This document shows positions 1 to 60,584 of a stretch of 60,584 nucleotides of DNA, one piece after another; positions within the stretch are counted from its first letter, which is position 1; each line of letters opens with the position of its first letter. This DNA is from Armatimonadota bacterium. GTDB taxonomy: Bacteria > Sysuimicrobiota > Sysuimicrobiia > Sysuimicrobiales > Humicultoraceae. Both the position numbers and the translations under genes were made by a program. The DNA is taken from positions 1-60,584 of the forward strand of contig JAVHLY010000017.1 in the NCBI GenBank assembly GCA_031081585.1. Reading direction: 5' to 3'. Under the pieces are notes generated by a model. The model made no database searches and was not told the origin of the DNA. It was given only the letters and a program-made list of their open reading frames with translations.

Positions 1-570
1 AAGGTCGCCTTCCTGATGCACAGCGTCCTCAACATGAACGTCCGGGCGCCCGGCATCGCCGTCCACCGCGGGCCCATCGAGGACCTCTACCACTTCCTGA
101 TGGACCGCGGGTTCGAGGTCGTCCAGATCCCCTGCCCCGAGACGACGTACGTGGGGCTCCGGCGCTGGTGGTTCACCAGGGAGCTCTACGACAGCGTGGG
201 CTACCGACGGCACTGCCGCCGCCTGGCCGAGGCGGTCTGCGACCTGGCCGAGGCCTACCACCGGCAGGGCGCGCGGCTCTACTTCGTGGGCATGGGGCTC
301 AGCCCCACCTGCGGGCTGCGCATGACGCAGTCGGATCCGGCCTGGGGCGGCAAGCCGTTCGAGGTGTCGCTGGACCCGCCGGCGGTCCCCGGCAAGGGGG
401 TCTTCGTCGAGGAGCTGGAGCAGGCGCTGGCGGCCCGGGGAATCCCGGTGAAGATGTCCGACGTGGCTCCGGCGGCGATCTACCCGCCCTACCGCGTGCC
501 CGCCACCGGCCCGTACCCGACCTCGCTCGCCGCCGCCATCGAGGAGGTCAAGCGGTCCCTCGATGCGTGA
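1..570 (+). CDS. TudS-like (DUF523-related) putative desulfidase, 5' partial
   Basis: The reading frame is open from the first base, so the start lies upstream of the window. The 189 visible residues resemble the TudS-related putative desulfidase family, which uses conserved cysteines to hold an iron-sulfur cluster. Visible family features are an N-terminal His-Ser-x-Leu-Asn stretch, a Q-I-P-C-P-E motif after the first strand, a YR-x-HC helix, and a late G-x-G-x-S-P-T-C-G motif. The last two give two of the expected cluster cysteines. A downstream gene overlaps its stop by 8 nt, implying translational coupling. The family assignment is from motif memory; the substrate is unknown. Confidence 0.6.
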   Translation, partial: KVAFLMHSVLNMNVRAPGIAVHRGPIEDLYHFLMDRGFEVVQIPCPETTYVGLRRWWFTRELYDSVGYRRHCRRLAEAVCDLAEAYHRQGARLYFVGMGLSPTCGLRMTQSDPAWGGKPFEVSLDPPAVPGKGVFVEELEQALAARGIPVKMSDVAPAAIYPPYRVPATGPYPTSLAAAIEEVKRSLDA

Positions 571-898
571 CGCGGAGGCGTTCGACCGGCGGTCGCGCCG
601 GACGCTCCTCCTCGGCAGCACGACGCTGCAGCGGTGTCGGAAGGCCGTGGACGGGTGGGTGGCGGCGGGCTACGGGCTGACCATCGTCCCGCAGCTCGAC
701 CTCCTGGACGGCCGGCCGTCCGTGGCCACCTGGGTCCAGGCGATCTGCGACACCGTCGAGGAGATGGTGCGGAACCGTCACGCGGTGATCGCCGTGCGGA
801 GCGAGGGGGACCAGAGCCTCGACGCCGTCCTCGACGAGCTGGCCCGTCGGGGCGTGGCGCTTACCGTGCGGCCGTGCGACGCGTCGCCGATGCCCTGA
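563..898 (+). CDS. Hypothetical protein coupled to the TudS-like gene
   Basis: This 111-residue protein starts at an ATG inside the last codons of the TudS-like gene (8-nt overlap), so the two are probably translated together. I do not recognise a family. It looks like a small alpha/beta fold: a predicted strand with LLLGS near residue 15, a helix with a lone Cys, then a VIAVRSEGD segment and a C-terminal strand. No signal peptide or membrane segment is visible. It sits between the desulfidase-like gene and a BMP-type binding protein and may belong to the same transcript. Confidence 0.55.
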   Translation: MRDAEAFDRRSRRTLLLGSTTLQRCRKAVDGWVAAGYGLTIVPQLDLLDGRPSVATWVQAICDTVEEMVRNRHAVIAVRSEGDQSLDAVLDELARRGVALTVRPCDASPMP

Positions 899-924
899 CC
901 GTGGGACACGAAGGGAGGCTGAGG

Positions 925-1929
925 ATGCGACACCGAGCCTGGGTGCTGCTCGTGCTCATCGCGACGCTGCCGGTGGCCCTGCCGGCGGGCGTGCCGGTGG
1001 CCGGTGCGCCCACCCGTCCGCGCCTGGCCATGATCCTGCCGGGGACGATCCACGACGCGGACTTCAACGCCGTCGGCTACCAGGCCCTCAAAGAGGTGGA
1101 GACCACGACGGGCGTGCAGACCGCCCACTCCGAGCAGGTGGCCGTGGCCGACGCCGAGCGGGTGGCCCGCGAGTACCTGGCGGCCGGCTACCGGATCGTG
1201 GCCTTCCACGGCGGGCAGTACCTGACCATCGTCCAGAAGCTGGCCACCCAGTTCCCGGACGCCGTCTTCATCGCCGAATCGGCGGGCCAGGTCCCCGGGC
1301 TGCCGCCCAACGTCTGGAACATCGGCCGCAAGTTCTACGAGGGCTTCTACGTGCTCGGCGTGCTGGCCGCCCAGGCCACCGCCACCAACAAGGTCGGCTA
1401 CATCGCCGGGATCCGGCTACCCGACTTCATCGGCTCGCTCAACGCCATCTTCCAGGCCTTCCAGAAGTACAACCCGCGGGCCGAGGTGCTCTACGTCTTC
1501 GTCGGCGACCAGAACGATCCGGTCAAGGCCCGCCAGGCCGCGGAGTCGCAGATCGCCGCGGGGGCGGACTTCATCATCGTCAGCGTGAACCTGGGCACGG
1601 TGGGCATCATCGAGGCGGCCCGGGCCGCCCGCCGTCCCGTGCTGCTGACGACCTTCTACACCGACAAGCGCAGCTTCGCGCCCCAGCACTTCACGACCTC
1701 GCTGCTGTTCAACTTCGCCAAGCCCTACGTGGACATCACCCGACAGATCCTCCGCGGGAAGACCGGCGGGTACTACGAGATGCGCCCGGGGGCGGGGATG
1801 AGCCTCCTGCCGCCGCGCAACGTCCCGCCCGAGGTGGCCCGGCGGGTGATGCAGGTCTTCCAGGCCGTGGTGCGCCGGGAGGAGCGGATCGAGGAGATCG
1901 CCGACCGCATCGTCGAGCCCCGGCGCTAG
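925..1929 (+). CDS. BMP/PnrA-family ABC transporter substrate-binding protein
   Basis: A 334-residue secreted binding protein. The start is the ATG at 925 because it follows a GGGAGG ribosome site and begins a clear signal peptide (Arg-rich start, LLVLIATLPVALPAG core). The mature part has the PnrA/BmpA pattern: a first strand LAMILPG, a DADFN-AVGYQAL segment for ligand contact, FIAESAG, the NVWNIGRKFYEGFYVLG stretch, KVGYIAG and a C-terminal lobe. The family binds nucleosides, purines or related ligands for ABC import. No permease or ATPase lies beside it here, so the ligand cannot be named. It converges on the TSUP gene with 3 nt between stop codons. Confidence 0.85.
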   Translation: MRHRAWVLLVLIATLPVALPAGVPVAGAPTRPRLAMILPGTIHDADFNAVGYQALKEVETTTGVQTAHSEQVAVADAERVAREYLAAGYRIVAFHGGQYLTIVQKLATQFPDAVFIAESAGQVPGLPPNVWNIGRKFYEGFYVLGVLAAQATATNKVGYIAGIRLPDFIGSLNAIFQAFQKYNPRAEVLYVFVGDQNDPVKARQAAESQIAAGADFIIVSVNLGTVGIIEAARAARRPVLLTTFYTDKRSFAPQHFTTSLLFNFAKPYVDITRQILRGKTGGYYEMRPGAGMSLLPPRNVPPEVARRVMQVFQAVVRREERIEEIADRIVEPRR

Positions 1930-1932
1930 CAG

Positions 1933-2811
1933 CTAGCCCGCCGGCGCCTTGCCCTGGACACGCACCGACTCGCCGTGTGCGCGGCGGAACGCGCGCAGGG
2001 CCGAGGTCACGAGTAACAGGCCCAACAGGAGTTTGACCAGCTCCGCGGGGACCACGCGGGCGAGCGCGCTGCCGGCGAAGGCGCCCAGCACGGACCCGAG
2101 GCCCATGGGGACCACGGTGCCCCGGACGGCCGCCCGATCCGACAGTCCCCCCACCCGAGCCCACCGGGCAACGCCCGCCGCTACCGAAGGCAGGGCGATC
2201 AGGACGCTGGCGGTTCCTGCACTCTTCACGTCAACTCCGTACCCGAACACCAGGGTGGGGATGAGGAGCTCTCCACCGGCCACCCCCAGGAGGCTGCTCA
2301 CCAACCCGATGCCGAGCCCCAGCCCCACTCCGGCGCACACCCACACGACCGCTTCCTGCGGCAAAAGCGCGGGCAGCACCCCCGGGACGAACGACTCCGC
2401 CACCAGCAGCCCTCCCATGAGCACCAGCAACGCCACCACCAGCCTCCGCAACCGCTCGTTGCTGAGGCGTTGCGCGATCCGCGGGCCGGTCAGGGCGCCT
2501 GCGAGGGACCCGACCAAGAGCGCCCCGACAGCGGCCGCGTAGGGGATCACCGGAACCAGCGAGAGGGTTCGGCTGCGCGCCGCCAGGGAGACGGCGAGCG
2601 TGATGAGGCTCGTGGCCAGATTGAGCGGGATGGCCTGCCGCAGCCCGTAGCCGAACAGGACAACCAGGGCTGGCAGACGGAACTCCGCACCCCCCAGTCC
2701 GAGAAGTCCTCCCAGAACACCTACGGAGAGTCCGACCCCGAAGGCCAGCCCGCGCCGGTGTGACCGTCGCGTGGGCCCGGGAGGTGGGGTGTGCGAGGGC
2801 GGAGCCTGCAA
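1933..2811 (-). CDS. TSUP (TauE/SafE) family membrane permease
   Basis: A 292-residue polytopic membrane protein with eight or so hydrophobic segments in two related halves. Each half opens with a glycine-rich motif (GVLGGLLGLGGAEFRLP and VSSLLGVAGGELLIPTL), which is diagnostic of the TauE/SafE/TSUP superfamily. Members move sulfite, sulfoacetate or other organic and inorganic anions. The start is a TTG 2 nt after the modB stop with no convincing ribosome site; the first 18 residues are Pro-rich and cytosolic. It is the last gene of a regulator-modA-modB-TSUP run, so it may handle an oxyanion related to molybdate or sulfate; that is inference. Confidence 0.85.
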   Translation of the reverse strand: MQAPPSHTPPPGPTRRSHRRGLAFGVGLSVGVLGGLLGLGGAEFRLPALVVLFGYGLRQAIPLNLATSLITLAVSLAARSRTLSLVPVIPYAAAVGALLVGSLAGALTGPRIAQRLSNERLRRLVVALLVLMGGLLVAESFVPGVLPALLPQEAVVWVCAGVGLGLGIGLVSSLLGVAGGELLIPTLVFGYGVDVKSAGTASVLIALPSVAAGVARWARVGGLSDRAAVRGTVVPMGLGSVLGAFAGSALARVVPAELVKLLLGLLLVTSALRAFRRAHGESVRVQGKAPAG

Positions 2812-2813
2812 GT

Positions 2814-3470
2814 TCAGACCATCCGCTCACCGAGCCGGCCCACCGTCACCAGTACCGCCACCGCCACCGCGCCCAGGAGCAGCGCGAGAGCTCCTGCGGC
2901 ATCCCCTCGGCCCGCCTGAACCGCGTCGTACAGGGCGATGGGCAGGGTTTGGGTGCGGCCCGGGATATTGCCGGCCACCATCAGCGTGGTGCCAAAATCA
3001 CCCAGGGCCCGCGCGAAGCCCAACGACACGCCCGCCAGGATTCCCCTGCGGGCCAGAGGCAGCAGGACGTAGACGAACTGGTGCAGCCAGCCCGCTCCGT
3101 CCATCCGCGCGGCCTCCAGAACATCGGGGGACACCTCTGTGAATGCCGCGCGCACGGTGCGCACCACCAGGGGCAGCGAGGGGACCGCGGCGGCCACCAC
3201 CGCGCCCTGCCAGGTGAACACGAGCGGCACCCCGACCGTAGCCTCCACCCACATCCCGAGGGGGCTGCGCCGGCCCAGCAACACCAGGAGGTAGTATCCC
3301 AGGACCGTGGGTGGCAGCGTGAGCGGCAGCGACGTCAGTGCTTCCACCAGCCCACGACCCGGAAACCTCGCCGTGGCGATCACGTACGCCAGCCCCACCC
3401 CGGCCACGCCCGCCACCAGCGTGGCCAGGGACGCCACCTTGAGGGAGATCCACAGAGGTGCGGGGTCCAG
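2814..3470 (-). CDS. modB: Molybdate ABC transporter permease ModB
   Basis: A permease of about 218 residues. The EAA-type loop (AARMDGAGWLHQFVYVLLPLA..G) and the ending GDFGTTLMVAGNIPGRTQTLPIALY are typical of ModB. Conventional starts exist only at a GTG at 3437, which would remove LDPAPLWISLKV, the conserved ModB N-terminus. A CTG at 3470, immediately after the modA TAG and 6-8 nt behind a GGGAGAGGGG ribosome site, restores it, so I place the start there. No modC ATPase is found nearby, so the ATPase must be encoded elsewhere or shared. Function is secure; the start codon is inferred. Confidence 0.85.
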   Translation of the reverse strand: MDPAPLWISLKVASLATLVAGVAGVGLAYVIATARFPGRGLVEALTSLPLTLPPTVLGYYLLVLLGRRSPLGMWVEATVGVPLVFTWQGAVVAAAVPSLPLVVRTVRAAFTEVSPDVLEAARMDGAGWLHQFVYVLLPLARRGILAGVSLGFARALGDFGTTLMVAGNIPGRTQTLPIALYDAVQAGRGDAAGALALLLGAVAVAVLVTVGRLGERMV

Positions 3471-4274
3471 CTACGGCCCCTCTCCCGGCAGCATGAAGCC
3501 GTACCGCCGCATCACCGGCCGCCCCTCCGGTCCGTTCACGAAGGCGAGGAACGCACGGGCCTGCGGCCGGCGAGCGGACCGGGCCGCCACGCCTGCGGCC
3601 TGTCGGATGGGGTCGTGCAGCCCCTGCGGGACCAACCAGAACCGGCCCTCGCGGGAGACCGGGGGGGCCAGCGCCAGCGACAGGGCCACCACCCCCACGT
3701 CCGCGTTCCCGGACTGCACCAGTTGCAGGGTGAGGCCGATGTTCTCCCCGTAGACCAGCTTCGGCCGTACCTGGTCGTACAGGCCGGACCGCACGAGCGC
3801 CTGACGGGCGGCCTCCCCGTAGGGCGCGTGCTCGGGGTTGGCGATGGCGACGTACCGCACCCGGGGATCCAGGAGGAGGTGCATCCCCCGGTCCACGTCG
3901 AGGTCGCTGGCGCGCCGCACCCACAGGACGATGCGTCCCATCGCGTACAGCTGGACCGTGTCCCGCAGGATGTGCCCCTGCTCGGCGAGCCGTCGGACGA
4001 ACGCCTCGTTGGCGGAGAAGAAGACGTCGAAGGGCGCCCCGTGCTCTACCTGCTGGGCGAGCTGGCCCGACGACCCGAAGGAGAACGTCACGGGGATCGC
4101 CCTGCGGCCGCGCCAGACGCCGGCCAGCTCCTCGAAGGCGTACCGGAGGTCTGCGGCAGCAGCCACCAGCAGCCCCTGTGCGGGCTGGGCGGTCGCAGGA
4201 GGCCGGCTGACCGCCGCCAGGACCAGCCCCGGCGCCAGGACCAACCCCAGGAGGAAACCCAGGCCCCGCCTCAC
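3471..4274 (-). CDS. modA: Molybdate ABC transporter substrate-binding protein ModA
   Basis: A 267-residue periplasmic-type binding protein. The GTG at 4274 overlaps the regulator stop as GTGA and puts the signal peptide (RRGLGFLLGLVLAPGLVLA) at the N-terminus; a start further upstream would overlap the regulator by 43 nt. Family motifs are LLVAAAADLRYAFEEL, TFSFGSSGQLAQQ with the oxyanion-binding serines, APFDVFFSAN, and YVAIANPEHAPYGEAA. It should capture molybdate or tungstate for ModB. Gene order regulator-modA-modB supports the role. Confidence 0.9.
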   Translation of the reverse strand: MRRGLGFLLGLVLAPGLVLAAVSRPPATAQPAQGLLVAAAADLRYAFEELAGVWRGRRAIPVTFSFGSSGQLAQQVEHGAPFDVFFSANEAFVRRLAEQGHILRDTVQLYAMGRIVLWVRRASDLDVDRGMHLLLDPRVRYVAIANPEHAPYGEAARQALVRSGLYDQVRPKLVYGENIGLTLQLVQSGNADVGVVALSLALAPPVSREGRFWLVPQGLHDPIRQAAGVAARSARRPQARAFLAFVNGPEGRPVMRRYGFMLPGEGP

Positions 4275-5380
4275 CCCGCGGAGCCCTCCAGCTTCCGTAC
4301 GGCCCCGGCGCACGCCGCGTCGTAGCCCCCGATGGCCGCCAGCTCCTGACGGAACCGACGGCCCGCCACCACGTCCATCAAGACCCGGACGGGCTCGGCG
4401 TCCACGAGGTCCTGGGGGACCACCAGGTCGTAGCGCTGCTCCGCGAGCGGCAGAAAGTCCAGACCGTATAGCCGCGCCACCGGCAGCACCCCGGGGCCGG
4501 CATCCGCGAGCCCTCCGCCCACCGCCTCCGCCACCACCAGGTGGCTCGACACCTCGCGGCGGTAGCCGTCCACGCGGTCGACGGGTACGCCCGCGCCGGC
4601 AAGCCAGCGGTCGAACACCAGCCGGCTGCCCGAACCCCGCTCCCGGTTCACCACGCGCACCCCCCTAGCGAGCAGGTCCTCGGGCCGGCGCACCCGCACG
4701 CCCGGCCTGAGCATCATGCCCTCCACCCACCGGGCCACGGACACCACCACGGCCGGCGTCCGACCCAGGGCCGCGCGGATGGTCCGGGTGCCTTCCGGGT
4801 CCTCGGGCGGATGCAGGTGGGTCCCCGCCACGTGCACGAGCCCGTCCCTGAGCGCCTCCAGGGCCCGGGCGCTGCCCGTGGGGATCCAGTGAACCCGGAC
4901 CCGGCCGGCGGCCTCCGCCAGGGTCCCTGCGATCCGCAGGGCCGGGTCGCAGCCGGCCAGGAACAGGGTGTGCTCCGGGGTCACCCGCCCGGGGAGCAGG
5001 GCCACGGTGGCCGCCCGTCCCCGACGATGCGCCACGGTGCCGTCGGCCGGCAGCGGCGCCACCGGACCCCACAGAGGCCAGGCCACCAGCCTCTCCCGCA
5101 CCCGGCCCAGCCTGACCCGGACAGCGGGGCTGTCCTCGGCCAGCCGGGCCCTGACCGTGGGGGAGGTGGGGAAAGCGAACAGGTCCTCCACGGCGCAGCC
5201 CAGGCCCTGCGCCAGCCGCAAGGCCACCGCGGTGTTGGGGAGGTAGCGGCCGGCTTCGATGGCCGACAGGGCCTGCCGGGAAAGGCCCGCACGACGCGCC
5301 AGCTCCGCCTGGGAGAGCCCGCGCGCCTCCCGCGCCGCCCGCACGCGGCTTTCCACCTCTGCGGGCACCCGACGCCCCAC
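4271..5380 (-). CDS. XRE-type HTH regulator fused to a periplasmic-binding-like ligand domain
   Basis: 369 residues. Residues about 8-65 form a lambda/XRE helix-turn-helix (AREARGLSQAELARRAGLSRQALSAIEAGR). Residues about 110-365 form a PBP_like (PF12727-type) domain with VALLPGRVTPEHTLFLAGCDPAL, HLHPPEDPEGT, VNRERGSGSRLVFDRWL and a C-terminal LVVPQ strand. Proteins of this type sense molybdate or a cofactor precursor and control molybdate uptake or molybdoenzyme genes. It is first in the modAB run and translationally coupled to modA (GTGA). A sigma-70-like promoter with an overlapping palindrome lies just upstream, suggesting autoregulation. The ligand is inferred from context. Confidence 0.8.
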   Translation of the reverse strand: MGRRVPAEVESRVRAAREARGLSQAELARRAGLSRQALSAIEAGRYLPNTAVALRLAQGLGCAVEDLFAFPTSPTVRARLAEDSPAVRVRLGRVRERLVAWPLWGPVAPLPADGTVAHRRGRAATVALLPGRVTPEHTLFLAGCDPALRIAGTLAEAAGRVRVHWIPTGSARALEALRDGLVHVAGTHLHPPEDPEGTRTIRAALGRTPAVVVSVARWVEGMMLRPGVRVRRPEDLLARGVRVVNRERGSGSRLVFDRWLAGAGVPVDRVDGYRREVSSHLVVAEAVGGGLADAGPGVLPVARLYGLDFLPLAEQRYDLVVPQDLVDAEPVRVLMDVVAGRRFRQELAAIGGYDAACAGAVRKLEGSAG

Positions 5381-5386
5381 GGCGAC

Positions 5387-5416
5387 AGGGTAGGCAAGGA
5401 TACAGAGCTATGTCAA
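5387..5416 (-). promoter_or_regulatory. Candidate promoter and operator for the regulator-modAB run
   Basis: On the minus strand a perfect TTGACA (5416-5411) is followed 18 nt later by TACCCT (5392-5387), a weak -10. Between and overlapping them lies the imperfect palindrome ACAGAGCTATGT (5402-5413 on the plus strand; 10 of 12 bases symmetric). An operator there would block RNA polymerase, fitting autoregulation by the adjacent HTH protein. The -10 and the operator are inferred from sequence alone. Confidence 0.4.
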
Positions 5417-5521
5417 GGATTTACGACAGCAGGTCGCGCAGGATCGACTCCCTCCCCCCGGCGGGCCGGTCCGACGGGTCGATCGACACCAGCGGCCCGC
5501 GCCTCCTGGGAAAAGTGACTG

Positions 5522-5894
5522 TACCTCTCCGCCTTCGACGTGCGGGACGTAACGCCTCACCTGACTCCGACCCTTGCAGGCGTTGCTGGGGCAGGACGCC
5601 TCCGCCACCCACGCCTACCTGGTGATCCTCACCCTGCTGAGCGCGGACATCGGCCTGTCGCTGTGGAAGCAGCACTCGCCGCGGGTGGACAAGCTGCTGG
5701 AGGGGATTCCGCTCGTCATCGTCGAGCACGGCCGGCCCCTCCAGGACCGCATGGAGCGCGAGCGCGTGGACGTGCAGGACGTGCTCCAGGCGGCGCGCTC
5801 CCGTCACGGGCTGGAGCGGCTGGAGGAGATCAAGTTCGCCATCCTGGAGCGCAACGGGGAGATCTCCATCATCCCCCGGCGCCACACGGTCTGA
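5522..5894 (+). pseudogene. Truncated DUF421 (YetF-like) membrane protein gene
   Basis: From about 5577 the frame encodes QALLGQDAS, a membrane segment, LEGIPLVIVEHGRP, and ILERNGEISIIPR, which is the middle and C-terminal half of the YetF/DUF421 family. The family normally begins with two or three membrane helices that are missing. A different upstream frame (about 5523-5552) encodes YLSAFD, which resembles the S-A-F-D motif near the family N-terminus, and an in-frame TGA precedes the TTG at 5574. I read this as a 5'-deleted, frameshifted remnant. A short expressed protein of 106 residues from the TTG at 5574 cannot be excluded. Confidence 0.55.
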
Positions 5895-5922
5895 CGCCCA
5901 ACCGGGGAACGGGTCAGGCGGG

Positions 5923-7170
5923 TCAGGCCAGCCCCCACGTCCGGCTGATGAGCCGGGCGAAGACCTGGCTGGCCTTCACGACGTGGTCCGCCTCCACCCG
6001 CTCGTCGGGGACACTCAGGTACTTCCCGCCGGGCCCGTAGAGCAGGCCCACCATCCCCGCCTCACGCAGGTGCGCAGAGTCGGCCCCCGCGTACTTCTGC
6101 GGAACGAGTGCCCCGATGCGGGGCGGAGTGCCGAACACCTCCTCGTGAGCGTGGGCCAGATCCTGGACGATGGGACTGTCCACAGGGACTTCGAAAGGCG
6201 GGAAGTACCCGTGGTCGGGGACAGGAGCGACCTCCGCCCGCAGGTCTGGGTCCGCAGCCTGCAGGCGCTCGAGCAGGCGTTCCAGGTCGGCCTGCACCGT
6301 CTCCGGGGTCTGCCCGGGCACGATACGGATGTCAACGATCAGCTCACAGTAGTCGGGGACGAGGGAGGGACGCCAGGTGAGCACCTGCGGCGTGATCCCC
6401 CCACGGATGACGCCCACGTTGAGCTGGGGGAGTCCCGCGTACTCGGGTTTCAGCGTGAAGGTGAGCCACCCGCCGGGCGGGATGGGCTCGTAGCTGGGGC
6501 CGAGCGCCTGCAGGACCGCCACCGCTTTCTCGATGGCGTGGACCTTGCGGCCGCGCAGGGTGGTGAAGTGTCGCATCTCCCCGTGGACGACGATGCGCAC
6601 CTGCACTACCCCGGCATGCATCGTCAGCAGCCCCAGCTCGGTGGGCTCGGCGATCACGAAGCGGTCGGCCCGGATGCCGTCGGCGATGGCCGCCCGCGTC
6701 CCCAGCCCGCCCTGGAGCTCGCCCACCACCAAGGCCACCCGCAGGGTCCCCCGGGGACGGACGCGGGCGCGGCGGACCGCCTCCACAGCGGCCAGCATGG
6801 CCATGTTGCCCGCCTTCATGTTGGCCACACCGATCCCATAGATCCAGCCGTCGTCGAGGTCCGCCCCGAACGGGTCCCGCGTCCACCCATCCGCGACCAT
6901 GTTGTGGTCCAGGTGCCCGTTGAAGAGGAGGCTGGGGACGTCGGGCTCAGTCCCGTGGATCACCCCGTAGACATTGGGCCGTCCCGGTTCCACCTCGCGC
7001 TGGCGGACCTCGTCGAACCCCATCGCGGCCATGGTGTCGGCCGCCCAATCCGCCACTGCCCGCTCCTCCCGGCAGAAGCTCGGGATGCGCACCATGTCCC
7101 GAGTGAGCTGGATCACCCGCGCCGGGTCGACCGCCGCAACGAGGGGATCGGCGTCCAGCGCGCCCATCAC
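5923..7170 (-). CDS. M20-family metallopeptidase-like protein with altered metal site
   Basis: 415 residues with the M20 layout (ArgE/DapE/CPG2): catalytic domain, an inserted dimerisation domain about 185-300, then the rest of the catalytic domain. It keeps the first ligand motif FNGHLDHN (His86, Asp88) and the acidic ligand in VIAEPTEL (Glu175). The bridging Asp of the usual GxGxxDMK motif is Asn117 (GVANMK), the usual Glu-Glu pair reads Gly-Glu-Leu (150-152), and the C-terminal His position reads Ser in KYLSVPDE. Activity is therefore doubtful. It starts at GTG 7170 (or ATG 7167), overlapping the binding-protein stop, so it probably acts with that peptide-type transporter. Confidence 0.85.
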   Translation of the reverse strand: MMGALDADPLVAAVDPARVIQLTRDMVRIPSFCREERAVADWAADTMAAMGFDEVRQREVEPGRPNVYGVIHGTEPDVPSLLFNGHLDHNMVADGWTRDPFGADLDDGWIYGIGVANMKAGNMAMLAAVEAVRRARVRPRGTLRVALVVGELQGGLGTRAAIADGIRADRFVIAEPTELGLLTMHAGVVQVRIVVHGEMRHFTTLRGRKVHAIEKAVAVLQALGPSYEPIPPGGWLTFTLKPEYAGLPQLNVGVIRGGITPQVLTWRPSLVPDYCELIVDIRIVPGQTPETVQADLERLLERLQAADPDLRAEVAPVPDHGYFPPFEVPVDSPIVQDLAHAHEEVFGTPPRIGALVPQKYAGADSAHLREAGMVGLLYGPGGKYLSVPDERVEADHVVKASQVFARLISRTWGLA

Positions 7171-8744
7171 CGCGCGACCGAAACCTGGCGGATGTCAATC
7201 AGCCCGGCGGAACTGGGGATGAAGCGCACCCCCCGGACGGCCGAGCGCCAGGCCACGGCCTCACGGCGTTCGTGGAGGAAGAGCCAGGGCGCGTCGTTCA
7301 TCACCAGAGTCTGGGCGCGCTGGTACAGCGCCCGGCGGGCCTGGGGATCCAGCGTCGTCCGGGCCCGCTCGAGGAGCGCGTCCAGCTCGAGGTTCCGGTA
7401 GAACGCCAGGTTGTTCCCCGCCGGCGGCCACTGGCTGGAGTGCAGCACCAGCCGCATCCCGGTGTCGGGGTCGGCGGTCCCCCACCCGGCCATGACCATC
7501 TCGATGCGGCTCTCCCCCGGTCCCCGCCGCGCCTCGGCAAGATAGGTGGCGAACTCGATCTCTTCCACCCGCACGTCGGCGCCCACCCCGCGCAGGAACG
7601 ACGCCACGGCCTGCGCTATCGCCGTCCCCTCGGCAAACCGACCGACGGGCACCCACAGGGTCGCCGCCAGGCGCGCCCCGTCCTTCTGGCGGAACCCGTC
7701 GGGCCCCGGCCGCCACCCCGCCTCCTCGAAGAGGCGGCGAGCCGTGGCCGGCTCGTACTCGTAGACCCGGGCGCTGTGGTGGTCCCGGTAGGCCGACCCG
7801 ATGGGCGAGTCCGCCACCTCTCCCACCCCGAAGAGGATCCGGTCCACGATCAACCGCTTGTTCACGGCGTAGTTGAAGGCCCGGCGGACGCGCACGTCGG
7901 TGAAGGGCGGCTTGAGGTTGTTGAGGGCGATGTAGGTCCAGGAGGTCGATGGACGAATGCCGACTTCGATCCCACGAACTCCCCGCAGCCGTCCCACCTC
8001 CGCGAGCGGCACCTGCGTGATCAGGTCGGCTTCTCCCGCCTCGAGCTGGCTCACGCGGGTGGCTGGGACGGGAGAGATGCGCACCACAACCCGCTCCAGG
8101 CGCGGTGGCCCGCCCCAGTAGTCCCGGTTGGCTTCCATGACGATCTCCCCATCCGGGGTCCAGCGGACGAACTTGAACGGGCCGGTGCCGACCGGCACGA
8201 ATTCCCGGGGATCCCGGGCCGCCTGCACGGCGCGGGGGCTGACGATCGCCCCGAGCCCGCTGTCGGCGATGTTGTTGAGGAGCGGGGCGAGCGGTTCGTC
8301 GGTGACGAGCTCGACCGTGAAGTCGTCCACCTTGCGGGCCGCGCGTACCCCCGCCCATGCAAAGGCCCCGGCCGGCAGGCGCAGCTGCGGGTCCAACGCC
8401 CGCTGGACGTTGAAGACGACTGCATCGGCGGTGAACGGTGTGCCGTCGTGGAACCGGACACCGCGGCGCAGGCGGAAGGTCCAGGTCCGGCCGTCCCGTG
8501 ATGTCGACCAAGAGGTGGCCAATCCGGGGACGATGTTCAACCGCTCGTCGTGCTCGACGAGGCGGTCGAAGAGGTTCCGCCCCACGACCATCCCGGTGGC
8601 GAGCGAAAAGGAGGCTGGCGGGTCCAGCCGGTCGATGGGAACGTGCAGCGCCCACGTCAGCGTCCCCGCAGACGGAGCCGACCGGGCGGGCGTGAGCGGA
8701 GCCAGGAGCAAGACCGCGAGGAGCAGCCAGGACCGTCGAGTCAT
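7167..8744 (-). CDS. Peptide/nickel-type ABC transporter substrate-binding protein (SBP_bac_5)
   Basis: 525 residues from the ATG at 8744, which has a strong AGGAGGG ribosome site and opens a signal peptide (TRRSWLLLAVLLLAPLTPARS). Family 5 binding-protein motifs are present: PGLATSW, WTFRLRRGVRFHDGTPFTADAVVF, PVGTGPFKF, EANRDYWGG and the late VRRAFNYAVNKRLIV. Such proteins load oligopeptides, nickel, opines or glycosides onto Dpp/Opp-type importers. It is followed by the M20-like gene and preceded by two permease genes; ATPase genes are absent from the cluster. The ligand is unknown. Confidence 0.9.
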   Translation of the reverse strand: MTRRSWLLLAVLLLAPLTPARSAPSAGTLTWALHVPIDRLDPPASFSLATGMVVGRNLFDRLVEHDERLNIVPGLATSWSTSRDGRTWTFRLRRGVRFHDGTPFTADAVVFNVQRALDPQLRLPAGAFAWAGVRAARKVDDFTVELVTDEPLAPLLNNIADSGLGAIVSPRAVQAARDPREFVPVGTGPFKFVRWTPDGEIVMEANRDYWGGPPRLERVVVRISPVPATRVSQLEAGEADLITQVPLAEVGRLRGVRGIEVGIRPSTSWTYIALNNLKPPFTDVRVRRAFNYAVNKRLIVDRILFGVGEVADSPIGSAYRDHHSARVYEYEPATARRLFEEAGWRPGPDGFRQKDGARLAATLWVPVGRFAEGTAIAQAVASFLRGVGADVRVEEIEFATYLAEARRGPGESRIEMVMAGWGTADPDTGMRLVLHSSQWPPAGNNLAFYRNLELDALLERARTTLDPQARRALYQRAQTLVMNDAPWLFLHERREAVAWRSAVRGVRFIPSSAGLIDIRQVSVAR

Positions 8745-8804
8745 CCGTCCCTCCTGTCGCCTGTTGTCGAGCGTCCAGCCGTCCGGCACAACACACCACT
8801 CAGG

Positions 8805-9683
8805 CTACCACGGCGGTGGGCCTGCGCGCAGGCGGAGCCGGGGATTGAGCGCGTCGTTGAGGGCATCGCCGAAGAGGTTGACGCTGAGCACGGTGAGCAG
8901 GATGGCCACGCCGGGTAGCAAGGCGAGGTGGGGGGCGCGGCGGAGATAACCCAACCCCTCGCTCAACATCGCCCCCCACTCGGGAACCGCCGGATCGCCT
9001 CCCAGCCCCAGGAAGCCAAGACCGGCAACGGTCACGATCGCCGTGCCCAGGCGCAAGACGGAGAGGACGATCAACGGCGAGAGGCAACCCGGCAGGATGT
9101 GGCGCCAGAGGATTCGCCGTTCTCCGACGCCGAGGGCGCGCGCCGCCAGGACGTACTCCGCCTCACGCAGAGCCAGCGTCGTCCCGCGCACGACACGCGC
9201 CAGGAGCGGGGCTGACACTAGGCCGACGGCGACGACGACCGTCGTGCGGCTCGCCCCCAGCACTGCCACGGCCAGGATGGCCAGTAGGATGCCGGGAAAA
9301 GCCATGAGCACCTCCAGAAGCGCCATGACAACCTCGTCCACTGTCCCCCGCCGGTAGCCGGCCACCAGCCCTGTGGGAACGCCCACGGCGAGCCCGATCG
9401 CCAGCGCGCCCGCTCCACTTAGCAGCGATGTCCGTGCGCCCCAGACCAAGCGGGCAGCCAGGTCACGGCCCAGGTGGTCGGCACCGAACAAGCCGAAGGT
9501 ACCCGGAGACGCGAAGGCGCGTTCGAGGTTCACCCGGAGCGGGTCACTCCGCACCACCCAGGGCCCGACGACCGCTACGACAACGATAGCGGTACAGAGC
9601 AGCAGGCCGACGAGTCCGCCCCGGTCACGGGCCAACGCGCGCCACAGGCCGGGTCGCCTGAGGCGACCCGATGATTTCGTCAT
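8805..9683 (-). CDS. Dpp/Opp-type ABC permease (DppC-like)
   Basis: 292 residues from the ATG at 9683, which overlaps the preceding permease stop (ATGA). It has an N-terminal OppC-type segment, the FGADHLGRDLAARLVWGARTSL signature, five or six membrane helices, and the permease EAA loop AARALGVGERRILWRHILPGCLSPL. It pairs with the DppB-like protein to form the channel for the family 5 binding protein encoded next. Confidence 0.9.
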   Translation of the reverse strand: MTKSSGRLRRPGLWRALARDRGGLVGLLLCTAIVVVAVVGPWVVRSDPLRVNLERAFASPGTFGLFGADHLGRDLAARLVWGARTSLLSGAGALAIGLAVGVPTGLVAGYRRGTVDEVVMALLEVLMAFPGILLAILAVAVLGASRTTVVVAVGLVSAPLLARVVRGTTLALREAEYVLAARALGVGERRILWRHILPGCLSPLIVLSVLRLGTAIVTVAGLGFLGLGGDPAVPEWGAMLSEGLGYLRRAPHLALLPGVAILLTVLSVNLFGDALNDALNPRLRLRAGPPPW

Positions 9684-10594
9684 GCGATCCGGGGATCCAG
9701 CCATCGGTAGAGGAGGTCAACCGCCAGGTTCGCCAGGATGTAGGTCGCCCCCAGGGCGAGCACCGCCGCCTGGACCACGGGGTAGTCCCGGGCACTCACC
9801 GCCTGCACCAGGTAGCGCCCCAGTCCGGGCCAGGCAAAGACCGCTTCCGCGAAGACCGCTGCCCCAAGCATCGTCCCGAATTGCACCGCGACGACCGTGG
9901 CAGTAGGGATGAGGGCGGGTCGCAGGGCATGGCGGACCAACACCACCGCCTCAGGGAGCCCCTTAGCGCGCGCGGTACGGATGTAGTCCTCACCCAGCAC
10001 CTCAAGGAGCCCGGCACGGACGAGGCGGGCGATCGCCGCGATCGGGAAGACCCCCAGGCTGACGGCCGGCAGGACGAGGTGTCGCAGGCTCCCTCCGCCC
10101 GTCACAGGGAGCCAGCCCAGCCGCACCGCCAGCACGTACTGCAGGAGGACAGCCACGACGAATGTGGGCGCCGAGACGCCCAGCAGAGCCAGGGCAATCG
10201 ACGCCCGGTCGACCCATCCACCCCGGCGCACAGCCGCCAGGACCCCTAGCGGCAGGCCCACCAGTAAGCTGATGAGGGTGGCGGCGGCTGCGAGCACGAT
10301 CGTCCGGGCGTAGCGGGGAGCGATCTCGGCTATGACCGGCTGGCCGGTCCGGACAGAGGCGCCCAGGTCGCCCGCCAGGGCACGGCGCACGAACACGACG
10401 TACTGCACCACCCAGGGACGGTCGAGCCCGAAGCGCTCCCGCACCTGCGCGACTACGGCCGGACTGGCGTAGTCTCCCGCAAAGACGAGGGCCGGGTCTC
10501 CCGGGATGAGCCGCACACTCATGAAGACGACAATCGACAGGCCGAGCAGAACAGCAGCCGCGCGTGCGGAGCGGATGAGGAGGAAAGTCCACAC
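9680..10594 (-). CDS. Dpp/Opp-type ABC permease (DppB-like)
   Basis: About 304 residues from a GTG at 10594, the first usable start after the smpB stop; longer readings would run back into smpB. It shows the DppB N-terminal helix and RLIPGDPALVFAGDYASP, the VQYVVFVRRALAGDLGAS segment, and the EAA loop TARAKGLPEAVVLVRHALRPALIP. It forms a heterodimeric channel with the downstream DppC-like protein. No clear ribosome site precedes the GTG. Confidence 0.88.
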   Translation of the reverse strand: MWTFLLIRSARAAAVLLGLSIVVFMSVRLIPGDPALVFAGDYASPAVVAQVRERFGLDRPWVVQYVVFVRRALAGDLGASVRTGQPVIAEIAPRYARTIVLAAAATLISLLVGLPLGVLAAVRRGGWVDRASIALALLGVSAPTFVVAVLLQYVLAVRLGWLPVTGGGSLRHLVLPAVSLGVFPIAAIARLVRAGLLEVLGEDYIRTARAKGLPEAVVLVRHALRPALIPTATVVAVQFGTMLGAAVFAEAVFAWPGLGRYLVQAVSARDYPVVQAAVLALGATYILANLAVDLLYRWLDPRIA

Positions 10595-10614
10595 GGGTGC
10601 CAGGCAGAGCGGCG

Positions 10615-11103
10615 TTAGCGCCGGCGGCGCGCTTTGAGGGCCCTGGCGATCTGCCGGGCGGCCTCGCGGGCGGCGATGGCCTCGCGCTTGTCGTAGGCGC
10701 GCTTCCCCCGTGCCACGCCCAGCTCCACCTTGGCCAGACCGCGGGTGAAGTACAACCGCAACGGGATCAGCGTGTAGCCGCGCTGCTCCACCCGTGCGCG
10801 CAGGCGCTCGATCTCCCGCCGGTGCAGCAGCACCTTGCGCGGGCGCAGCGGGTCGTGGTTGAAGATGTTCCCGGCTTCGTAGGGCGGGATGTGCATGCGG
10901 TGGATCCACACCTCGCCGCCCTCCACCTTCGCGAAGGCCTCCTGCAGGCTGGCCCGGCCGGCGCGCAGCGCCTTCACCTCGGTGCCGGTGAGGACGAGGC
11001 CCCCCTCCAGGGTCTCCTCAATATGGTAGTCGTGGTGGGCGCGGCGGTTCACGGCCACCATGCGCTCGACGTTGGGGATGGCGCCCCCCGCGCGGGGCGT
11101 CAC
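10615..11103 (-). CDS. smpB: SsrA-binding protein SmpB
   Basis: Up to 162 residues. SmpB binds tmRNA and delivers it to stalled ribosomes for trans-translation. Diagnostic segments are NRRAHHDYHIEETLEGGLVLTGTEVK, GEVWIHRMHIPPYE, FNHDPLRPRKVLLHRREI, and the basic tail KRAYDKREAIAAREAAR..ARALKARRRR. The GTG at 11103 overlaps the thioesterase stop; an internal GTG-equivalent start about 14 codons later would also give a complete protein. No tmRNA gene was recognised in the window. Confidence 0.95.
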   Translation of the reverse strand: MTPRAGGAIPNVERMVAVNRRAHHDYHIEETLEGGLVLTGTEVKALRAGRASLQEAFAKVEGGEVWIHRMHIPPYEAGNIFNHDPLRPRKVLLHRREIERLRARVEQRGYTLIPLRLYFTRGLAKVELGVARGKRAYDKREAIAAREAARQIARALKARRRR

Positions 11104-11537
11104 GGCGCGTTCGCCCCCAGGCGGGCCCGCTCACCCACCAGCACGATCCCCTCGCCCTCGGCCACCACCTGGTCACCGTGCGACACCACCGCCCGCACCC
11201 GCTGGCTGGCCCCGCGCCGGGCGCTCAGCGCCACGGCGAAGACGCGCAGGCGCTGGCCGGGCCGCACCGGCCGGCGGAACTTCACCGACAGGTGCACCGT
11301 CACGGCGGGCTGCCCCCGGTGGGCCCAGACGTTGGCCATGGCGTCGTCCATCACGGCGGCCACCACCCCGCCGTGGACGAGCCCGTTGTAGCCGACAAAG
11401 GCCTCGGAGGGGACGAAGTCCGCGGCGATGCCCGCCCCGTCCTCGTGGAAGCGCAGGCGCAGGCCGATGGGGTTGTCCGGCCCGCAGATGAAGCACTGCC
11501 GGGCCTCCACGCGCTGCGGTTCCGCCCGCTCGCCCAT
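11100..11537 (-). CDS. PaaI-like hotdog-fold thioesterase
   Basis: 145 residues of hotdog fold. An N-terminal CFICGPDNPIGL segment carries two cysteines. The hallmark GLVHGGVVAAVMDDAM stretch forms the central hotdog helix with the acidic residue used in acyl-CoA hydrolysis, followed by TVHLSVKFRRPVRPGQ. The CxxCG-NPxGL opening is typical of a subgroup of small acyl-CoA thioesterases. It sits between rsfS and smpB in a translation-coupled run; the acyl substrate is unknown. Confidence 0.8.
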   Translation of the reverse strand: MGERAEPQRVEARQCFICGPDNPIGLRLRFHEDGAGIAADFVPSEAFVGYNGLVHGGVVAAVMDDAMANVWAHRGQPAVTVHLSVKFRRPVRPGQRLRVFAVALSARRGASQRVRAVVSHGDQVVAEGEGIVLVGERARLGANAP

Positions 11538-11547
11538 CGCCGCAGGG

Positions 11548-11912
11548 TCAGGCCGGTCGCGAGCCCTCGCCGCGCACGTCGACCACCGTCGCCCGCGACC
11601 ACATGCGCTCGAGTTTGTAGTAGTTGCGGGTCTGGTCGGTGAAGAGGTGGACGATCACGTCGCCGTAGTCGAGGAGGACCCACTGGGAGGCCTCGTCCCC
11701 TTCCCGTCCCAGCAGGGGGACGCGGGCGGCGGCCATGGCCTCCTCGATGCCCTCGCGCAGGGCCCGCAGGTGCACGCGGCTCGTGGCCGTGCCGATGACG
11801 AAGTAGTCGGTCACGAGCGTCTGTCCGCGCAGGTCGAGCACCACCAGGTCCGCTGCCCCCTTCGCCTCCGCCGCCTCCGCCGCGGTAGCGGCCCGGGCGC
11901 GGCTCGCCGCCG

Positions 11913-11916
<4 letters not shown>
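11548..11916 (-). CDS. rsfS: Ribosomal silencing factor RsfS
   Basis: 122 residues from the ATG at 11916, which overlaps the nadD stop as ATGA. The RsfS/Iojap pattern is clear: [31 protein letters not shown], then [14 protein letters not shown] and [10 protein letters not shown]. RsfS binds L14 of the large subunit and prevents subunit joining under starvation. The obg-nadD-rsfS order is widely conserved. Confidence 0.95.
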
Positions 11917-14459
<2,543 letters not shown>

Positions 14460-14515
14460 GGTCAACCTCCCGGGACATCCGGTTTCCGGCGGTTTCGCCC
14501 GCCAGATGGCGCGAA
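14460..14515 (-). promoter_or_regulatory. Structured rplU mRNA leader, possible L21 autoregulatory site
   Basis: Between the predicted transcription start and the rplU GTG is a leader of about 55 nt. It can form GGCGG-GCGAAA-CCGCC (14503-14488) or, using part of the same bases, CCGG-AAA-CCGG (14489-14479). The two pairings compete and end just before the GGGAGG ribosome site. L21 operons in several phyla have leader RNAs that bind the protein; similarity to those is not tested here. Confidence 0.35.
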
Positions 14516-14521
14516 CACTTC

Positions 14522-14551
14522 ACTATATCCAGCCATTCCCCGCGCCGTCAA
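14522..14551 (-). promoter_or_regulatory. Sigma-70-type promoter of the rplU operon
   Basis: On the minus strand TTGACG (14551-14546) and TATAGT (14527-14522) are separated by 18 nt. Both hexamers differ from consensus at a single position. This would start transcription near 14515, some 55 nt before rplU. It is the best sigma-70 match seen in the window. Confidence 0.65.
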
Positions 14552-14593
14552 ACGGCGGAACCGCCGCACATCGTCCGGAGTCCGGGCGGGTAC

Positions 14594-15470
14594 TCACGAC
14601 GGCGAGCGGACCGACCAGAGGCTCCCGACCACGATCAAGAGCCCCCCGAGGAGGTGGTGCAGGCCGAGGGGTTCGCGCAGGACGAGCGCCCCCGTACAGC
14701 GGCAGCGTGTTGAGGAAGACCATGGCCCCGCCCGACCCCAGTCGCTGCACGCCGGCGTTCCAGGCCAGGAAGCCGACGAGCGAAGGGAGGAGCCCGATCC
14801 CGAGGAGCGCCATGGCGGCCGGCGGGGTGAGCCGCAGCGGGATGCGCCCGGCCTCCCACCAGGCACCCGCCGCCAGGACCGGCAGGGCCAGCAGGACGGG
14901 GAGGGCGGTGGCCGCCAGCGGAGAGCGGGAGCGCAGCGTGGCGCGGCCGAGGAGGGAGTAGACCGACCAGCACAGGACGGCCGCCAGCACGATGAGGTCC
15001 CCCGCGAGGCTCCCTCCTCCAGTGGCCCCCCGGCCACCCAGGACGATCGCCGCCACGCCCGCCAGCCCCACCACCGCCCCGCCTACCCGCGCCACGGTGA
15101 GGCGCTCGCCCAGGACGGCGGCAGCCAGCACCACGGTGATGACGGGGCCCAACCCGTTGATGAGCGCGGCGTTCACGGCGGTGGTGAGGCGCAGCCCCGC
15201 GTAGAGCGTCGGGGAGAAGAGCACGACGCCCACGAGGGCCATGAGCAACAGGCGGCGGGCGTCCGGGCCAAGGCGCCGGTCGGCGGCGGGGCGCTGCGCC
15301 AGGAGCAGGGCGAAGACTGCCCCGGCGACGGCGAAGCGGATGGCGGAGATGGTGAACGGCCCGGCACTGCCGCGCAGCCACCGCCCCAGGATGTGGTTGC
15401 CGGCCCAGGTGAGCGTGGCGAGGTTGACGCAGACGATCCCCGCCAGCAGGTCCCGGTGGCGGTCTCCCAC
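14594..15470 (-). pseudogene. DMT-superfamily (EamA) exporter gene with C-terminal frameshift
   Basis: The GTG at 15470 opens about 260 codons of a ten-helix EamA transporter: LATLTWAGNHILGRWL, LLMALVGVVLFSPTLYAGLRL, LGERLTVARVGGAVVGLAGV, then the second repeat. After MVFLNTLPLY the frame runs into unrelated sequence. The correct ending (GALVLREPLGLHHLLGG, LLIVVGSLW, stop at 14594) continues in another frame from the C5 run at 14689-14693. Counting against the family pattern, about four residues are also missing, so an 11-nt deletion would explain both the shift and the shortening. A simple base error is the alternative. No substrate is predicted. Confidence 0.75.
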
Positions 15471-15473
15471 CTC

Positions 15474-17153
15474 CTACGGAGCCCGGCGCCGGCCCAGCAG
15501 GCGGGCCAGGCGGCCCACGAGCCCGTCGCGGCGGCGGTTCGGCTGCGCAGCCAGGGTGAGGGCCACCTCGTAGGTCTCGTCGTCCTCCCCGATGTCGACC
15601 GCCTCCCCGGCCTCCCGGTCGAGCCAGACGATGGCCCGCGACCGCCCCCCGGCCGCCGCCGGTTCGCGGCCGAGCTCCAGCTCCTCCACGTCGGCGGCCT
15701 CGACCACCGTCACCCGCTCCAGGTGGATCCCCTCCCGCCCGCGCACCACCAGCCGCTTGCCGCTGCTGCGCTCCAGCTGGCGCAGCCAGGCGTCCCCCTC
15801 TTTGAAGAGGAGCGCCTCCACCTGCGGGTGGACCTCGACCAGGTAGGCGCCGGCCCGGCCGGTGCGGGCCAGCCGGCACACCTCCCGGCGCACGCGGCGG
15901 CTCATCGTCTCGGGGCTGAACACGCGCCCCCGCCCCTCGCAGTAGGGGCAGGGCATGCGCATGATCTCCTCCAGGTCCTGGTAGACGCGCTTGCGCGTGA
16001 TCTCGACGAGCCCGAGGGCGGTGAGGTCGATGATGTGGGTCTTGGCCCGGTCCACCTGCACCGCCTCGGTGAGGGCGCGGAAGACGCGCTCGCGGTGCTG
16101 GGGGTCCTCCATGTCGATGAAGTCCACCAGGATGATCCCGCCGATGTCCCGCAGGACGATCTGGCGCACGATCTCCCCCACCGCCTCCAGGTTGGTGTTG
16201 AGGATGGTCGTGGCCAGGTCGGTCTTGCCCACGTACTTGCCCGTGTTCACGTCGATGACGGTGAGCGCCTCGGTGCGGTCGATGACGATGTAGCCCCCGC
16301 TGCGCAGCCAGACCTTCCGCCGCAGCGCCCGGTCGATCTCCTTCTCCACGCCCATGGCCTCGAAGAGCGGCTCCTCGCCCCGGTACAGCGCCACCCGCCC
16401 GCGCAGCCCCGGGGCGATGGAGGCGAGGAGGTCCTGGACGCGCTGGTACTCCTCGGGGGAGTCGATGAGGAAGCGGCTGACCTCCTCGGTGAAGAGGTCG
16501 CGGACGACGCGACGGATCAGGCGCAGGTCCTGGTAGACTAGCGCCGGGGCCTTGCTCGCCTGCGCCCGCTCGGTCACGCGCCGCCAGACGGCGAGGAGGA
16601 AGGCGACATCGTCGCGCAGCTCCTGCTCGCCGGCCCCCTCGGCGGCGGTGCGGACGATCAGGCCCATCCCCTCGGGCTTCACCTGCTCGGCCAGCTGGCG
16701 CAGCCGCTTGCGCTCGCCCTCCTGGCTGATCTTGCGGCTGACCCCCACGTAGTTCACCGTGGGCATCAACACCAGGTAGCGCGCCGGCAACGCCACGTAG
16801 GTGGTCACCCGTGCTCCCTTGGACCCCATCGGCTCCTTGGTGACCTGCACCAGGAGCTCCTGGCCTACGCGCAGGCGCTCGGCGATGGCCCCGCGCCCGA
16901 ACCCTTCCTCCAGCTCCTCCCCGGCGAGCGGCGTGCTGCGCAGGTCGGTGACGTGGAGGAAGGCGTTGCGCTCCAGGCCGATGTCGACGAAGGCGGCCTC
17001 CATGCCGGGGAGCACGTTGGCCACCCGCCCCTTGTAGATGTTGCCGGCGAGCGGCTCCCCCCGCTCGATGAAGAGGTTGACCAGGGTCCCGTCCTCCAGG
17101 ACGGCGACCCGGGTCTCGGACGGCTCGACGCTGGCGAGGATCTCCTTGGCCAT
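15474..17153 (-). CDS. rng: Ribonuclease G/E family endoribonuclease
   Basis: 559 residues of the RNase E/G catalytic region. It has an S1 domain (NIYKGRVANVLPGMEAAFVDIG, residues about 38-125), an RNase H-like region, and the DNase I-like catalytic core with metal-binding aspartates in VIDVNTGKYVG and LVDFIDM. The Zn-link CPYCEGRG mediates dimerisation. A short Arg-rich tail is present instead of the long RNase E scaffold, so it is closer to RNase G. It would process rRNA and decay mRNA. It precedes the DMT remnant and follows rodA with 15 nt between. Confidence 0.94.
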   Translation of the reverse strand: MAKEILASVEPSETRVAVLEDGTLVNLFIERGEPLAGNIYKGRVANVLPGMEAAFVDIGLERNAFLHVTDLRSTPLAGEELEEGFGRGAIAERLRVGQELLVQVTKEPMGSKGARVTTYVALPARYLVLMPTVNYVGVSRKISQEGERKRLRQLAEQVKPEGMGLIVRTAAEGAGEQELRDDVAFLLAVWRRVTERAQASKAPALVYQDLRLIRRVVRDLFTEEVSRFLIDSPEEYQRVQDLLASIAPGLRGRVALYRGEEPLFEAMGVEKEIDRALRRKVWLRSGGYIVIDRTEALTVIDVNTGKYVGKTDLATTILNTNLEAVGEIVRQIVLRDIGGIILVDFIDMEDPQHRERVFRALTEAVQVDRAKTHIIDLTALGLVEITRKRVYQDLEEIMRMPCPYCEGRGRVFSPETMSRRVRREVCRLARTGRAGAYLVEVHPQVEALLFKEGDAWLRQLERSSGKRLVVRGREGIHLERVTVVEAADVEELELGREPAAAGGRSRAIVWLDREAGEAVDIGEDDETYEVALTLAAQPNRRRDGLVGRLARLLGRRRAP

Positions 17154-17168
17154 GGTCCATCCGAAAGG

Positions 17169-18347
17169 TTACCGCAGGAGGCGGCGGCGGCCCATGCCGA
17201 TGTTGAGCAGCAGCCCGGTGGCGGTGCACAGGCTGAGCAGGGCGCTCCCCCCGTAGCTCAGGAAGGGCAGGGGGATCCCGGTGATGGGCATCAACCCCAC
17301 CGTCATCCCCACGTTCACGACGACGTGGAAGAGCACCATCACCGCCACGCCGCCGGCCACGAGGCGCCCCAGGCGGTCCGGGGCGGCGGCGGCGATGGCC
17401 AGGGCGCGCCACAGCCACACCAGGAAGAGCGCCAGCAGCACGGCCGCGCCGACGAAGCCCAGCTCCTCTCCCACGACCGTGAAGATGAAGTCCGTGTGCT
17501 GCTCCGGGATGAAGCGCAGCAGGTTCTGGGTCCCGGCGAAGAGCCCCTTGCCCCACAGCTGCCCCGAGCCCACGGCGATCTTGGCCTGGTTGAGGGCGTA
17601 GCCGGCGCCCAGCGGGTCGATGTCCGGGTTGAGGAAGACCAGCAGGCGCCGGCGCTGGTAGTCGTGGAGGAAGCTCCACAGGAAGGGGAACCCCATGAGC
17701 CCCAACCCGGCCAGCCCGGCCAGCACGCGCAGCCGTACGCCCGCCAGGAAGAGCATGCCGGCGGCGATGGCCACCAGCACCATCCCGGTGCCCATGTCGG
17801 GCTGCTGGACGATCAACAGCACGAGGATGCCCACGTGGAGCAGGTAGGGGGCGACGCCCCAGAGGGTCTCCGGCGGTCTGCGGCCGTCCAGGTGGCGGGC
17901 GAGCGTGAGGATGAGCGTCACCTTGGCCAGCTCCGAGGGCTGGAAGGCGCCGAGCGGGCCCAGGTTGATCCAGCGCTGGGCGCCCAGGCGCACGTCGCCC
18001 ACCACCATCACCGCCACCAGCAGGGCCAGGGTGAGGAGGTAGAGCCACCGCCACAGCGCGCACAGGCGGTGGTAGCCGACCCGGGCGGTCAGCGCCAGGG
18101 CCACGACGCCCAGGCCCAGGTGGAGGGCCCGGGCCCGCAGGTAGGTGCGGGGGTCTCCGGCCCCCGCCGTGGCGCTGGCCAGGACGACGAAACCGAAGGC
18201 GATGAGCGCGGCGGTCGTGGCCACCAGGACCAGGTCGAGGTCCCGCCACCGGGGACCGTCGCGCACCGGCGGGGCGAGCGCCAGGGTGCTCACGGCCCGG
18301 GGCGCCCCGCGCCCCTCGGCCCCCGCGCGCGGCCCGCCCGGCGTCAT
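17169..18347 (-). CDS. rodA: Rod-shape SEDS glycosyltransferase RodA
   Basis: 392 residues from the ATG at 18347 (ATGA overlap with the PBP2 stop). About ten membrane helices. SEDS motifs are RWINLGPLGAFQPSELAK, LIVQQPDMGTGMV, QRRRLLVFLNPDIDPLGAGY, GKGLFAGTQNLLRFIPEQHTDFIFTVVGEELGF (with the catalytic Asp region) and GIPLPFLSYGGSALL. RodA polymerises lipid II glycan together with the class B PBP encoded next to it in the elongasome. Confidence 0.95.
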   Translation of the reverse strand: MTPGGPRAGAEGRGAPRAVSTLALAPPVRDGPRWRDLDLVLVATTAALIAFGFVVLASATAGAGDPRTYLRARALHLGLGVVALALTARVGYHRLCALWRWLYLLTLALLVAVMVVGDVRLGAQRWINLGPLGAFQPSELAKVTLILTLARHLDGRRPPETLWGVAPYLLHVGILVLLIVQQPDMGTGMVLVAIAAGMLFLAGVRLRVLAGLAGLGLMGFPFLWSFLHDYQRRRLLVFLNPDIDPLGAGYALNQAKIAVGSGQLWGKGLFAGTQNLLRFIPEQHTDFIFTVVGEELGFVGAAVLLALFLVWLWRALAIAAAAPDRLGRLVAGGVAVMVLFHVVVNVGMTVGLMPITGIPLPFLSYGGSALLSLCTATGLLLNIGMGRRRLLR

Positions 18348-20173
18348 GGCCGGCCCCCTCGCGCGCCTGCGGGGAGGCGGGGAGCGGGCGCGGCTTCCTC
18401 GTCGGGGAGCGGGATGCGCAGCGCCGCCGCCAGGACGCGCCGGGCGATGGGGGCCGCGGCCAGGCCGCCCCGGAAGCCGTGCTCGATCACCACGGCCACG
18501 GCGACTGTGGGCCGGTCGGCCGGCGCGTAGACGGCAAACCAGGCGTGGGGCTTGCCGCGCGGGTTCTCGGCGCTCCCGGTCTTGCCGGCGGCGCTCACGC
18601 TCGGCAGACGCACCCGCCGCCCCGTCCCCCGCTCCACCACGGCCCGGAGGCTGTCGCGCAGGGTGGCCAGGGCCTCCGGGGCCATCTCCACGCGGCCCGC
18701 CGGTGCCGGGCGGAAGCGCTGGACGGCCGTGCCGTCGCTCCCCAGGACCTCGCGCGCCAGGTGGGGCCGCACCAGCGTGCCGCCGTTGGCGATGGCCGCC
18801 ATCATGCGCGCCACCTGGACCGCCGTGACGTTCACCCACCCCTGGCCGATGCTCATGTTCACGCTGTCGCCGGGGAACCAGGGCTCGCCCACGTGGCGGC
18901 GCTTCCAGGCGTCGTCGGGGATGAGCCCCGCCGTCTCGGAGGGGAGGTCGATCTCCGTCCGTTCCCCCAGGCCCAGCGCCCGGGCCATCTGGCTCATCGC
19001 CTCTCCGCCGGTGCGGTGGCCCAGCGTGTAGAAGAAGACGTTGCACGAGAGGGCCACCCCGGTGGTGAAGTCCACGGTGCCGTGGGCGCGCAGGTCGCGC
19101 CAGACCCACCCGCCCAGGCGGAAGGCGCCCGGGCAGCGGATGCGCGTCGCCCGCGTGGCGGTGCCGCGGGCCAGCGCCGCCGCCGCCGTCACCACCTTGA
19201 AGACCGAGCCGGGCTCGTAGGCGGTGTCCACGGCCCGGTTCAGCAGCGGGTGCGCGGGGTCGCGGCTGATCCGCTGCCAGTCCCGCGCCGAGATCCCGGC
19301 GGCGAAGAGGTTGGGGTCGAAGGCGGGAAAGCTGGCCAGCGCCAGCACCTCGCCGGTGGCCACGTCCAGCGCCACCACCGCGCCGGGCTTGCCCTCCTGG
19401 GCCAGGCCCGCCTCGGCGGCCTCCTGGACGTCCCGGTCGATGGTCAGCACCATCGACCGCCCGGGGATCCAGGGCTCGCGGCGCAGCACCCTGAGCGCCC
19501 GGCCGCGCGAGTCCACCTCGACTCGCAGGCGCCCGTCCCGCCCGCGCAGGATGCGGTCGTAGACGCGCTCCACGCCCGCCTTGCCGATCAGGTCGCCCAT
19601 GCGGTAGCCGCGCCAGGCCGGCTGCGCCAGCTCGGCCTGGCTGATCTCGCCCAGGTAGCCGATGGCGTGCGCGGCCAGCCCGCCGCCGAGGTAGTGGCGC
19701 ACCGGCTCGACCTCGACGATCACCCCCGGCAGGTCGAGGCGGTTCTCCTCCACCATGGCCACGACGGCCGGCGGCGCGTCGCGGCGCAGGCGCACGGGCT
19801 CGAAGGGCCGGCTGCGCCCCTGGCGGAGGCGCTCGCGGATCTCCGCCTCCGACATCCCCAGGATCTGCGCCAGACGCGGCAGGACGCGGTCGGGATCGCG
19901 CAGCTCCATGGAGAGGACCGAGATGGTGAAGGCGGCGCGGTTGCTCACCAGCGCGCGGCCGCGCCGGTCGTAGAGCACGCCGCGGGGCGCGGGGATGCGC
20001 AGGTCGCGCAGGCGGTTCTCCTCGGACTGCTGGAGGTACTCCTGGCCGTGGATGATCTGCAGCTGCCACAGCCGCCCCAGGAGCACGACGAAGAGGAGGA
20101 CCGTCACCACGCCCAAGGCCACCAGGCGCAGCCCCGCATCCTCGTCCACCTCCGGCGGCCGCCTAACGGCCAT
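18344..20173 (-). CDS. mrdA: Penicillin-binding protein 2 (class B transpeptidase)
   Basis: 609 residues from the ATG at 20173 (11-nt overlap with mreD). One N-terminal membrane anchor, then the dimerisation domain with RGVLYDRRGRALVSN. The transpeptidase domain has Ser-x-x-Lys in YEPGSVFKVV, the SCN motif, and KTG in AAGKTGSAENP. Length and motifs match PBP2/MrdA of the rod complex. The gene is in the conserved mreB-mreC-mreD-pbp2-rodA order. The Pro/Ala-rich tail is short. Confidence 0.95.
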   Translation of the reverse strand: MAVRRPPEVDEDAGLRLVALGVVTVLLFVVLLGRLWQLQIIHGQEYLQQSEENRLRDLRIPAPRGVLYDRRGRALVSNRAAFTISVLSMELRDPDRVLPRLAQILGMSEAEIRERLRQGRSRPFEPVRLRRDAPPAVVAMVEENRLDLPGVIVEVEPVRHYLGGGLAAHAIGYLGEISQAELAQPAWRGYRMGDLIGKAGVERVYDRILRGRDGRLRVEVDSRGRALRVLRREPWIPGRSMVLTIDRDVQEAAEAGLAQEGKPGAVVALDVATGEVLALASFPAFDPNLFAAGISARDWQRISRDPAHPLLNRAVDTAYEPGSVFKVVTAAAALARGTATRATRIRCPGAFRLGGWVWRDLRAHGTVDFTTGVALSCNVFFYTLGHRTGGEAMSQMARALGLGERTEIDLPSETAGLIPDDAWKRRHVGEPWFPGDSVNMSIGQGWVNVTAVQVARMMAAIANGGTLVRPHLAREVLGSDGTAVQRFRPAPAGRVEMAPEALATLRDSLRAVVERGTGRRVRLPSVSAAGKTGSAENPRGKPHAWFAVYAPADRPTVAVAVVIEHGFRGGLAAAPIARRVLAAALRIPLPDEEAAPAPRLPAGARGGRP

Positions 20174-20780
20174 CGACACGACCTCCAGCCCGGCGGACGG
20201 CGCCCCCGGGGTCGGTGGGACGCCGGTCCTCCACACGGCCAGCCGCCCTGGGGTCCCGGCCCCAGGCACCCGACGTCGTCTGGGCGACCAGCCGCCGGCG
20301 CATCGGGGGCAGCGGCGGTCGGAGGATGCGGTAGACCAGTGCGAAGGCCGGGACGGCCGCGGCCAGGTTGAGGCCGACCTGGACCAGGAGCGGCCCTCCC
20401 AGCGTGGGGCCGAGCGGCAGGAGGCCCCCGACCCGCAGGACCAGCACCACCGTCACCTGGTGGACGACCGTGGCCGCGGCGGTCACCACCCAGGGGAGGA
20501 GCGGCTGGTCGATGACCACGCCGCGCGCCAGCAGCGCCGCCCCCTGCGCCACCAGCAGCTTCGCCAGCGTGAACAGCCCCAGGCTCCCGCCGAAGAGGAG
20601 GTCCTGCAGGAAGCCCGTGGCCGCCCCCACGACCGGCCCCCACGCCGGGCGGCGGAAGGCCACAGCCAGGACCAGGGGGAGCGCCGGGTCGGCTACCTGT
20701 CCCGCCACCGGGAGCCGGACCAGCCAGACGGCGTGCACCAGGACCGTGGCCACCACGAGGACGGCAACCGCCGCGGCCAC
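20163..20780 (-). CDS. mreD: Rod shape-determining protein MreD
   Basis: 205 residues with five or six hydrophobic helices. Typical segments are an N-terminal LVVATVLVHA helix, PDPALPLVLAVAFRRPAWGPVVGAATGFLQDLLFG and the GLFTLAKLLVAQGAA segment. The last 45 residues are hydrophilic, Arg-rich and probably not conserved. MreD is the least conserved elongasome member, so the position between mreC and PBP2 is important evidence. Confidence 0.88.
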   Translation of the reverse strand: MAAAVAVLVVATVLVHAVWLVRLPVAGQVADPALPLVLAVAFRRPAWGPVVGAATGFLQDLLFGGSLGLFTLAKLLVAQGAALLARGVVIDQPLLPWVVTAAATVVHQVTVVLVLRVGGLLPLGPTLGGPLLVQVGLNLAAAVPAFALVYRILRPPLPPMRRRLVAQTTSGAWGRDPRAAGRVEDRRPTDPGGAVRRAGGRVDGR

Positions 20781-20787
20781 GGGCGGC

Positions 20788-21618
20788 TCAGCGGGCCGGG
20801 GCGGGCCCCGGCTCAGGGAGGAGGATCAGCACCTCCTCCACCCGGCTGAGGTCGGGGGCGGCGCGCACGCGCCCCTCCCGGAAGGCGCCGCCGGGGACGT
20901 CCCGCACCGCCTCCACCTGCCCCACCAGCAGCCCCTTGGGGAAGACGCCTCCCTGCCCCGAGGTGATCACCCGCTCGCCCACCCGCACCGCGCGGGCCCG
21001 GGAGAGGTACTTCAGGTGGAGCACCTGCTCCCCCGTCCCCTCCACCACGGCTACCTGGCGCGACTCCTGGAGCACGACGCCGACGGCGCTGCGCGGGTCG
21101 GTGAGGAGCAGGACCCGCGCGGTGAACGGCGTCGTCTCGATCACCCGCCCCACCGCGCCCTGCCCGCTCACCACCGGCGCGTTGCGCGTCACCCCGTCGC
21201 GACTGCCCCGGTCGACGACGATGGTGGCGAACCACCGGGCCGGGTCGCGCCCCACCACCCGCGCCGCGACTACCCGGTACGGCGTCTGGGCGCGGAAGGC
21301 CAGCAGCGCCTCCAGGCGCTGCGCCGCCGCGGCCGTCTCGCGCAGCCGGGCCGCCTCCTGGCTGAGGCGCTCCACCTCCTCGCGCAGCCGGGCGTTCTCC
21401 ACGCGCAGCCGGCCGATCTCGGTGTAGAGGGCCCAGGCCCGGGCCACGGCGTCGGCCACCCGGGCCATGGAGGTCTGCACCGGCGCCATCAGGGTGAGCA
21501 GCGAGCGGCCCACCACGCCCACGGCGCGGCGCTCCTGCCCCCGCACCTGGCCGGTGAGCAGCGCCAGCGCCGCCACCAGCAGCGCGATGAAGAGAACCGC
21601 GCGCCGCCGCTCCCCCAT
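20788..21618 (-). CDS. mreC: Rod shape-determining protein MreC
   Basis: 276 residues: a short cytosolic N-terminus, one membrane helix, a coiled coil (IGRLRVENARLREEVERLSQEAARLRE split over about residues 68-100), and the beta-rich C-terminal domain with VVAARVVGRDPARWFATIVVDRGSRDGV, APVVSGQGAVGRVIE, VLLLTDPRSAVGV and VITSGQGGVFPKGLLVGQV. MreC links MreB to PBP2 and RodA in the periplasmic space. Confidence 0.94.
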   Translation of the reverse strand: MGERRRAVLFIALLVAALALLTGQVRGQERRAVGVVGRSLLTLMAPVQTSMARVADAVARAWALYTEIGRLRVENARLREEVERLSQEAARLRETAAAAQRLEALLAFRAQTPYRVVAARVVGRDPARWFATIVVDRGSRDGVTRNAPVVSGQGAVGRVIETTPFTARVLLLTDPRSAVGVVLQESRQVAVVEGTGEQVLHLKYLSRARAVRVGERVITSGQGGVFPKGLLVGQVEAVRDVPGGAFREGRVRAAPDLSRVEEVLILLPEPGPAPAR

Positions 21619-21624
21619 GGCGGC

Positions 21625-23415
<1,791 letters not shown>

Positions 23416-23419
<4 letters not shown>

Positions 23420-24078
23420 AGCACGCGCACTCCGGCCCGGCGGAGGAGGAGCGCCAGCGGCGCCAGCGGGAGCCCCACCACCCCGTAGTAGTCCCCCTCG
23501 ATGCGCTCGACGAAGATGGCCGCCCGCCCCTGGATGCCGTAGCCGCCCGCCTTGTCGAAGGGCTCCCCCGTGGCCACGTAGGCGGCGATCTCGTCCTCCG
23601 AGAGCGGGCGGAACGTGACCGCCGTGAGGGTGACGGCGTCCAGGCGCAGGTCCCGGTCGGCGCGCACCACGGCGATCCCCGTGGCCACGTGGTGGGTCCG
23701 GCCGCCGAGCTGCCGCAGCATGGCGGCCGCTTCCGCCGCATCGCGCGGTTTTCCCAGCGCCCGGCCGTCCACCACGACGATGGTGTCCGCGCCGATGACC
23801 ACGGCCCCCGGATAGTGCGGCGCGGCAGCCTCGGCCTTGGCCCTGGCCAGCCGGCGGGCACGGAGGGCGGCGGCGCCCGGGGCGTCGCGGCAGGATCCGG
23901 CCTCGCGGCCGCCTGCCTCCGCAGGCCCGACCGGGGCATCGGGCGCCTCGGCCGCCGGGGAGGCCGCCTCGTCCCCCACGGGGTGGACGGTGAAGGCCAG
24001 GCCGAGCAGGCGCAGGAGTTCCGCCCGGCGCGGCGAGGAGGAGGCGAGGACCAGCGGCGAGGAGGTCACGGCGCTCAC
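23416..24078 (-). CDS. maf: Maf-like nucleotide pyrophosphatase
   Basis: 220 residues. The Maf fold is shown by LVLASSSPRRAELLRLLGL, GADTIVVVDGRALGKP, GRTHHVATGIAVV and the EPFDKAGGYGIQGRAA stretch with the catalytic acidic residue. It hydrolyses modified or canonical (d)NTPs to monophosphates. An Ala/Pro/Gly-rich insert of about 35 residues (about 38-72) replaces the usual short loop before the ARxLA-type helix. GTG start; position next to radC and mreB is conserved in many bacteria. Confidence 0.93.
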
Positions 24079-24150
24079 GTCGATTAGATCGGCAGGAGGC
24101 AGGGTTTCACCGGGGGTCCCTCAGCGGGCGGCCTGGAGGCGGGCGCGGGG

Positions 24151-24420
24151 TCACACGATCAGGCGGAAGAGCCAGACCGCCAGGAAGACGCCGGCCACCA
24201 TGGCCAGGTTCAGGCGCACCGTGGCCCCGAAGGTCACGGTCAGCAGCCGCAGGTCCACGGTGAAGGGCGGGTCGATGCCCGCCCGGATGTCCCGTCCCAG
24301 GAAGGCCAGGGCCGGGTAGGCCACCAGCGCCTCGGCGATCACGCTGCCGAGCAGCCCGCCGAGGAGGATCACCAGCACCAGGATCCCCCAGGGGTTCCGC
24401 GCACGGCGGCCGCGGGCCAT
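24151..24420 (-). CDS. DUF4321 small membrane protein
   Basis: 89 residues from the ATG at 24420. A basic start (ARGRRARNPWG) is followed by a hydrophobic helix ILVLVILLGGLLGSVIAE, a Pro/Asp-containing loop, a DLRLLTVTFGATVRLNLA strand-like segment and a second helix. This is the DUF4321 pattern, a short two-helix protein often found between tat or maf and the mre cluster in Firmicutes-related bacteria. Its role is unknown. The 72-nt spacer to maf shows nothing recognisable. Confidence 0.75.
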   Translation of the reverse strand: MARGRRARNPWGILVLVILLGGLLGSVIAEALVAYPALAFLGRDIRAGIDPPFTVDLRLLTVTFGATVRLNLAMVAGVFLAVWLFRLIV

Positions 24421-24437
24421 GGACGAAGGCTTCGGGC

Positions 24438-25187
24438 TCAGCGGCCCTCGACCTGCTCGACCGCCGCCGCCGGGCGGGAGGCCACCAGGCGGGCGATCCA
24501 GATGGAGACTTCGTAGAGCAGGTAGGCCGGGACCGCCAGCATGAGCATGGAGAAGATGTCTCCGCCCGGACTGAGCGGGGCTGCGGCCACCAGGATGGCA
24601 CCGAGGGCGTAGCGGCGCCAGGCGGCCAGCGCCTGCGGGGTGACGAGCCCGATCTTCGTCAGGAAGACGATGACGATGGGCATCTCGAAGACCAGTCCGA
24701 ACGCCAGCACGAACCAGGTGAGGAACGAGGTGTACGCGCCGATGCTGATCATTGGCTCCAGCACCCCCTGCACCTGGTAACCCAGGAGGAAGCGCACCCC
24801 CACCGGGACGACGACTATGAGCGCGAAGGCCGCCCCGGCCACGAAGAGGGCCATCGCCGGCGGGATCAGCCACAGGGCGTAGCGCCGCTCCGTCTCCGTC
24901 AGGCCGACCGAGACGAAGAGCCACAGCTGGTAGAGCATCACCGGCAGGCTGAGGAAGACCCCGGCGAGCAGGGCCACCTTCACGCGCACGAAGAACGCCT
25001 CGGTGGGGGCCAGGAAGACGACGCGGCTCCCGGCGGCCACCACCGGCCGCAGGAGCCAGGTCAGCAGGGGCTCGACGAAGAGGAAGCTCAGCACGCTGGC
25101 CACGGCGAGCGCGGCCAGCCCGATGAGGAGCCGCCGGCGCAGCTCCTCCAGGTGCTCGACGATGGTCATCGGCCGGTCTTCGGCCAT
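24438..25187 (-). CDS. tatC: Sec-independent protein translocase TatC
   Basis: 249 residues with six membrane helices. The N-terminal EDRPMTIVEHLEELRRRLLIG carries the conserved Glu that recognises twin-arginine signals. FLAPTEAFFVRVKVALLAGVFLSLPVMLYQLWLFV and FEMPIVIVFLTKIGLV are also typical. With TatA it exports folded proteins such as the Rieske protein encoded in this window, whose N-terminus is twin-arginine-like. Confidence 0.96.
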   Translation of the reverse strand: MAEDRPMTIVEHLEELRRRLLIGLAALAVASVLSFLFVEPLLTWLLRPVVAAGSRVVFLAPTEAFFVRVKVALLAGVFLSLPVMLYQLWLFVSVGLTETERRYALWLIPPAMALFVAGAAFALIVVVPVGVRFLLGYQVQGVLEPMISIGAYTSFLTWFVLAFGLVFEMPIVIVFLTKIGLVTPQALAAWRRYALGAILVAAAPLSPGGDIFSMLMLAVPAYLLYEVSIWIARLVASRPAAAVEQVEGR

Positions 25188-25256
25188 GAGGGGGACGGGA
25201 TGCGCAACAGGTGCGGCGGACGCCGCTGCCCCGAGGGCGACCGCGCCCGGCCCCGG

Positions 25257-25454
25257 CTAGGTCTCCTTGGCCCGCTGGGAACGCGGCTCGTCGCGCAGGT
25301 CGTCCTCGACGTCGCGCAGCTCCCGCTTGAACTCCCGGATCGTCCGCCCCAGCGCCTGGCCGATGCCGGCCAGCCGGCTCGCCCCGAAGAGGAGGAGCAG
25401 GATGAGGAAGATCACCAGGAGCTCGGGCATCCCAACGTTCCCGACGAAGGGCAT
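25257..25454 (-). CDS. tatA: Sec-independent protein translocase TatA
   Basis: 65 residues: a short N-terminus, a single membrane helix (MPELLVIFLILLLLFGASRL), the FG hinge, then the amphipathic GIGQALGRTIREFKREL helix and an acidic tail. It forms the TatA pore component for twin-arginine export. A GGAGGT ribosome site and an extended -10 promoter lie directly upstream; tatC follows 69 nt downstream. Confidence 0.95.
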   Translation of the reverse strand: MPFVGNVGMPELLVIFLILLLLFGASRLAGIGQALGRTIREFKRELRDVEDDLRDEPRSQRAKET

Positions 25455-25472
25455 GGTGGCACCTCCGCCGTC

Positions 25473-25481
25473 AGTATATCA
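25473..25481 (-). promoter_or_regulatory. Extended -10 promoter for tatA-tatC
   Basis: On the minus strand the sequence TGATATACT provides a TGn extension plus a TATACT hexamer (5 of 6 to consensus). No -35 is visible, as expected for extended -10 promoters. The start site would fall about 10 nt upstream of the GGAGGT ribosome site of tatA. Confidence 0.5.
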
Positions 25482-25541
25482 GCCGGCCAGGGCCGTGGCG
25501 CCCTGGCCGCCCGGGCCGTCCGGCCCCGCTGCGGTCCGCCG

Positions 25542-25742
25542 TCAGGAGCCGTCCCGCCCCAGCCGCCGCAGGACGAGGGCGAGGACGTCGACCACTTCGC
25601 GGCCCGAGCGCCCGACCTCGCGCCAGTCGCGCCGCACCCGGCCGCGCCACGCCTCCCAGCGTCCCCGCAGCTCGGTGGCGTCGCGGCGGATGGCCGTGCG
25701 CAGCTCGGCTAGCCTCTCCCGAAGAGCTCGCTCCTCAGCCAC
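25542..25742 (-). CDS. Small helical Arg-rich protein, DUF3618-like
   Basis: 66 residues, GTG start inside the end of the upstream holin-like gene (34-nt overlap). It is almost entirely helical and charged (ERALRERLAELRTAIRRD, then repeated Arg/Glu/Trp), ending in a short hydrophobic stretch DVLALVLRRL. It resembles DUF3618-type proteins that usually accompany PF07332 holin-like proteins, which fits the neighbour. Similarity is weak and function unknown. Confidence 0.5.
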   Translation of the reverse strand: MAEERALRERLAELRTAIRRDATELRGRWEAWRGRVRRDWREVGRSGREVVDVLALVLRRLGRDGS

Positions 25743-26113
25743 CGGACGTCCTCCCTGAAGGCCTGCACTACCTGCTGCAGCCGCGGCCGGCGCAGGCGCC
25801 GCAGCGCGACCAGGACCAGGATGGCGGCGCCCCCGACCACCGCGGCGGCGACGACAAGCGCCGCCAGCCAGGCCGGCAGCACGGTGGCCAGCGCCAGCAC
25901 CACCGTGGTCACCGCCAACACCAGGCCGATCACCATGCCGACGGCCGCGCCGCCGAGCAGCACGGCCCCCACGGCCAGGTCGCGCGCCTTCGCGCGCGCT
26001 TCCTCCCCCGCCAGGGCCCCGTAGGTCTGGAGGAAGGCGGCGAGGTTCGTCGCCAGCCGGCGCGCCACCTCCCCCGCCCCTTCAGCCTCGGTCGGTGTCC
26101 GCTGCGCCATCAT
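25709..26113 (-). CDS. PF07332-type (holin superfamily III-like) membrane protein
   Basis: 134 residues. An acidic/helical N-terminus (VARRLATNLAAFLQTYGALAGEEARAKARD) is followed by two long hydrophobic helices (VGAVLLGGAAVGMVIGLVL.. and WLAALVVAAAVVGGAAILVLVALRRL) and a basic C-terminal helix. This layout matches the putative actinobacterial holin-X / DUF1469 family of envelope proteins; the phage-holin name is historical. It is coupled to the Arg-rich gene downstream. Confidence 0.65.
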   Translation of the reverse strand: MMAQRTPTEAEGAGEVARRLATNLAAFLQTYGALAGEEARAKARDLAVGAVLLGGAAVGMVIGLVLAVTTVVLALATVLPAWLAALVVAAAVVGGAAILVLVALRRLRRPRLQQVVQAFREDVRWLRSELFGRG

Positions 26114-26126
26114 CCCGCTCCTTTCG

Positions 26127-26189
26127 CTCCGCCCGCGGGCGGGGGACGATCACTCCTCACTCCGCCCGCGGGCCGGGGACGATCACTCC
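26127..26189. repeat. Two tandem copies of a 30-nt unit, 33-nt period
   Basis: Positions 26127-26156 and 26160-26189 are identical except for one base at the 15th position. Each contains the 10-nt palindrome GCCCGCGGGC. The second copy spans the last codons and stop of the glycosyltransferase/PIG-L gene; the first lies just beyond it. A local duplication of the 3' end of the gene, possibly carrying a transcription-stop hairpin, is the simplest reading. Confidence 0.8.
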
Positions 26190-27766
26190 GCCGGCGGTAG
26201 CGCGAAGAGCTCCGTGCTGCGGACGAAGCCGGCCAGCAGCAGCCGGAGGTAGGGCGAGACCCGCTGGCTCTGGTATACCCGCAGCGCCGCCGCCTTGCGG
26301 CGGCGCGCCTCGGCGCCGAGGGGAAACTGGGCCCACGTCCAGCCCGCCGGCAGGACCTCTCCGGACGGCGGCAGGAGCGGCTGTCCGGGCAAGGCCCACA
26401 GCGGCCGGGGAAAGCCCGGCACGTGGACGACGAAGGTGATCACGGGGGCCGTGCCCCGGTGGCGGACGGCCAGGGCAAAGGCGGCGCGGTGGTCGGGGTG
26501 GCGGTCGAGCGGCGCGTGCGTCACCACCAGCGTGGGCCGGACCTCCCGGACCACGCGGGCCACCAGACGGTCGAGCGCGGCCGCGGTGTACGGCGCCTCC
26601 GGCTCCAGCACCGCCGGGTAGGCGGCGCGGTCGAGGGCGGTGTAGCGCGACCGGACGGCCGGCGCGTCCGCCGCACCCACCCCATCGGCCACGAGGGCGA
26701 GCGCCCGGTCGGGGAAGCCCAGGAAGCGGGCGGCATCGGGCGGCAGGCCCAGCGTCTGGAGAGCGCGCCGCGTCTCGACCTGGCGCTGCGTCCCCACGGC
26801 CCGGAAGTCCTGGGGCGTGGGACGGACGCGGCGCCCGCGCACCGCCGCGCTCACCCGGTTGGCGTCTCCCAGCGTGAGGACCAGCACGGTGACCTGTGCC
26901 CCGGCACGGTGCGCCTCGTGCAGGAAGCCTCCCGCCCCCAGCACCTCGTCGTCGGGGTGGGCCACGACGGCGAGGATGCGGTCCTGGGGCCCGGCCGGCT
27001 CCAGCGTCGGGAAGCGCCCGGCCGCCGCGCGGGGCGGACGGGAGGCCAGCAGCGGTGTGGCCAGGGCCAGGGCGATCAGCACCACGAGCAGCAACGGCGC
27101 CATAGGCGGCGACCTCCGGCGCGTGATCCACCGCCGCGGGTCGGGCCGCGGCACGGCCTTGCGGGCCTGGCGCAGCAGGTCGGAGGAAGCCCGCACCTGC
27201 AGGCGCAGCCCCTTCATCGTCCCGTACTTGTCGCGCTTGCGCCGGTGCGTCACCCCGCTCATGCGCACCCGCACCATCCGGGCGCCCGCGCGCCGCGCCC
27301 ACCGGTCGAGCGCGACCTCCAGCCCGAAGCCCGTCCCGCTGAGGACCTCGGGCCGCAGCAGGTGACGGCGCAGGGCGCGCTGGCCGGAGAGCCGGCTGAG
27401 CCAGCGGTGGAGGCGGTCCTCCGTGAAGAGCGCCACGGTCATGTCGGCCTGGCCGTGCAGCACCGGGGCGAGCAGGCGGGTGAGGTGGGCGGGGCGCAAG
27501 CCGCGGAGGTCGGCGTCCAGCAGCAGGAGGACCTCGCCGCGCGCCTCCCGGGCGGCGCGGGCCACGGCGTTCCCCTTGCCCTGGTTGCGGCGCAGGACGA
27601 TCACCCGGTCGGCGCCCGCGTCCGCCGCCCGCCGGGCGGTCTCGTCCGTGGAGCCGTCCGACACGACGATCACCTCGTCCACCTCGGGACAGGCCCGCGC
27701 CGCGCGGACGACCGCGGAGATCGTCGCGGCCTCGTTGTAGGCCGGGATGATGCACGAGACCCTCAT
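26183..27766 (-). CDS. Fusion of GT2 glycosyltransferase and PIG-L (LmbE) deacetylase
   Basis: 527 residues from the ATG at 27766, directly at the GT2 start RVSCIIPAYNEAATI. Residues 1-205 are a GT-A/GT2 domain with VVSDGSTDET and the metal motif LLDADLRG. Residues about 222-245 are one membrane helix. Residues about 260-527 are a PIG-L deacetylase with VVAHPDDEVLGAGGFLHEA (zinc ligands) and THAPLDRHPDH (third ligand region). The fusion suggests sugar transfer followed by N-deacetylation at the membrane, as in lipid-linked GlcNAc chemistry. Substrates are unknown. The tandem 30-nt repeat overlaps its stop. Confidence 0.85.
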   Translation of the reverse strand: MRVSCIIPAYNEAATISAVVRAARACPEVDEVIVVSDGSTDETARRAADAGADRVIVLRRNQGKGNAVARAAREARGEVLLLLDADLRGLRPAHLTRLLAPVLHGQADMTVALFTEDRLHRWLSRLSGQRALRRHLLRPEVLSGTGFGLEVALDRWARRAGARMVRVRMSGVTHRRKRDKYGTMKGLRLQVRASSDLLRQARKAVPRPDPRRWITRRRSPPMAPLLLVVLIALALATPLLASRPPRAAAGRFPTLEPAGPQDRILAVVAHPDDEVLGAGGFLHEAHRAGAQVTVLVLTLGDANRVSAAVRGRRVRPTPQDFRAVGTQRQVETRRALQTLGLPPDAARFLGFPDRALALVADGVGAADAPAVRSRYTALDRAAYPAVLEPEAPYTAAALDRLVARVVREVRPTLVVTHAPLDRHPDHRAAFALAVRHRGTAPVITFVVHVPGFPRPLWALPGQPLLPPSGEVLPAGWTWAQFPLGAEARRRKAAALRVYQSQRVSPYLRLLLAGFVRSTELFALPPAE

Positions 27767-27926
27767 GTGGGAACGGCCGCGCCTTGCCCCCGCGGCACAG
27801 GGAGGATTCTCTGCCGCGGCCCCCCCTCCCCCCGTCCCCCGCCTCGCTGCGCTCACCGGTCAGGTCGCCTCGGACCCCGGTTCGCTGCGTCCGAGGCCGC
27901 AGGCCGCGGCAGGGTGGGCGGCAGCG

Positions 27927-28118
27927 GTGGTGGAGGTCGCGCCGGAGCTGTACGTCCGCGAGACGCGGCCCGCGCAGGGGGTATACCGGCTCGCTGCGCA
28001 GCCTGGTCCCGCAACGGGTGGGCGGGGTGCTGGTGGCCAGCCGTAGCCTCTCCGCTTCCTACCAGGCGGCGGGGTCGGTGCGCGTGGTGGCCACCACCGT
28101 GGCGAGCAGGGCGCCGCC
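27927..28118 (+). pseudogene. Remnant of a FAD-dependent oxidoreductase (PF12831-type)
   Basis: Two adjacent frames on the plus strand carry consecutive pieces of the family C-terminus. First VEVAPELYVRETRPAQGVY (from 27931), which matches the Y-V-R-E-T-R-R motif region. Then, one frame over (from about 27988), TGSLRSLVPQRVGGVLVAS and RSLSASYQAAGSVRVVATT, which match the LvP..v..LLvAgR.lSasy.A.gsvRv pattern. The N-terminal FAD-binding half and the very end are missing. The 160 nt on the 27767 side shows no feature. The stretch separates two minus-strand genes and is a dead fragment. Confidence 0.6.
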
Positions 28119-28126
28119 GGACGCGG

Positions 28127-29194
28127 TCATCGCGCGCGGACGACGACGAACTCCGCCAGCCCCCGCAGGCTCTCCCTGGCCTCCGAGGGCGGCAGGGCCG
28201 ACAGCGCCTCCCCCGCGGCGGCGGCATAGCGCCGGGCCAGCCCGAGCGCGTAGGGGATGGCCTCGTACCGGTCGAGGATGGCCCGGGCCGCGGCGGCCTG
28301 CCCGGACCCCGCGCGACCCTCGCCATCCGCCGAGGCGCGCAGGAGCCGCTCCAGCGCCATGCGGTCCGCCTCCGAGGCGCTCCGGAGCGCGTGGATGACC
28401 GGCAGCGTCACGCGCCCGCCCTCGATGTCGGAGCCGATGGGCTTGCCAAGGGCCTCCGGGGCCCCCGCCACGTCCAGCGTGTCGTCGGTGATCTGAAAGG
28501 CCATGCCGAAGCGCAGCCCGAACGCGCCCAGGGCGTCGGCCTGCCCGGCCGTCGCGCCGCCGGCCAGGGCCCCGGCGCGGCAGGCCGCGGCCAGCAGCGC
28601 CGCTGTCTTCCCCTCGATGATCTCCAGGTAGACCTCCTCGCGAGCGTGCGGCTCGCCGCTGTACTTGAGCTGCTTGATCTCGGCCTGGCTCATGCGCACG
28701 GCGGCCTCGGCCACCGCCGGGGCCACGGCGGGGTGGCGCACCCGGCTGATCAGGTCGAAGGCCCGCGCGAAGAGGAGGTCCCCCAGCAGCACGGCGATCT
28801 GGTTGCCCCACTGCACGTTCACGCTGGGGTTGCCGCGCCGGCGGTCGGCCTGGTCGATGATGTCGTCGTGGATCAGCGAGGCGATGTGGATGAGCTCGAC
28901 AGTGGCGGCCACGTAGAGCCGGTCCTGCCCGTGGTCGGCATCGCCCACCGCCCGGGCGGCCAGACAGGCCAGGGCCGGGCGGAGCAGCTTGCCGCGGGTG
29001 GCCAGCACGTAGGCCACCAGCTCGCCGATGAACGGGTCCTCTTCCACCAGTTCGGCGCGCAGGAGGTCGTCGAGCCGCTCCAGGTCCGGCCGAACGGGCG
29101 CGTAGAGCCGGTCCAGCGCGACCGCCTGGTCGGCGGACGCCGCGTTCTGGTCGGCAGGCACCTCGTGCAGACCCCGGGCTTCGAACGTCTCCAC
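28127..29194 (-). CDS. Long-chain polyprenyl diphosphate synthase (IspB/HepT-like)
   Basis: 355 residues from the GTG at 29194 (AGAGG ribosome site); an ATG 20 codons earlier at 29254 is possible. The first Asp-rich motif is IASLIHDDIIDQADRRRG and the second is GMAFQITDDTLDVAGAPEALGKPIGSDIEGGRVTLP. GKLLRPAL binds IPP. The small residues before the first motif suit a long product. It would make the quinone side chain or undecaprenyl-type precursor, fitting the quinol-oxidising complex encoded nearby. Confidence 0.92.
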   Translation of the reverse strand: METFEARGLHEVPADQNAASADQAVALDRLYAPVRPDLERLDDLLRAELVEEDPFIGELVAYVLATRGKLLRPALACLAARAVGDADHGQDRLYVAATVELIHIASLIHDDIIDQADRRRGNPSVNVQWGNQIAVLLGDLLFARAFDLISRVRHPAVAPAVAEAAVRMSQAEIKQLKYSGEPHAREEVYLEIIEGKTAALLAAACRAGALAGGATAGQADALGAFGLRFGMAFQITDDTLDVAGAPEALGKPIGSDIEGGRVTLPVIHALRSASEADRMALERLLRASADGEGRAGSGQAAAARAILDRYEAIPYALGLARRYAAAAGEALSALPPSEARESLRGLAEFVVVRAR

Positions 29195-29315
29195 GCCCCC
29201 AGTCCTCTGAGATGATGGCAGGGGCCGCGGCAGCGCCGCGGCCCCCATGCTCACGACGGGCTGCCGGCCCTCCGCGACGGCGTCGGCTGCCCCCGGTCCA
29301 CTGACCGGTCCACCG

Positions 29316-29771
29316 TCACTGGCCGACGCGCAGGGTCGTCATCATCCCGGCTTCCTCGTGCCCGGGCACCGTGCAGACGACCTTGTAGGTCCCCGCCGGA
29401 AGGGTCACGGTCACCGTCTCGCTCTCTCCCGGCGGGATGGCCTCGAGGTCGACGTGGGTCCCCTGGGGGCAGCCCGGCTGCCCTTCCTGAGGCGGACCCT
29501 GGCACACCAGGAAGTTGTGCTCGACGGACCCCTTGTTCTCGATGCGGAAGGTCACCGGTCCGGCGGCTGGCACGGTGATCGGAGCGGGGGAGAAGGCGAA
29601 CTCCTTCTCCTCTACCGTCACCGTCGCCCCGGCCCCGGGCGTGGCCCCCGGCGCCGTCGCCTCGGGGGGAGGGGTGGCCTGACCCGTCGGGGCTCCACCG
29701 CGCCGTCCACAGGCCCCCAGGACCAGCACGGCGACCAGCAGCACGACCATGACTCCGACCCTTCGCTCCAT
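29316..29771 (-). CDS. Cupredoxin-domain lipoprotein
   Basis: 151 residues from the ATG at 29771 with GAGGGAG ribosome site. The lipobox LVLGAC gives a lipidated Cys near residue 21. After a Pro/Ala/Gly linker the plastocyanin-like domain has one His in VEHNFLV and the C-terminal C-x4-H-x4-M loop (VVCTVPGHEEAGM), a complete type 1 copper set His-Cys-His-Met. It could carry electrons from the Rieske/cytochrome complex encoded upstream. The 180-nt spacer to the next gene holds no clear feature besides a weak GATACT. Confidence 0.85.
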   Translation of the reverse strand: MERRVGVMVVLLVAVLVLGACGRRGGAPTGQATPPPEATAPGATPGAGATVTVEEKEFAFSPAPITVPAAGPVTFRIENKGSVEHNFLVCQGPPQEGQPGCPQGTHVDLEAIPPGESETVTVTLPAGTYKVVCTVPGHEEAGMMTTLRVGQ

Positions 29772-29951
29772 GCGCTCCCTCCTCGTCTCGTCCTGATGGA
29801 CAGCGCCTCGCGCCCGTCCCGTCGTGACGGCGCGCGACGCGCTGACACCGTGCTCGTCTCCAGTATCCCGCATTCCCTGCCGGGCGGTGCCCGCCGCGGC
29901 CCCGCACCCGCGCCTGGCCTCCCCCGGCCTCCGAGCCTCCGCGCCAGCCCC

Positions 29952-30068
29952 TCAGGCTTCGGCGATCAGGCCGAACGACGCCACGAAGAGCAGCAGCAGG
30001 AAGAAGGCGATGTAGAAGAGGATGTACAGCACCACCACGCGCAGCGGCAGCCGGCGGACGGTGATCAC
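29952..30068 (-). CDS. 38-residue single-span membrane protein, last gene of the bc operon
   Basis: A GTG at 30068 overlaps the stop of the MvhD-like gene (GTGA). It encodes a basic N-terminus (ITVRRLPLRVVV) and one long hydrophobic span (LYILFYIAFFLLLLFVASF) ending GLIAEA. The size and shape recall the tiny subunits (PetL, PetN, QcrD-like) that stabilise cytochrome bc and b6f complexes. Translational coupling and composition support reality; homology is not established. Confidence 0.6.
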   Translation of the reverse strand: MITVRRLPLRVVVLYILFYIAFFLLLLFVASFGLIAEA

Positions 30069-30622
30069 GGCGTCTCCTCCTCGGCTCGCTCCGACGCCGT
30101 GGCGGGGCGGGCGGGCGGCGCGGCCCCGCCCGGACGCGGCCGCACAGCCGGCGCAGCCCCCGCCCCTCCCGGGCGCGCCGCCGGCACGGCCGGGCCCAGC
30201 GCCTCCAGCCGGCGCAGGAAGGCCCCCACCGCCTCCAGGAACCCCGTCTGGTCGTGGAGCCCGTGGGCCAGCATGGCCACGCGCGCCGGCTCCACCCGGC
30301 GGCGCTGCAGCCGGCGCTCCAGCTGTTCAACCCGGTCCCGCATCAGGTAGTTCCCCTCGCGGTTGAGGCAGTCGCCGTAGGGGCAGCCGGTGACGAAGGC
30401 GCCGGCCGCACCCAGGCGCAGCGCCTCCTCCAGCCAGTTCGGCCGGACGAACCCCGAGCAGGGCACGGAGATCACCTGCACCGACGGGAAGGCGCGCAGG
30501 CACCCCCGCTCGTCGACGAGCCCGTCCAGCCCGACCGACCAGACGCACACGAAGCCCACCACCACGGGCCCTTGCGCGCCGGTGCGGGGTCGAGCCTCAG
30601 CGGTCAGCGTCTCCTGGTCCAC
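30065..30622 (-). CDS. MvhD-like hydrogenase/heterodisulfide reductase iron-sulfur subunit
   Basis: About 185 residues from a GTG at 30622 behind GGGAGGAGGAG. The MvhD/FrhD (PF02662) pattern is visible: VVGFVCVWSVGLDG, VISVPCSGFVRPNWLEEALRLGAAGAFVTGCPYGDCLNREGNY (shown in two parts) and a helical C-terminus. Cysteines are at 26, 41, 55, 80 and 85; the usual paired Cys in the first loop is reduced to one. A Pro/Ala-rich tail follows. In other systems it passes electrons between flavin proteins and quinone or heterodisulfide sites. Here it is encoded with cytochrome b genes, so it may link the complex to ferredoxin-level electrons. Confidence 0.8.
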   Translation of the reverse strand: MDQETLTAEARPRTGAQGPVVVGFVCVWSVGLDGLVDERGCLRAFPSVQVISVPCSGFVRPNWLEEALRLGAAGAFVTGCPYGDCLNREGNYLMRDRVEQLERRLQRRRVEPARVAMLAHGLHDQTGFLEAVGAFLRRLEALGPAVPAARPGGAGAAPAVRPRPGGAAPPARPATASERAEEETP

Positions 30623-30657
30623 CACTCCTCCTCCCGCGGCCGCTCCCCCCGCCGGCG

Positions 30658-31830
30658 TCAGGCCGTCACCGCCACGGCCTCGGCCATGCGCCGGCGCACG
30701 TCGGCCTCCAGGACCTTCGGCAGCTCGAGCGCCTCGAAGGGGCAGGCGCCGATGCAGATCCCACACTCCACGCAGCGCGAGTCGATCACCACCGCCAGCA
30801 GCTTGCGGTTGGCCGCCGCCTTGGTCACCCCCGGGTAGGGCGAGGGGACCATGACGATGGCATTGTACGGGCAGTCGTAGTAGCAGAGCTCGCAGCCGGT
30901 GCAGTTGCCGTCCACCACCTGGGCCACCCCGGCGTGGCGGACCGGGTCGGTCCGCGGCTCCTCCCCCACGTAGGGGATGACGAAGCCGAGCAGGAAGAGG
31001 AGGAGCAGGCCGGCCAGCACCAGCCCCGGCGGGACGAACCCGGCCAGCCAGAACGGGAGGAGGAAGAAGAGGTCGAGGGGGACGGCGGTCGTCCCCTGCC
31101 CCGGCAGCGCCGGCTGCCCCGCCGCCGGCGGGATGAGTGCGGAGAGGAGGACGAGGACGCCCAGCAGCGTGAGCACCCAGGTGGCGGGCGGCCAGACCTT
31201 GGGGTGGCGCACCCGCACGTAGTGCCACCACAGGAGGATGTAGAGGAACGACGCCGTCCCGACGTGCAGGAAGAGCAGCCGCGGCAGGGTCGCCCGGGTG
31301 ACGCCCACATCGCCGAGGAGGAGCCGCACCAGCGTCTCCCCCACCAGCGGCACCGCCTGCAGCATCCGCACCAAGAGGACGGTGACGGCCTGGGCCCGGT
31401 CGTCCCAGACCAGCTGGTAGCCGTTCACGCCGATGAACCACCCCAGGAGGAGGAGGAACATCCCCGAGATCCAGGGGTTGTCCCGCGCGTACAGGTAGCG
31501 CTCCGTGAACCAGTTGCGCAGCAGGTGGAGGAGGGCGGCCAGGATGAAGGCGTCGCCAGCGTAGCGGTGGACGCCGCGCAGGAGGTCGCCGTAGGGGACC
31601 TGCTCGGTGATGAAGGCGACGGAGCGGTGCGCCCCCTCCAGGTCGGCCACGTAGTAGAAGAGGAGCAGGATGCCGGAGACGACCAGGACGATCAGGAAGA
31701 AGTTCGCCAGCCCCCCCGTGTAGTAGAGCGGGTTGAAGTCGGTCGGGTAGAGGCGGTTGATGGCCACGTCCAGCCGGAGGGTCTGGCGGAGGAACCAGGC
31801 CACCAGCCGCCGGTAGGGGGTCGTCCTCAT
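30658..31830 (-). CDS. Cytochrome b fused to a 2x[4Fe-4S] ferredoxin
   Basis: 390 residues from the ATG at 31830 (GGAGGGG ribosome site). Residues about 1-290 are a cytochrome b with both His pairs: His88/His102 in RGVHRYAGDAFILAALLHLLR and His189/His203 in LFLHVGTASFLYILLWWHY, each spaced by 14, giving ligands for hemes bL and bH. Residues 305-370 are a bacterial ferredoxin: Cys310, 313, 316, 320 and Cys353, 356, 359, 363. No PEWY motif is seen. The fusion places iron-sulfur clusters on the cytosolic side next to heme bH. Confidence 0.88.
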   Translation of the reverse strand: MRTTPYRRLVAWFLRQTLRLDVAINRLYPTDFNPLYYTGGLANFFLIVLVVSGILLLFYYVADLEGAHRSVAFITEQVPYGDLLRGVHRYAGDAFILAALLHLLRNWFTERYLYARDNPWISGMFLLLLGWFIGVNGYQLVWDDRAQAVTVLLVRMLQAVPLVGETLVRLLLGDVGVTRATLPRLLFLHVGTASFLYILLWWHYVRVRHPKVWPPATWVLTLLGVLVLLSALIPPAAGQPALPGQGTTAVPLDLFFLLPFWLAGFVPPGLVLAGLLLLFLLGFVIPYVGEEPRTDPVRHAGVAQVVDGNCTGCELCYYDCPYNAIVMVPSPYPGVTKAAANRKLLAVVIDSRCVECGICIGACPFEALELPKVLEADVRRRMAEAVAVTA

Positions 31831-32033
31831 CGCCCCTCCGCCTTCCGCGGCCCGATGAGCCCCGCCTTGCGCATGAGCAGGACGATCAGGCCGTAGCCCA
31901 TGAGGATGAGGCCGAGGGCGGCGATGCCGAGCCGCTCCACGTCGCGCCACTCGGCCAGGAGGATGAGCCCGGCCAGCCCGACGCTCGCCCCGGCCAGGAC
32001 CACAATGCCCCTCAGGTAGACCGGTCGGTTCAC
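31827..32033 (-). CDS. Small two-span membrane protein of the bc operon
   Basis: 68 residues from a GTG at 32033 that overlaps the upstream stop (GTGA); its own stop overlaps the next gene (ATGA). Two hydrophobic spans: YLRGIVVLAGASVGLAGLILLAEW and LGIAALGLILMGYGLIVLLM, with a basic tail. No family recognised. Its position, coupled on both sides within the cytochrome operon, makes it a likely accessory subunit. Confidence 0.7.
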   Translation of the reverse strand: MNRPVYLRGIVVLAGASVGLAGLILLAEWRDVERLGIAALGLILMGYGLIVLLMRKAGLIGPRKAEGR

Positions 32034-32353
32034 CGGCCCGAGACCTCCGGCGCTCCGCCCAACCAGGTCAGCAGGCGGTCGAATAGGCCGATGCGGCGGC
32101 GCACCCGCCCGGCCCGTGCCTCGGCGGCGTAGAGCGCCACCGCCAGGTAGCCCAGGCTGGCCAGGAAGAGGCCGACCAGCAGGAGGAACGGTCCCGGCGG
32201 CAGGGTGGGGTGACCTTCCCAGGCGCCGCGCAGCGCCCCCCACAGCTCCGAGAAGGAGTAGACGGCCACGGCGAAGGCTCCCCAGGTGACGAGGCTCCCC
32301 GCCAGGCGGCCCAGGCGGGCCGCGCCCCCGGCCGGCGCGCGACGCAGGCGCAT
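32030..32353 (-). CDS. Two-span membrane protein of the bc operon
   Basis: 107 residues. Starts at the ATG 32353 that shares a base with the cytochrome b stop (TGATG). Two hydrophobic segments: SLVTWGAFAVAVYSFSELWG and PFLLLVGLFLASLGYLAVALYAAE, with basic ends. No family recognised. Tight coupling with both neighbours suggests a fixed-stoichiometry subunit of the same complex. Confidence 0.7.
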   Translation of the reverse strand: MRLRRAPAGGAARLGRLAGSLVTWGAFAVAVYSFSELWGALRGAWEGHPTLPPGPFLLLVGLFLASLGYLAVALYAAEARAGRVRRRIGLFDRLLTWLGGAPEVSGR

Positions 32354-33570
32354 CAGGCGGGCTCCCCCGACTGTCCGGCCAGGACCGAGGGCGCGGGTGC
32401 CGGGCGCTCAGGCGCCCGCGTCGTGGGGCGGGCGGCCGGCGGGACGGCGGCGGCCCGCAGCTGCCGGCGCCGTCGCAGCAGGTGCCAGAGGAAGCCCAGC
32501 CCCATGACGATGGCGGTGGTGAGCAGCACGAGCGGCGGCTCGCGCTCGATGACGGCGATGTTCCACAGGATCAGCGTCGTGAAGGCCAGGAAGAGGAAGA
32601 GCGCCCAGATCCCCAGGACCAGGAAGAAGGGCCGGTCCAGCGGGTGGCGCGAGCGGCTGCGGTCGAGGAAGGGCACGAGCATGCCGATACCGATGAGCAG
32701 CCCCGGCCCCAGCCCCGCCCACAGCGGCGGAGTGTACTTCACGTACTGGTAGAGCGCCAGGAAGTACCAGTCCGAGAGGATCGGCAGCGGCGTGCGGTTC
32801 GGGTCGGCGCGCCGCCCCAGCTCGGCGGGCAGGACGTCCGGGTGGCTGATGAAGACCAGCATGGCCAGGAAGAGCGCCATGGGGAAGAGCGACATGTTCA
32901 GCCGCTTCCGCCGGGTGCGGTAGAAGTAGAACTCGATGAGCACCAGCAGGACCAGCGAGATGCCGAAGTGGAGGGCGTAGAAGCGCGTGATGGTAGCCTG
33001 CCCGATGGCCGACCCGCCGAGGAAGACGTAGGCGATCATCGAGCCGAAGTTCAGGTTGTAGCCCAGCCACCGGGAGAGCGGGGCCGTGAGCTCGTCCAGG
33101 TAGACCGGCACGGTGAGGATGGTCTTGGCGGCCCAGAAGGAGCGCTGGTTCCAGATGAGGAGGTAGCCGGTGACGCCGGAGATCATCATGAGCACGAGCC
33201 CCAGGAAGAAGAGCATCCACCCCAGCTCCCCCGGGCGCTTGTACTCCCCGGCGAAGTACATGCGGTAGATGCGCAGGATGATCCCGAGGAAGATCCCGTC
33301 GGCGGCGTACTTGTGGACGCCGCGCACCAGCCACCCCAGCGGGATCTCCTCCTGAATCCGCCGCACCGAGTCGTAGGCCCCGGTGGTGGTGGGCTCGTAC
33401 CAGAGCATCAGGATGACCCCGCTGATGACGGTGACGAGCCAGAAGAAGTAGATCATCGGGCCCAGCAGGTAGAGGGGGTTGCCCTGCTGGGCGGTGCGGG
33501 TCTCGTCGAAGAGGTCCAGGTGCTCCTTGCGCTCGCGGAGCCAGTCGGCGACCAGGCCCATCTCAGGCAA
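32353..33570 (-). CDS. Cytochrome b-type subunit lacking both heme bH ligands
   Basis: 405 residues with about eight membrane helices. The N-terminal half aligns with cytochrome b: PLGWLVRGVHKYAADGIFLG, GYLLIWNQRSFWAAKTIL (the GY..PW-type loop), and TRFYALHFGISLV. The bL ligands are His86 and His201. The bH ligands expected 14 residues later are Arg100 and Tyr215. The C-terminal half has PILSDWYFLALYQY where bc1 proteins have PEWY. The tail is Pro/Ala-rich. It overlaps the Rieske gene by 8 nt. This is the principal quinone-site candidate of the operon, with a single heme b predicted. Confidence 0.88.
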   Translation of the reverse strand: MPEMGLVADWLRERKEHLDLFDETRTAQQGNPLYLLGPMIYFFWLVTVISGVILMLWYEPTTTGAYDSVRRIQEEIPLGWLVRGVHKYAADGIFLGIILRIYRMYFAGEYKRPGELGWMLFFLGLVLMMISGVTGYLLIWNQRSFWAAKTILTVPVYLDELTAPLSRWLGYNLNFGSMIAYVFLGGSAIGQATITRFYALHFGISLVLLVLIEFYFYRTRRKRLNMSLFPMALFLAMLVFISHPDVLPAELGRRADPNRTPLPILSDWYFLALYQYVKYTPPLWAGLGPGLLIGIGMLVPFLDRSRSRHPLDRPFFLVLGIWALFLFLAFTTLILWNIAVIEREPPLVLLTTAIVMGLGFLWHLLRRRRQLRAAAVPPAARPTTRAPERPAPAPSVLAGQSGEPA

Positions 33571-34231
33571 TGCCCCCCGGCTCCACGTCCGTCACGACGA
33601 TCTGGTGGCCCCGGATCTCGTAGAGGAAGGTACGCGGCGGCCGCGGGGCCGGCCCGGAGAGCACACGCCCGGGCTGCTGCGGGTCCGCGGGGTCGTAGAT
33701 GGAGAGGTGGCACGGGCAAGCCATCAGCGCGTGACGGCGCGGCGGGGGCGGCACGTAGCCGCCGTACCCGGCGGTGACCTCCTGCCAGTTCGGCACGTAG
33801 TTGTAGATGCACCCGAGGTGCGGGCAGATGCGCGAGAAGACGATGATGTCGCTCTCCTGCAGCTGCGGGGTCTTGCCGATGGTCCGGGCCCAGTCCCAGG
33901 GCAGCCGGATCTTGTAGGGGAGCCGGATGACCACGGCGGGGACGTTGGCCGCCCGCAGCCCCTCCGGGGTGTACTGCGGGTAGCGCTGGGTGAAGACGAA
34001 GTACTTGAAGTCCCACGGCCGGGCCACCTCGTCCAGGGTGGCGGCCACGGTCACCTCCCCCACCGGGACGTCGTGGACCGTGGGCTCGTAGAGCACTTCA
34101 AAGGGGCGCGTGTTGGGCTTGAGCAGGCGCAGCAGCGGCGAGAGGAAGGCCGCCGCCGCGGCCACGATGGGCACGGCGGTCACCAGGCGCAAGAAGCCGC
34201 GGCGTGCGAGCCGCTCCGGACGCTCCACCAT
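33563..34231 (-). CDS. qcrA: Rieske [2Fe-2S] protein of the bc-type complex
   Basis: 222 residues. Twin-arginine-like RRGFLRLVTAVPIVAAAAAFL anchor, then the Rieske fold. Box I is CPHLGC (136-141; Pro replaces the usual Thr) and box II CPCHLS (172-177), giving Cys/His pairs for the cluster and the disulfide cysteines. The 30 residues between the boxes, rich in Tyr and Pro, are longer than usual. It should oxidise quinol with the downstream cytochrome b and reduce the cytochrome c or cupredoxin. Confidence 0.92.
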   Translation of the reverse strand: MVERPERLARRGFLRLVTAVPIVAAAAAFLSPLLRLLKPNTRPFEVLYEPTVHDVPVGEVTVAATLDEVARPWDFKYFVFTQRYPQYTPEGLRAANVPAVVIRLPYKIRLPWDWARTIGKTPQLQESDIIVFSRICPHLGCIYNYVPNWQEVTAGYGGYVPPPPRRHALMACPCHLSIYDPADPQQPGRVLSGPAPRPPRTFLYEIRGHQIVVTDVEPGGIA

Positions 34232-34270
34232 CGCTCCCCGATGCAGTGTAGCGATGCCGCTACGGGTGAA

Positions 34271-35296
34271 TCAAGGCGCGCCCGCGGCTGGCGGGGCGTA
34301 GCGGTAGACGAAGGTCCACAGGTAGTCGACCAGGGCCCAGAGCTCGTCCTCGCGCAGGAGGCGCTTGTAGGCCGGCACCTGCGGCCGGCCGGGGATCCGG
34401 ACGAAGGGGTGACGGTCGGTGATGCCGGCGAAGAGCTCGGTGGGCTTGCGCTTCACCATGAAGTCCCGGTCGGTGAAGATCCCGGGACCGCGCCCCAGCA
34501 TCCACCCCCACCGGGTGCGGGCCATCAGCCCGCTGAGCCGCCCGCCCCGCCCGTCGCCGTTGGGGCCGTGGCACCCCGCGCACGTCACCGGGCCGCGCCC
34601 CGCCCCGGCCACCTCCAGGTCGAAGGGGCGTGCCTGGTAGAGGGCCTGGCCGCGGGCGATCTGCTGGGGCGAGGTGGCGAAGGTCCACTCGTAGAAGACC
34701 ACGTGCCACCGGTCGGCGTCCGGGAGGAAGCGCTTCGTCCCGTCCCGGCGGTCGGGCAACCCGTCGTTGGCGCCGTAGGCCGGATCGGGGCCGAAGGCGG
34801 GCATCGCCGTGTGCGGCCGCCCCAGGGTGACGGTCTCGTACATCGCGGCCGGGCTGTTCAGCCGCATCTGCACGAGGTTGGTGAAGTTGGCCGGGCGCGA
34901 GGGGAGGTCCTCGCCGCGCACCCGGATCCCCAGCAGGCGCATCGTGTCGGTGAAGGGGTTCTTCCGCGGGGCCCGCAGTCCCCGCGCCGCTGGCCCGTCT
35001 CCCCGTCCGGCCGTCCCGTGGCAGAAGGCGCAGTTGCGCTCGAAGACCACCCGCCCCGCCTCCGCCGAGGGGACGACAGGGACGATGGGGTGCGCCTCCA
35101 GCGGGACCTCCGGGAGCGGCGGGGTCTGGAGGCGCACCGTGGGCTGGCAGGCGGCGAGGAGCAGGACCGCGGCCAGGGTCACGGCGGCCCGCCCGCACGA
35201 GCCCCACCTGGGGGCGCGCCCGGTCCGGCCCGGTCCCCTCGCCGGCGCCGGGCCGCTCACCGCTGCCCGGCTGCTCACCGGCACCGGGCCGCTCAC
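34271..35296 (-). CDS. Diheme cytochrome c lipoprotein
   Basis: Up to 341 residues from the GTG at 35296, which overlaps the bcp stop; three further in-frame GTGs lie within the next 36 nt, in a short GTGAGC-GGCCCG repeat, so the true start is uncertain. Lipobox LLLAAC (Cys about 50). Two heme c sites: CAFCH (about 89-93) and CAGCH (about 239-243), each starting a c-type domain; TAMPAF and a later Met-containing helix offer axial ligands. It lies upstream of the Rieske gene and is the probable electron acceptor of the complex. Confidence 0.85.
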   Translation of the reverse strand: MSGPVPVSSRAAVSGPAPARGPGRTGRAPRWGSCGRAAVTLAAVLLLAACQPTVRLQTPPLPEVPLEAHPIVPVVPSAEAGRVVFERNCAFCHGTAGRGDGPAARGLRAPRKNPFTDTMRLLGIRVRGEDLPSRPANFTNLVQMRLNSPAAMYETVTLGRPHTAMPAFGPDPAYGANDGLPDRRDGTKRFLPDADRWHVVFYEWTFATSPQQIARGQALYQARPFDLEVAGAGRGPVTCAGCHGPNGDGRGGRLSGLMARTRWGWMLGRGPGIFTDRDFMVKRKPTELFAGITDRHPFVRIPGRPQVPAYKRLLREDELWALVDYLWTFVYRYAPPAAGAP

Positions 35297-35757
35297 CGGC
35301 GCAGCGCCTCCAGCACCTCGTCGCTGTGGCCCTGCGGCCGCACGCGCTCGAACACCCGGCTGATCCTCCCCTCCTCGTCGATGACGAAGGTGGTCCGCTC
35401 GATCCCCCAGAAGGTCCGGCCGTACTGGTGCTTCTCCTTCCACACCCCGTACGCCTCCGCCACCCGGTGATCGGGATCGGCGAGCAGCAGGAAGGGGAGC
35501 CCGTACTTGCGGGCGAAGCGCGCGTGGGAGGCGACGTCGTCGGGGCTGATGCCGATCACCACCGCCCCGGCCTCCACGTAGCGGTCGTAGGCGTCGCGGA
35601 AGCCGCACGCCTCGACGGTGCAGCCCGGGGTGTCGTCCTTGGGGTAGAAGTACAGAACGACGGTACGCCCGCGGAAGTCGCGCAACCGCACCGGACGCCC
35701 CTCCGCGTCCGGCAGCGTGAAGTCGGGAGCCTCCATGCCCACGCTCAGCGCGGCCAT
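35293..35757 (-). CDS. bcp: Peroxiredoxin of the BCP/PrxQ type
   Basis: 154 residues from the ATG at 35757 (GGAGGTGAG upstream). Thioredoxin-fold peroxiredoxin with APDFTLPDAEGRPVRLRDFRG and the peroxidatic Cys in PKDDTPGCTVEACGFRD; the second Cys five residues later is the PrxQ-type resolving Cys. RTTFVIDEEGRI is near the C-terminus. It reduces hydroperoxides with thioredoxin or a low-molecular-weight thiol, which fits the bacillithiol-like genes next to it. Confidence 0.95.
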   Translation of the reverse strand: MAALSVGMEAPDFTLPDAEGRPVRLRDFRGRTVVLYFYPKDDTPGCTVEACGFRDAYDRYVEAGAVVIGISPDDVASHARFARKYGLPFLLLADPDHRVAEAYGVWKEKHQYGRTFWGIERTTFVIDEEGRISRVFERVRPQGHSDEVLEALRR

Positions 35758-35804
35758 CGCCTTGCTCACCTCCTCACCCTCGCCCTGACTCCGCTCGACC
35801 CGAT

Positions 35805-37427
35805 TCACGGCTCTCGCCCGCCCGGCCCACGTTCGCTGCTCTCGACCATCCGGTCCACCAGGGCGTCGACCTCCTCCACCGGGAAGAGGAAGAACGGGTA
35901 GCCGCGGTAGGTCACCGCGTCCTGGGCCCCCGGCGCCTCGAGCCGGGCCAGCGCCGCCTCCAGCACCGCCGCGTGCGCCCGCGTCCCCTCGGCCAGCTGC
36001 GCGTTGATCCGCCGGATCGCCTGCGTGGCCGCCCGCCGTTCCCGTCGGGTAAGCGGGGACTCGCGCAGCCGGGCGATCAGCCGCCACTTCTCCTCGATGA
36101 GGGCCCGCTGCGCCGGGGTGGGGGCGGCCAGGAGGCGCTCCGGGTTGTGCCGCGCGTCCTGGAGGGCCCGCTGCACCGCCTGCCGCGCCGCCGCCGGATC
36201 CGTCGCCCCTCGAAGCGGCAGGTGCAGGGTGGCGCTCGCCACCGCGTAGGTCGGGGGCGCCACCGCGAAGTACGCCTGCACCACCGCGTCCGTCACCCGA
36301 TCGTAGCGCCCCCCGCTCACCCCGTGCACGAAGAGGTCGGCCAGGCAGAGCCGGACGAAGGCGGTGAGGGTGAGCGCCCGGGGGCGGACGGGCAGCGCGT
36401 CGAACTCCGGCGCGTGCGGCCCGGACGGGATGGGCACCAGCGCTTCACCGTCCGGCCCCCACCGGCGCCGGGCCAGGTCGGCCACGAGACGGGCCCGGCG
36501 GCCCTCCACCAGACACCAGAAGGGCAGCTCCACCCGGTCGCCCGCCACCTCCAGGTTTGAGAAGGGCTGCGCAGTGGTGCGGATGCGGTGGCGGGCCCGG
36601 TAGGCCTCCAGGTGGCGGTTGTGAATCTCGGCGAAGCGGCGGGCGTCCCGGGCCACGGCCAGGACGAACCGCCTGAAGGCGGCGGTGCCGGCCAGCAGTG
36701 AGACCGGCAGGTCCAGCAATCGGCGCGGTCCCTCGTAGCGCCGGCGCAGCACGGTGAGGAAGGCCGCCAGGGAGTCCGCCTGCGGCCGGCCCAGCGCCGT
36801 GAAGGCGGCCCAGCGGCGGTGCAGCTCGGGGTCGGGGAGGGTAGCCAGGTGGCGACCGACCCGCTCCAGGAAGCCGGCCCACTCCGCCTCGTCCGGTGGG
36901 GGTTGCCCCTCGTAGGGCCGGTCCGGGCTGCCGTGCCGGAGGACCTCGCGGCGCCGCTCCACCAGGCGGGGCAGGCCGGGTGCGGTCTCGACGGCGAGCG
37001 CCGGGACCTCCACGGCGAGGTCGTCCATGGCGTCGCTGTCCACGACGACCACCAGCCCGGGGGCGCCGGGTCGGGCCAGGCGATCGAGGAGGAGGTACTT
37101 CACCCAGATCCCCGGGTGGGGGAAGACCGGCTGGTGGCCGGTGACGAAGAGGAGGTCCGGTGCCTCCGCGTCGGTCCCCCCGGGGACGGCGAGGCCGAGC
37201 GCGGCCGTGTACCGCCGCGCCAGCAGGAGGGCCTCCGTGCGGGCCTCGCGGCGGAGCGGGCCCAGGTCCAGGTCCAGCGGCGCCAGCCGGGCGGCGTCCA
37301 GGCGCGCGGCGTTGGCCCGCGCCACCGCCCGGAGGTCCCCGGACGGCCGGAGGAGCACCTCGCCGGAGGCGGCGGGAACCTCCAGCTCCTGGTCGGGGAC
37401 GAGGACCCGGTCGGGCGCGCCGTTCAC
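35805..37427 (-). CDS. BshC-like protein, putative cysteine-adding enzyme
   Basis: 540 residues from a GTG at 37427 (GTGA overlap with the deacetylase stop). LLFVTGHQPVFPHPGIWVKYLLLDRLA, followed by VVVVDSDAMDDLAVEVPA, sits where BshC has its GxQ..lf.gP and EDHD segments. A C-terminal LADLFVHGVSGGRYDRVTD motif occurs in a broader family of uncharacterised relatives. Length matches BshC. Direct coupling to a BshB1-like deacetylase supports a role in a bacillithiol-like thiol. The similarity is distant, so the call is tentative. Confidence 0.5.
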   Translation of the reverse strand: MNGAPDRVLVPDQELEVPAASGEVLLRPSGDLRAVARANAARLDAARLAPLDLDLGPLRREARTEALLLARRYTAALGLAVPGGTDAEAPDLLFVTGHQPVFPHPGIWVKYLLLDRLARPGAPGLVVVVDSDAMDDLAVEVPALAVETAPGLPRLVERRREVLRHGSPDRPYEGQPPPDEAEWAGFLERVGRHLATLPDPELHRRWAAFTALGRPQADSLAAFLTVLRRRYEGPRRLLDLPVSLLAGTAAFRRFVLAVARDARRFAEIHNRHLEAYRARHRIRTTAQPFSNLEVAGDRVELPFWCLVEGRRARLVADLARRRWGPDGEALVPIPSGPHAPEFDALPVRPRALTLTAFVRLCLADLFVHGVSGGRYDRVTDAVVQAYFAVAPPTYAVASATLHLPLRGATDPAAARQAVQRALQDARHNPERLLAAPTPAQRALIEEKWRLIARLRESPLTRRERRAATQAIRRINAQLAEGTRAHAAVLEAALARLEAPGAQDAVTYRGYPFFLFPVEEVDALVDRMVESSERGPGGREP

Positions 37428-38137
37428 AGGCGGGACTTGGTGTCCAATCGCGCGCCGAGGACGAAGCCCTCCAGGCTGGACAGCCCCACGGGCTCCCGGG
37501 TGACGAAGGGCTCGGCGTAGCGACACCCGATGAGGTGGCCCCAGTAGCGGGCCACCTCGCGCAGCATCTCCAGGATCGGCATGCCGCCCTCCTCGTCGGC
37601 GAACTGGGAGGGGTAGGCGGCAACGGCCCGCAGCTTCTGCTCCATCGTGGCGCTGATGTCGAAGAGGAACGTGGGCGTCACGTGCAGGCGGTAGTGGGAG
37701 GTGATGAAGTGGACGACCCGGGACGGGTAGGTGGGGTCGCCGCGCATGGTCGTCCGGGTGAGCTTGGCGTAGAAGCGGGCGGCTTCGCCCAGCGCCGCCC
37801 CGGCGACGTGGTCGGGGTGGGCGTCCACCCAGTACGGGACGAAGAGCACGTCGGGGCGCACCTCCCGGATGACCTCGGCGACCTGGCGACGGGCCTCCAC
37901 GGTGTCGGCGACCTCACGGTTGGGCAGCGGCAGGGTGATGCGCCACTCCACCCCCAGCACCCGGGCCGCCTCGGCGGCCTCCACCGCCCGGCGCTCCGGG
38001 CTGCCGCGCGGCGTGGGTTCGCCGTTGGTGAGGTCGCAGAGGACCACGCTGTGGCCCTGGCGGACCAGGGCGGCCACCGTCCCGCCCATGCCGATCTCCA
38101 CGTCGTCGGGGTGGGGCCCGATGGCCAGGATGCGCAT
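37424..38137 (-). CDS. BshB1-like PIG-L family N-deacetylase
   Basis: 237 residues. ILAIGPHPDDVEIGMGGT supplies the zinc-binding His and Asp pair, and YWVDAHPDHVAGAA the third ligand. The C-terminal WGHLIGCRYAEPFVTREPVGL matches the BshB1 ending. BshB1 removes acetyl from GlcNAc-malate in bacillithiol synthesis. ATG 38137 overlaps the GT2 stop (TGATG) and the product is coupled to the BshC-like gene. No BshA (GT4) gene is present; the neighbour is a GT2 instead. Confidence 0.8.
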   Translation of the reverse strand: MRILAIGPHPDDVEIGMGGTVAALVRQGHSVVLCDLTNGEPTPRGSPERRAVEAAEAARVLGVEWRITLPLPNREVADTVEARRQVAEVIREVRPDVLFVPYWVDAHPDHVAGAALGEAARFYAKLTRTTMRGDPTYPSRVVHFITSHYRLHVTPTFLFDISATMEQKLRAVAAYPSQFADEEGGMPILEMLREVARYWGHLIGCRYAEPFVTREPVGLSSLEGFVLGARLDTKSRL

Positions 38138-38880
38138 CACTCGGCCGAGGCGAGCGCCAGGGAGAGCCCGGCCCGCGCCAGCTCCCGCTCCAGCACCGAG
38201 CGGTAGTAGCGCCGCCGCGTCTCGGGATCGTCGAGCCCGCCCCAGAAGCGCCGCGCCGGGTTCTTGTAGACCCGGGCGACCGGCAGCTCCACCACGCGCA
38301 GCCTCAGCCGCCAGGCCTGGATCCACACCTGGAGGGGGAGGCCGTAGCCCGGCTCGTCCAGCCGCAGCCGCGCCAGCGCCTCGCCCCGGTAGGCCTTGAA
38401 CCCGCACCAGGCGTCGGTGAGGGGGTACCCGGTGAGGCGCCGCAGGAGCGCCGTCGTCTCGCGGTTGAGGGCCAGGCGGTCAGGGGGCGGCGGGTCGCCT
38501 CGCAGCGCCGGGTCGAGGTAGCGGCTGCCCGAGACGATGTCGGCGTCGGCGAGCGCCGCCAGGAAGGCGGGGATGCGGGCGGGCTCGTGCTGGGCATCGC
38601 AGTCGATGGTGACCACCCGGCGGTAGCCGCGCTGGACAGCCCAGGTGAAGCCGTCGATGAGCGCCTGCCCGTACCCCAGGTTGTCCGGGTGGGTCAGCAC
38701 GCGCACCTGCGGGTCACGGGCGGCGGCCTCGGCCAGGATCGCCGGCGAGCAGTCGGTGGAGCCGTCGTCCACCACCAGGACGTCGGCGGCGGGGACGGCA
38801 CTGCGCACCTCCGACAGCACCTCCCGCAGGGTGGCCTCTTCGTTGTAGAGCGGGACGACCACGAGCGCGCGGTTCTCCAT
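38137..38880 (-). CDS. GT2-family glycosyltransferase (DPM1-like)
   Basis: 247 residues of GT-A fold: ALVVVPLYNEEATL, VLVVDDGSTDCSP, LGYGQALIDGFTWAV, the metal motif VVTIDCDAQHEP and the acceptor region LTDAWCGFKAYRGEAL. It looks like polyprenyl-phosphate or UDP-sugar transferases without membrane helices. It is translationally coupled to the BshB1-like deacetylase. A TATACT hexamer (38896-38891) ends only 10 nt before the ATG, so the transcript may have almost no leader. Confidence 0.85.
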   Translation of the reverse strand: MENRALVVVPLYNEEATLREVLSEVRSAVPAADVLVVDDGSTDCSPAILAEAAARDPQVRVLTHPDNLGYGQALIDGFTWAVQRGYRRVVTIDCDAQHEPARIPAFLAALADADIVSGSRYLDPALRGDPPPPDRLALNRETTALLRRLTGYPLTDAWCGFKAYRGEALARLRLDEPGYGLPLQVWIQAWRLRLRVVELPVARVYKNPARRFWGGLDDPETRRRYYRSVLERELARAGLSLALASAE

Positions 38881-39037
38881 GCCTCCAGCCAGTATAGCGC
38901 ACGCGCTCCAGCCCCCGGACCCGCCGTGCTGCCAGTCCCGGAACCCGCCGCGCTGTGGGCGGGCTCGAGCCCGTCGGTGCGGGGCGAGGCGGAGCGGATC
39001 CGGGGACCGCACCTGCGTGGCCGGGCTCGCGGCGGGC

Positions 39038-39072
39038 TTGCATATTTATTCGATATCGTGCATGATGATTCA
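39038..39072 (+). promoter_or_regulatory. argG promoter overlapped by two tandem ARG boxes
   Basis: TGCATATTTATTCG (39039-39052) and TGCATGATGATTCA (39059-39072) each match the ArgR box pattern TGAAT-n4-ATTCA with one or two changes and lie 20 nt apart centre to centre, one face of two helical turns. A promoter TTGCAT (39038) - 17 nt - CATGAT (39061) lies within them, so a bound arginine repressor would block it. This AT-rich island stands out in GC-rich DNA. The rest of 38881-39100 holds only a 14-nt palindrome (38960-38973). Confidence 0.65.
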
Positions 39073-39100
39073 CATCAGCGTGCGACGGGAGGGGCAGCGC

Positions 39101-40338
39101 ATGACGACGAGTCCACCGCTGTGGAAGCTGACGGCCGTGCGCCCACCGGGGGTGCGGCGGGTCGCCCTGGCCTACTCCGGCGGGTTGGACTCCTCGCTGT
39201 GCGTCGCCCTCCTGCGCGAGGTCTACCGTGTCGAGGAGGTCGTCCCCATCACCGTGGACGTCGGCCAGGGCGCCGAGGAGCTGGCCGCCGCCGCCCGCAA
39301 GGCCGCCGGGCTGGGGATCACCCCGCACGTCGTCGACGCGCGCGAGGCGTTCGCCCGAGACTGGCTGGCCCCGGCCATCCGGGCCAACGCCGACTACCTG
39401 GGCTACCCGGTGGCCACGGCCATGACCCGCCAGCTCATCGCCCGCATCGTGGCGGAGCAGGCACTGGCCCTGGGGTGCGACGCGCTGGCCGAGGGGTCCA
39501 GCGGCAAGGGCAACGACCAGTACCGCATGCACAACGTCTTCACGCTGTTCGCCCCCGGCCTGCCCGTCCTCGTCCCCGTGCGCGACCTCGACCTGACCCG
39601 CACCGAGGAGCAGGCGCTGTGCGCCCACTTCGGGATCCCCGTGGACGAGCCCATCCCCGGCGGGGACGACAAGACCCTGTGGTGCCGCTCCATCGCCAGC
39701 GGCGGCCTGGGCCTGGAGACCGAGATCCCGGACGCGGTCTGGCGGTGGTACGTCCCCCCCAGCGCGCCCCGGACCGGCCCGTCACCGTCACCCTGACGTT
39801 CGCCCGGGGCGTCCCCGTGGCGCTCGACGGCGAGCCGCTGGCGCTGGCCGACCTGGTGGAGGCGCTCAACGTCCGGGCCGGGCAGTGCGGCGTCGGGCGC
39901 ATCGACATCCTGGAGGACGGCATCATGGGCCTCAAGTCGCGGGAGGTCTACGAGGCGCCGGCGGCGACCGTCATCCTGCGGGCCCACCGGGACCTGGAGC
40001 AGCTCACCCTGACCAAGGAGGAGGTGCAGTTCAAGCGCGGGGTGGACCAGGCCTGGGCGGCGCTGGTCTACCACGGGGACTGGTTCCACCCGCTGCGCGA
40101 GGACCTGGACGCCTTCATCGCCCGCTCCCAGGAGGTCGTGGAGGGGATGGTGACGCTGCGGCTGTATAAGGGCAGCGTGGAGATCACGGGGCGCACCTCC
40201 CCCCAGGCGCTCTTTGCCCCCCAGCTGCGCTCGATCGCCTCGGGCGGCTTCGACCAGCGCCTGTGCGGCCCGGCGGCGCAGATCCGCGGCCTGCCCTACC
40301 AGGTGCTGGCCCTGCGCCGGGCCCGAACGCCAGGGTGA
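39101..40338 (+). CDS. argG: Argininosuccinate synthase with a frameshift in a C7 run
   Basis: The ATG at 39101 follows GGGAGGGG. The first frame reads LAYSGGLDSS (PP-loop), ITVDVGQGAEEL, LAEGSSGKGNDQYR and ends after VWRWYVPPS. The remainder, from QRAPDRPVTVTLTFARG through GRIDILEDGIMGLKSREVYE to SGGFDQRLCGP, continues in the next frame to 40338. One extra C in the C7 run (39754-39760) would restore a normal 413-residue ArgG. As argH follows intact and both are needed for arginine synthesis, a sequencing or assembly error is the likely cause. Confidence 0.88.
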
Positions 40339-40430
40339 GGTCCCGGTGACCGGCGCCGACGGCGCCCCGGCGCCGTCAACGACGACGGCGGGAGGCCGGG
40401 GGGACCGCGACGGCCCGAGGAGGCGGTGGC

Positions 40431-41777
40431 GTGAGCAAGCTCTGGGAGAAGGGCTACCGGCTGCACGAGGCGATCGAGCGCTTCGAGGTGGGGGACGACG
40501 TCTGGCTGGACCAGCGCCTGGCCTGGGCCGACCTGCTGGGCTCCATCGCCCACGCCCGCATGCTCGGCCGCATCGGCATCCTCACCGCCGAGGAGGTGGC
40601 GCGCCTGGAGGCGGCGCTGCGTGAGCTGCTGGCCGAGGCGCGCCAGGGACGCCTCACCCTGACGGTGCAGGACGAGGACATCCACACGAAGGTGGAAGGG
40701 CTGCTGGTGGAGCGCCTGGGCGACCTGGGCAAGAAGCTCCACACCGGGCGCTCCCGCAACGACCAAGTGCTGGTCGACCTGCGGCTGTACACCAAGCGGG
40801 CGCTCCTCGACCTGCAGGAGGCGGTCCTGGCCTGCGCCGAGGCGCTCCTCGACTTCGCCGCCCGCCACCGCGACCTGCCCATGCCCGGCTACACCCACCT
40901 GCAGCGGGCCATGCTCTCCTCGGTGGGGCTGTGGGCCGGCGCCTTCGTCGAGGCCCTGCTGGACGACCTGACGCTGTGCGAGACCGCCTACCGGCTGAAC
41001 GACCAGTCCCCGCTCGGCTCGGCGGCCGGCTACGGGGTCCCCCTCCCTCTCGACCGCGCCTACACGGCGCAGTTGCTGGGCTTCGCCCGGGTGCAGCCCA
41101 ACGTCCTCTACGTGCAGAACAGCCGGGGGAAGTTCGAGCTGGCGGCGCTGCAGGCCGCGGCCCAGGTGGCCGTGGACCTGGCGAAGCTGGCCGAGGACCT
41201 GCTGCTCTTCACCACCAGCGAGTTCGGCTTCTTCCGCGTGGCCGAGGAGCTGGCCACGGGCTCCTCGATCATGCCCCAGAAGCGCAACCTGGACGCCGTG
41301 GAGCTGGTGCGGGCGCGCTGCCGCTGGGTGATCGGCCTGCAGGCGCAGGTGGGGACCATCGTCGCCGGCTGCCCCTCGGGCTACAACGGCGACCTGCAGG
41401 AGACGAAGCGCCCGCTCATGGAGGGGCTCGACACCGTGACGGCCTGCCTGCGCGTCATGGCCCTCACGGTGGCCCACACCACCCCCGACCCGGAGCGGCT
41501 GGCCGCCGCCTGCACGCCGGAGCTCTTCGCCACGGACGCAGCGCTGCAGCTCGTCGCCGCGGGGGTCCCCTTCCGGGACGCCTACCGCCAGGTGGCCACA
41601 GGCGTCGTACCGGTGGAGCGGCCCGCCGACCTGGCCGCGGCCCTGGCCCGGCGCTCCTCCGAGGGGGCCCCGGGCAACCTGGGCCTGGAGGGCGCCCGGG
41701 CCCGATGGCAGGCGGAGCGGGCGCGGGTCGGGGAGGAGCGGGAGCGCTTCGAGGGCGCGCTGGCCGCCCTGGCCTGA
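40431..41777 (+). CDS. argH: Argininosuccinate lyase
   Basis: 448 residues from a GTG at 40431 behind AGGAGG. Fumarase/aspartase superfamily: VQDEDIHTKVEGLLVERLG, KKLHTGRSRNDQV, MPGYTHLQRA with the catalytic His, and the signature GSSIMPQKRNLDAVE with the mobile-loop Ser. It cleaves argininosuccinate to arginine and fumarate. The 92-nt spacer after argG holds no gene; both should respond to the upstream ARG boxes. Confidence 0.97.
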   Translation: MSKLWEKGYRLHEAIERFEVGDDVWLDQRLAWADLLGSIAHARMLGRIGILTAEEVARLEAALRELLAEARQGRLTLTVQDEDIHTKVEGLLVERLGDLGKKLHTGRSRNDQVLVDLRLYTKRALLDLQEAVLACAEALLDFAARHRDLPMPGYTHLQRAMLSSVGLWAGAFVEALLDDLTLCETAYRLNDQSPLGSAAGYGVPLPLDRAYTAQLLGFARVQPNVLYVQNSRGKFELAALQAAAQVAVDLAKLAEDLLLFTTSEFGFFRVAEELATGSSIMPQKRNLDAVELVRARCRWVIGLQAQVGTIVAGCPSGYNGDLQETKRPLMEGLDTVTACLRVMALTVAHTTPDPERLAAACTPELFATDAALQLVAAGVPFRDAYRQVATGVVPVERPADLAAALARRSSEGAPGNLGLEGARARWQAERARVGEERERFEGALAALA

Positions 41778-41796
41778 GCCCGGCCGCCGCTGCCCC

Positions 41797-41820
41797 GGGG
41801 AGGGCAACCACGGCCTCCCC
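41797..41820 (+). terminator. Hairpin after argH
   Basis: GGGGAGG and CCTCCCC form a 7-bp stem around a 10-nt loop, 20 nt past the argH stop. No U-run follows. It probably separates argGH from the sigma factor operon. A second small stem, GCGTCTC-TTAGTA-GGGACGC (about 41872-41891), lies directly before the sigma factor ATG and may affect its translation. Confidence 0.4.
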
Positions 41821-41893
41821 CGCAGCCGACGAGGATCCCACCGTCCCCCTGCAATAGAACGGGCCCGTCGGTGCGTCTCTTAGTAGGGACGCG

Positions 41894-42388
41894 ATGAGGG
41901 TGGAACCGGTGAGTCGGCCTGCTGCCGTCGAGCGCGACTTCGAAGCGTTCGTCCTCCCCCATCTCGGCTACCTGTACGGCCTGGCGGTCAGGCTGCTCGG
42001 CCAGCGCGAGGGGGCCGAGGACCTCGTCCAGGACGCGCTGCTGCGGGCCTTCCGCGGCTTCCCCCGGCTGCGTCACCACGAGCGGGGCCGGCTGTGGCTC
42101 ACCCGCATCACCACCCGGGCCTACTACGACCGGTTGCACTTGGACTTCCTCGACCTCTTCGACAGCGAGAAGGTCATCGCCGTGCTGGCCGCGCTCCCGC
42201 CCGGGTACCGCACCGCCCTGATCCTGGCGTACGTGTACGGCTTCAAGGCCCGCGAGGTGGCCGAGAGCATGCGCGTCCCCCTGGGCACCGTGCTGTCCAT
42301 GCTCTCGAGGGGCCGCCGGCGGCTGGAACGCGAGCTCTGGCAGTTCGCCACCACCAACGGACTGCTGCACCGGGAGGCTCGGGGATGA
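41894..42388 (+). CDS. ECF-type RNA polymerase sigma factor
   Basis: 164 residues. Region 2: FVLPHLGYLYGLAVRLLGQREGAEDLVQDALLRAFRGF, with the -10 recognition helix. Region 4: LAALPPGYRTALILAYVYGFKAREVAESMRVPLGTVLSMLSRGRRRLERELW, a helix-turn-helix for the -35. No region 3 or long extension. It heads an operon with a zinc-finger anti-sigma factor, a methyltransferase and two Cys-rich membrane-associated proteins, so it likely answers a thiol, metal or oxidant stress. Confidence 0.92.
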   Translation: MRVEPVSRPAAVERDFEAFVLPHLGYLYGLAVRLLGQREGAEDLVQDALLRAFRGFPRLRHHERGRLWLTRITTRAYYDRLHLDFLDLFDSEKVIAVLAALPPGYRTALILAYVYGFKAREVAESMRVPLGTVLSMLSRGRRRLERELWQFATTNGLLHREARG

Positions 42389-42410
42389 TCACGCACCGGG
42401 ACGGTCGGAC

Positions 42411-42647
42411 ATGATCACGTGTCGCGAAGCGGTGGCCCGCCTGTGGGCGTACCTAGACCGCCATCTCGGGCGGGTGGAGGAGGCGGAGCTGGAGGAGCAC
42501 CTGGGGCTGTGCCTCCACTGCTGCGGCGAGCTGCGCTTCGCCCAACACCTGCGCGAGCGTCTGCGTGCCTCCGGAGACTCGGCGGTGGACGAGGCGACGC
42601 GCCAGCGGCTGGAAGCCTTCGTCAGGGGCATCGGGGAGGTTGAGTAG
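42411..42647 (+). CDS. Zinc-finger (ZAS) anti-sigma factor
   Basis: 78 residues. ITCREAVARLWAYLDRHLGRVEEAELEEHLGLCLHCCGELRF has the zf-HC2 pattern, with an upstream Cys4 and the His-x3-Cys-x2-Cys zinc set (HLGLCLHC). Soluble ZAS proteins hold the ECF factor until cysteine oxidation or metal displacement. It lies between the sigma factor and the methyltransferase, 3' end abutting the latter's ATG. Confidence 0.88.
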   Translation: MITCREAVARLWAYLDRHLGRVEEAELEEHLGLCLHCCGELRFAQHLRERLRASGDSAVDEATRQRLEAFVRGIGEVE

Positions 42648-43481
42648 ATGGCGGATCCGCACCGTCACCTCGGCGCAGTGGAGTCGGGCGACCTGCTGGG
42701 CCAGGACGCCATCAAGGCGTCGGTCCGTGCCGCCTACCGGGAGATCATCGGCCAGGAGACGGGAGCGGCCGCCGCCCTCTACGATCCGGAGCAGCTGGCG
42801 GCGCTCCCCGCCGGCGCCGTCGCCCAGGCGCTGGGGGTCGGCAACCCGATCCGCCACGCCGACCTCCGGCCGGGCGAGGTGGTGGTGGACCTGGGCTGTG
42901 GCGGGGGGATCGACACGATCCTGGCGGCCCGGGCTGTGGGGCCCCAGGGGCGGGCCATCGGGCTCGACATCCTCCCGGAGATGCTCGAGGCGGCGGCGCG
43001 CCACGCCCAGGCGGCGGGCGCGACGAACGTGGAGTGGGTCCAGGGGGAGCTCGAGGCCATCCCCCTGCCCGACGGCGTGGCGGATGTGGCCATCGCCAAC
43101 GGCACCGTGAACCTCTCGCCGCGCAAGTCGCGGGTCTTCGCCGAGGTCTTCCGGATCCTGCGCCCGGGCGGGCGCTTCGTGGCCGCCGACATCGTGGTGG
43201 ACGAGGACCTGCCGCCGGAGATCCGGACTCACCCGGCCGCCTGGGCGGGGTGAATCTCGGGAGCGCTGGCGGAGGGGACCTTCGCCGCCAAACTGCGCAA
43301 GGCCGGCTTCGAGGCGGTCGAGCGGGTGGAGGAGCGGCCCTTCGGGCCGGAGCAGTGGGGCGCCTACCCGCTGCTCACTCCGGACCTGCTAGACCTGGTG
43401 CGACGGCTCATCCCGCCGGAGCGACAGGCGACGGTGACCCGCTCGGTGACCTTCCGGGCGCGGAAGCCCGCCGCTCCCTGA
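42648..43481 (+). CDS. ArsM-like SAM methyltransferase with in-frame TGA (candidate selenocysteine 202)
   Basis: Conventional translation stops at the TGA 43251-43253 after 201 residues; read through, the frame gives 277 residues and ends 33 nt before the next gene. Rossmann motifs: VVVDLGCGGGIDTIL (79-92), GRAIGLDILPEML, NLSPRKSRVFAEVFRILRPGG. The TGA sits in HPAAWAG-*-ISGALAEGTFAAKL, exactly where ArsM-type enzymes have a Cys before the I-x-G-A-L motif (the third arsenic-binding Cys). The other two ArsM cysteines read Val64 and Gly152, so arsenite is not certain as substrate. ATG 42648 has GGGGAGG upstream. A nonsense mutation or base error is the alternative. Confidence 0.75.
43268..43286 (+). 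promoter_or_regulatory. SECIS-like hairpin just downstream of the in-frame TGA
   Basis: GGCGGAGG pairs with CCTTCGCC (8 bp including one G-U) around the loop GGA. The loop starts 23 nt after the TGA and its first two bases are G, as in the known bacterial SECIS consensus (short stem, G in the first two loop positions, roughly 16-37 nt from UGA). In GC-rich DNA such a stem can occur by chance, so it supports but does not prove selenocysteine insertion. Confidence 0.5.
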
Positions 43482-43514
43482 CCGCCACCATCATCACCGG
43501 GAGGTGAGGGAGAC

Positions 43515-44117
43515 ATGGGATACGCCATCGAGGGCAAGTTGCTGGAAGCCTGCTCGTGCGCAGCCATCTGCCCCTGCTGGGTCGGCCGCGACCCCGACGG
43601 GGGCCAGTGCGACGGGCTCATCGCCTACCACTACGACCGGGGGGAGATCGACGGGGTGGACGTCTCCGGCCTCACCCTGGCCCTGGCGGTCCACATCCCC
43701 GGCAACGTCCTCCAGGGCGGGTGGAAGGTCGTGGCCTACGTCGACCGGCGGGCCACGCCGCGGCAGAAGGAGGCGATCCTGGCAGCCCACACCGGCCGGC
43801 TCGGTGGGCCGCTGGCCGACCTGGCGCCGCTCATCGGCGAGGTGCTGGGCGTGCAGGACGTGCCCATCGACTTCCACATGGCCGAGGGCCGGGGGACGGT
43901 CCGCGTGGGCGACGAGATCAGCGGGGAGATGGAGCCCCTGACCGACCTGCAGGGGCGGCCGACGACGCTGGTGGACAGCGTCTTCAGCACGATCCCGGGC
44001 TCGCCGGCGTTTGTGGGCACGGCGCCCTCGCTGCGGGCGACGATCCCCGCCCACGGGATCGCCTGGGCCTTCGAAGGCCGGAACGCCGTCCTGGGCTCGT
44101 TCCGCTTCGCCGCCTGA
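43515..44117 (+). CDS. DUF1326 protein
   Basis: 200 residues with GGGAGGTGAGGGAG before the ATG. The N-terminus YAIEGKLLEACSCAAICPCWVGRDPDGGQC carries cysteines 13, 15, 19, 21 and 32, the DUF1326 hallmark and a likely metal-binding patch. The rest is beta-rich with repeated Val/Gly strands and no membrane segment. DUF1326 and DUF2182 genes are nearly always neighbours; their joint role is unknown but the cysteines suggest metal handling. Confidence 0.88.
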   Translation: MGYAIEGKLLEACSCAAICPCWVGRDPDGGQCDGLIAYHYDRGEIDGVDVSGLTLALAVHIPGNVLQGGWKVVAYVDRRATPRQKEAILAAHTGRLGGPLADLAPLIGEVLGVQDVPIDFHMAEGRGTVRVGDEISGEMEPLTDLQGRPTTLVDSVFSTIPGSPAFVGTAPSLRATIPAHGIAWAFEGRNAVLGSFRFAA

Positions 44118-44163
44118 GGCGCCCGTGCGCACCGGGCCGCTGGGCGACGGGTCCGCACCGTCT

Positions 44164-44946
44164 ATGATCGACGCGCTGCGCACGTCCGACGACCGCCGCT
44201 GGTACACTCTGGCGGTAGCCGCGGTGGTCCTCTTCGCCTGGCTGACCCTGGCGGCCTGGGGGCGGTCCCCCTACGCGGTCTTCCTGGGCCACGGCGACGC
44301 CGGGGAGGTGTTCCCTCCGCCAGCGGGATCCTCCCCGGCGCTCCGCCTCGGCCTCTTCGTCGGCGGGTGGGTGCTCATGACGGTGGCGATGATGCTCCCC
44401 GCCAGCCTGCCGCTCCTCACCCTCTTCCGGCGGATGGTGCACCACCGCCGCCGTCGCGGGGGGCTGCTCGTCGCCCTGAGTGCGGGGTACCTAGGCGTGT
44501 GGGGCCTCTTCGGCCTGGGGGCCTACACCGGCGACCGGGTGGTCCACGTCGTCGTCGACCGCGCGGGCGCCGGGGCGGCGGCGGCCGCGCTGCTCCTCCC
44601 CACGGTCCTGCTGGCCGCCGGGCTCTACCAGTTCACCGGCTTGAAGGACCGCTGCCTGCAGGCCTGCCGGTCCCCCTACCTGTTCGTAGCCGAACGGTGG
44701 CGCGGCCGGCGGCCCGCGCTCGAGGCCTTCCGGCTGGGGGTGGACCACGGGCTCTTCTGCGTGGGGTGTTGCTGGACGCTGATGCTCCTGATGTTCGCCG
44801 TGGGGGTGGGGCACCTGACCTGGATGCTGGTGCTGGGCGCGGTCATGGGCACCGAACGCGCCGCGCCCTGGGGACGGGCCCTCACCCGTCCCGTGGGCGT
44901 GCTGCTGGTGCTCTGGGCCCTGGGCCGCCTGGTGCGCGGGGCGTAG
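44164..44946 (+). CDS. DUF2182 predicted metal-binding integral membrane protein
   Basis: 260 residues from the ATG at 44164; a GTG at 44125 with GAGG nearby is an alternative start. Six or so membrane helices. Family features are GWVLMTVAMMLPASLPLL with paired Met, YQFTGLKDRCLQACRSP with two Cys, and DHGLFCVGCCWTLMLLMFAVG with three Cys. Met and Cys residues lie inside or next to helices, as in metal-binding membrane proteins. It ends the ECF sigma operon and converges on the HD-domain gene 15 nt away. Confidence 0.9.
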   Translation: MIDALRTSDDRRWYTLAVAAVVLFAWLTLAAWGRSPYAVFLGHGDAGEVFPPPAGSSPALRLGLFVGGWVLMTVAMMLPASLPLLTLFRRMVHHRRRRGGLLVALSAGYLGVWGLFGLGAYTGDRVVHVVVDRAGAGAAAAALLLPTVLLAAGLYQFTGLKDRCLQACRSPYLFVAERWRGRRPALEAFRLGVDHGLFCVGCCWTLMLLMFAVGVGHLTWMLVLGAVMGTERAAPWGRALTRPVGVLLVLWALGRLVRGA

Positions 44947-44961
44947 TGGCCGGCGCGACGG

Positions 44962-45732
44962 CTAGAGCAGCTTCACCCCGTTGATGGTCAGCTTGAAGGA
45001 GCACCCCAGGAACTCGGCGGCCCGCCGGCACATCACCATGCGCGTGAGGAAGATCTCGAAGTACTCCATCACCGGCGAGCTCTCGGTGTCGATGACCAGT
45101 TCGAGGGTGATGGTGCGGCTCTTCTCGTCCACGCGCAGGAAGGAGTGCTCCACCGCGTAGTTCACCCGGTCGTGGATGTCAAAGGTGGTCGGGTCGGGGT
45201 TGCGCACCCGGGTGCGGTGGACGTCCGACTTGTCGGAGAGGATGACGGCGGCGCCCACCGCGCTCACCGGCTCGCCGTGCGGTTCCTCGTGGTTGCCGAT
45301 GGCCCCCATGACCACCGCCCGCTCGTCCGGGGCCATCCCCAGGCGGGCCAGGATCCCACCGGCCAGCACCGCCCCGGTGTGCTCGTGGTTCACCCGACCC
45401 ACCAGGTTGCCGATGTCGTGCAGGTAGCCGGCCACGGCGGCGAGCTGGGCCTGGCGGTCGTCGTAGCCCAGTCGCTTGAGGATGTTGTAGGCGATGTTGG
45501 CCGTCAGGTTGGCGTGGCGGAAGCCGTGCTCCGTGTAGCCGATGGCGCCGGTGTACTCGTTGGCCTTCTCGATGTAGGCGGCCACCTCGGGGTCGCGCTT
45601 GACCTCCTCCAGCGAGACCCCCGGCCGCTGCGGCGGCGGGGTGGTCTCGACCAGGGCCCCCGCCGCCTCCTCCGGCGCCGGCGGGGCCGGCGGGACGACC
45701 CGCCGGCGGGCCCGCGCCCGCGCCACCCTCAC
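44962..45732 (-). CDS. HD-domain phosphohydrolase
   Basis: 256 residues. After a Pro/Ala-rich N-terminus, the HD domain shows EHGFRHANLTANIAYNIL (first His), GYLHDIGNLVGRVNHEHTGA (HD pair and following His) and VILSDKSDVHRTRVR (late Asp). The C-terminal 90 residues form an alpha/beta domain, VNYAVEHSFLRVDEKSRTITLELVIDTE, not recognised. HD proteins of this kind are metal-dependent phosphohydrolases, some acting on cyclic or poly-nucleotides. The GTG overlaps the yajC stop. Confidence 0.85.
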   Translation of the reverse strand: MRVARARARRRVVPPAPPAPEEAAGALVETTPPPQRPGVSLEEVKRDPEVAAYIEKANEYTGAIGYTEHGFRHANLTANIAYNILKRLGYDDRQAQLAAVAGYLHDIGNLVGRVNHEHTGAVLAGGILARLGMAPDERAVVMGAIGNHEEPHGEPVSAVGAAVILSDKSDVHRTRVRNPDPTTFDIHDRVNYAVEHSFLRVDEKSRTITLELVIDTESSPVMEYFEIFLTRMVMCRRAAEFLGCSFKLTINGVKLL

Positions 45733-46034
45733 CGCCGCCCCCCGGCGGCGCGCTCCGGCATCGCCGCCACCCGGCCGCGCACGCTCTGGACGGCGGCGCG
45801 GTCGGCCCGCACGCGCACGTTGGGGGCCAGCTCCAGCACCAGGACGTCGTCCTTCACCTCGAGGATGGTGGCGTGCAGGCCGCCGATGGTGACGACGCGG
45901 TCGCCCGGCCGCAGCGCCGCCAGCATCTCCCGGCGCCGCCGCATCTGCACCATCTGCGGCCGCCAGAAGAGCAGGTACATCAGCACGAAGAAGACGAGCA
46001 GCGGGATGAGCCCCGCCAGCTGCTGGCTGGTCAT
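45729..46034 (-). CDS. yajC: Preprotein translocase accessory subunit YajC
   Basis: 101 residues from the ATG at 46034 with GAGAGGAG upstream. One N-terminal membrane helix (LAGLIPLLVFFVLMYLLFWRPQ), then MRRRREMLAALRPGDRVVTIGGLHATILEVKDD, the cytosolic beta barrel of YajC. The tail is Arg/Ala-rich. YajC associates with SecDF-SecYEG; secD/secF are not next to it here. It is coupled to the HD gene. Confidence 0.93.
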   Translation of the reverse strand: MTSQQLAGLIPLLVFFVLMYLLFWRPQMVQMRRRREMLAALRPGDRVVTIGGLHATILEVKDDVLVLELAPNVRVRADRAAVQSVRGRVAAMPERAAGGRR

Positions 46035-46130
46035 CGACACGACTCCTCTCCGGGCGCCGCAGCGCCGCCGGCGGACGGCGTCCCGACCGCTCCCGACCGC
46101 CCGGGCCCCTCGCCGGGCTGCCGACGCGCC

Positions 46131-46158
46131 CGCTACAATAGCACCGCTACCATAGCAC
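46131..46158. repeat. Perfectly adjacent 14-nt tandem direct repeat
   Basis: CGCTACAATAGCAC (46131-46144) is followed immediately by CGCTACCATAGCAC, differing at one base. Each copy contains a -10-like hexamer (TACAAT, TACCAT). The pair lies between the divergent yajC gene and the hypothetical gene at 46179, 20 nt before its ATG, so it could be a regulator site or a doubled -10. A 10-nt repeat (TCCCGACCGC twice) lies at 46081-46100. Confidence 0.75.
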
Positions 46159-46178
46159 GTCTGCGGGGAGGAGGACGG

Positions 46179-46646
46179 ATGGCCGAGGAACGGGAGCTCT
46201 CCCGGGAGGAGAAGATCGCCGCCGCGCGCGCCAAGGTGGAGGCGATCAAGCGGCAGCGGGCGGCTGCGCAGGCCGGGCAGGCCGCGGCGGCGCCCCAGGC
46301 CGCGGCGGCGCGGACGCTGGAGGTCCCCGTCTCCTCCGTGAACCCGGGCGGGCGGCCCGTGGACAAGATCGAGGGGCGCACCGTGGTGGCCTACGGCACC
46401 GTGAACCAGGCCGTGGACATCGTCGGCGGGCCGGAGGACCAGGAGAACCTGAAGAAGCTCCTCGGCGGGATCAGCGGCTATCCCAACCCGCTGCGCCGCA
46501 ACGCGATCCAGGTGGACTACCGGTACTACCGCGAGGCCCGACGGCGGCTGGAGGCGGCCGGCTACCGCGTCGAGGAGCGGGACTACCTCGGGCGGCCCCT
46601 CAGCGAATGGACGCCCGAGCGGCGCGGCTGGACGCGGGTGGAGTGA
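46179..46646 (+). CDS. Conserved-looking hypothetical protein
   Basis: 155 residues with GGGGAGGAGG before the ATG. The N-terminal 50 residues are charged, helical and Ala/Gln-rich (REEKIAAARAKVEAIKRQR). A compact C-terminal part has TVVAYGTVNQAVDIVGGPED, LLGGISGYPNPLRRNAIQVDYRYY (written in parts), REARRRLEAAGYRVEERDYLG and ends WTPERRGWTRVE. I do not recognise a family. A regulatory-looking tandem repeat precedes it and a strong hairpin follows it, so it is probably transcribed alone. Confidence 0.7.
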   Translation: MAEERELSREEKIAAARAKVEAIKRQRAAAQAGQAAAAPQAAAARTLEVPVSSVNPGGRPVDKIEGRTVVAYGTVNQAVDIVGGPEDQENLKKLLGGISGYPNPLRRNAIQVDYRYYREARRRLEAAGYRVEERDYLGRPLSEWTPERRGWTRVE

Positions 46647-46663
46647 CGCCCCGGGCACCGGGG
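46647..46663 (+). terminator. Short GC hairpin after the hypothetical gene
   Basis: GCCCCGG-GCA-CCGGGGC, a perfect 7-bp stem with a 3-nt loop, begins at the base after the stop codon. No U-run follows. It probably ends or weakens transcription before the glutamate dehydrogenase gene 32 nt further on. Confidence 0.45.
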
Positions 46664-46694
46664 CCGCCCACGACCTGACCGCGTCCTGACGGCC

Positions 46695-47975
<1,281 letters not shown>

Positions 47976-47977
47976 CC

Positions 47978-48964
47978 CTGGTCCTGCGCCTCCGCCCCGC
48001 CCCGCCCTTCCGGCTCGACCTGACCGTCTGGCTGCTGCGCCGCCGCCCCCTCTACACTGTGGACTGCCTGGAGGAGGATGCCTACCGCCGCGTCCTCCTC
48101 CTCGACGGGCAGGCGGTGACGGTGCGCGTCACCCAGACCGGCCCGCCCGCGGCGCCACGCCTCCTGGTCGAGGCCGCCGGGACGCCGGCGACGGCCACGC
48201 CGGCCATCCGCCGGTGGCTCGAGCGCGTGCTCGGGCTCCGGGTGGACCTGGCCCCCTTCTACCGCATGGCCGCGTTCGACCCGCGCCTGGGGCCGCTGGC
48301 CCACCGCTTCCGCGGCCTGCGGCCGCCCCAGTTCCCCAGCGTCTTCGAGGCGGTCGTGAACGCCATCGCCTGCCAGCAGGTCTCGCTCGCGCTGGGGCTC
48401 ACGCTCCTCAACCGCCTGGCGCTGGCCTTCGGCCGCCGGCCCGCTCGGGGCGGCGGGTGGGCCTTCCCGGCCCCCGAGGACCTGGCGCGCGTCCCCCCGG
48501 CGGCGCTCCACCGCCTCGGCTTCAGCCGGGCGAAGGCGGAGGCCATCGTCGAGCTGGCCCGCGCGGTGCGGGCGGGGCTCGACCTGGAAGGGCTGCGCCG
48601 CCTGAGCGACGCGGCGGCGATGGGGCGGCTGCTGGCCCTGCGCGGCATCGGCCGGTGGAGCGCCGAGTACGTGCTCCTGCGCGGGCTGGGGCGGCTGCAC
48701 GTCTTCCCGGCCGACGACCTGGGGGCACAGGCCAGCCTGCAGCGCTGGTTCGGCCTCCCGCACCGGCCGGACCGCGACGAGGTCCAGCGCCTGCTCGCCC
48801 CCTGGCAGCCCTACGCGGGGCTGGTCTACTTCCACCTCTTGCTGGACGGCCTGGCGCGGCGGGGCCTGGTGCTCGGCGGCGGCGCAGACGATGGCGGGGA
48901 GGCACCCGAGGCCGGCGCGGGACCTGAAGAGAGCCGTGGCGCGGCGGGCGGCGGTCCCGGGTAG
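47978..48964 (+). CDS. AlkA-like DNA-3-methyladenine glycosylase
   Basis: About 328 residues. FRLDLTVWLLRRRPLYTVD begins the AlkA-type N-terminal domain. FPSVFEAVVNAIACQQVSLALGLTLLNRLALAFG and the HhH-GPD motif LLALRGIGRWSAEYVLLRGLGRLHVFPADDLGAQ (with the catalytic Asp) follow. It would remove alkylated bases. No ATG, GTG or TTG is in frame after the gdhA stop before conserved sequence, so a CTG at 47978 (or 47984) is the likely start. The Gly/Ala-rich tail overlaps DUF488 on the other strand by 139 nt. Confidence 0.85.
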   Translation: MVLRLRPAPPFRLDLTVWLLRRRPLYTVDCLEEDAYRRVLLLDGQAVTVRVTQTGPPAAPRLLVEAAGTPATATPAIRRWLERVLGLRVDLAPFYRMAAFDPRLGPLAHRFRGLRPPQFPSVFEAVVNAIACQQVSLALGLTLLNRLALAFGRRPARGGGWAFPAPEDLARVPPAALHRLGFSRAKAEAIVELARAVRAGLDLEGLRRLSDAAAMGRLLALRGIGRWSAEYVLLRGLGRLHVFPADDLGAQASLQRWFGLPHRPDRDEVQRLLAPWQPYAGLVYFHLLLDGLARRGLVLGGGADDGGEAPEAGAGPEESRGAAGGGPG

Positions 48965-49518
48965 AGGAGGCGCCGGCCCTCCACGCGGGCAAAAGGCGGC
49001 AGGCGGTGGGCCTCGCAGCGGTCCTCGAGGATGTGGCGCACCCCCCACCCGCGCACGAGGAAGGCATCGGCCAGCAGCTGCCGGTGGCACCGCCACGGCA
49101 CCGCCTCGGCGCACATGAGGGCCACCCGCCGGCCGGCGGCTAGCGCTTCCAGCTCTTCCATGATCCGCTCGAAGGCCTCCGTGAGCATGAAGTCGGCGTA
49201 GGCGCGGAACGCGCCGACACGCCAGCCGGTGTTGAGCGAGGCGGCCTCGGGCCGCCGGTAGCCGCCGAGGTCCTCGCGCCAGGTGTAGGCGATCCCGCGG
49301 TCGGCCAGGGCCGCGGCCAGCGGCTCCCGGTGGAAGTGCGGGAAGCGGCGCGAGGAGGGCCAGCGCCGCACGTCGACGAGGTGCTCGATGCGGTGGGCGT
49401 CGAGGAGGGCGAGCAGGGTCTCCAGCGTGCGGGTCGAGTGGCCGACCGTGTGCACGGTGCGGGGCCCCAGGCACGCCGGGCTCCCCGGGGCGGCGGAAAG
49501 GTCTGTCGCGCTCACCAC
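48826..49518 (-). CDS. DUF488 family protein
   Basis: 230 residues. VHTVGHSTRTLETLLALLDAHRIEHLVDVRRWPSSRRFPHF (in parts), EDLGGYRRPE, and VALMCAEAVPWRCHRQLLAD with two Cys are the DUF488 signature. The function is unknown; links to DNA or RNA repair have been suggested from context, which fits the AlkA gene next door. The last 45 residues are Pro/Ser-rich, lie antisense to the alkA tail, and are probably not part of the fold. Two GTGs (49518, 49515) compete as the start. Confidence 0.85.
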   Translation of the reverse strand: MVSATDLSAAPGSPACLGPRTVHTVGHSTRTLETLLALLDAHRIEHLVDVRRWPSSRRFPHFHREPLAAALADRGIAYTWREDLGGYRRPEAASLNTGWRVGAFRAYADFMLTEAFERIMEELEALAAGRRVALMCAEAVPWRCHRQLLADAFLVRGWGVRHILEDRCEAHRLPPFARVEGRRLLYPGPPPAAPRLSSGPAPASGASPPSSAPPPSTRPRRARPSSKRWK

Positions 49519-49556
49519 CTGGGCAGGGAGGAGGCGGGAAGGAGGCGAGACTTGCC

Positions 49557-50228
49557 ATGTGGGAGCGTCTGGCCGCCCCCTGGCAGGCGTGCCTGGAGGA
49601 AGCCTGGGCGGCGTACTGCGCCGGCTCGGTCCCCGCCGGGGCCGTGGTGGTGGACGGCGAGGGGCGCATCCAGAGCCGCGGGCGGAACCGCCGCCGGGAC
49701 GCGCACACCGGCGTGCTGCCCCTGGCCGGGGTGCGCCTGGCCCATGCCGAGTTGAACGCGCTGCTCGTCCTGAGCCCCGCCGTCGACCCGCGCGCCTGCA
49801 CGCTCTACGCCACGAGCGAACCCTGCCCGCTGTGCGTCGGCGCCCTGGCCGTGGCCCACATCCGCCGCCTGCACTACGCCAGCCGCGAGCCCTGGGCCGG
49901 CGGGGTGGCGCTGCTGCGGCTCACGCCCTACCTGGCCGGCAAGGGGATCGCCGTCCAGGGACCGGAGGACCCCGACCTGGAGGAAGCCATCGTAGCGGCG
50001 ACGGTGGAGTCCTTCCTCCACGGCCACCCGACCCGGGAGGGGCGCATCGTGGAGGCGTACCGTCAGGTGACGCCGGTCGGTGTGGAGGTGGGCTGGCAGC
50101 TCTTCGCCTCCGGCGACCTGCGCCGCTGGCGCGACCAGGGGATCGCGGCCGCGCGGGTCTGGACCTGGCTCGGCGAGATGGTCACGGTCGCGCGCGCCCG
50201 TCTCGCCGTCCCCGCCCCTCCGCCCTAA
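49557..50228 (+). CDS. CMP/dCMP-type zinc deaminase with C-terminal extension
   Basis: 223 residues. The N-terminal 125 residues have the cytidine-deaminase-like zinc site: HAE (His63, Glu65) in VRLAHAELNALL and Cys90/Cys93 in SEPCPLCVGA. The remaining 95 residues are helical (IVAATVESFLHG, VGVEVGWQLFASGDLRRW) and are not part of the usual deaminase. The substrate is unknown; tRNA adenosine or guanine deaminases are possible relatives. Its TAA overlaps the spoIID stop by 4 nt on the opposite strand (CTAA). Confidence 0.85.
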   Translation: MWERLAAPWQACLEEAWAAYCAGSVPAGAVVVDGEGRIQSRGRNRRRDAHTGVLPLAGVRLAHAELNALLVLSPAVDPRACTLYATSEPCPLCVGALAVAHIRRLHYASREPWAGGVALLRLTPYLAGKGIAVQGPEDPDLEEAIVAATVESFLHGHPTREGRIVEAYRQVTPVGVEVGWQLFASGDLRRWRDQGIAAARVWTWLGEMVTVARARLAVPAPPP

Positions 50229-51379
50229 GAGCGTCGCTCCACCTGCACCCCCCGGTAGTAGTGCTGCAGGATCTCCACGTAGGAGCGTCCCGCCAGCCCC
50301 ATGCCGCGCGCGCCCCACTGGCTCAGCCCCACGCCGTGCCCCGAGCCGCGCCCCTGGAACTCGGCGGCCGCCACCTCGTCGTTGGGGACGAGGCGCAGGG
50401 TGAAGAGCGTGCTGCGCAGGACGCTCACCCCCACCAGCGTCCGCAACTCGGTCCCTTTCAGCTCGAGCGTCCCGTGGCCGCCGGTGACGCGCACGGCCAG
50501 GACGCGCCCCGACGGCGAGAGAGCGGCCACCTCGACCCCCGTCACGCCGCTCACCGGCCGGCCGGCCCGGCGCAGCCGCGCCTCCAGTTCCGGGAGGTCG
50601 ACGCGGGTGAGCCACTGGCCTACCGGGGAGCCCTCCACCCAGGGATCCGGCACCGAGCGCAGGTAGGGATAGGCCACGCCCCACACCAGCTCGCTGGCCT
50701 CGGTCATCCCTCCCGAGTCGGCGTGGTAGGCGGCGAAGATGGGCCTGCCGCCATATGTGGCCACCATTCCCCGGGTGGCGTCCACCGCCGCCGTGGCCCG
50801 CGGGTCCTCGGCGTTCACCCCGCCGTAGACCTGCGAGTCGGTGGTGGCCCGCAGGTCGTACCCCTCGGCGGCGAACCGCCCCAGGGAGGCGAAGGCCAGG
50901 GTGCGCGCCGCCACCGCCTGCGCCTTCAGCGTCTCCGCCGGCCACCGTGGGTCGACCTCCATCTTCAGGACGCCGTAGAGGTACTCTTCGACGTCGAGCT
51001 CGTTCACCACCGTGATCCCCTGACCGGCGCGCCGCAGCTCGATCACGCCGCGGTAGGCGCGCGAGCCGACGGCCAGGGGGGCTGAGGTCGGCTGGAGCCG
51101 GACGACGGGGCCATAGGTCCGCCCGGCTGCGGTGATGCCGCCCGGCACCGGCCGGAACTCGTAGGTCCCCGCCGGGAGGGCCTCCGCCTGCTGGCTCGCC
51201 GGATCGCCGAGGGTGGCGGGCGCCGGTGTCGAGACGGTCACCGACGGCTGCGCCAGGAGGATCCCCACCCGTACGAGCTGTCCGGCGGAGGCGCGGGTGT
51301 GCCGTGCTGGCACGAGCCCGCCGGCGAGCGCGACGGCCAGCGCCGCCAGCAGGAAGGCGAGGCGCGCCGGGGAGCCCAT
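50225..51379 (-). CDS. SpoIID/LytB-domain protein
   Basis: 384 residues with a signal peptide (ARLAFLLAALAVALAGGLVPA). SpoIID motifs: YRGVIELRR..GITVVNELDVEEYLYGVLKMEVDPRWPAETLKAQAVAARTLAF (in parts), TTDSQVYGG, YHADSGGMTEASELVWG, and GRGSGHGVGLSQWGARGMGLAG. In sporulators SpoIID is a lytic transglycosylase, but homologues are common in non-sporulating phyla, and the ruvB-DUF2905-spoIID order is shared with them, so sporulation is not implied. Confidence 0.92.
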   Translation of the reverse strand: MGSPARLAFLLAALAVALAGGLVPARHTRASAGQLVRVGILLAQPSVTVSTPAPATLGDPASQQAEALPAGTYEFRPVPGGITAAGRTYGPVVRLQPTSAPLAVGSRAYRGVIELRRAGQGITVVNELDVEEYLYGVLKMEVDPRWPAETLKAQAVAARTLAFASLGRFAAEGYDLRATTDSQVYGGVNAEDPRATAAVDATRGMVATYGGRPIFAAYHADSGGMTEASELVWGVAYPYLRSVPDPWVEGSPVGQWLTRVDLPELEARLRRAGRPVSGVTGVEVAALSPSGRVLAVRVTGGHGTLELKGTELRTLVGVSVLRSTLFTLRLVPNDEVAAAEFQGRGSGHGVGLSQWGARGMGLAGRSYVEILQHYYRGVQVERRS

Positions 51380-51380
51380 G

Positions 51381-51602
51381 TCAGCGGCGGCTCAACACGA
51401 CCGTCAGGAGGATGGTGAGGAGCAGGCTGAGCACCAGGCTCGTGACGATGGGGAAGTAGAAGATGAACCCGTCCCGTCGGATGACGATGTCCCCGGGCAG
51501 GCGCGGGATCCGCCCCAGCACCGTGACCAGCACGCCGACCGCGACCAGGACCACGCCCAGGAGGATGAGCACCCGGCCGATGGGCGCGAGGTCGTTCACC
51601 AT
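51381..51602 (-). CDS. DUF2905 small membrane protein
   Basis: 73 residues, two hydrophobic spans around a conserved [27 protein letters not shown] loop, which is the DUF2905 signature. Its ATG overlaps the ruvB stop by 7 nt. It is regularly found after ruvB; the role is unknown. Confidence 0.9.
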
Positions 51603-52645
51603 AGCTGCCCCTGGTCGCGTCCCCCCTCCGGCGGGGTCAGGCCGAGGTGGCGGTAGGCCGCGGGGGTGGCCCGGCGGCCGGCCGGCGTCCGCGAGAGGAA
51701 GCCGCGCGTGAGCAGGAAGGGCTCCACCACCTCCTCCAGCGTCTGCACCTCCTCGTTCAGCGTCGCCGCCAGCGCCTCGATCCCTACCGGGCCACCCCGG
51801 TAGACCTCGATGACCCCCCGCAGCAGGCGGCGGTCCAGCTCGTCGAGCCCGGCGTCGTCCACCCCTTCAAAGTCTAGCGCCTCCCGCGCCAGCGGCCCCG
51901 TGATGCGCCCGTCCCCCCGCACCTGGGCGAAGTCGCGCACCCGCCGCAGCAGGCGGTTGGCGATGCGGGGGGTGCCGCGGGCGCGGCGGGCGATCTCGTG
52001 GGCGCCATCGGGGGTGACCTCCACCCCCAGGATGGCCGCCGAGCGCAGGACGACGCGCTCCAGGTCCTCCACCGGGAAGAAGTCGAGGTGGTGGACGATG
52101 CCGAACCGCTCGCGCAGCGGCGAGGAGAGCAGCCCGGCGCGGGTCGTGGCGCCCACCAGGGTGAAGGGCTTCAGCCGGTAGCGCAGCGTGCGGGCGTGCG
52201 CGCCCTTGTCGATGACGAAGTGGACGCAGAAGTCCTCCATGGCCGGGTAGAGGAGTTCCTCCACCGCCCGCGGCAGGCGGTGGATCTCGTCGATGAAGAG
52301 GACGTCCCCGCGCTCCAGGTTCGTCAGGATCCCCATGAGGTCGCCGCCGCGCTCCAGGGCCGGGCCGGAGGTCTGGACGAAGTGGCCGCCCATCTCGTTG
52401 GCCACCACGCCGGCGATGGTCGTCTTCCCCAGCCCGGGGGGGCCGTGCAGCAGGATGTGGTCCACGGGCTCGCCGCGCTCGCGGGCGGCCTGCAGGCTGA
52501 TGCGCAGTCCCTCGATGACCCGGGCCTGCCCGATGCACTCGTCGAGCCGCTGCGGTCGCAGGCTGCGGATGAGGACCTCCTCGTCCGCCGCCACCGCCCC
52601 GCCGGCCGCCGCACCGCGCCGGTCGCGCGCGCCCTCAGGCGCCAT
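51596..52645 (-). CDS. ruvB: Holliday junction branch-migration ATPase RuvB
   Basis: 349 residues from the ATG at 52645, chosen because GGAGGGAGG precedes it; a reading from 52717 adds only Gly/Pro-rich residues. AAA+ motifs: [12 protein letters not shown] (Walker A), LFIDEIHRL (Walker B), [18 protein letters not shown] (sensor 1 and Arg finger), and [18 protein letters not shown] (sensor 2). The C-terminal winged helix ends YRHLGL. It drives branch migration with RuvA. Confidence 0.97.
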
Positions 52646-52723
52646 CGTCCTCCCTCCGGTGGCCGCGCTCCCCGGGCCGGCGGCCACGCTTCCCGGCCCG
52701 GGCCGCTCCGCGCCCATGACCCG

Positions 52724-53356
52724 TCACGCCGGGGCCTCCGCCGCCTGCCGCACCCGGTAGACCTCCTGGAAGAGGGCCTCGGCGTCGGCGATGGCCGGGT
52801 TGCGCCGCAGCGCCTCCTCGACCATCCGCCGCGCCTCGGCGGGCCGGTGCCCCAGCTGGCGCGTGAGGACCTCCACCACCTCGGCCCGGAAGTCCTCGGC
52901 GGGCGGTGCCGCCTCTGCCGGGGCCGCCTCCTGCAGGAGGGCGTACTTCCCCATCTTGCCGTGCAGGGCGGCGACGATCTTCTCCGCCGTGCGCTGCCCG
53001 ATCCCCGGCAGGCGGCGCAGGAAGGCCACGTCCTTGCGCTCGATGGCCTCGGCGATGGCCGCCACGGGGTGGGTGATGGCCCGGACCGCCCTGGCCGGCC
53101 CCACGCCGTCCACGGTGATGAAGCGCTCGAAGAACTCCTGCTCCACCTCGCGGCGGAACCCCACCAGCAGCGGCCGCGGCTGGTTGGGCGTGACGTGGTA
53201 CGAGATGAAGAGGGCCACCTCTTCCCCCTCCCCGGCCGCCTGCAGCCCGCGCGCCACCACCGCCGGCAGGTGGACCTCGTACCCCACACCGCCCGCCTCG
53301 ACGACGACCCGGTCCTCAGCGCGCCGCAGGACCCGGCCGCGCAGGAAGGCGATCAT
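52724..53356 (-). CDS. ruvA: Holliday junction-binding protein RuvA
   Basis: 210 residues from the ATG at 53356 (ATGA overlap with ruvC). OB fold IAFLRGRVLRRAEDRVVVEAGGVGYEVHLP, two HhH motifs (FITVDGVGPARAVRAI and LRRLPGIGQRTAEKIV), and a C-terminal domain III after an Ala/Pro/Glu linker. It binds four-way junctions and recruits RuvB. The 78-nt gap to ruvB contains only its ribosome site and Gly/Pro-rich coding-like sequence. Confidence 0.96.
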   Translation of the reverse strand: MIAFLRGRVLRRAEDRVVVEAGGVGYEVHLPAVVARGLQAAGEGEEVALFISYHVTPNQPRPLLVGFRREVEQEFFERFITVDGVGPARAVRAITHPVAAIAEAIERKDVAFLRRLPGIGQRTAEKIVAALHGKMGKYALLQEAAPAEAAPPAEDFRAEVVEVLTRQLGHRPAEARRMVEEALRRNPAIADAEALFQEVYRVRQAAEAPA

Positions 53357-53925
53357 CCGCCACCTCGGGGCACAGGGGCGGCAACCGTCCTGGCGGCGAC
53401 CCGCGCGACCGACCTCGACGGCGCCGCCGAATGCGATCGCGACGAAGGCTGCAACGGCACGCCGCGGCGGGAGAGGGCGGTGAGGGCCAGCGCCGCCGCG
53501 TCCGCCACGTGGGCGTCGTCCACCGTGCAGGCCAGCAGCCGGCTCACCGCTCGCGCCATCTGTCCCTTGGCGGCCCGGCCCGAGCCGGTCAGCACGCGCT
53601 TGACCTCGGCCGGGGCCAGGGAGAGGACGCCGACCCCTGCCTCCTCCGCGGCCAGCCACACCACCCCGCGGGCGTGGGCCACCGCCAGCGCGGCGCGGGG
53701 AAAGGCCGGGTGGGCGAAGAGGTCCTCCAGGGCCACGAGGTCGGGCCGGCAATCGGCCAGCAGTCGGCGGAGCGCGTGGTGCAGGGCGCGGAGCGTGCCG
53801 CCGAGGTCGGACGAGGCGGCTCGGACGACGCCCCCCGAGGCCAGCCGCACGCCCGAGGGATCGCCCTGGATGATGCTGTAGCCGGTGGCGCGAAGACCGG
53901 GATCGATGCCGAGTACGACGGTCAT
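53353..53925 (-). CDS. ruvC: Holliday junction resolvase RuvC
   Basis: 190 residues from the ATG at 53925. RNase H-like fold with acidic residues in GIDPGLRATGY (Asp), LVALEDLFAHPAFPRA (Glu) and DDAHVADAAALALTAL (Asp pair). PAEVKRVLTGSGRAAKGQM is the usual basic loop. A Ser/Arg/Pro-rich tail of about 30 residues is extra. The 230-nt spacer up to yebC contains no clear gene; a membrane-helix-like reading there lacks a start codon. Confidence 0.95.
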   Translation of the reverse strand: MTVVLGIDPGLRATGYSIIQGDPSGVRLASGGVVRAASSDLGGTLRALHHALRRLLADCRPDLVALEDLFAHPAFPRAALAVAHARGVVWLAAEEAGVGVLSLAPAEVKRVLTGSGRAAKGQMARAVSRLLACTVDDAHVADAAALALTALSRRGVPLQPSSRSHSAAPSRSVARVAARTVAAPVPRGGG

Positions 53926-54155
53926 CCGCACGGATGTTCGCCGTTGCGTCACCGCTCCCCTTTTGGCCCGTCCGACCAGGGGAATTCCGGCCCGTCAGAC
54001 CCAGGGGAAGAAGAGGCGCATGAGGGCAGGCACCAGGATGGCCAGCAGGATCCCGCCGAGGAACCAGTCGATGCGGCCGCCATCCGCCTCCCTCCACGCC
54101 GATCGCGCTCGTCAATCCCTCCCATCGGCAGGAGGGAGGCCGTATACGGGTTCAG

Positions 54156-54902
54156 CTAGCCGACCTGCTGCAGGATCTCCTCCGGGATGTCGAAGTTGGC
54201 GTAGGCGCGCTGCACGTCGTCGTGCTCTTCCAGGGCCTCCAGCAGGCGCAGCACCTGCTGGGCCTCCCGGCCCTCCAGGTGGACCAGGCTCTTCGGGACC
54301 ATGCTGATCTCCGCCGTCGTCACCGGGATGGCGCGGGCCTCGAGGGCCTGCTTCACCCGGTAGAGGTCCTCCGGGGCCGTGACGATCTCGTAGCTGTCCT
54401 CGGTGGTCCGGACGTCCTCCGCCCCGCCCTCCAGCGCTGCGGTGATCACCGCGTCCTCGTCGGCCGCCGTCCGGTCGACGACGATCGACCCCTTCCGGTC
54501 GAACATCCACGCCACCGAGCCCACCTCGCTCATCCGCCCCCCATGGTCGCGGAAGATGGCGCGGATCTCGCTGGCGGTGCGGTTGCGGTTGTCGGTGAGC
54601 GCCTCCACCAGCACGGCCACGCCGCCCGGCCCGTACCCCTCGTACACCACCACCTCCAGCGCCGCGCCCCCGCCCTCCCCCGTGCCGCGCTGGATGGCCC
54701 GCTGGATGTTCTCGTTGGGCATGCCGGCGTCACGGGCCCGCTCGATGGCGGCGCGCAGCCGCAGGTTGGCCTCGGGGTTGCCGCCGCCCTCCTTGGCCGC
54801 CACGGTGATCTCCCGCGACAGGCGGCTGAAGAGGCGGCCGCGGACCTGGTCCATCTTCTGCTTCTTGATGCGGATGTTGTGCCACTTGGAGTGGCCGGAC
54901 AT
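54156..54902 (-). CDS. yebC: YebC/TACO1-family protein
   Basis: 248 residues beginning SGHSKWHNIRIKKQKMDQVRGRLFSRL, followed by AIERARDAGMPNENIQRAI, YEGYGPGGVAVLVEALTDNRNRTASEIR and FDRKGSIVV. The family helps translation of proline-rich stretches or regulates transcription, depending on member. It is upstream of ruvC as in many bacteria. The proline-rich proteins of this genome would be natural clients if it acts in translation. Confidence 0.96.
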   Translation of the reverse strand: MSGHSKWHNIRIKKQKMDQVRGRLFSRLSREITVAAKEGGGNPEANLRLRAAIERARDAGMPNENIQRAIQRGTGEGGGAALEVVVYEGYGPGGVAVLVEALTDNRNRTASEIRAIFRDHGGRMSEVGSVAWMFDRKGSIVVDRTAADEDAVITAALEGGAEDVRTTEDSYEIVTAPEDLYRVKQALEARAIPVTTAEISMVPKSLVHLEGREAQQVLRLLEALEEHDDVQRAYANFDIPEEILQQVG

Positions 54903-54938
54903 GGTCGGGCCTCCGGGGGAGGAGTCAACGCCGCCTCA

Positions 54939-54944
54939 ATTATA
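54939..54944 (-). promoter_or_regulatory. Consensus -10 box upstream of yebC-ruvCAB
   Basis: A perfect TATAAT on the minus strand lies 37 nt upstream of the yebC ATG in otherwise GC-rich sequence. No good -35 was found at 16-18 nt. It probably drives yebC and the downstream ruv genes. Confidence 0.45.
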
Positions 54945-54973
54945 CGGCTAGACGGCCGCGGTGCCGGGCGCCC

Positions 54974-57310
54974 TCAGGGAGGCGCTTCCGTGATGGTGAG
55001 GGTCTGGGTGGCGGTGGCGCCCCCGGGGAGGCGCGCCGTGAGCGTGATGGCGTACCGCATCCCGGGAATGGGGATGGACGGGGCGAACCGGTAGGTGAAG
55101 ACGCCCTGCGCGTCGGCGGGGAGGTAGGTCTCCACGAGGCGCACCGCCACCAGGCCGCCGTCCGCCAGGATGGTGATGGCCACGGTGGCGCCCGGGGCGG
55201 TGACGCCGCGGATGACCACCGGGGTGCGGACGTGGGCCCCGTCCTGCGGTTCGGTGACCGTCAGCGCCAGCGTCTCTGCGGTCCCCGCGGGCTCGACCCC
55301 GTTCGACCCCGCTTCGGGAGGCAGCGGCGGCGGCGAGGGCGGCGGGGGTGGCGGGGGCGTTGGCTCCGTGCCGCGGATGTAGAGCTCCCCGCCGCGGACC
55401 ACCACGCCGTCGGGGCGGGGCCAGTCCTCCGGCGGGACGCCCTCCAGGGCCGGGCGCATGAACGCCGCCCAGATCTTGGCCGGCAGCCCGCCGCCGACGA
55501 CGCGCCGCATGGGCGTGTTGTCGTCGTTCCCTACCCAGACGGCGGTGACCAGCGTCGGCGTGTAGCCGATGAACCAGGCGTTGCGGTAGTCGTCGGTCGT
55601 GCCGGTCTTCCCCGCCGCCGGCCGGCCGATATTGGCGGCCCGCCCGGTGCCTCGCGTGATGACCCCCTTGAGGATGTCGGTCATGAGGTAGGCCACCGGC
55701 GGCGCCAGGGCGATCTCCCGGTCGGGGAAGTGCTCGTAGAGCACCTTGCCGCTGGCGTCGGTGACCTTCAGGATGGCCACCGGCGCCACGCGCACACCCA
55801 GGTTGGCCAGGACCCCGTAGGCCGAGGCCAGCTCCAGGGGGGTGACCTCCGAGGTGCCCAGGGCCAGCGAGAGGTGGGGGCGGAGGTCGCTGCTGATGCC
55901 CATCCGCCGCGCATACTCGACCACCCGGTCGGGCCCGAGCTCGCTGAGCATGCGCACCGCCGGGACGTTCACCGACTGCTCGAGGGCGCGGCGCAGCGTG
56001 ATGGGCCCGCGGAAGCGGCGGTCGTAGTTCTTCGGCCGCCATACGCCCGCGCCGGGGATGCGGTAGGCCACCGGCGCGTCGACCAGGACGCGCGAGGGCG
56101 GCACGCCGTTGGCCAGCGCGGTGACGTAGATGAAGGGCTTGAAGGCGGAGCCGGGCTGGCGGCGCGCCTGCCAGGCCCGGTTGAACTGGGTCTGGTCGAA
56201 GTCGTAGCCGCCGATCATCGCCCGCACGTGCCCGGTGCGCGGGTCGAGGGCCACGAGCGCCGCCTGGGAGGTGCGGAGGCCGGCCGCCAGGCCCTCGTCG
56301 ATGCCGCGGCGCACCACCGTCTCCGCCAGGGCCTGCAGGCGCGTGTCCAGCGTCGTGTAGACGGAGAGGCCGCCGCGGTAGACCAGCTCCTCACCGAAGC
56401 GTCCGAGGAGCTGGGGCAGGACGAAGGAGATGAAGTAGGGGGCGCGGATCCCCACCAGGCCCGCATTCGCGGGCGGCGTGAAGGTCACCGGGTGGCGCAG
56501 CACCGCCCCCGCCTGCGCGGGCGTGATCATCCCCAGGTGCACCATGCGGTCGATGACCAGCCGCGCCCGCCGCCGCGCCGCCTGCGGGTTGGTGTGGGGC
56601 GAGTAGGCCGACGGCGCGCGGATGATGCCGGCCAGCACCGCCCCCTCCCCCAGCGTGAGCTCGCGCGCCGGCTTGCCGAAGTAGACGCGGGCCGCCATCT
56701 CGATGCCGTAGGCCCCCTGGCCGAAGTAGACCTCGTTGAGGTAGCGCTCCAGGATCTCGTCCTTGGTCAGGCGGCGCTCGATCTCCAGGGCCAGCACGAT
56801 CTCGGCGAGCTTGCGGCTGAGCACGCGCTCCTGCGAGAGGAAGAGCGTGCGGGCGAGCTGCTGGGTGATGGTGCTCCCGCCCTCGACGATCTCCCCGGAG
56901 CGGATGTTGTGCCAGATGGCCCGGGCAATACCGGTGAGGTCCACTCCAGGGTGCTGATAGAAGCGGGCGTCCTCGATGGCCAGGACGGCCTGCTGGACGT
57001 GCCGGGGCACGGCCTCCAGCGGGATGGGGATGCGGTTCTCCCGATAGAGGCTGGCCACGAGCTCCCCGGACGCGGCGTAGATGCGCGTGGCCTGGGCGGG
57101 CGGGTGGTAGACGGCGGTGACGTCCGGCAGGTCGCGGCTGATCGCCACGAGCACCCCCACGCCCGTGCCGATCGCCAGCACGGCCCCCAGGCCGACCACG
57201 AGGCCGACGAGGAGGAGCGGGTGGAGGCTGCGGAGGCCGCGTCCTGCCCGGTGGGCGCCCGGGGAACGGCGGGAGGAGGGACGGCGGGGTGGGACGGCGC
57301 GCCTGGCCAC
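54974..57310 (-). CDS. Class A penicillin-binding protein (PBP1A-like)
   Basis: 778 residues from a GTG at 57310. One membrane anchor (LLLVGLVVGLGAVLAIGTGVGVLVAIS). The GT51 domain has AIEDARFYQHPGVDLTGIARA (catalytic Glu) and EGGSTITQQLARTLFLSQ. The transpeptidase domain has Ser-x-x-Lys in PGSAFKPFIY, SVN, and AAGKTGTTDDYRNAWFIGYTP. A poly-proline linker leads to an Ig-like domain of about 90 residues. It makes and cross-links peptidoglycan. Its promoter appears to give a leaderless transcript. Confidence 0.95.
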   Translation of the reverse strand: MARRAVPPRRPSSRRSPGAHRAGRGLRSLHPLLLVGLVVGLGAVLAIGTGVGVLVAISRDLPDVTAVYHPPAQATRIYAASGELVASLYRENRIPIPLEAVPRHVQQAVLAIEDARFYQHPGVDLTGIARAIWHNIRSGEIVEGGSTITQQLARTLFLSQERVLSRKLAEIVLALEIERRLTKDEILERYLNEVYFGQGAYGIEMAARVYFGKPARELTLGEGAVLAGIIRAPSAYSPHTNPQAARRRARLVIDRMVHLGMITPAQAGAVLRHPVTFTPPANAGLVGIRAPYFISFVLPQLLGRFGEELVYRGGLSVYTTLDTRLQALAETVVRRGIDEGLAAGLRTSQAALVALDPRTGHVRAMIGGYDFDQTQFNRAWQARRQPGSAFKPFIYVTALANGVPPSRVLVDAPVAYRIPGAGVWRPKNYDRRFRGPITLRRALEQSVNVPAVRMLSELGPDRVVEYARRMGISSDLRPHLSLALGTSEVTPLELASAYGVLANLGVRVAPVAILKVTDASGKVLYEHFPDREIALAPPVAYLMTDILKGVITRGTGRAANIGRPAAGKTGTTDDYRNAWFIGYTPTLVTAVWVGNDDNTPMRRVVGGGLPAKIWAAFMRPALEGVPPEDWPRPDGVVVRGGELYIRGTEPTPPPPPPPSPPPLPPEAGSNGVEPAGTAETLALTVTEPQDGAHVRTPVVIRGVTAPGATVAITILADGGLVAVRLVETYLPADAQGVFTYRFAPSIPIPGMRYAITLTARLPGGATATQTLTITEAPP

Positions 57311-57318
57311 AGTACTTC

Positions 57319-57326
57319 ATTCTATA
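57319..57326 (-). promoter_or_regulatory. -10 box directly before the PBP1A start (leaderless type)
   Basis: TATAGAAT on the minus strand contains TAGAAT ending 8 nt before the GTG at 57310. Transcription would begin at or within two bases of the start codon, so the mRNA would have no ribosome-binding leader, and none is visible. The remaining 57327-57401 shows a short GTCAGGCTACGTCGGCCGTGCG-like duplication (57378-57422) at the tctA end and nothing else. Confidence 0.4.
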
Positions 57327-57401
57327 CCCGGAGGCGGCCGCGCCGCGGCGGCGAGGCTGAGGCGCCGGTCGGGGCGGGTCAGGCTACGTCGGCCGTGCGG
57401 G

Positions 57402-58904
57402 TCAGACCACGTCGGCCGTGCGGAACCGCCGCCACTCGCGCAGCAGGGCGGGCGCGGCCAGGGAGAGCGCCGAGAGGAGGAGGAAGGTGGCGGTCACCGG
57501 CCGCGTGACGAAGATGGCCAGGCTCCCGTCGCTCATGATGAGCGAGCGGCGCAGGTTCTGCTCCATCAGGTCCCCCAGCACCAGCCCCAGCACCGCCGGG
57601 CCCAGCGGGTAGCCGTTCCGCCGCAGGTAGTACGCCAGCAGCCCCAGCACCGCCGTCAGCAGCAGGTCGAAGGCGCTGGAGTTCACCGCGTAGGTGCCCA
57701 CCAGGGCGACGGCCAGGATGACCGGCAGGAGGACGCGCGGGGGGATGTCGAGGATGCGGACGAAGAGCCCCACCAGCGGGAGGTTGAGGACGAGCAGCAT
57801 GAGGTTACTGACGTACATGCTGGCCACCAGGCCCCAGATGACGTCGGGGTGCTGCTGGAAGAGTCGGGGGCCGGGGATGACGTTGAGGACGAGCAGCGCG
57901 CCCAGCATGAGGGCCGTGGTGGAGGACCCGGGGATCCCCAGGGTGAGCATGGGGATCATGTTGCCCACCGCGGCGGCGTTGTTGGCCGCTTCCGGCGCGG
58001 CTACGCCGCGGATGTCCCCGCGGCCGAAGCGGTGGGGGTCGCGGGCCACCTGCTTCTCCAGGCTGTAGGCCAGGAAGGAGGCGATGGTCGCCCCGGCCGC
58101 CGGCAGGATGCCGATGTAGAACCCCACCACCGTCCCGCGCAGGATCGCCCACCACGACTCGGCCAGGTCCCGCACCGAGAGCCAGACGCGCTGCAACGCC
58201 ACCCGCGGCCGCACCTCCCCGGCCAGCTCCTCGACCGCCACCAGCACCTCCGAGACGGCGAAGAGCCCGATCACGGCGATGACGAAGTCCACGCCGTCCA
58301 GTAGGTAGGGCACGTGGAAGGTGTAGCGCGGGACGCCGGTCACCAGGTCGGTGCCCACGGTCGCCAGCATGAGGCCCAGCCCCATGGCGATGAGGGCTTT
58401 TACCAGCGACTCCCCGGCCAGGCTGGACACGGCCGAGAGCCCGAAGACCATCAGCGCGAAGTACTCGGGCGGGCCGAAGCGCACCGCCCACCCGGCCAGC
58501 GGCGGGGAGAAGAGCGTGAGGGCCACGATGGAGAGGGTGCCGGCGATGAACGACGCCACCGCGGCCACCGCCAGCGCCGGACCGGCGCGCCCTTGCTGGG
58601 CCATGGCGTACCCGTCGAAGGCCGTGACGACCGAGGAGGCCTCCCCCGGGACGTTCATGAGGATGGAGGTGGTCGACCCGCCGTACATGGTCCCGTAGTA
58701 GAGGGCGGTGAGCATGATCATGGCGCCCGTGGGGCCGAGCGTGAAGGCCACCGGCAGGAGCAGGGCGATCCCGCCCACCGGCCCGATGCCCGGCAGCACC
58801 CCCACCACTGTCCCCAGCAGCGCCCCGAGGAACGCCAGCGCCAGGTGGCGCGGCTCCAGGGCGATCTGCAGGCCGAAGAGCAGGTGCTGCCAGATCTCCA
58901 GCAC
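57402..58904 (-). CDS. tctA: Tripartite tricarboxylate transporter large permease TctA
   Basis: 500 residues, about twelve membrane helices. TctA signatures: GTVVGVLPGIGPVGGIALLLP, TALYYGTMYGGSTTSILMNVPGEASSVVTAFDGY, and the second copy GVAAPEAANNAAAVGNMIPMLTLGIPGSSTTALMLGALL. It is the main channel of the TctABC carrier for citrate and other carboxylates. It follows tctB by 15 nt. Confidence 0.96.
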   Translation of the reverse strand: MLEIWQHLLFGLQIALEPRHLALAFLGALLGTVVGVLPGIGPVGGIALLLPVAFTLGPTGAMIMLTALYYGTMYGGSTTSILMNVPGEASSVVTAFDGYAMAQQGRAGPALAVAAVASFIAGTLSIVALTLFSPPLAGWAVRFGPPEYFALMVFGLSAVSSLAGESLVKALIAMGLGLMLATVGTDLVTGVPRYTFHVPYLLDGVDFVIAVIGLFAVSEVLVAVEELAGEVRPRVALQRVWLSVRDLAESWWAILRGTVVGFYIGILPAAGATIASFLAYSLEKQVARDPHRFGRGDIRGVAAPEAANNAAAVGNMIPMLTLGIPGSSTTALMLGALLVLNVIPGPRLFQQHPDVIWGLVASMYVSNLMLLVLNLPLVGLFVRILDIPPRVLLPVILAVALVGTYAVNSSAFDLLLTAVLGLLAYYLRRNGYPLGPAVLGLVLGDLMEQNLRRSLIMSDGSLAIFVTRPVTATFLLLSALSLAAPALLREWRRFRTADVV

Positions 58905-58919
58905 GGCGCCGGCCGCGCC

Positions 58920-59390
58920 TCAGCGGAACAGCTCGCCCGCCGGCAGGCGCACCCCGAGGAGGCGGAAGCCGTACCACATCGCCGCCGTGAGGAGGATGGC
59001 GAGCAGCAGGGCGCGCGCCGGGCGGACGCCGGTGACCAGAAAGCCCAGCAGCAGGAAGAGCCCGGTGGTGAGGGGGAAGCCGAGCGGCGTGAGCGCCAGG
59101 GCGTACAGCAGGACGAGACCCCACAGCGCCCCGGGGCGCCAGTAGCGCGCCACGCCCCCGCCGGGGCCGGGCGTCCCGCCGCGCAGGGCCGAGCGCAGCA
59201 GCGCCGCCCCCAGCAGCAGCATCATCCCGCCCACCAGCAGCGGAAAGGTCGAGGGCCCCAGCGGCTCGGTCCGCAGGAAGGGCCGGAAGGTCAGCGCCTC
59301 CCGCACGTACAGCGCCGCCCCCAGGAGGATGACGAGGGCGGCGCCGGCGTCGCTGCGGTCGACCCGCCGGGCGGCAGGCGGGCGGTCCAC
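58920..59390 (-). CDS. tctB: Tripartite tricarboxylate transporter small subunit TctB
   Basis: 156 residues with four hydrophobic helices: AALVILLGAALYVREALTF, GPSTFPLLVGGMMLLLGAALLRSAL, ALWGLVLLYALALTPLGFPLTTGLFLLLGFLV and LLLAILLTAAMWYGFRLLGV. The G-x-x-x-FP-x-L motif at the second helix is typical of TctB. It pairs with TctA. Confidence 0.88.
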   Translation of the reverse strand: MDRPPAARRVDRSDAGAALVILLGAALYVREALTFRPFLRTEPLGPSTFPLLVGGMMLLLGAALLRSALRGGTPGPGGGVARYWRPGALWGLVLLYALALTPLGFPLTTGLFLLLGFLVTGVRPARALLLAILLTAAMWYGFRLLGVRLPAGELFR

Positions 59391-59394
59391 GGCG

Positions 59395-60369
59395 TTACTT
59401 CACGAAGCCCAGGTCTTTGAGCAGTGCCTCGAAGTTCGCCGTGTCCTGCTCCAGGAAGCGGCGGAAGCGGTCGCCGGTGAGCACGAAGGGGAACCACTTC
59501 AGCTCGTCGAGGATCTTCGCCCACTCCCGCGACTGGCTCATCCGGACCAGCGTCTCCTCCCAGAAGCGCACCGTCGGGCTGTCGGGCGGGGCGTAGAACC
59601 CGCGCCAGATCGGGAAGGTCACGCCGAAGCCCTGCTCGCCGGCGGTGGCCACCCCGGCGAAGGGCCCGCCCAGGCGCCGCTCGGCGAAGATCCCGAGCAC
59701 CCGCACCTGGCCCGCCTCGAGCTGGCCGATGACCTCACTGGCGCCGGTGGTGAGGACCGAGGCGCTGCCGCCCAGGACCGCGGCCAGCGCCTCGCCGCCG
59801 CCCTGGAAGGGGAGGTAGCGCAGCTTGAGGGGGTCCACCCCGGCGGCCTTGGCCCACTTGGCCAGGATGATGTGGTCCATGCTCCCGGGCGCCGACCCGC
59901 CGGCCACGGTCACGCCGCCGGGGCTCTGGCGCAGCACGGCCGCCAGCGTGCGCAGGTCGCGGATGGCCGAGTCGCGCCGGACCACCAGCACTCCGTAGTC
60001 GGTGCTCAGGGAGGCCACCGGGACGACGTCCCGGTAGGTGTAGGGCGTGTTGCGGTTCACGATGGTCAGCGTGAGCGCCGGGGAGAAGGCGGCCAGGACG
60101 TTCCCGTCGCCCTTGCGGCGGGTGACCATGTGGGCGATGGCCACGGCGCCCGAGCCCCCGGGCATGTTCGTCACGGTGATTGGCTGGGTGATCAGGCGCT
60201 CGGCGGTCAGCGCCCGGGCGGTCATGCGGCACAGCGTGTCCCACCCGCCGCCGGCCCCGGCGGGCGCGATCAGCTCGATGGGGCCGCTGGGGCCGGCGGG
60301 CGCCGCCCAGCTGATGGCGGCCAGCCCAGCCAGAAGCAGCAGGCTCAGGACGACAGCGGTCGTACGCAA
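59395..60369 (-). CDS. tctC: Tripartite tricarboxylate transporter binding protein TctC
   Basis: 324 residues from a TTG at 60369 that opens a signal peptide (TAVVLSLLLLAGLAAISWA). The Bug/TctC fold is shown by IELIAPAGAGGGWDTLCRMTARAL, VTNMPGGSGAVAIAHM, ASLSTDYGVLVVRRDSAI and VTVAGGSAPGSMDHIILAKWAKAAG. The ligand-binding loops contain GGGWD and GSGAVA in place of the common P-GG-D. It captures a carboxylate for TctAB. An AG-rich GGGGGGATGG precedes the TTG. Confidence 0.92.
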   Translation of the reverse strand: MRTTAVVLSLLLLAGLAAISWAAPAGPSGPIELIAPAGAGGGWDTLCRMTARALTAERLITQPITVTNMPGGSGAVAIAHMVTRRKGDGNVLAAFSPALTLTIVNRNTPYTYRDVVPVASLSTDYGVLVVRRDSAIRDLRTLAAVLRQSPGGVTVAGGSAPGSMDHIILAKWAKAAGVDPLKLRYLPFQGGGEALAAVLGGSASVLTTGASEVIGQLEAGQVRVLGIFAERRLGGPFAGVATAGEQGFGVTFPIWRGFYAPPDSPTVRFWEETLVRMSQSREWAKILDELKWFPFVLTGDRFRRFLEQDTANFEALLKDLGFVK

Positions 60370-60455
60370 CGACCATCCCCCCTATCGTCTCGACGGCTGG
60401 TTGTCGTGACGGGCGTCGTGCCGTCCCTCTTTCGCCCTCGCCCGATGCCTTCCTC

Positions 60456-60584
60456 TCAGTCCTCCGACCCGGACGAGAACCCCACCTGACCCGGCTTCGG
60501 TGGCTCGGGCGGGACCGGACCGGGCGGGGACGGAGGCTTGGGAGGAGCGGGCGGCGGGGGTGCGGGAGGACCGGGAGGACGATC
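60456..60584 (-). CDS. Proline-rich C-terminus of a gene running off the window
   Basis: The minus-strand frame from the window edge to a TGA at 60458-60456 encodes 42 residues: a [19 protein letters not shown]-type tail with Lys and Glu spaced through it, ending PGQVGFSSGSED. Codon use is GC-rich and the frame is open to the edge, so it is probably the tail of a secreted or membrane protein. The family cannot be told. Between it and tctC (60370-60455) nothing is recognised. Confidence 0.45.
   Translation of the reverse strand, partial: DRPPGPPAPPPPAPPKPPSPPGPVPPEPPKPGQVGFSSGSED

Follow-up and report, generated by a model that had tools for sequence, protein, structure and literature searches.

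The locus raises the question of what an ECF sigma factor and a zinc anti-sigma factor would control when they are encoded with a candidate selenocysteine methyltransferase and two cysteine-rich proteins of the DUF1326 and DUF2182 families. It lies in the window analysed here, a 60,584-nucleotide stretch of contig JAVHLY010000017.1 from an Armatimonadota bacterium (GCA_031081585.1) whose group is little studied and mostly uncultured. Five same-strand genes had been predicted at positions 41,894–44,946; all five are present on the + strand, as are all features given below, and occupy exactly that span, with gaps of 22, 0, 33 and 46 nt in the order from the ECF to the DUF2182 gene. Each part of the operon belongs to a known family, and the five genes are two modules, a core of ECF, anti-sigma and methyltransferase genes and a DUF1326-DUF2182 pair.

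The ECF sigma factor (41,894–42,388) matches PF04542 (46.9 bits) and PF08281 (51.1 bits), both above cut-off, and has sigma2 and sigma4 domains with no sigma3. Nine genomes of the order carry the core, accompanied every time by its own ECF clade (members score at least 354 bits; the next ECF scores 154). The genomes with this ECF clade and those with the methyltransferase clade are the same nine, if the window copy with its deletion and a fragment at a contig edge in G027 are counted. The order ECF, anti-sigma, methyltransferase is kept in the window genome (G000) and in G001, G004, G014, G020, G021, G032 and G033, and recurs in three Actinobacteria (a Saccharothrix sp. MAG, Jiangella asiatica and G263), where the enzyme is a cysteine form. 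The methyltransferase clade is monophyletic (support 100/97). Because the trio is conserved in two phyla and has a shared promoter motif within the order, the methyltransferase is no chance guest in the set, and the original prediction that the ECF/anti-sigma pair controls it in a thiol-themed stress circuit is probably correct.

In the window copy alone, a repeat-flanked deletion has removed 33–35 residues of the sigma2-sigma4 linker that are present in all seven aligned homologues. Since this linker is missing, the window ECF may be functionally impaired; an assembly error at this point is the other possibility. The protein perhaps starts at GTG 41,909 rather than ATG 41,894, as the promoter-to-start distance then agrees with that in relatives.

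The signal to which the pair responds is suggested by the anti-sigma factor (42,411–42,647). It matches PF13490 zf-HC2 (27.2 bits), and its best NCBIfam match, TIGR03988 (RsrA), scores 37.8 bits, under the cut-off of 62.5. The predicted His-x3-Cys-x2-Cys motif is real (H30, C34, C37) and, with C4, makes up an RsrA-type C-H-C-C ligand set that is invariant across eight aligned sequences. In RsrA, the cysteine at the first position is required for oxidative release (PMC4960319), and the CHCC motif type has been shown, for that protein, to answer disulfide stress. The proposal that a metal(loid) releases the sigma factor found no support. While conditions are reducing, the ECF sigma factor would be held by the small zinc anti-sigma with its CHCC ligands; oxidation, or the action of a soft electrophile or metal on the zinc-bound thiols, would expel the zinc, form a C4-C34/C37 disulfide and free the sigma.

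Once free, the sigma factor would transcribe its own operon, presumably as a single co-transcribed unit, from GCAATA-N17-CGTCT, a predicted ECF-type promoter at 41,851–41,878. The corresponding dyad, GCAAT-N18-CGTCT, stands upstream of six of the eight homologous ECF genes, against a maximum of 2/8 in shuffled sets, and the spacers between the motif blocks are just 32% identical among these upstream regions. In G014 the spacer of the promoter is shorter, G033 has a site before OsmC instead of a dyad directly before the ECF gene, and the dyad was not seen upstream of the actinobacterial ECF genes. In some relatives, sites or variants also precede OsmC (G021 as well as G033) and a secreted cupin (G032), and the only exact site in HRbin32 lies 82 nt before an unlinked DUF1326 gene. 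In the 2.88 Mb of the window genome the full motif and the shorter GCAATA-N17-CGTC each occur once, and neither form revealed a larger regulon. Exact matches in other genomes number a few per genome, mostly GCAATC/G, and most look like background; DUF1326 genes from genomes without this ECF all score 12.9 or less.

The constant output of the circuit would be the product of the third gene (42,648–43,481), which profile matches place among ArsM-like SAM methyltransferases when it is read through an in-frame TGA (43,251–43,253), making it a predicted selenoprotein (Sec202). UGA occupies this position, which aligns with ArsM C174, in eight of the nine trio genomes; the ninth, HRbin32, has cysteine (TGC), as do the three Actinobacteria opposite the TGA codon. 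The same TGA codon is also found in a sister clade, and the frame is conserved downstream. The window genome encodes selenocysteine machinery, namely tRNA-Sec (78.7 bits) and selA and selB (TIGR00474, 561 bits; TIGR00475, 364 bits). Within the ECF-linked clade, every genome with the TGA gave a strong tRNA-Sec match and the Cys-bearing G033 only a weak one, while none was found in G015, a 72% complete genome with a solo TGA-bearing enzyme. A candidate bacterial SECIS hairpin (CUGGCGGAG...CUUCGCC stem; 43,265–43,288) follows the codon; its stem is kept in all Sec members of the clade with readable sequence, and the region ranks 13 of 269 for synonymous codon identity. A search of this region with Rfam gave one chance sub-threshold match only. 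If the TGA were instead a true stop, the gene would be truncated or a pseudogene and there would be no selenoprotein. Such a reading accords with the hairpin's folding energy, which does not go significantly beyond that of synonymous shuffles for most members, but it has to contend with the recurrence of the codon, the conserved frame, the cysteine replacements and the machinery, and we regard it as extremely improbable.

Whether this predicted selenoenzyme methylates arsenite is a separate matter. The nearest family is the NCBIfam arsenite methyltransferase NF008823, matched at 233 bits, under the cut-off of 263. At the three further positions where ArsM has conserved cysteines (N-terminal CC, GCGNP and SNC), the whole clade has other residues, and the window enzyme, the longest branch among its order-mates, is also without their Cys (ECEQYP). 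Because three of the four conserved cysteine positions are gone, canonical arsenite methylation by the window enzyme is doubtful. The locus could still be an arsenic-resistance operon, in which arsenite would displace the anti-sigma zinc and the Sec enzyme would convert arsenite to methylarsenicals; zinc thiolates are attacked by arsenite, and the family match and the alignment of Sec with C174 point the same way. Furthermore, a Sec-containing arsenite methyltransferase is listed among experimentally verified selenoproteins (PMC13188914), and a single-cysteine arsenite methyltransferase from Thermus is active (PMC8649762). Set against this are the cysteine losses, the finding of no ArsR or arsenic pump adjoining the window operon, and a separate ArsM-like gene (G000:C15) near an ArsR-like regulator in the same genome. 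The partners of the trio in relatives are, instead, OsmC, AhpD-like proteins and cupins; the AhpD-like gene, present in the methyltransferase's cluster in G001, G004, G020 and G032 and missing from the window operon, encodes a protein that retains one Cys of CxxC. An arsenic operon in the strict sense is disfavoured by the cysteine loss and the missing ArsR, and we judge the arsenic reading as a whole unlikely.

The two remaining genes vary more. The DUF1326 protein (43,515–44,117; PF07040, 181.7 bits) has the five N-terminal cysteines originally described (C13, C15, C19, C21 and C32), which are invariant in aligned homologues as CxC...CPC...C. Its predicted model (pLDDT 92) has an acetoacetate-decarboxylase-like fold, the nine best VIA-align rows all being ADC-like (Z 10.1–11.1, 154–162 residues). 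The catalytic lysine of acetoacetate decarboxylase is absent, with no invariant Lys among 32 DUF1326 homologues, and the sequence gave one weak match in the PDB (0.0013). The DUF2182 membrane protein (44,164–44,946, with a possible GTG start at 44,125) matches PF09948, the PpoB2 family, at 203.4 bits and has the invariant residues M72, M76, M77, C164, C168, C199, C202 and C203; Foldseek returned no match at E 0.001 or better, a result that excludes nothing. The literature searched yielded no mention of DUF1326 or DUF2182 by those names and did yield PpoB2, the namesake of PF09948 and a protein of Marinomonas that delivers copper to tyrosinase. Since DUF2182 is thus the PpoB2 copper-chaperone family, with a role assigned in one bacterium, the original statement that neither family has one is wrong for DUF2182; it holds for DUF1326, which is still uncharacterised.

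These features could also belong to a copper circuit, in which copper or copper-driven thiol oxidation would free the sigma and the DUF1326 and PpoB2-like proteins would move or buffer copper. The invariant Cys and Met residues fit such a role, and the G021 cluster has a P1B-type ATPase and a MerR regulator ahead of it. The distribution of the pair argues the other way: DUF1326-DUF2182 forms a separate, widespread unit (29 adjacent pairs in relatives, nearly all without ECF, and further examples in Paraburkholderia and Streptomyces plasmids) that adjoins the trio in three of the nine genomes (the window genome, G004 and G021). At the other six trio loci of the order and at all three actinobacterial ones no adjoining DUF1326 or DUF2182 gene was seen, some of these contigs being short. 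A copper circuit is accordingly quite improbable. The same figures would suit a pair whose place after the ECF operon is accidental and which is unrelated to it, but the shared strand, the 33-nt gap, the recurrence in G004 and G021 and the HRbin32 promoter site make coincidence very unlikely. A conserved five-gene operon was rejected, the trio and the pair being separable in relatives; what survives of the original five-gene set is a conserved trio and an independent pair, whose DUF1326 member the HRbin32 promoter still ties to the ECF factor.

The reading that we favour, and consider reasonably probable, is a self-contained RsrA-like thiol-redox circuit that induces a Sec methyltransferase together with thiol and metal accessories. 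The SAM methyltransferase, with its single active-site selenocysteine (or cysteine), would capture a toxicant that is a soft electrophile, for instance a trivalent arsenical or a similar metalloid, and methylate it; methylation of thiols or selenols may be a further role. In relatives, the outputs that vary would be OsmC, AhpD-like proteins and cupins; in the window operon they would be DUF1326 and the PpoB2-like membrane protein, which would handle copper or another thiophilic metal. More tentatively, the operon could represent a new class of redox-induced one-Sec/Cys methyltransferase that is not an arsenite enzyme, under a dedicated, near-single-target RsrA-like ECF circuit found in two phyla; DUF1326/DUF2182 would then have been taken on as a module for thiophilic metals. 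In the literature searched, whose coverage of selenoprotein neighbourhoods was incomplete, we found no case in which an anti-sigma/ECF pair of the redox type is devoted to a selenoprotein methyltransferase. If true, the model offers a testable handle on a group of ‘arsenite methyltransferases’ in which the arsenic site is largely lost, supplies a promoter motif ready for use as well as natural Sec and Cys versions of one operon, and connects the DUF1326 family to a regulatory circuit.

Among known systems, ArsM (NF008823, including its Sec form) shares the SAM-methyltransferase core and the chalcogen at the C174 position, whereas the window enzyme is without the other ArsM cysteines, falls in a separate tree clade and is not ArsR-linked. 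TtArsM of Thermus likewise has a single conserved active-site chalcogen, but this is C77 with two histidines rather than the C174 position, and it is controlled by an ArsR/SmtB-type repressor. The ArsM/AhpD fusion selenoprotein (NF041537) joins an ArsM-like Sec domain to an AhpD-type domain, functions that are separate genes in the four AhpD-containing clusters. The PpoB1-PpoB2 tyrosinase operon of Marinomonas also encodes a PF09948 protein, whereas the window operon has no tyrosinase among its five genes and the partner of its DUF2182 protein is DUF1326. The arrangement also recalls SigR-RsrA of Streptomyces, in that the ECF gene precedes one for a small C-H-C-C zinc anti-sigma; it differs in an anti-sigma that scores under the RsrA cut-off, in an apparently tiny regulon (one exact promoter in the genome, against ~100 genes for SigR) and in an output that is a Sec methyltransferase.

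Five genes lie on the forward strand at 41894-44946, as the original prediction had described, and in Pfam their products match sigma-70 regions 2 and 4, zf-HC2, a SAM methyltransferase, DUF1326 and PF09948 (DUF2182, renamed PpoB2 copper chaperone). The top NCBIfam matches of the anti-sigma factor (RsrA, the redox zinc anti-sigma of Streptomyces; 37.8 bits) and of the methyltransferase (arsenite methyltransferase, ArsM; 233 bits) fall under their respective cut-offs of 62.5 and 263. Judged by gene order, the conserved unit is the trio of ECF sigma factor (41894-42388), zinc anti-sigma factor (42411-42647) and methyltransferase (42648-43481), rather than all five genes. Close homologues of the methyltransferase occur in 9 of the 43 genomes sampled from the order, and the trio order is kept in eight of these, the ninth (G027) being fragmentary. 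To judge by relatives that have names, HRbin32 and RBG_19FT_COMBO_69_19 among them, the organism probably belongs to the phylum Sysuimicrobiota/CSP1-3. In a profile search the ECF clade was confined to the same nine genomes : members score 354 bits or more, two further copies (that of the window, with its deletion, and a fragment at a contig edge) are counted with them, and the next-best ECF outside the clade reaches 154 bits. This joint presence contradicts a chance association of the methyltransferase in one genome. The identical arrangement is found in a Saccharothrix MAG, Jiangella asiatica and one further actinobacterium, the only carriers of close homologues among 394 genomes sampled in their class. 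The other cluster genes vary, with AhpD-like proteins, OsmC and cupins in most and DUF1326-DUF2182 in the window, G004 and G021, so that the proposed five-family co-occurrence holds for the trio, within the order and in Actinobacteria, but not for the last two genes.

Several neighbourhoods have features of their own. Two actinobacterial loci (L130:6850-8188 and L214:5925-7151) continue from the trio into a gene for a small, membrane-like product and one for a further, diverged methyltransferase of the ArsM-like type. In G021 (L121:5736-8488), OsmC-DUF1326-DUF2182-ECF is preceded by genes for a MerR regulator rich in Cys and for a P1B-type ATPase that has an HMA domain. AhpD-like proteins near the methyltransferase (L040:6784-7368; L105, L108, L109) have one Cys (STYC) left of the usual CxxC; the known ArsM/AhpD fusion selenoproteins are a point of comparison for these separate neighbours.

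DUF1326-DUF2182 is a pair of its own by genomic context: a same-strand DUF2182 adjoins DUF1326 in 29 of the fetched DUF1326 matches, mostly with no ECF of the trio clade nearby, and the pair also occurs on annotated Paraburkholderia and Streptomyces plasmids. Two DUF1326 genes stand side by side at L056, L052, L068 and L069. Among aligned homologues the five noted Cys of DUF1326 are invariant, as are Cys and Met residues of DUF2182. DUF1326 is predicted to adopt an acetoacetate-decarboxylase-like fold (AlphaFold2 pLDDT 92; Z 10-11 for the top nine matches), and no catalytic Lys of that enzyme is conserved in the DUF1326 alignment. DUF2182, originally considered to have no assigned role, is the PpoB2 copper chaperone family (PF09948); Marinomonas PpoB2 hands copper to tyrosinase (PMC2855505).

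GCAAT-N18-CGTCT lies upstream of the ECF gene at 6/8 loci, against a maximum of 2/8 in 60 shuffled sets, with spacers only 32% identical. HRbin32 (G033), which has ECF-methyltransferase and DUF1326 on separate contigs, carries a single exact site, 82 nt upstream of DUF1326, and in genomes without this ECF the motif score for DUF1326 is at most 12.9, versus 16-23 at OsmC, DUF1326 and cupin sites; these predicted promoter sites thus tie DUF1326 to the trio ECF irrespective of adjacency. OsmC has a CGTCC variant upstream in HRbin32 and G021, and G032 has its second site in front of the gene for a secreted cupin. Given a few background matches per genome, any single site carries limited weight. 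The suggested sharing of a motif between the operon and other loci applies to relatives, whereas the 2.88-Mb genome of the window has a single occurrence, upstream of its ECF, whether scanned with the exact motif or with the shorter GCAATA-N17-CGTC.

The methyltransferase frame crosses a TGA at 43251-43253 that probably encodes selenocysteine, and ends at 43481. TGA occupies the identical codon in 8/9 genomes (TGC in HRbin32), three actinobacterial homologues have Cys there, and the window's genome carries a tRNA-Sec gene (78.7 bits) adjoined by selB (364 bits) and selA (561 bits), all of which strengthens the original candidate. Arsenite methyltransferases with Sec are already recognised as a family of selenoproteins (PMC13188914). 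About 15 nt 3' of the TGA, Sec members share a stem, CUGGCGGAG/CUUCG(U/C)CAG, in a region with synonymous codon identity within the top 5% of windows; its folding energy does not stand out from that of synonymous shuffles, so we grade it only as a likely SECIS. The natural Cys enzyme of HRbin32 (L107:1657-2481) clusters with a Sec form (support 84/92), a placement suggestive of a recent change from Sec to Cys. HRbin32, like G024 and G030 of its genus, has a best tRNA-Sec match of only 53-55 bits; similar matches in G014 and G027 are second ones beside real 77-81-bit genes, so HRbin32, G024 and G030 probably lack tRNA-Sec.

Compared with ArsR-linked ArsM of the same order, the ECF-linked enzymes have replaced the N-terminal CC, the GCGNP Cys and the SNC Cys, and keep only the active-site position C174, as Sec or Cys. 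They are monophyletic (100/97), and their sister, a second Sec clade without the ECF (99/95), shows identical cysteine losses. Several sister members (loci L110-L114) have a perfect 8-bp hairpin, GCGCTTGC-GGA-GCAAGCGC, from ~11 nt 3' of the TGA. By these residues the window enzyme is not a typical arsenite METHYLTRANSFERASE (methyltransferase); another ArsM-like gene in its genome lies close to an ArsR-like regulator. Arsenic is still a possible substrate, since a single-cysteine ArsM from Thermus acts on arsenite (PMC8649762).

Between its sigma2 and sigma4 regions (near 42130) the window's ECF is missing 33-35 residues present in all seven aligned homologues. Relatives, e.g. G004, have the near-repeat TACT(A/C)CGACCG at both edges of the missing segment, a pattern that fits deletion by slippage; an assembly error is the less likely explanation. 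The window methyltransferase, for its part, sits on the longest branch of the order's enzymes and is without the Cys of ECEQYP found in its order-mates. Taken together, these changes suggest that this genome may hold an altered circuit.

The partners that relatives carry in the cluster (AhpD-like proteins, cupins and OsmC) suggest a setting of stress by oxidants or electrophiles. Overall, thiol oxidation or a soft electrophile would probably free the ECF from its anti-sigma, the ECF would transcribe its own operon, and the Sec methyltransferase would then modify a soft toxicant. This scheme resembles the SigR-RsrA system, in which RsrA requires a CHCC ligand set for oxidative release (PMC4960319), a set that the window anti-sigma also carries.

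Follow-up and report, generated by a model that had tools for sequence, protein, structure and literature searches.

We found that the gene at positions 42648 to 43481 of the window (the whole stretch of 60,584 nucleotides that was analysed, contig C17 of the source genome) contains an in-frame TGA at codon 202, which is almost certainly decoded as selenocysteine (Sec) as judged by sequence comparison. The predicted product is an ArsM-like methyltransferase, and it very probably belongs to a branch, here called SNG, that has a single chalcogen and is distinct from classic ArsM. In the alignments, Sec or Cys at position 202 is the sole conserved chalcogen of this branch. We have good confidence in Sec decoding and the single-chalcogen branch as a joint claim, which does not cover the substrate. 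The features of the region are as follows.

41894..42388, + strand: ECF-type sigma factor, first gene of a conserved operon (Pfam Sigma70_r2 and r4_2; gene order kept in relatives; alignment)
42411..42647, + strand: zinc-finger anti-sigma factor, ZAS/RsrA-like, C4-H30-C34-C37 (Pfam zf-HC2; TIGR03988; 12 relatives)
42648..43481, + strand: ArsM-like SAM methyltransferase, predicted to contain Sec, 277 aa read through the TGA
42837..42839, + strand: codon V64, equivalent of CmArsM Cys72 and AS3MT Cys61, Cys lost (alignment)
43101..43103, + strand: codon G152, equivalent of CmArsM Cys174 and AS3MT Cys156, Cys lost (alignment)
43251..43253, + strand: in-frame TGA, codon 202, predicted Sec, equivalent of CmArsM Cys224 and AS3MT Cys206 (alignment)
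43267..43287, + strand: bSECIS-like hairpin with a 9-bp stem (43267-43275/43279-43287) and loop GGA (43276-43278)
43500..43507, + strand: GGAGGTGA, ribosome site of the next gene, beginning 19 nt past the terminal TGA
43515..44117, + strand: DUF1326 protein with a CSCAAICPCW motif (Pfam; by tblastn, two relatives have it near the methyltransferase too)
44164..44946, + strand: PpoB2/DUF2182 membrane protein, copper chaperone by its Pfam name (Pfam; tblastn)

The methyltransferase frame starts at ATG 42648, runs into the TGA at codon 202 and then stays open up to TGA 43479-43481. This agrees with the initial annotation, which had placed the in-frame TGA at 43251-43253, counted 75 further open codons and recognized an ArsM-type reading in them; the sequence ISGALAEGTFAAKL..AGF is present there. 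The spacing that it gave is also correct: the next gene (ATG 43515) would follow after 261 nt if the first TGA were the stop, and follows 33 nt after the second. Because a frame of 75 open codons has a high chance of occurring at the local G+C, its presence is little evidence.

The initial annotation had named an absence of the decoding machinery from the genome as a refutation of Sec. All four components are present in the 2.88-Mb assembly. The tRNA-Sec scored 78.7 bits (gathering score 47), selB scored 362 bits, selA scored 561 bits and adjoins selB, and selD scored 374.6 bits (L040, G000:C23:826-1752). SelD itself has an in-frame TGA (CAGUASKLSP); thus, the source genome uses Sec elsewhere. 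With the sole exception of G015, a 72%-complete assembly in which neither SelB above the cut-off nor a tRNA-Sec was detected, all genomes that carry an intact TGA gene have SelB above the cut-off, a tRNA-Sec of 66 bits or more, or both. G015 apart, all ten such genomes of the phylum have both SelB above the cut-off and a tRNA-Sec of 66-84 bits. Among the six Sec genomes of other phyla, SelB was found in four and tRNA-Sec in five, with at least one of the two in each. Two of the near-complete Sec-form genomes of other phyla, G111 and G123, have a strong tRNA-Sec and no SelB over the cut-off, and their SelB may be divergent or missed. The TGA-containing SNG genes in these two genomes are L084 and L085 (G111) and L086 (G123). 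We rejected the presence of SelB alone as a predictor of Sec versus Cys, since it is also found in three Chloroflexota whose methyltransferase is a Cys form.

Homologues were searched in 61, 43 and 386 genomes (overlapping sets) and in named genomes. Seventeen other genomes contributed 20 homologues with a TGA at the same codon (21 genes with the window gene), and the remaining homologues have Cys at this codon. Group 1 (L010-L012 and L014-L016, 62-70% identity) has the same-codon TGA in the same sigma/anti-sigma/methyltransferase operon; group 2 (L017-L020 and L054, 47-52% identity) has the TGA, and the operon is absent. Outside the phylum, L082 (G081) has Sec together with the sigma/anti-sigma pair, and seven more Sec genes occur in five other genomes. 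Cys orthologues were found at seven Chloroflexota loci. The gene order of the operon also occurs there, five of the seven loci having the sigma/anti-sigma pair and an OsmC gene. In Chloroflexota, the Cys orthologue is moreover followed by another SNG methyltransferase (WTGC; L061, L062, L064, L066 and L067), which gives a tandem of single-chalcogen methyltransferases.

The exchange of Cys and TGA at codon 202, for which the initial annotation had proposed an alignment of homologues, was thus found, and it also occurs at close range: L013 is a Cys form nested within Sec group 1. In its genome (72% complete), no hit for SelB passed the cut-off and the tRNA-Sec matches did not exceed 54 bits; the near-complete G024 and G030 from the same genus agree with it on both. 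Among the tested genomes of this genus, no SelB exceeded the cut-off and no strong tRNA-Sec was seen, G027 excepted for the latter. G027 also has a truncated copy (L055, end of G027:C34), a sigma/methyltransferase junction in which the TGA is kept. We dropped the reading of this copy as decay following the loss of Sec decoding, because G027 has a strong tRNA-Sec. A deletion is possible, and so is an assembly artefact, because the copy lies about 200 bases from the contig end. The TGA of L079/L083 was rejected as a Sec codon; it is the terminal stop.

The published bSECIS model (constraints quoted in PMC13188914) has a loop of 3-9 nt with G in the first two positions and a stem of 4-16 bp, at 16-37 nt from the UGA and with MFE ≤ −7.5. 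The window hairpin, with loop GGA, 9 bp, a distance of 23 nt from the TGA and −15.1 kcal/mol, lies within all four constraints. The initial annotation had described a stem of 8 bp beginning 14 nt past the TGA with loop GGA at 23 nt; the positions stand, and the stem length is revised to 9 bp, including two G-U pairs. Pairs were counted in the group 1 register (43266-43274/43280-43288). The window hairpin alone has 8 of 9 pairs, which is not significant against synonymous recoding (P = 0.11). Every other readable Sec member of group 1 has 9 of 9 pairs (P ~0.02 each), evidence that in this group rests on codon choice, and group 2 has 8 of 8 (P ≤ 0.001). The hairpin is not formed in nearly all Cys homologues. 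L013 keeps 8 of the 9 pairs, as a recent change from Sec to Cys would leave.

Covariation was estimated for group 2 together with three genomes of other phyla, whose members were picked for a hairpin in the same register. They share the same 8-bp stem and loop GGA with 95.8% of positions paired and 12 double changes (0 of 500 shuffles), some of the pair changes being partly due to amino-acid changes. The hairpins of L086-L089 fold in other registers. No double changes occur in the hairpin stem of group 1, and therefore the covariation test is silent there. Local hairpin free energy compared with synonymous shuffles was too noisy to tell Sec genes from Cys genes, and was set aside for the fixed-register pair counts, which were informative. 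The case for Sec thus rests on homology, TGA conservation and covariation in relatives, not on the window hairpin alone.

Selection continues past the TGA. In group 1, pN/pS is 0.29 after the TGA compared with 0.31 before it, so the decay that the initial annotation had named as a possible refutation is not seen. The AlphaFold2 model of the methyltransferase has a pLDDT of 91.9; the residues after 202 (about 90-98) form two strands of the sheet, and in this model they complete the predicted fold. The nearest PDB folds are CrArsM, CmArsM and human AS3MT. In the alignment with CmArsM (the 5eg5 chain used for comparison is a C72A mutant), residues 64, 152 and 202 of the window protein correspond to positions 72, 174 and 224. 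The TGA therefore falls, as had been claimed, on the As(III)-binding Cys of ArsM (Cys224 in CmArsM, Cys206 in human AS3MT), and the replacement of this Cys by Sec is backed by the machinery, the phylogeny, the Cys/Sec exchange, the selection and the predicted structure.

Two explanations would do without Sec. If the TGA were a real stop, the downstream part would be decay or a relic. An open frame of this length is indeed unremarkable at this G+C, and SNG genes without detected SelB exist. However, purifying selection continues past the TGA, the TGA is fixed at one codon in 21 genes, a stop would cost two strands of the sheet, and the source genome has the full Sec machinery; we consider this explanation very unlikely. 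A sequencing or assembly error for TGC could draw on the one Cys form within the group, L013, but the same TGA is present in 17 other genomes, and the probability of such an error is therefore close to nil.

To place the protein among ArsM-like enzymes, we compared 124 extracted sequences, which are not independent (one is unrelated). The classic class (GCG...SNC), with Cys at the equivalents of 64 and 152, accounts for 89 of the 124 (three proteins being counted twice via overlapping loci), and Cys at 202 is present in 89/89. The SNG class accounts for 34; it has Gly at 152, a residue other than Cys at 64 where readable, and at 202 Sec in 21 and Cys in 13. In a FastTree phylogeny with midpoint root, of likewise non-independent sequences, a split with support 0.93 separated all 30 retained SNG proteins from all 87 classic ones. 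Fitch parsimony gave four Sec/Cys changes within SNG. The other As-binding cysteines were lost in every Sec-form homologue sampled. This extends the claim of the initial annotation that the window protein has lost them and may not act on arsenite: the loss is general across Sec forms. Because all other As-binding cysteines are lost, the substrate is probably not arsenite. The restriction of Sec to a branch without the other As-binding cysteines is new here, in that it was not found in the literature searched, which excluded the main paper on the fused families. The source genome also has a separate classic Cys-type ArsM (L059, G000:C15:46394-46909).

The sigma and anti-sigma genes are the constant neighbours in group 1. 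The C4, H30, C34 and C37 of the anti-sigma factor are kept in 13 of 13 aligned sequences, and C-H-C-C is the ligand set of redox-sensing ZAS factors. The anti-sigma factor is a candidate thiol-redox sensor. The sigma factor of the window lacks a stretch of about 41 residues between regions 2 and 4, including EDPFPYSD, which is present in all 12 aligned relatives; YYDR and SDR flank the join, which would fit a deletion between short repeats. The other partners vary and include CMD/AhpD-like proteins, cupins, OsmC, DUF1326 and PpoB2. DUF1326 and DUF2182 found no mention in the literature searched. SNG methyltransferases repeatedly have OsmC-like genes as neighbours, in this phylum as well as in Chloroflexota and a haloarchaeon; OsmC was not found in the window. 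On a plasmid of Halomontanus rarus (L153:2408-3792), OsmC is directly followed by an SNG methyltransferase of the Cys form, the same pairing in another domain of life. One genome of another phylum has DsrE-like and ArsR-like neighbours. The lost residues and the neighbours suggest that the sigma/anti-sigma/methyltransferase operon probably responds to thiol or electrophile stress.

The best mechanism that we infer is a thiol-stress enzyme that holds a soft substrate on one ligand. UGA 202 would be read as Sec by the SelA, SelB, SelD and tRNA-Sec of the genome with the hairpin just 3' of the codon, and the product would be an ArsM-fold SAM methyltransferase of the separate SNG branch. The Sec selenolate may, as the only soft ligand, keep a thiophilic atom of the substrate beside the SAM methyl group. 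Candidates for the substrate, which would then be methylated and released, include dimethylated arsenicals, other metalloids and reactive sulfur or selenium species. Inorganic arsenite would not be a substrate, as the lost cysteines are needed for it. The C156S and C206S mutants of human AS3MT perform neither methylation step, and C61S loses the first step, the methylation of iAs; dimethylarsenite binds one cysteine (PMC3877260). A lone Cys206 equivalent should then not be enough for the methylation of inorganic arsenite, which may by analogy apply to the window protein.

A metalloid-type substrate is conceivable at somewhat less than an even chance; a substrate outside both the metalloid and the sulfur/selenium classes is a possibility that we would not favour. 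Under reactive-sulfur or thiol stress, the Sec might carry the chalcogen of sulfide, persulfide, selenide or a small thiol, so that a compound of sulfur or selenium is methylated. This would fit the recurrent OsmC-like genes, the DsrE-like and ArsR-like neighbours and the ZAS anti-sigma factor; however, the window has no detected OsmC and the fold is nearest to metalloid enzymes, and we regard this substrate class as rather doubtful. An ordinary arsenite methyltransferase in which Sec merely improves As(III) binding seems improbable. Sec does align with the As-binding Cys224/Cys206, the top PDB folds are ArsM and AS3MT, and a 2026 review places a Sec-ArsM under NF008823. However, V and G stand in for Cys72 and Cys174, human AS3MT mutants without these cysteines are dead on iAs, the source genome already has the classic ArsM at C15, and the window protein reaches only 233 bits against NF008823 (cut-off 263), whereas a classic ArsM of the same phylum reaches 339 bits. 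There is about an even chance that SNG as a whole, all Sec-ArsM included, is a distinct class misnamed arsenite methyltransferase, in which one essential chalcogen (Sec or Cys) serves, under reactive-sulfur or thiol stress, to methylate a soft substrate other than arsenite.

Genes of this type score below the current NCBI models, so automatic annotation would probably end them at the TGA. That Sec is confined to proteins lacking the other As-binding cysteines suggests that the Sec forms are misnamed as arsenite methyltransferases. One active-site chalcogen in a well-studied fold, with no fewer than four swaps between Se and S on the sampled tree, offers a direct test, and it could reveal what selenium contributes in a methyltransferase, as opposed to redox enzymes.

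An arsenite methyltransferase with UxxG is already listed as a selenoprotein under NF008823 (PMC13188914), and besides it three fused Sec-ArsM variants have been catalogued. Sec at the UxxG site of an "arsenite methyltransferase" is thus already described, and ours is not a new kind of selenoprotein. The published UxxG protein, known here from the family listing, has, like the window protein, the ArsM fold with Sec in place of the same As-binding Cys, and the U-x-x-G that goes with it; the window protein differs in falling below the NF008823 cut-off. The ArsM/AhpD (NF041537), ArsM/DUF2284 (NF041536) and MTase/UXPK-star (NF047649) proteins also contain an ArsM-type Sec methyltransferase domain. 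However, these are double selenoproteins, whereas the window protein is a single-domain protein with a single Sec and scores far below their cut-offs (190/510, 168/575 and 165/460); two SNG Sec proteins from other phyla have clearly their best scores against these models. Classic ArsM/AS3MT (CmArsM, CrArsM and human AS3MT) has in common with the window protein the fold, the SAM motif and the Cys224/Cys206 position. The window protein differs from it in lacking the Cys72 and Cys174 equivalents, in having Sec for Cys and in its own C-terminal YPLF region. The regulatory pair resembles those of the SigR-RsrA type, in which an ECF sigma factor is likewise adjacent to a C-H-C-C zinc-finger anti-sigma factor. 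Unlike RsrA, the anti-sigma factor of the window is below the cut-off of the RsrA model (TIGR03988, 37.8 bits, cut-off 62.5) and sits with a Sec methyltransferase, and its redox response is putative.
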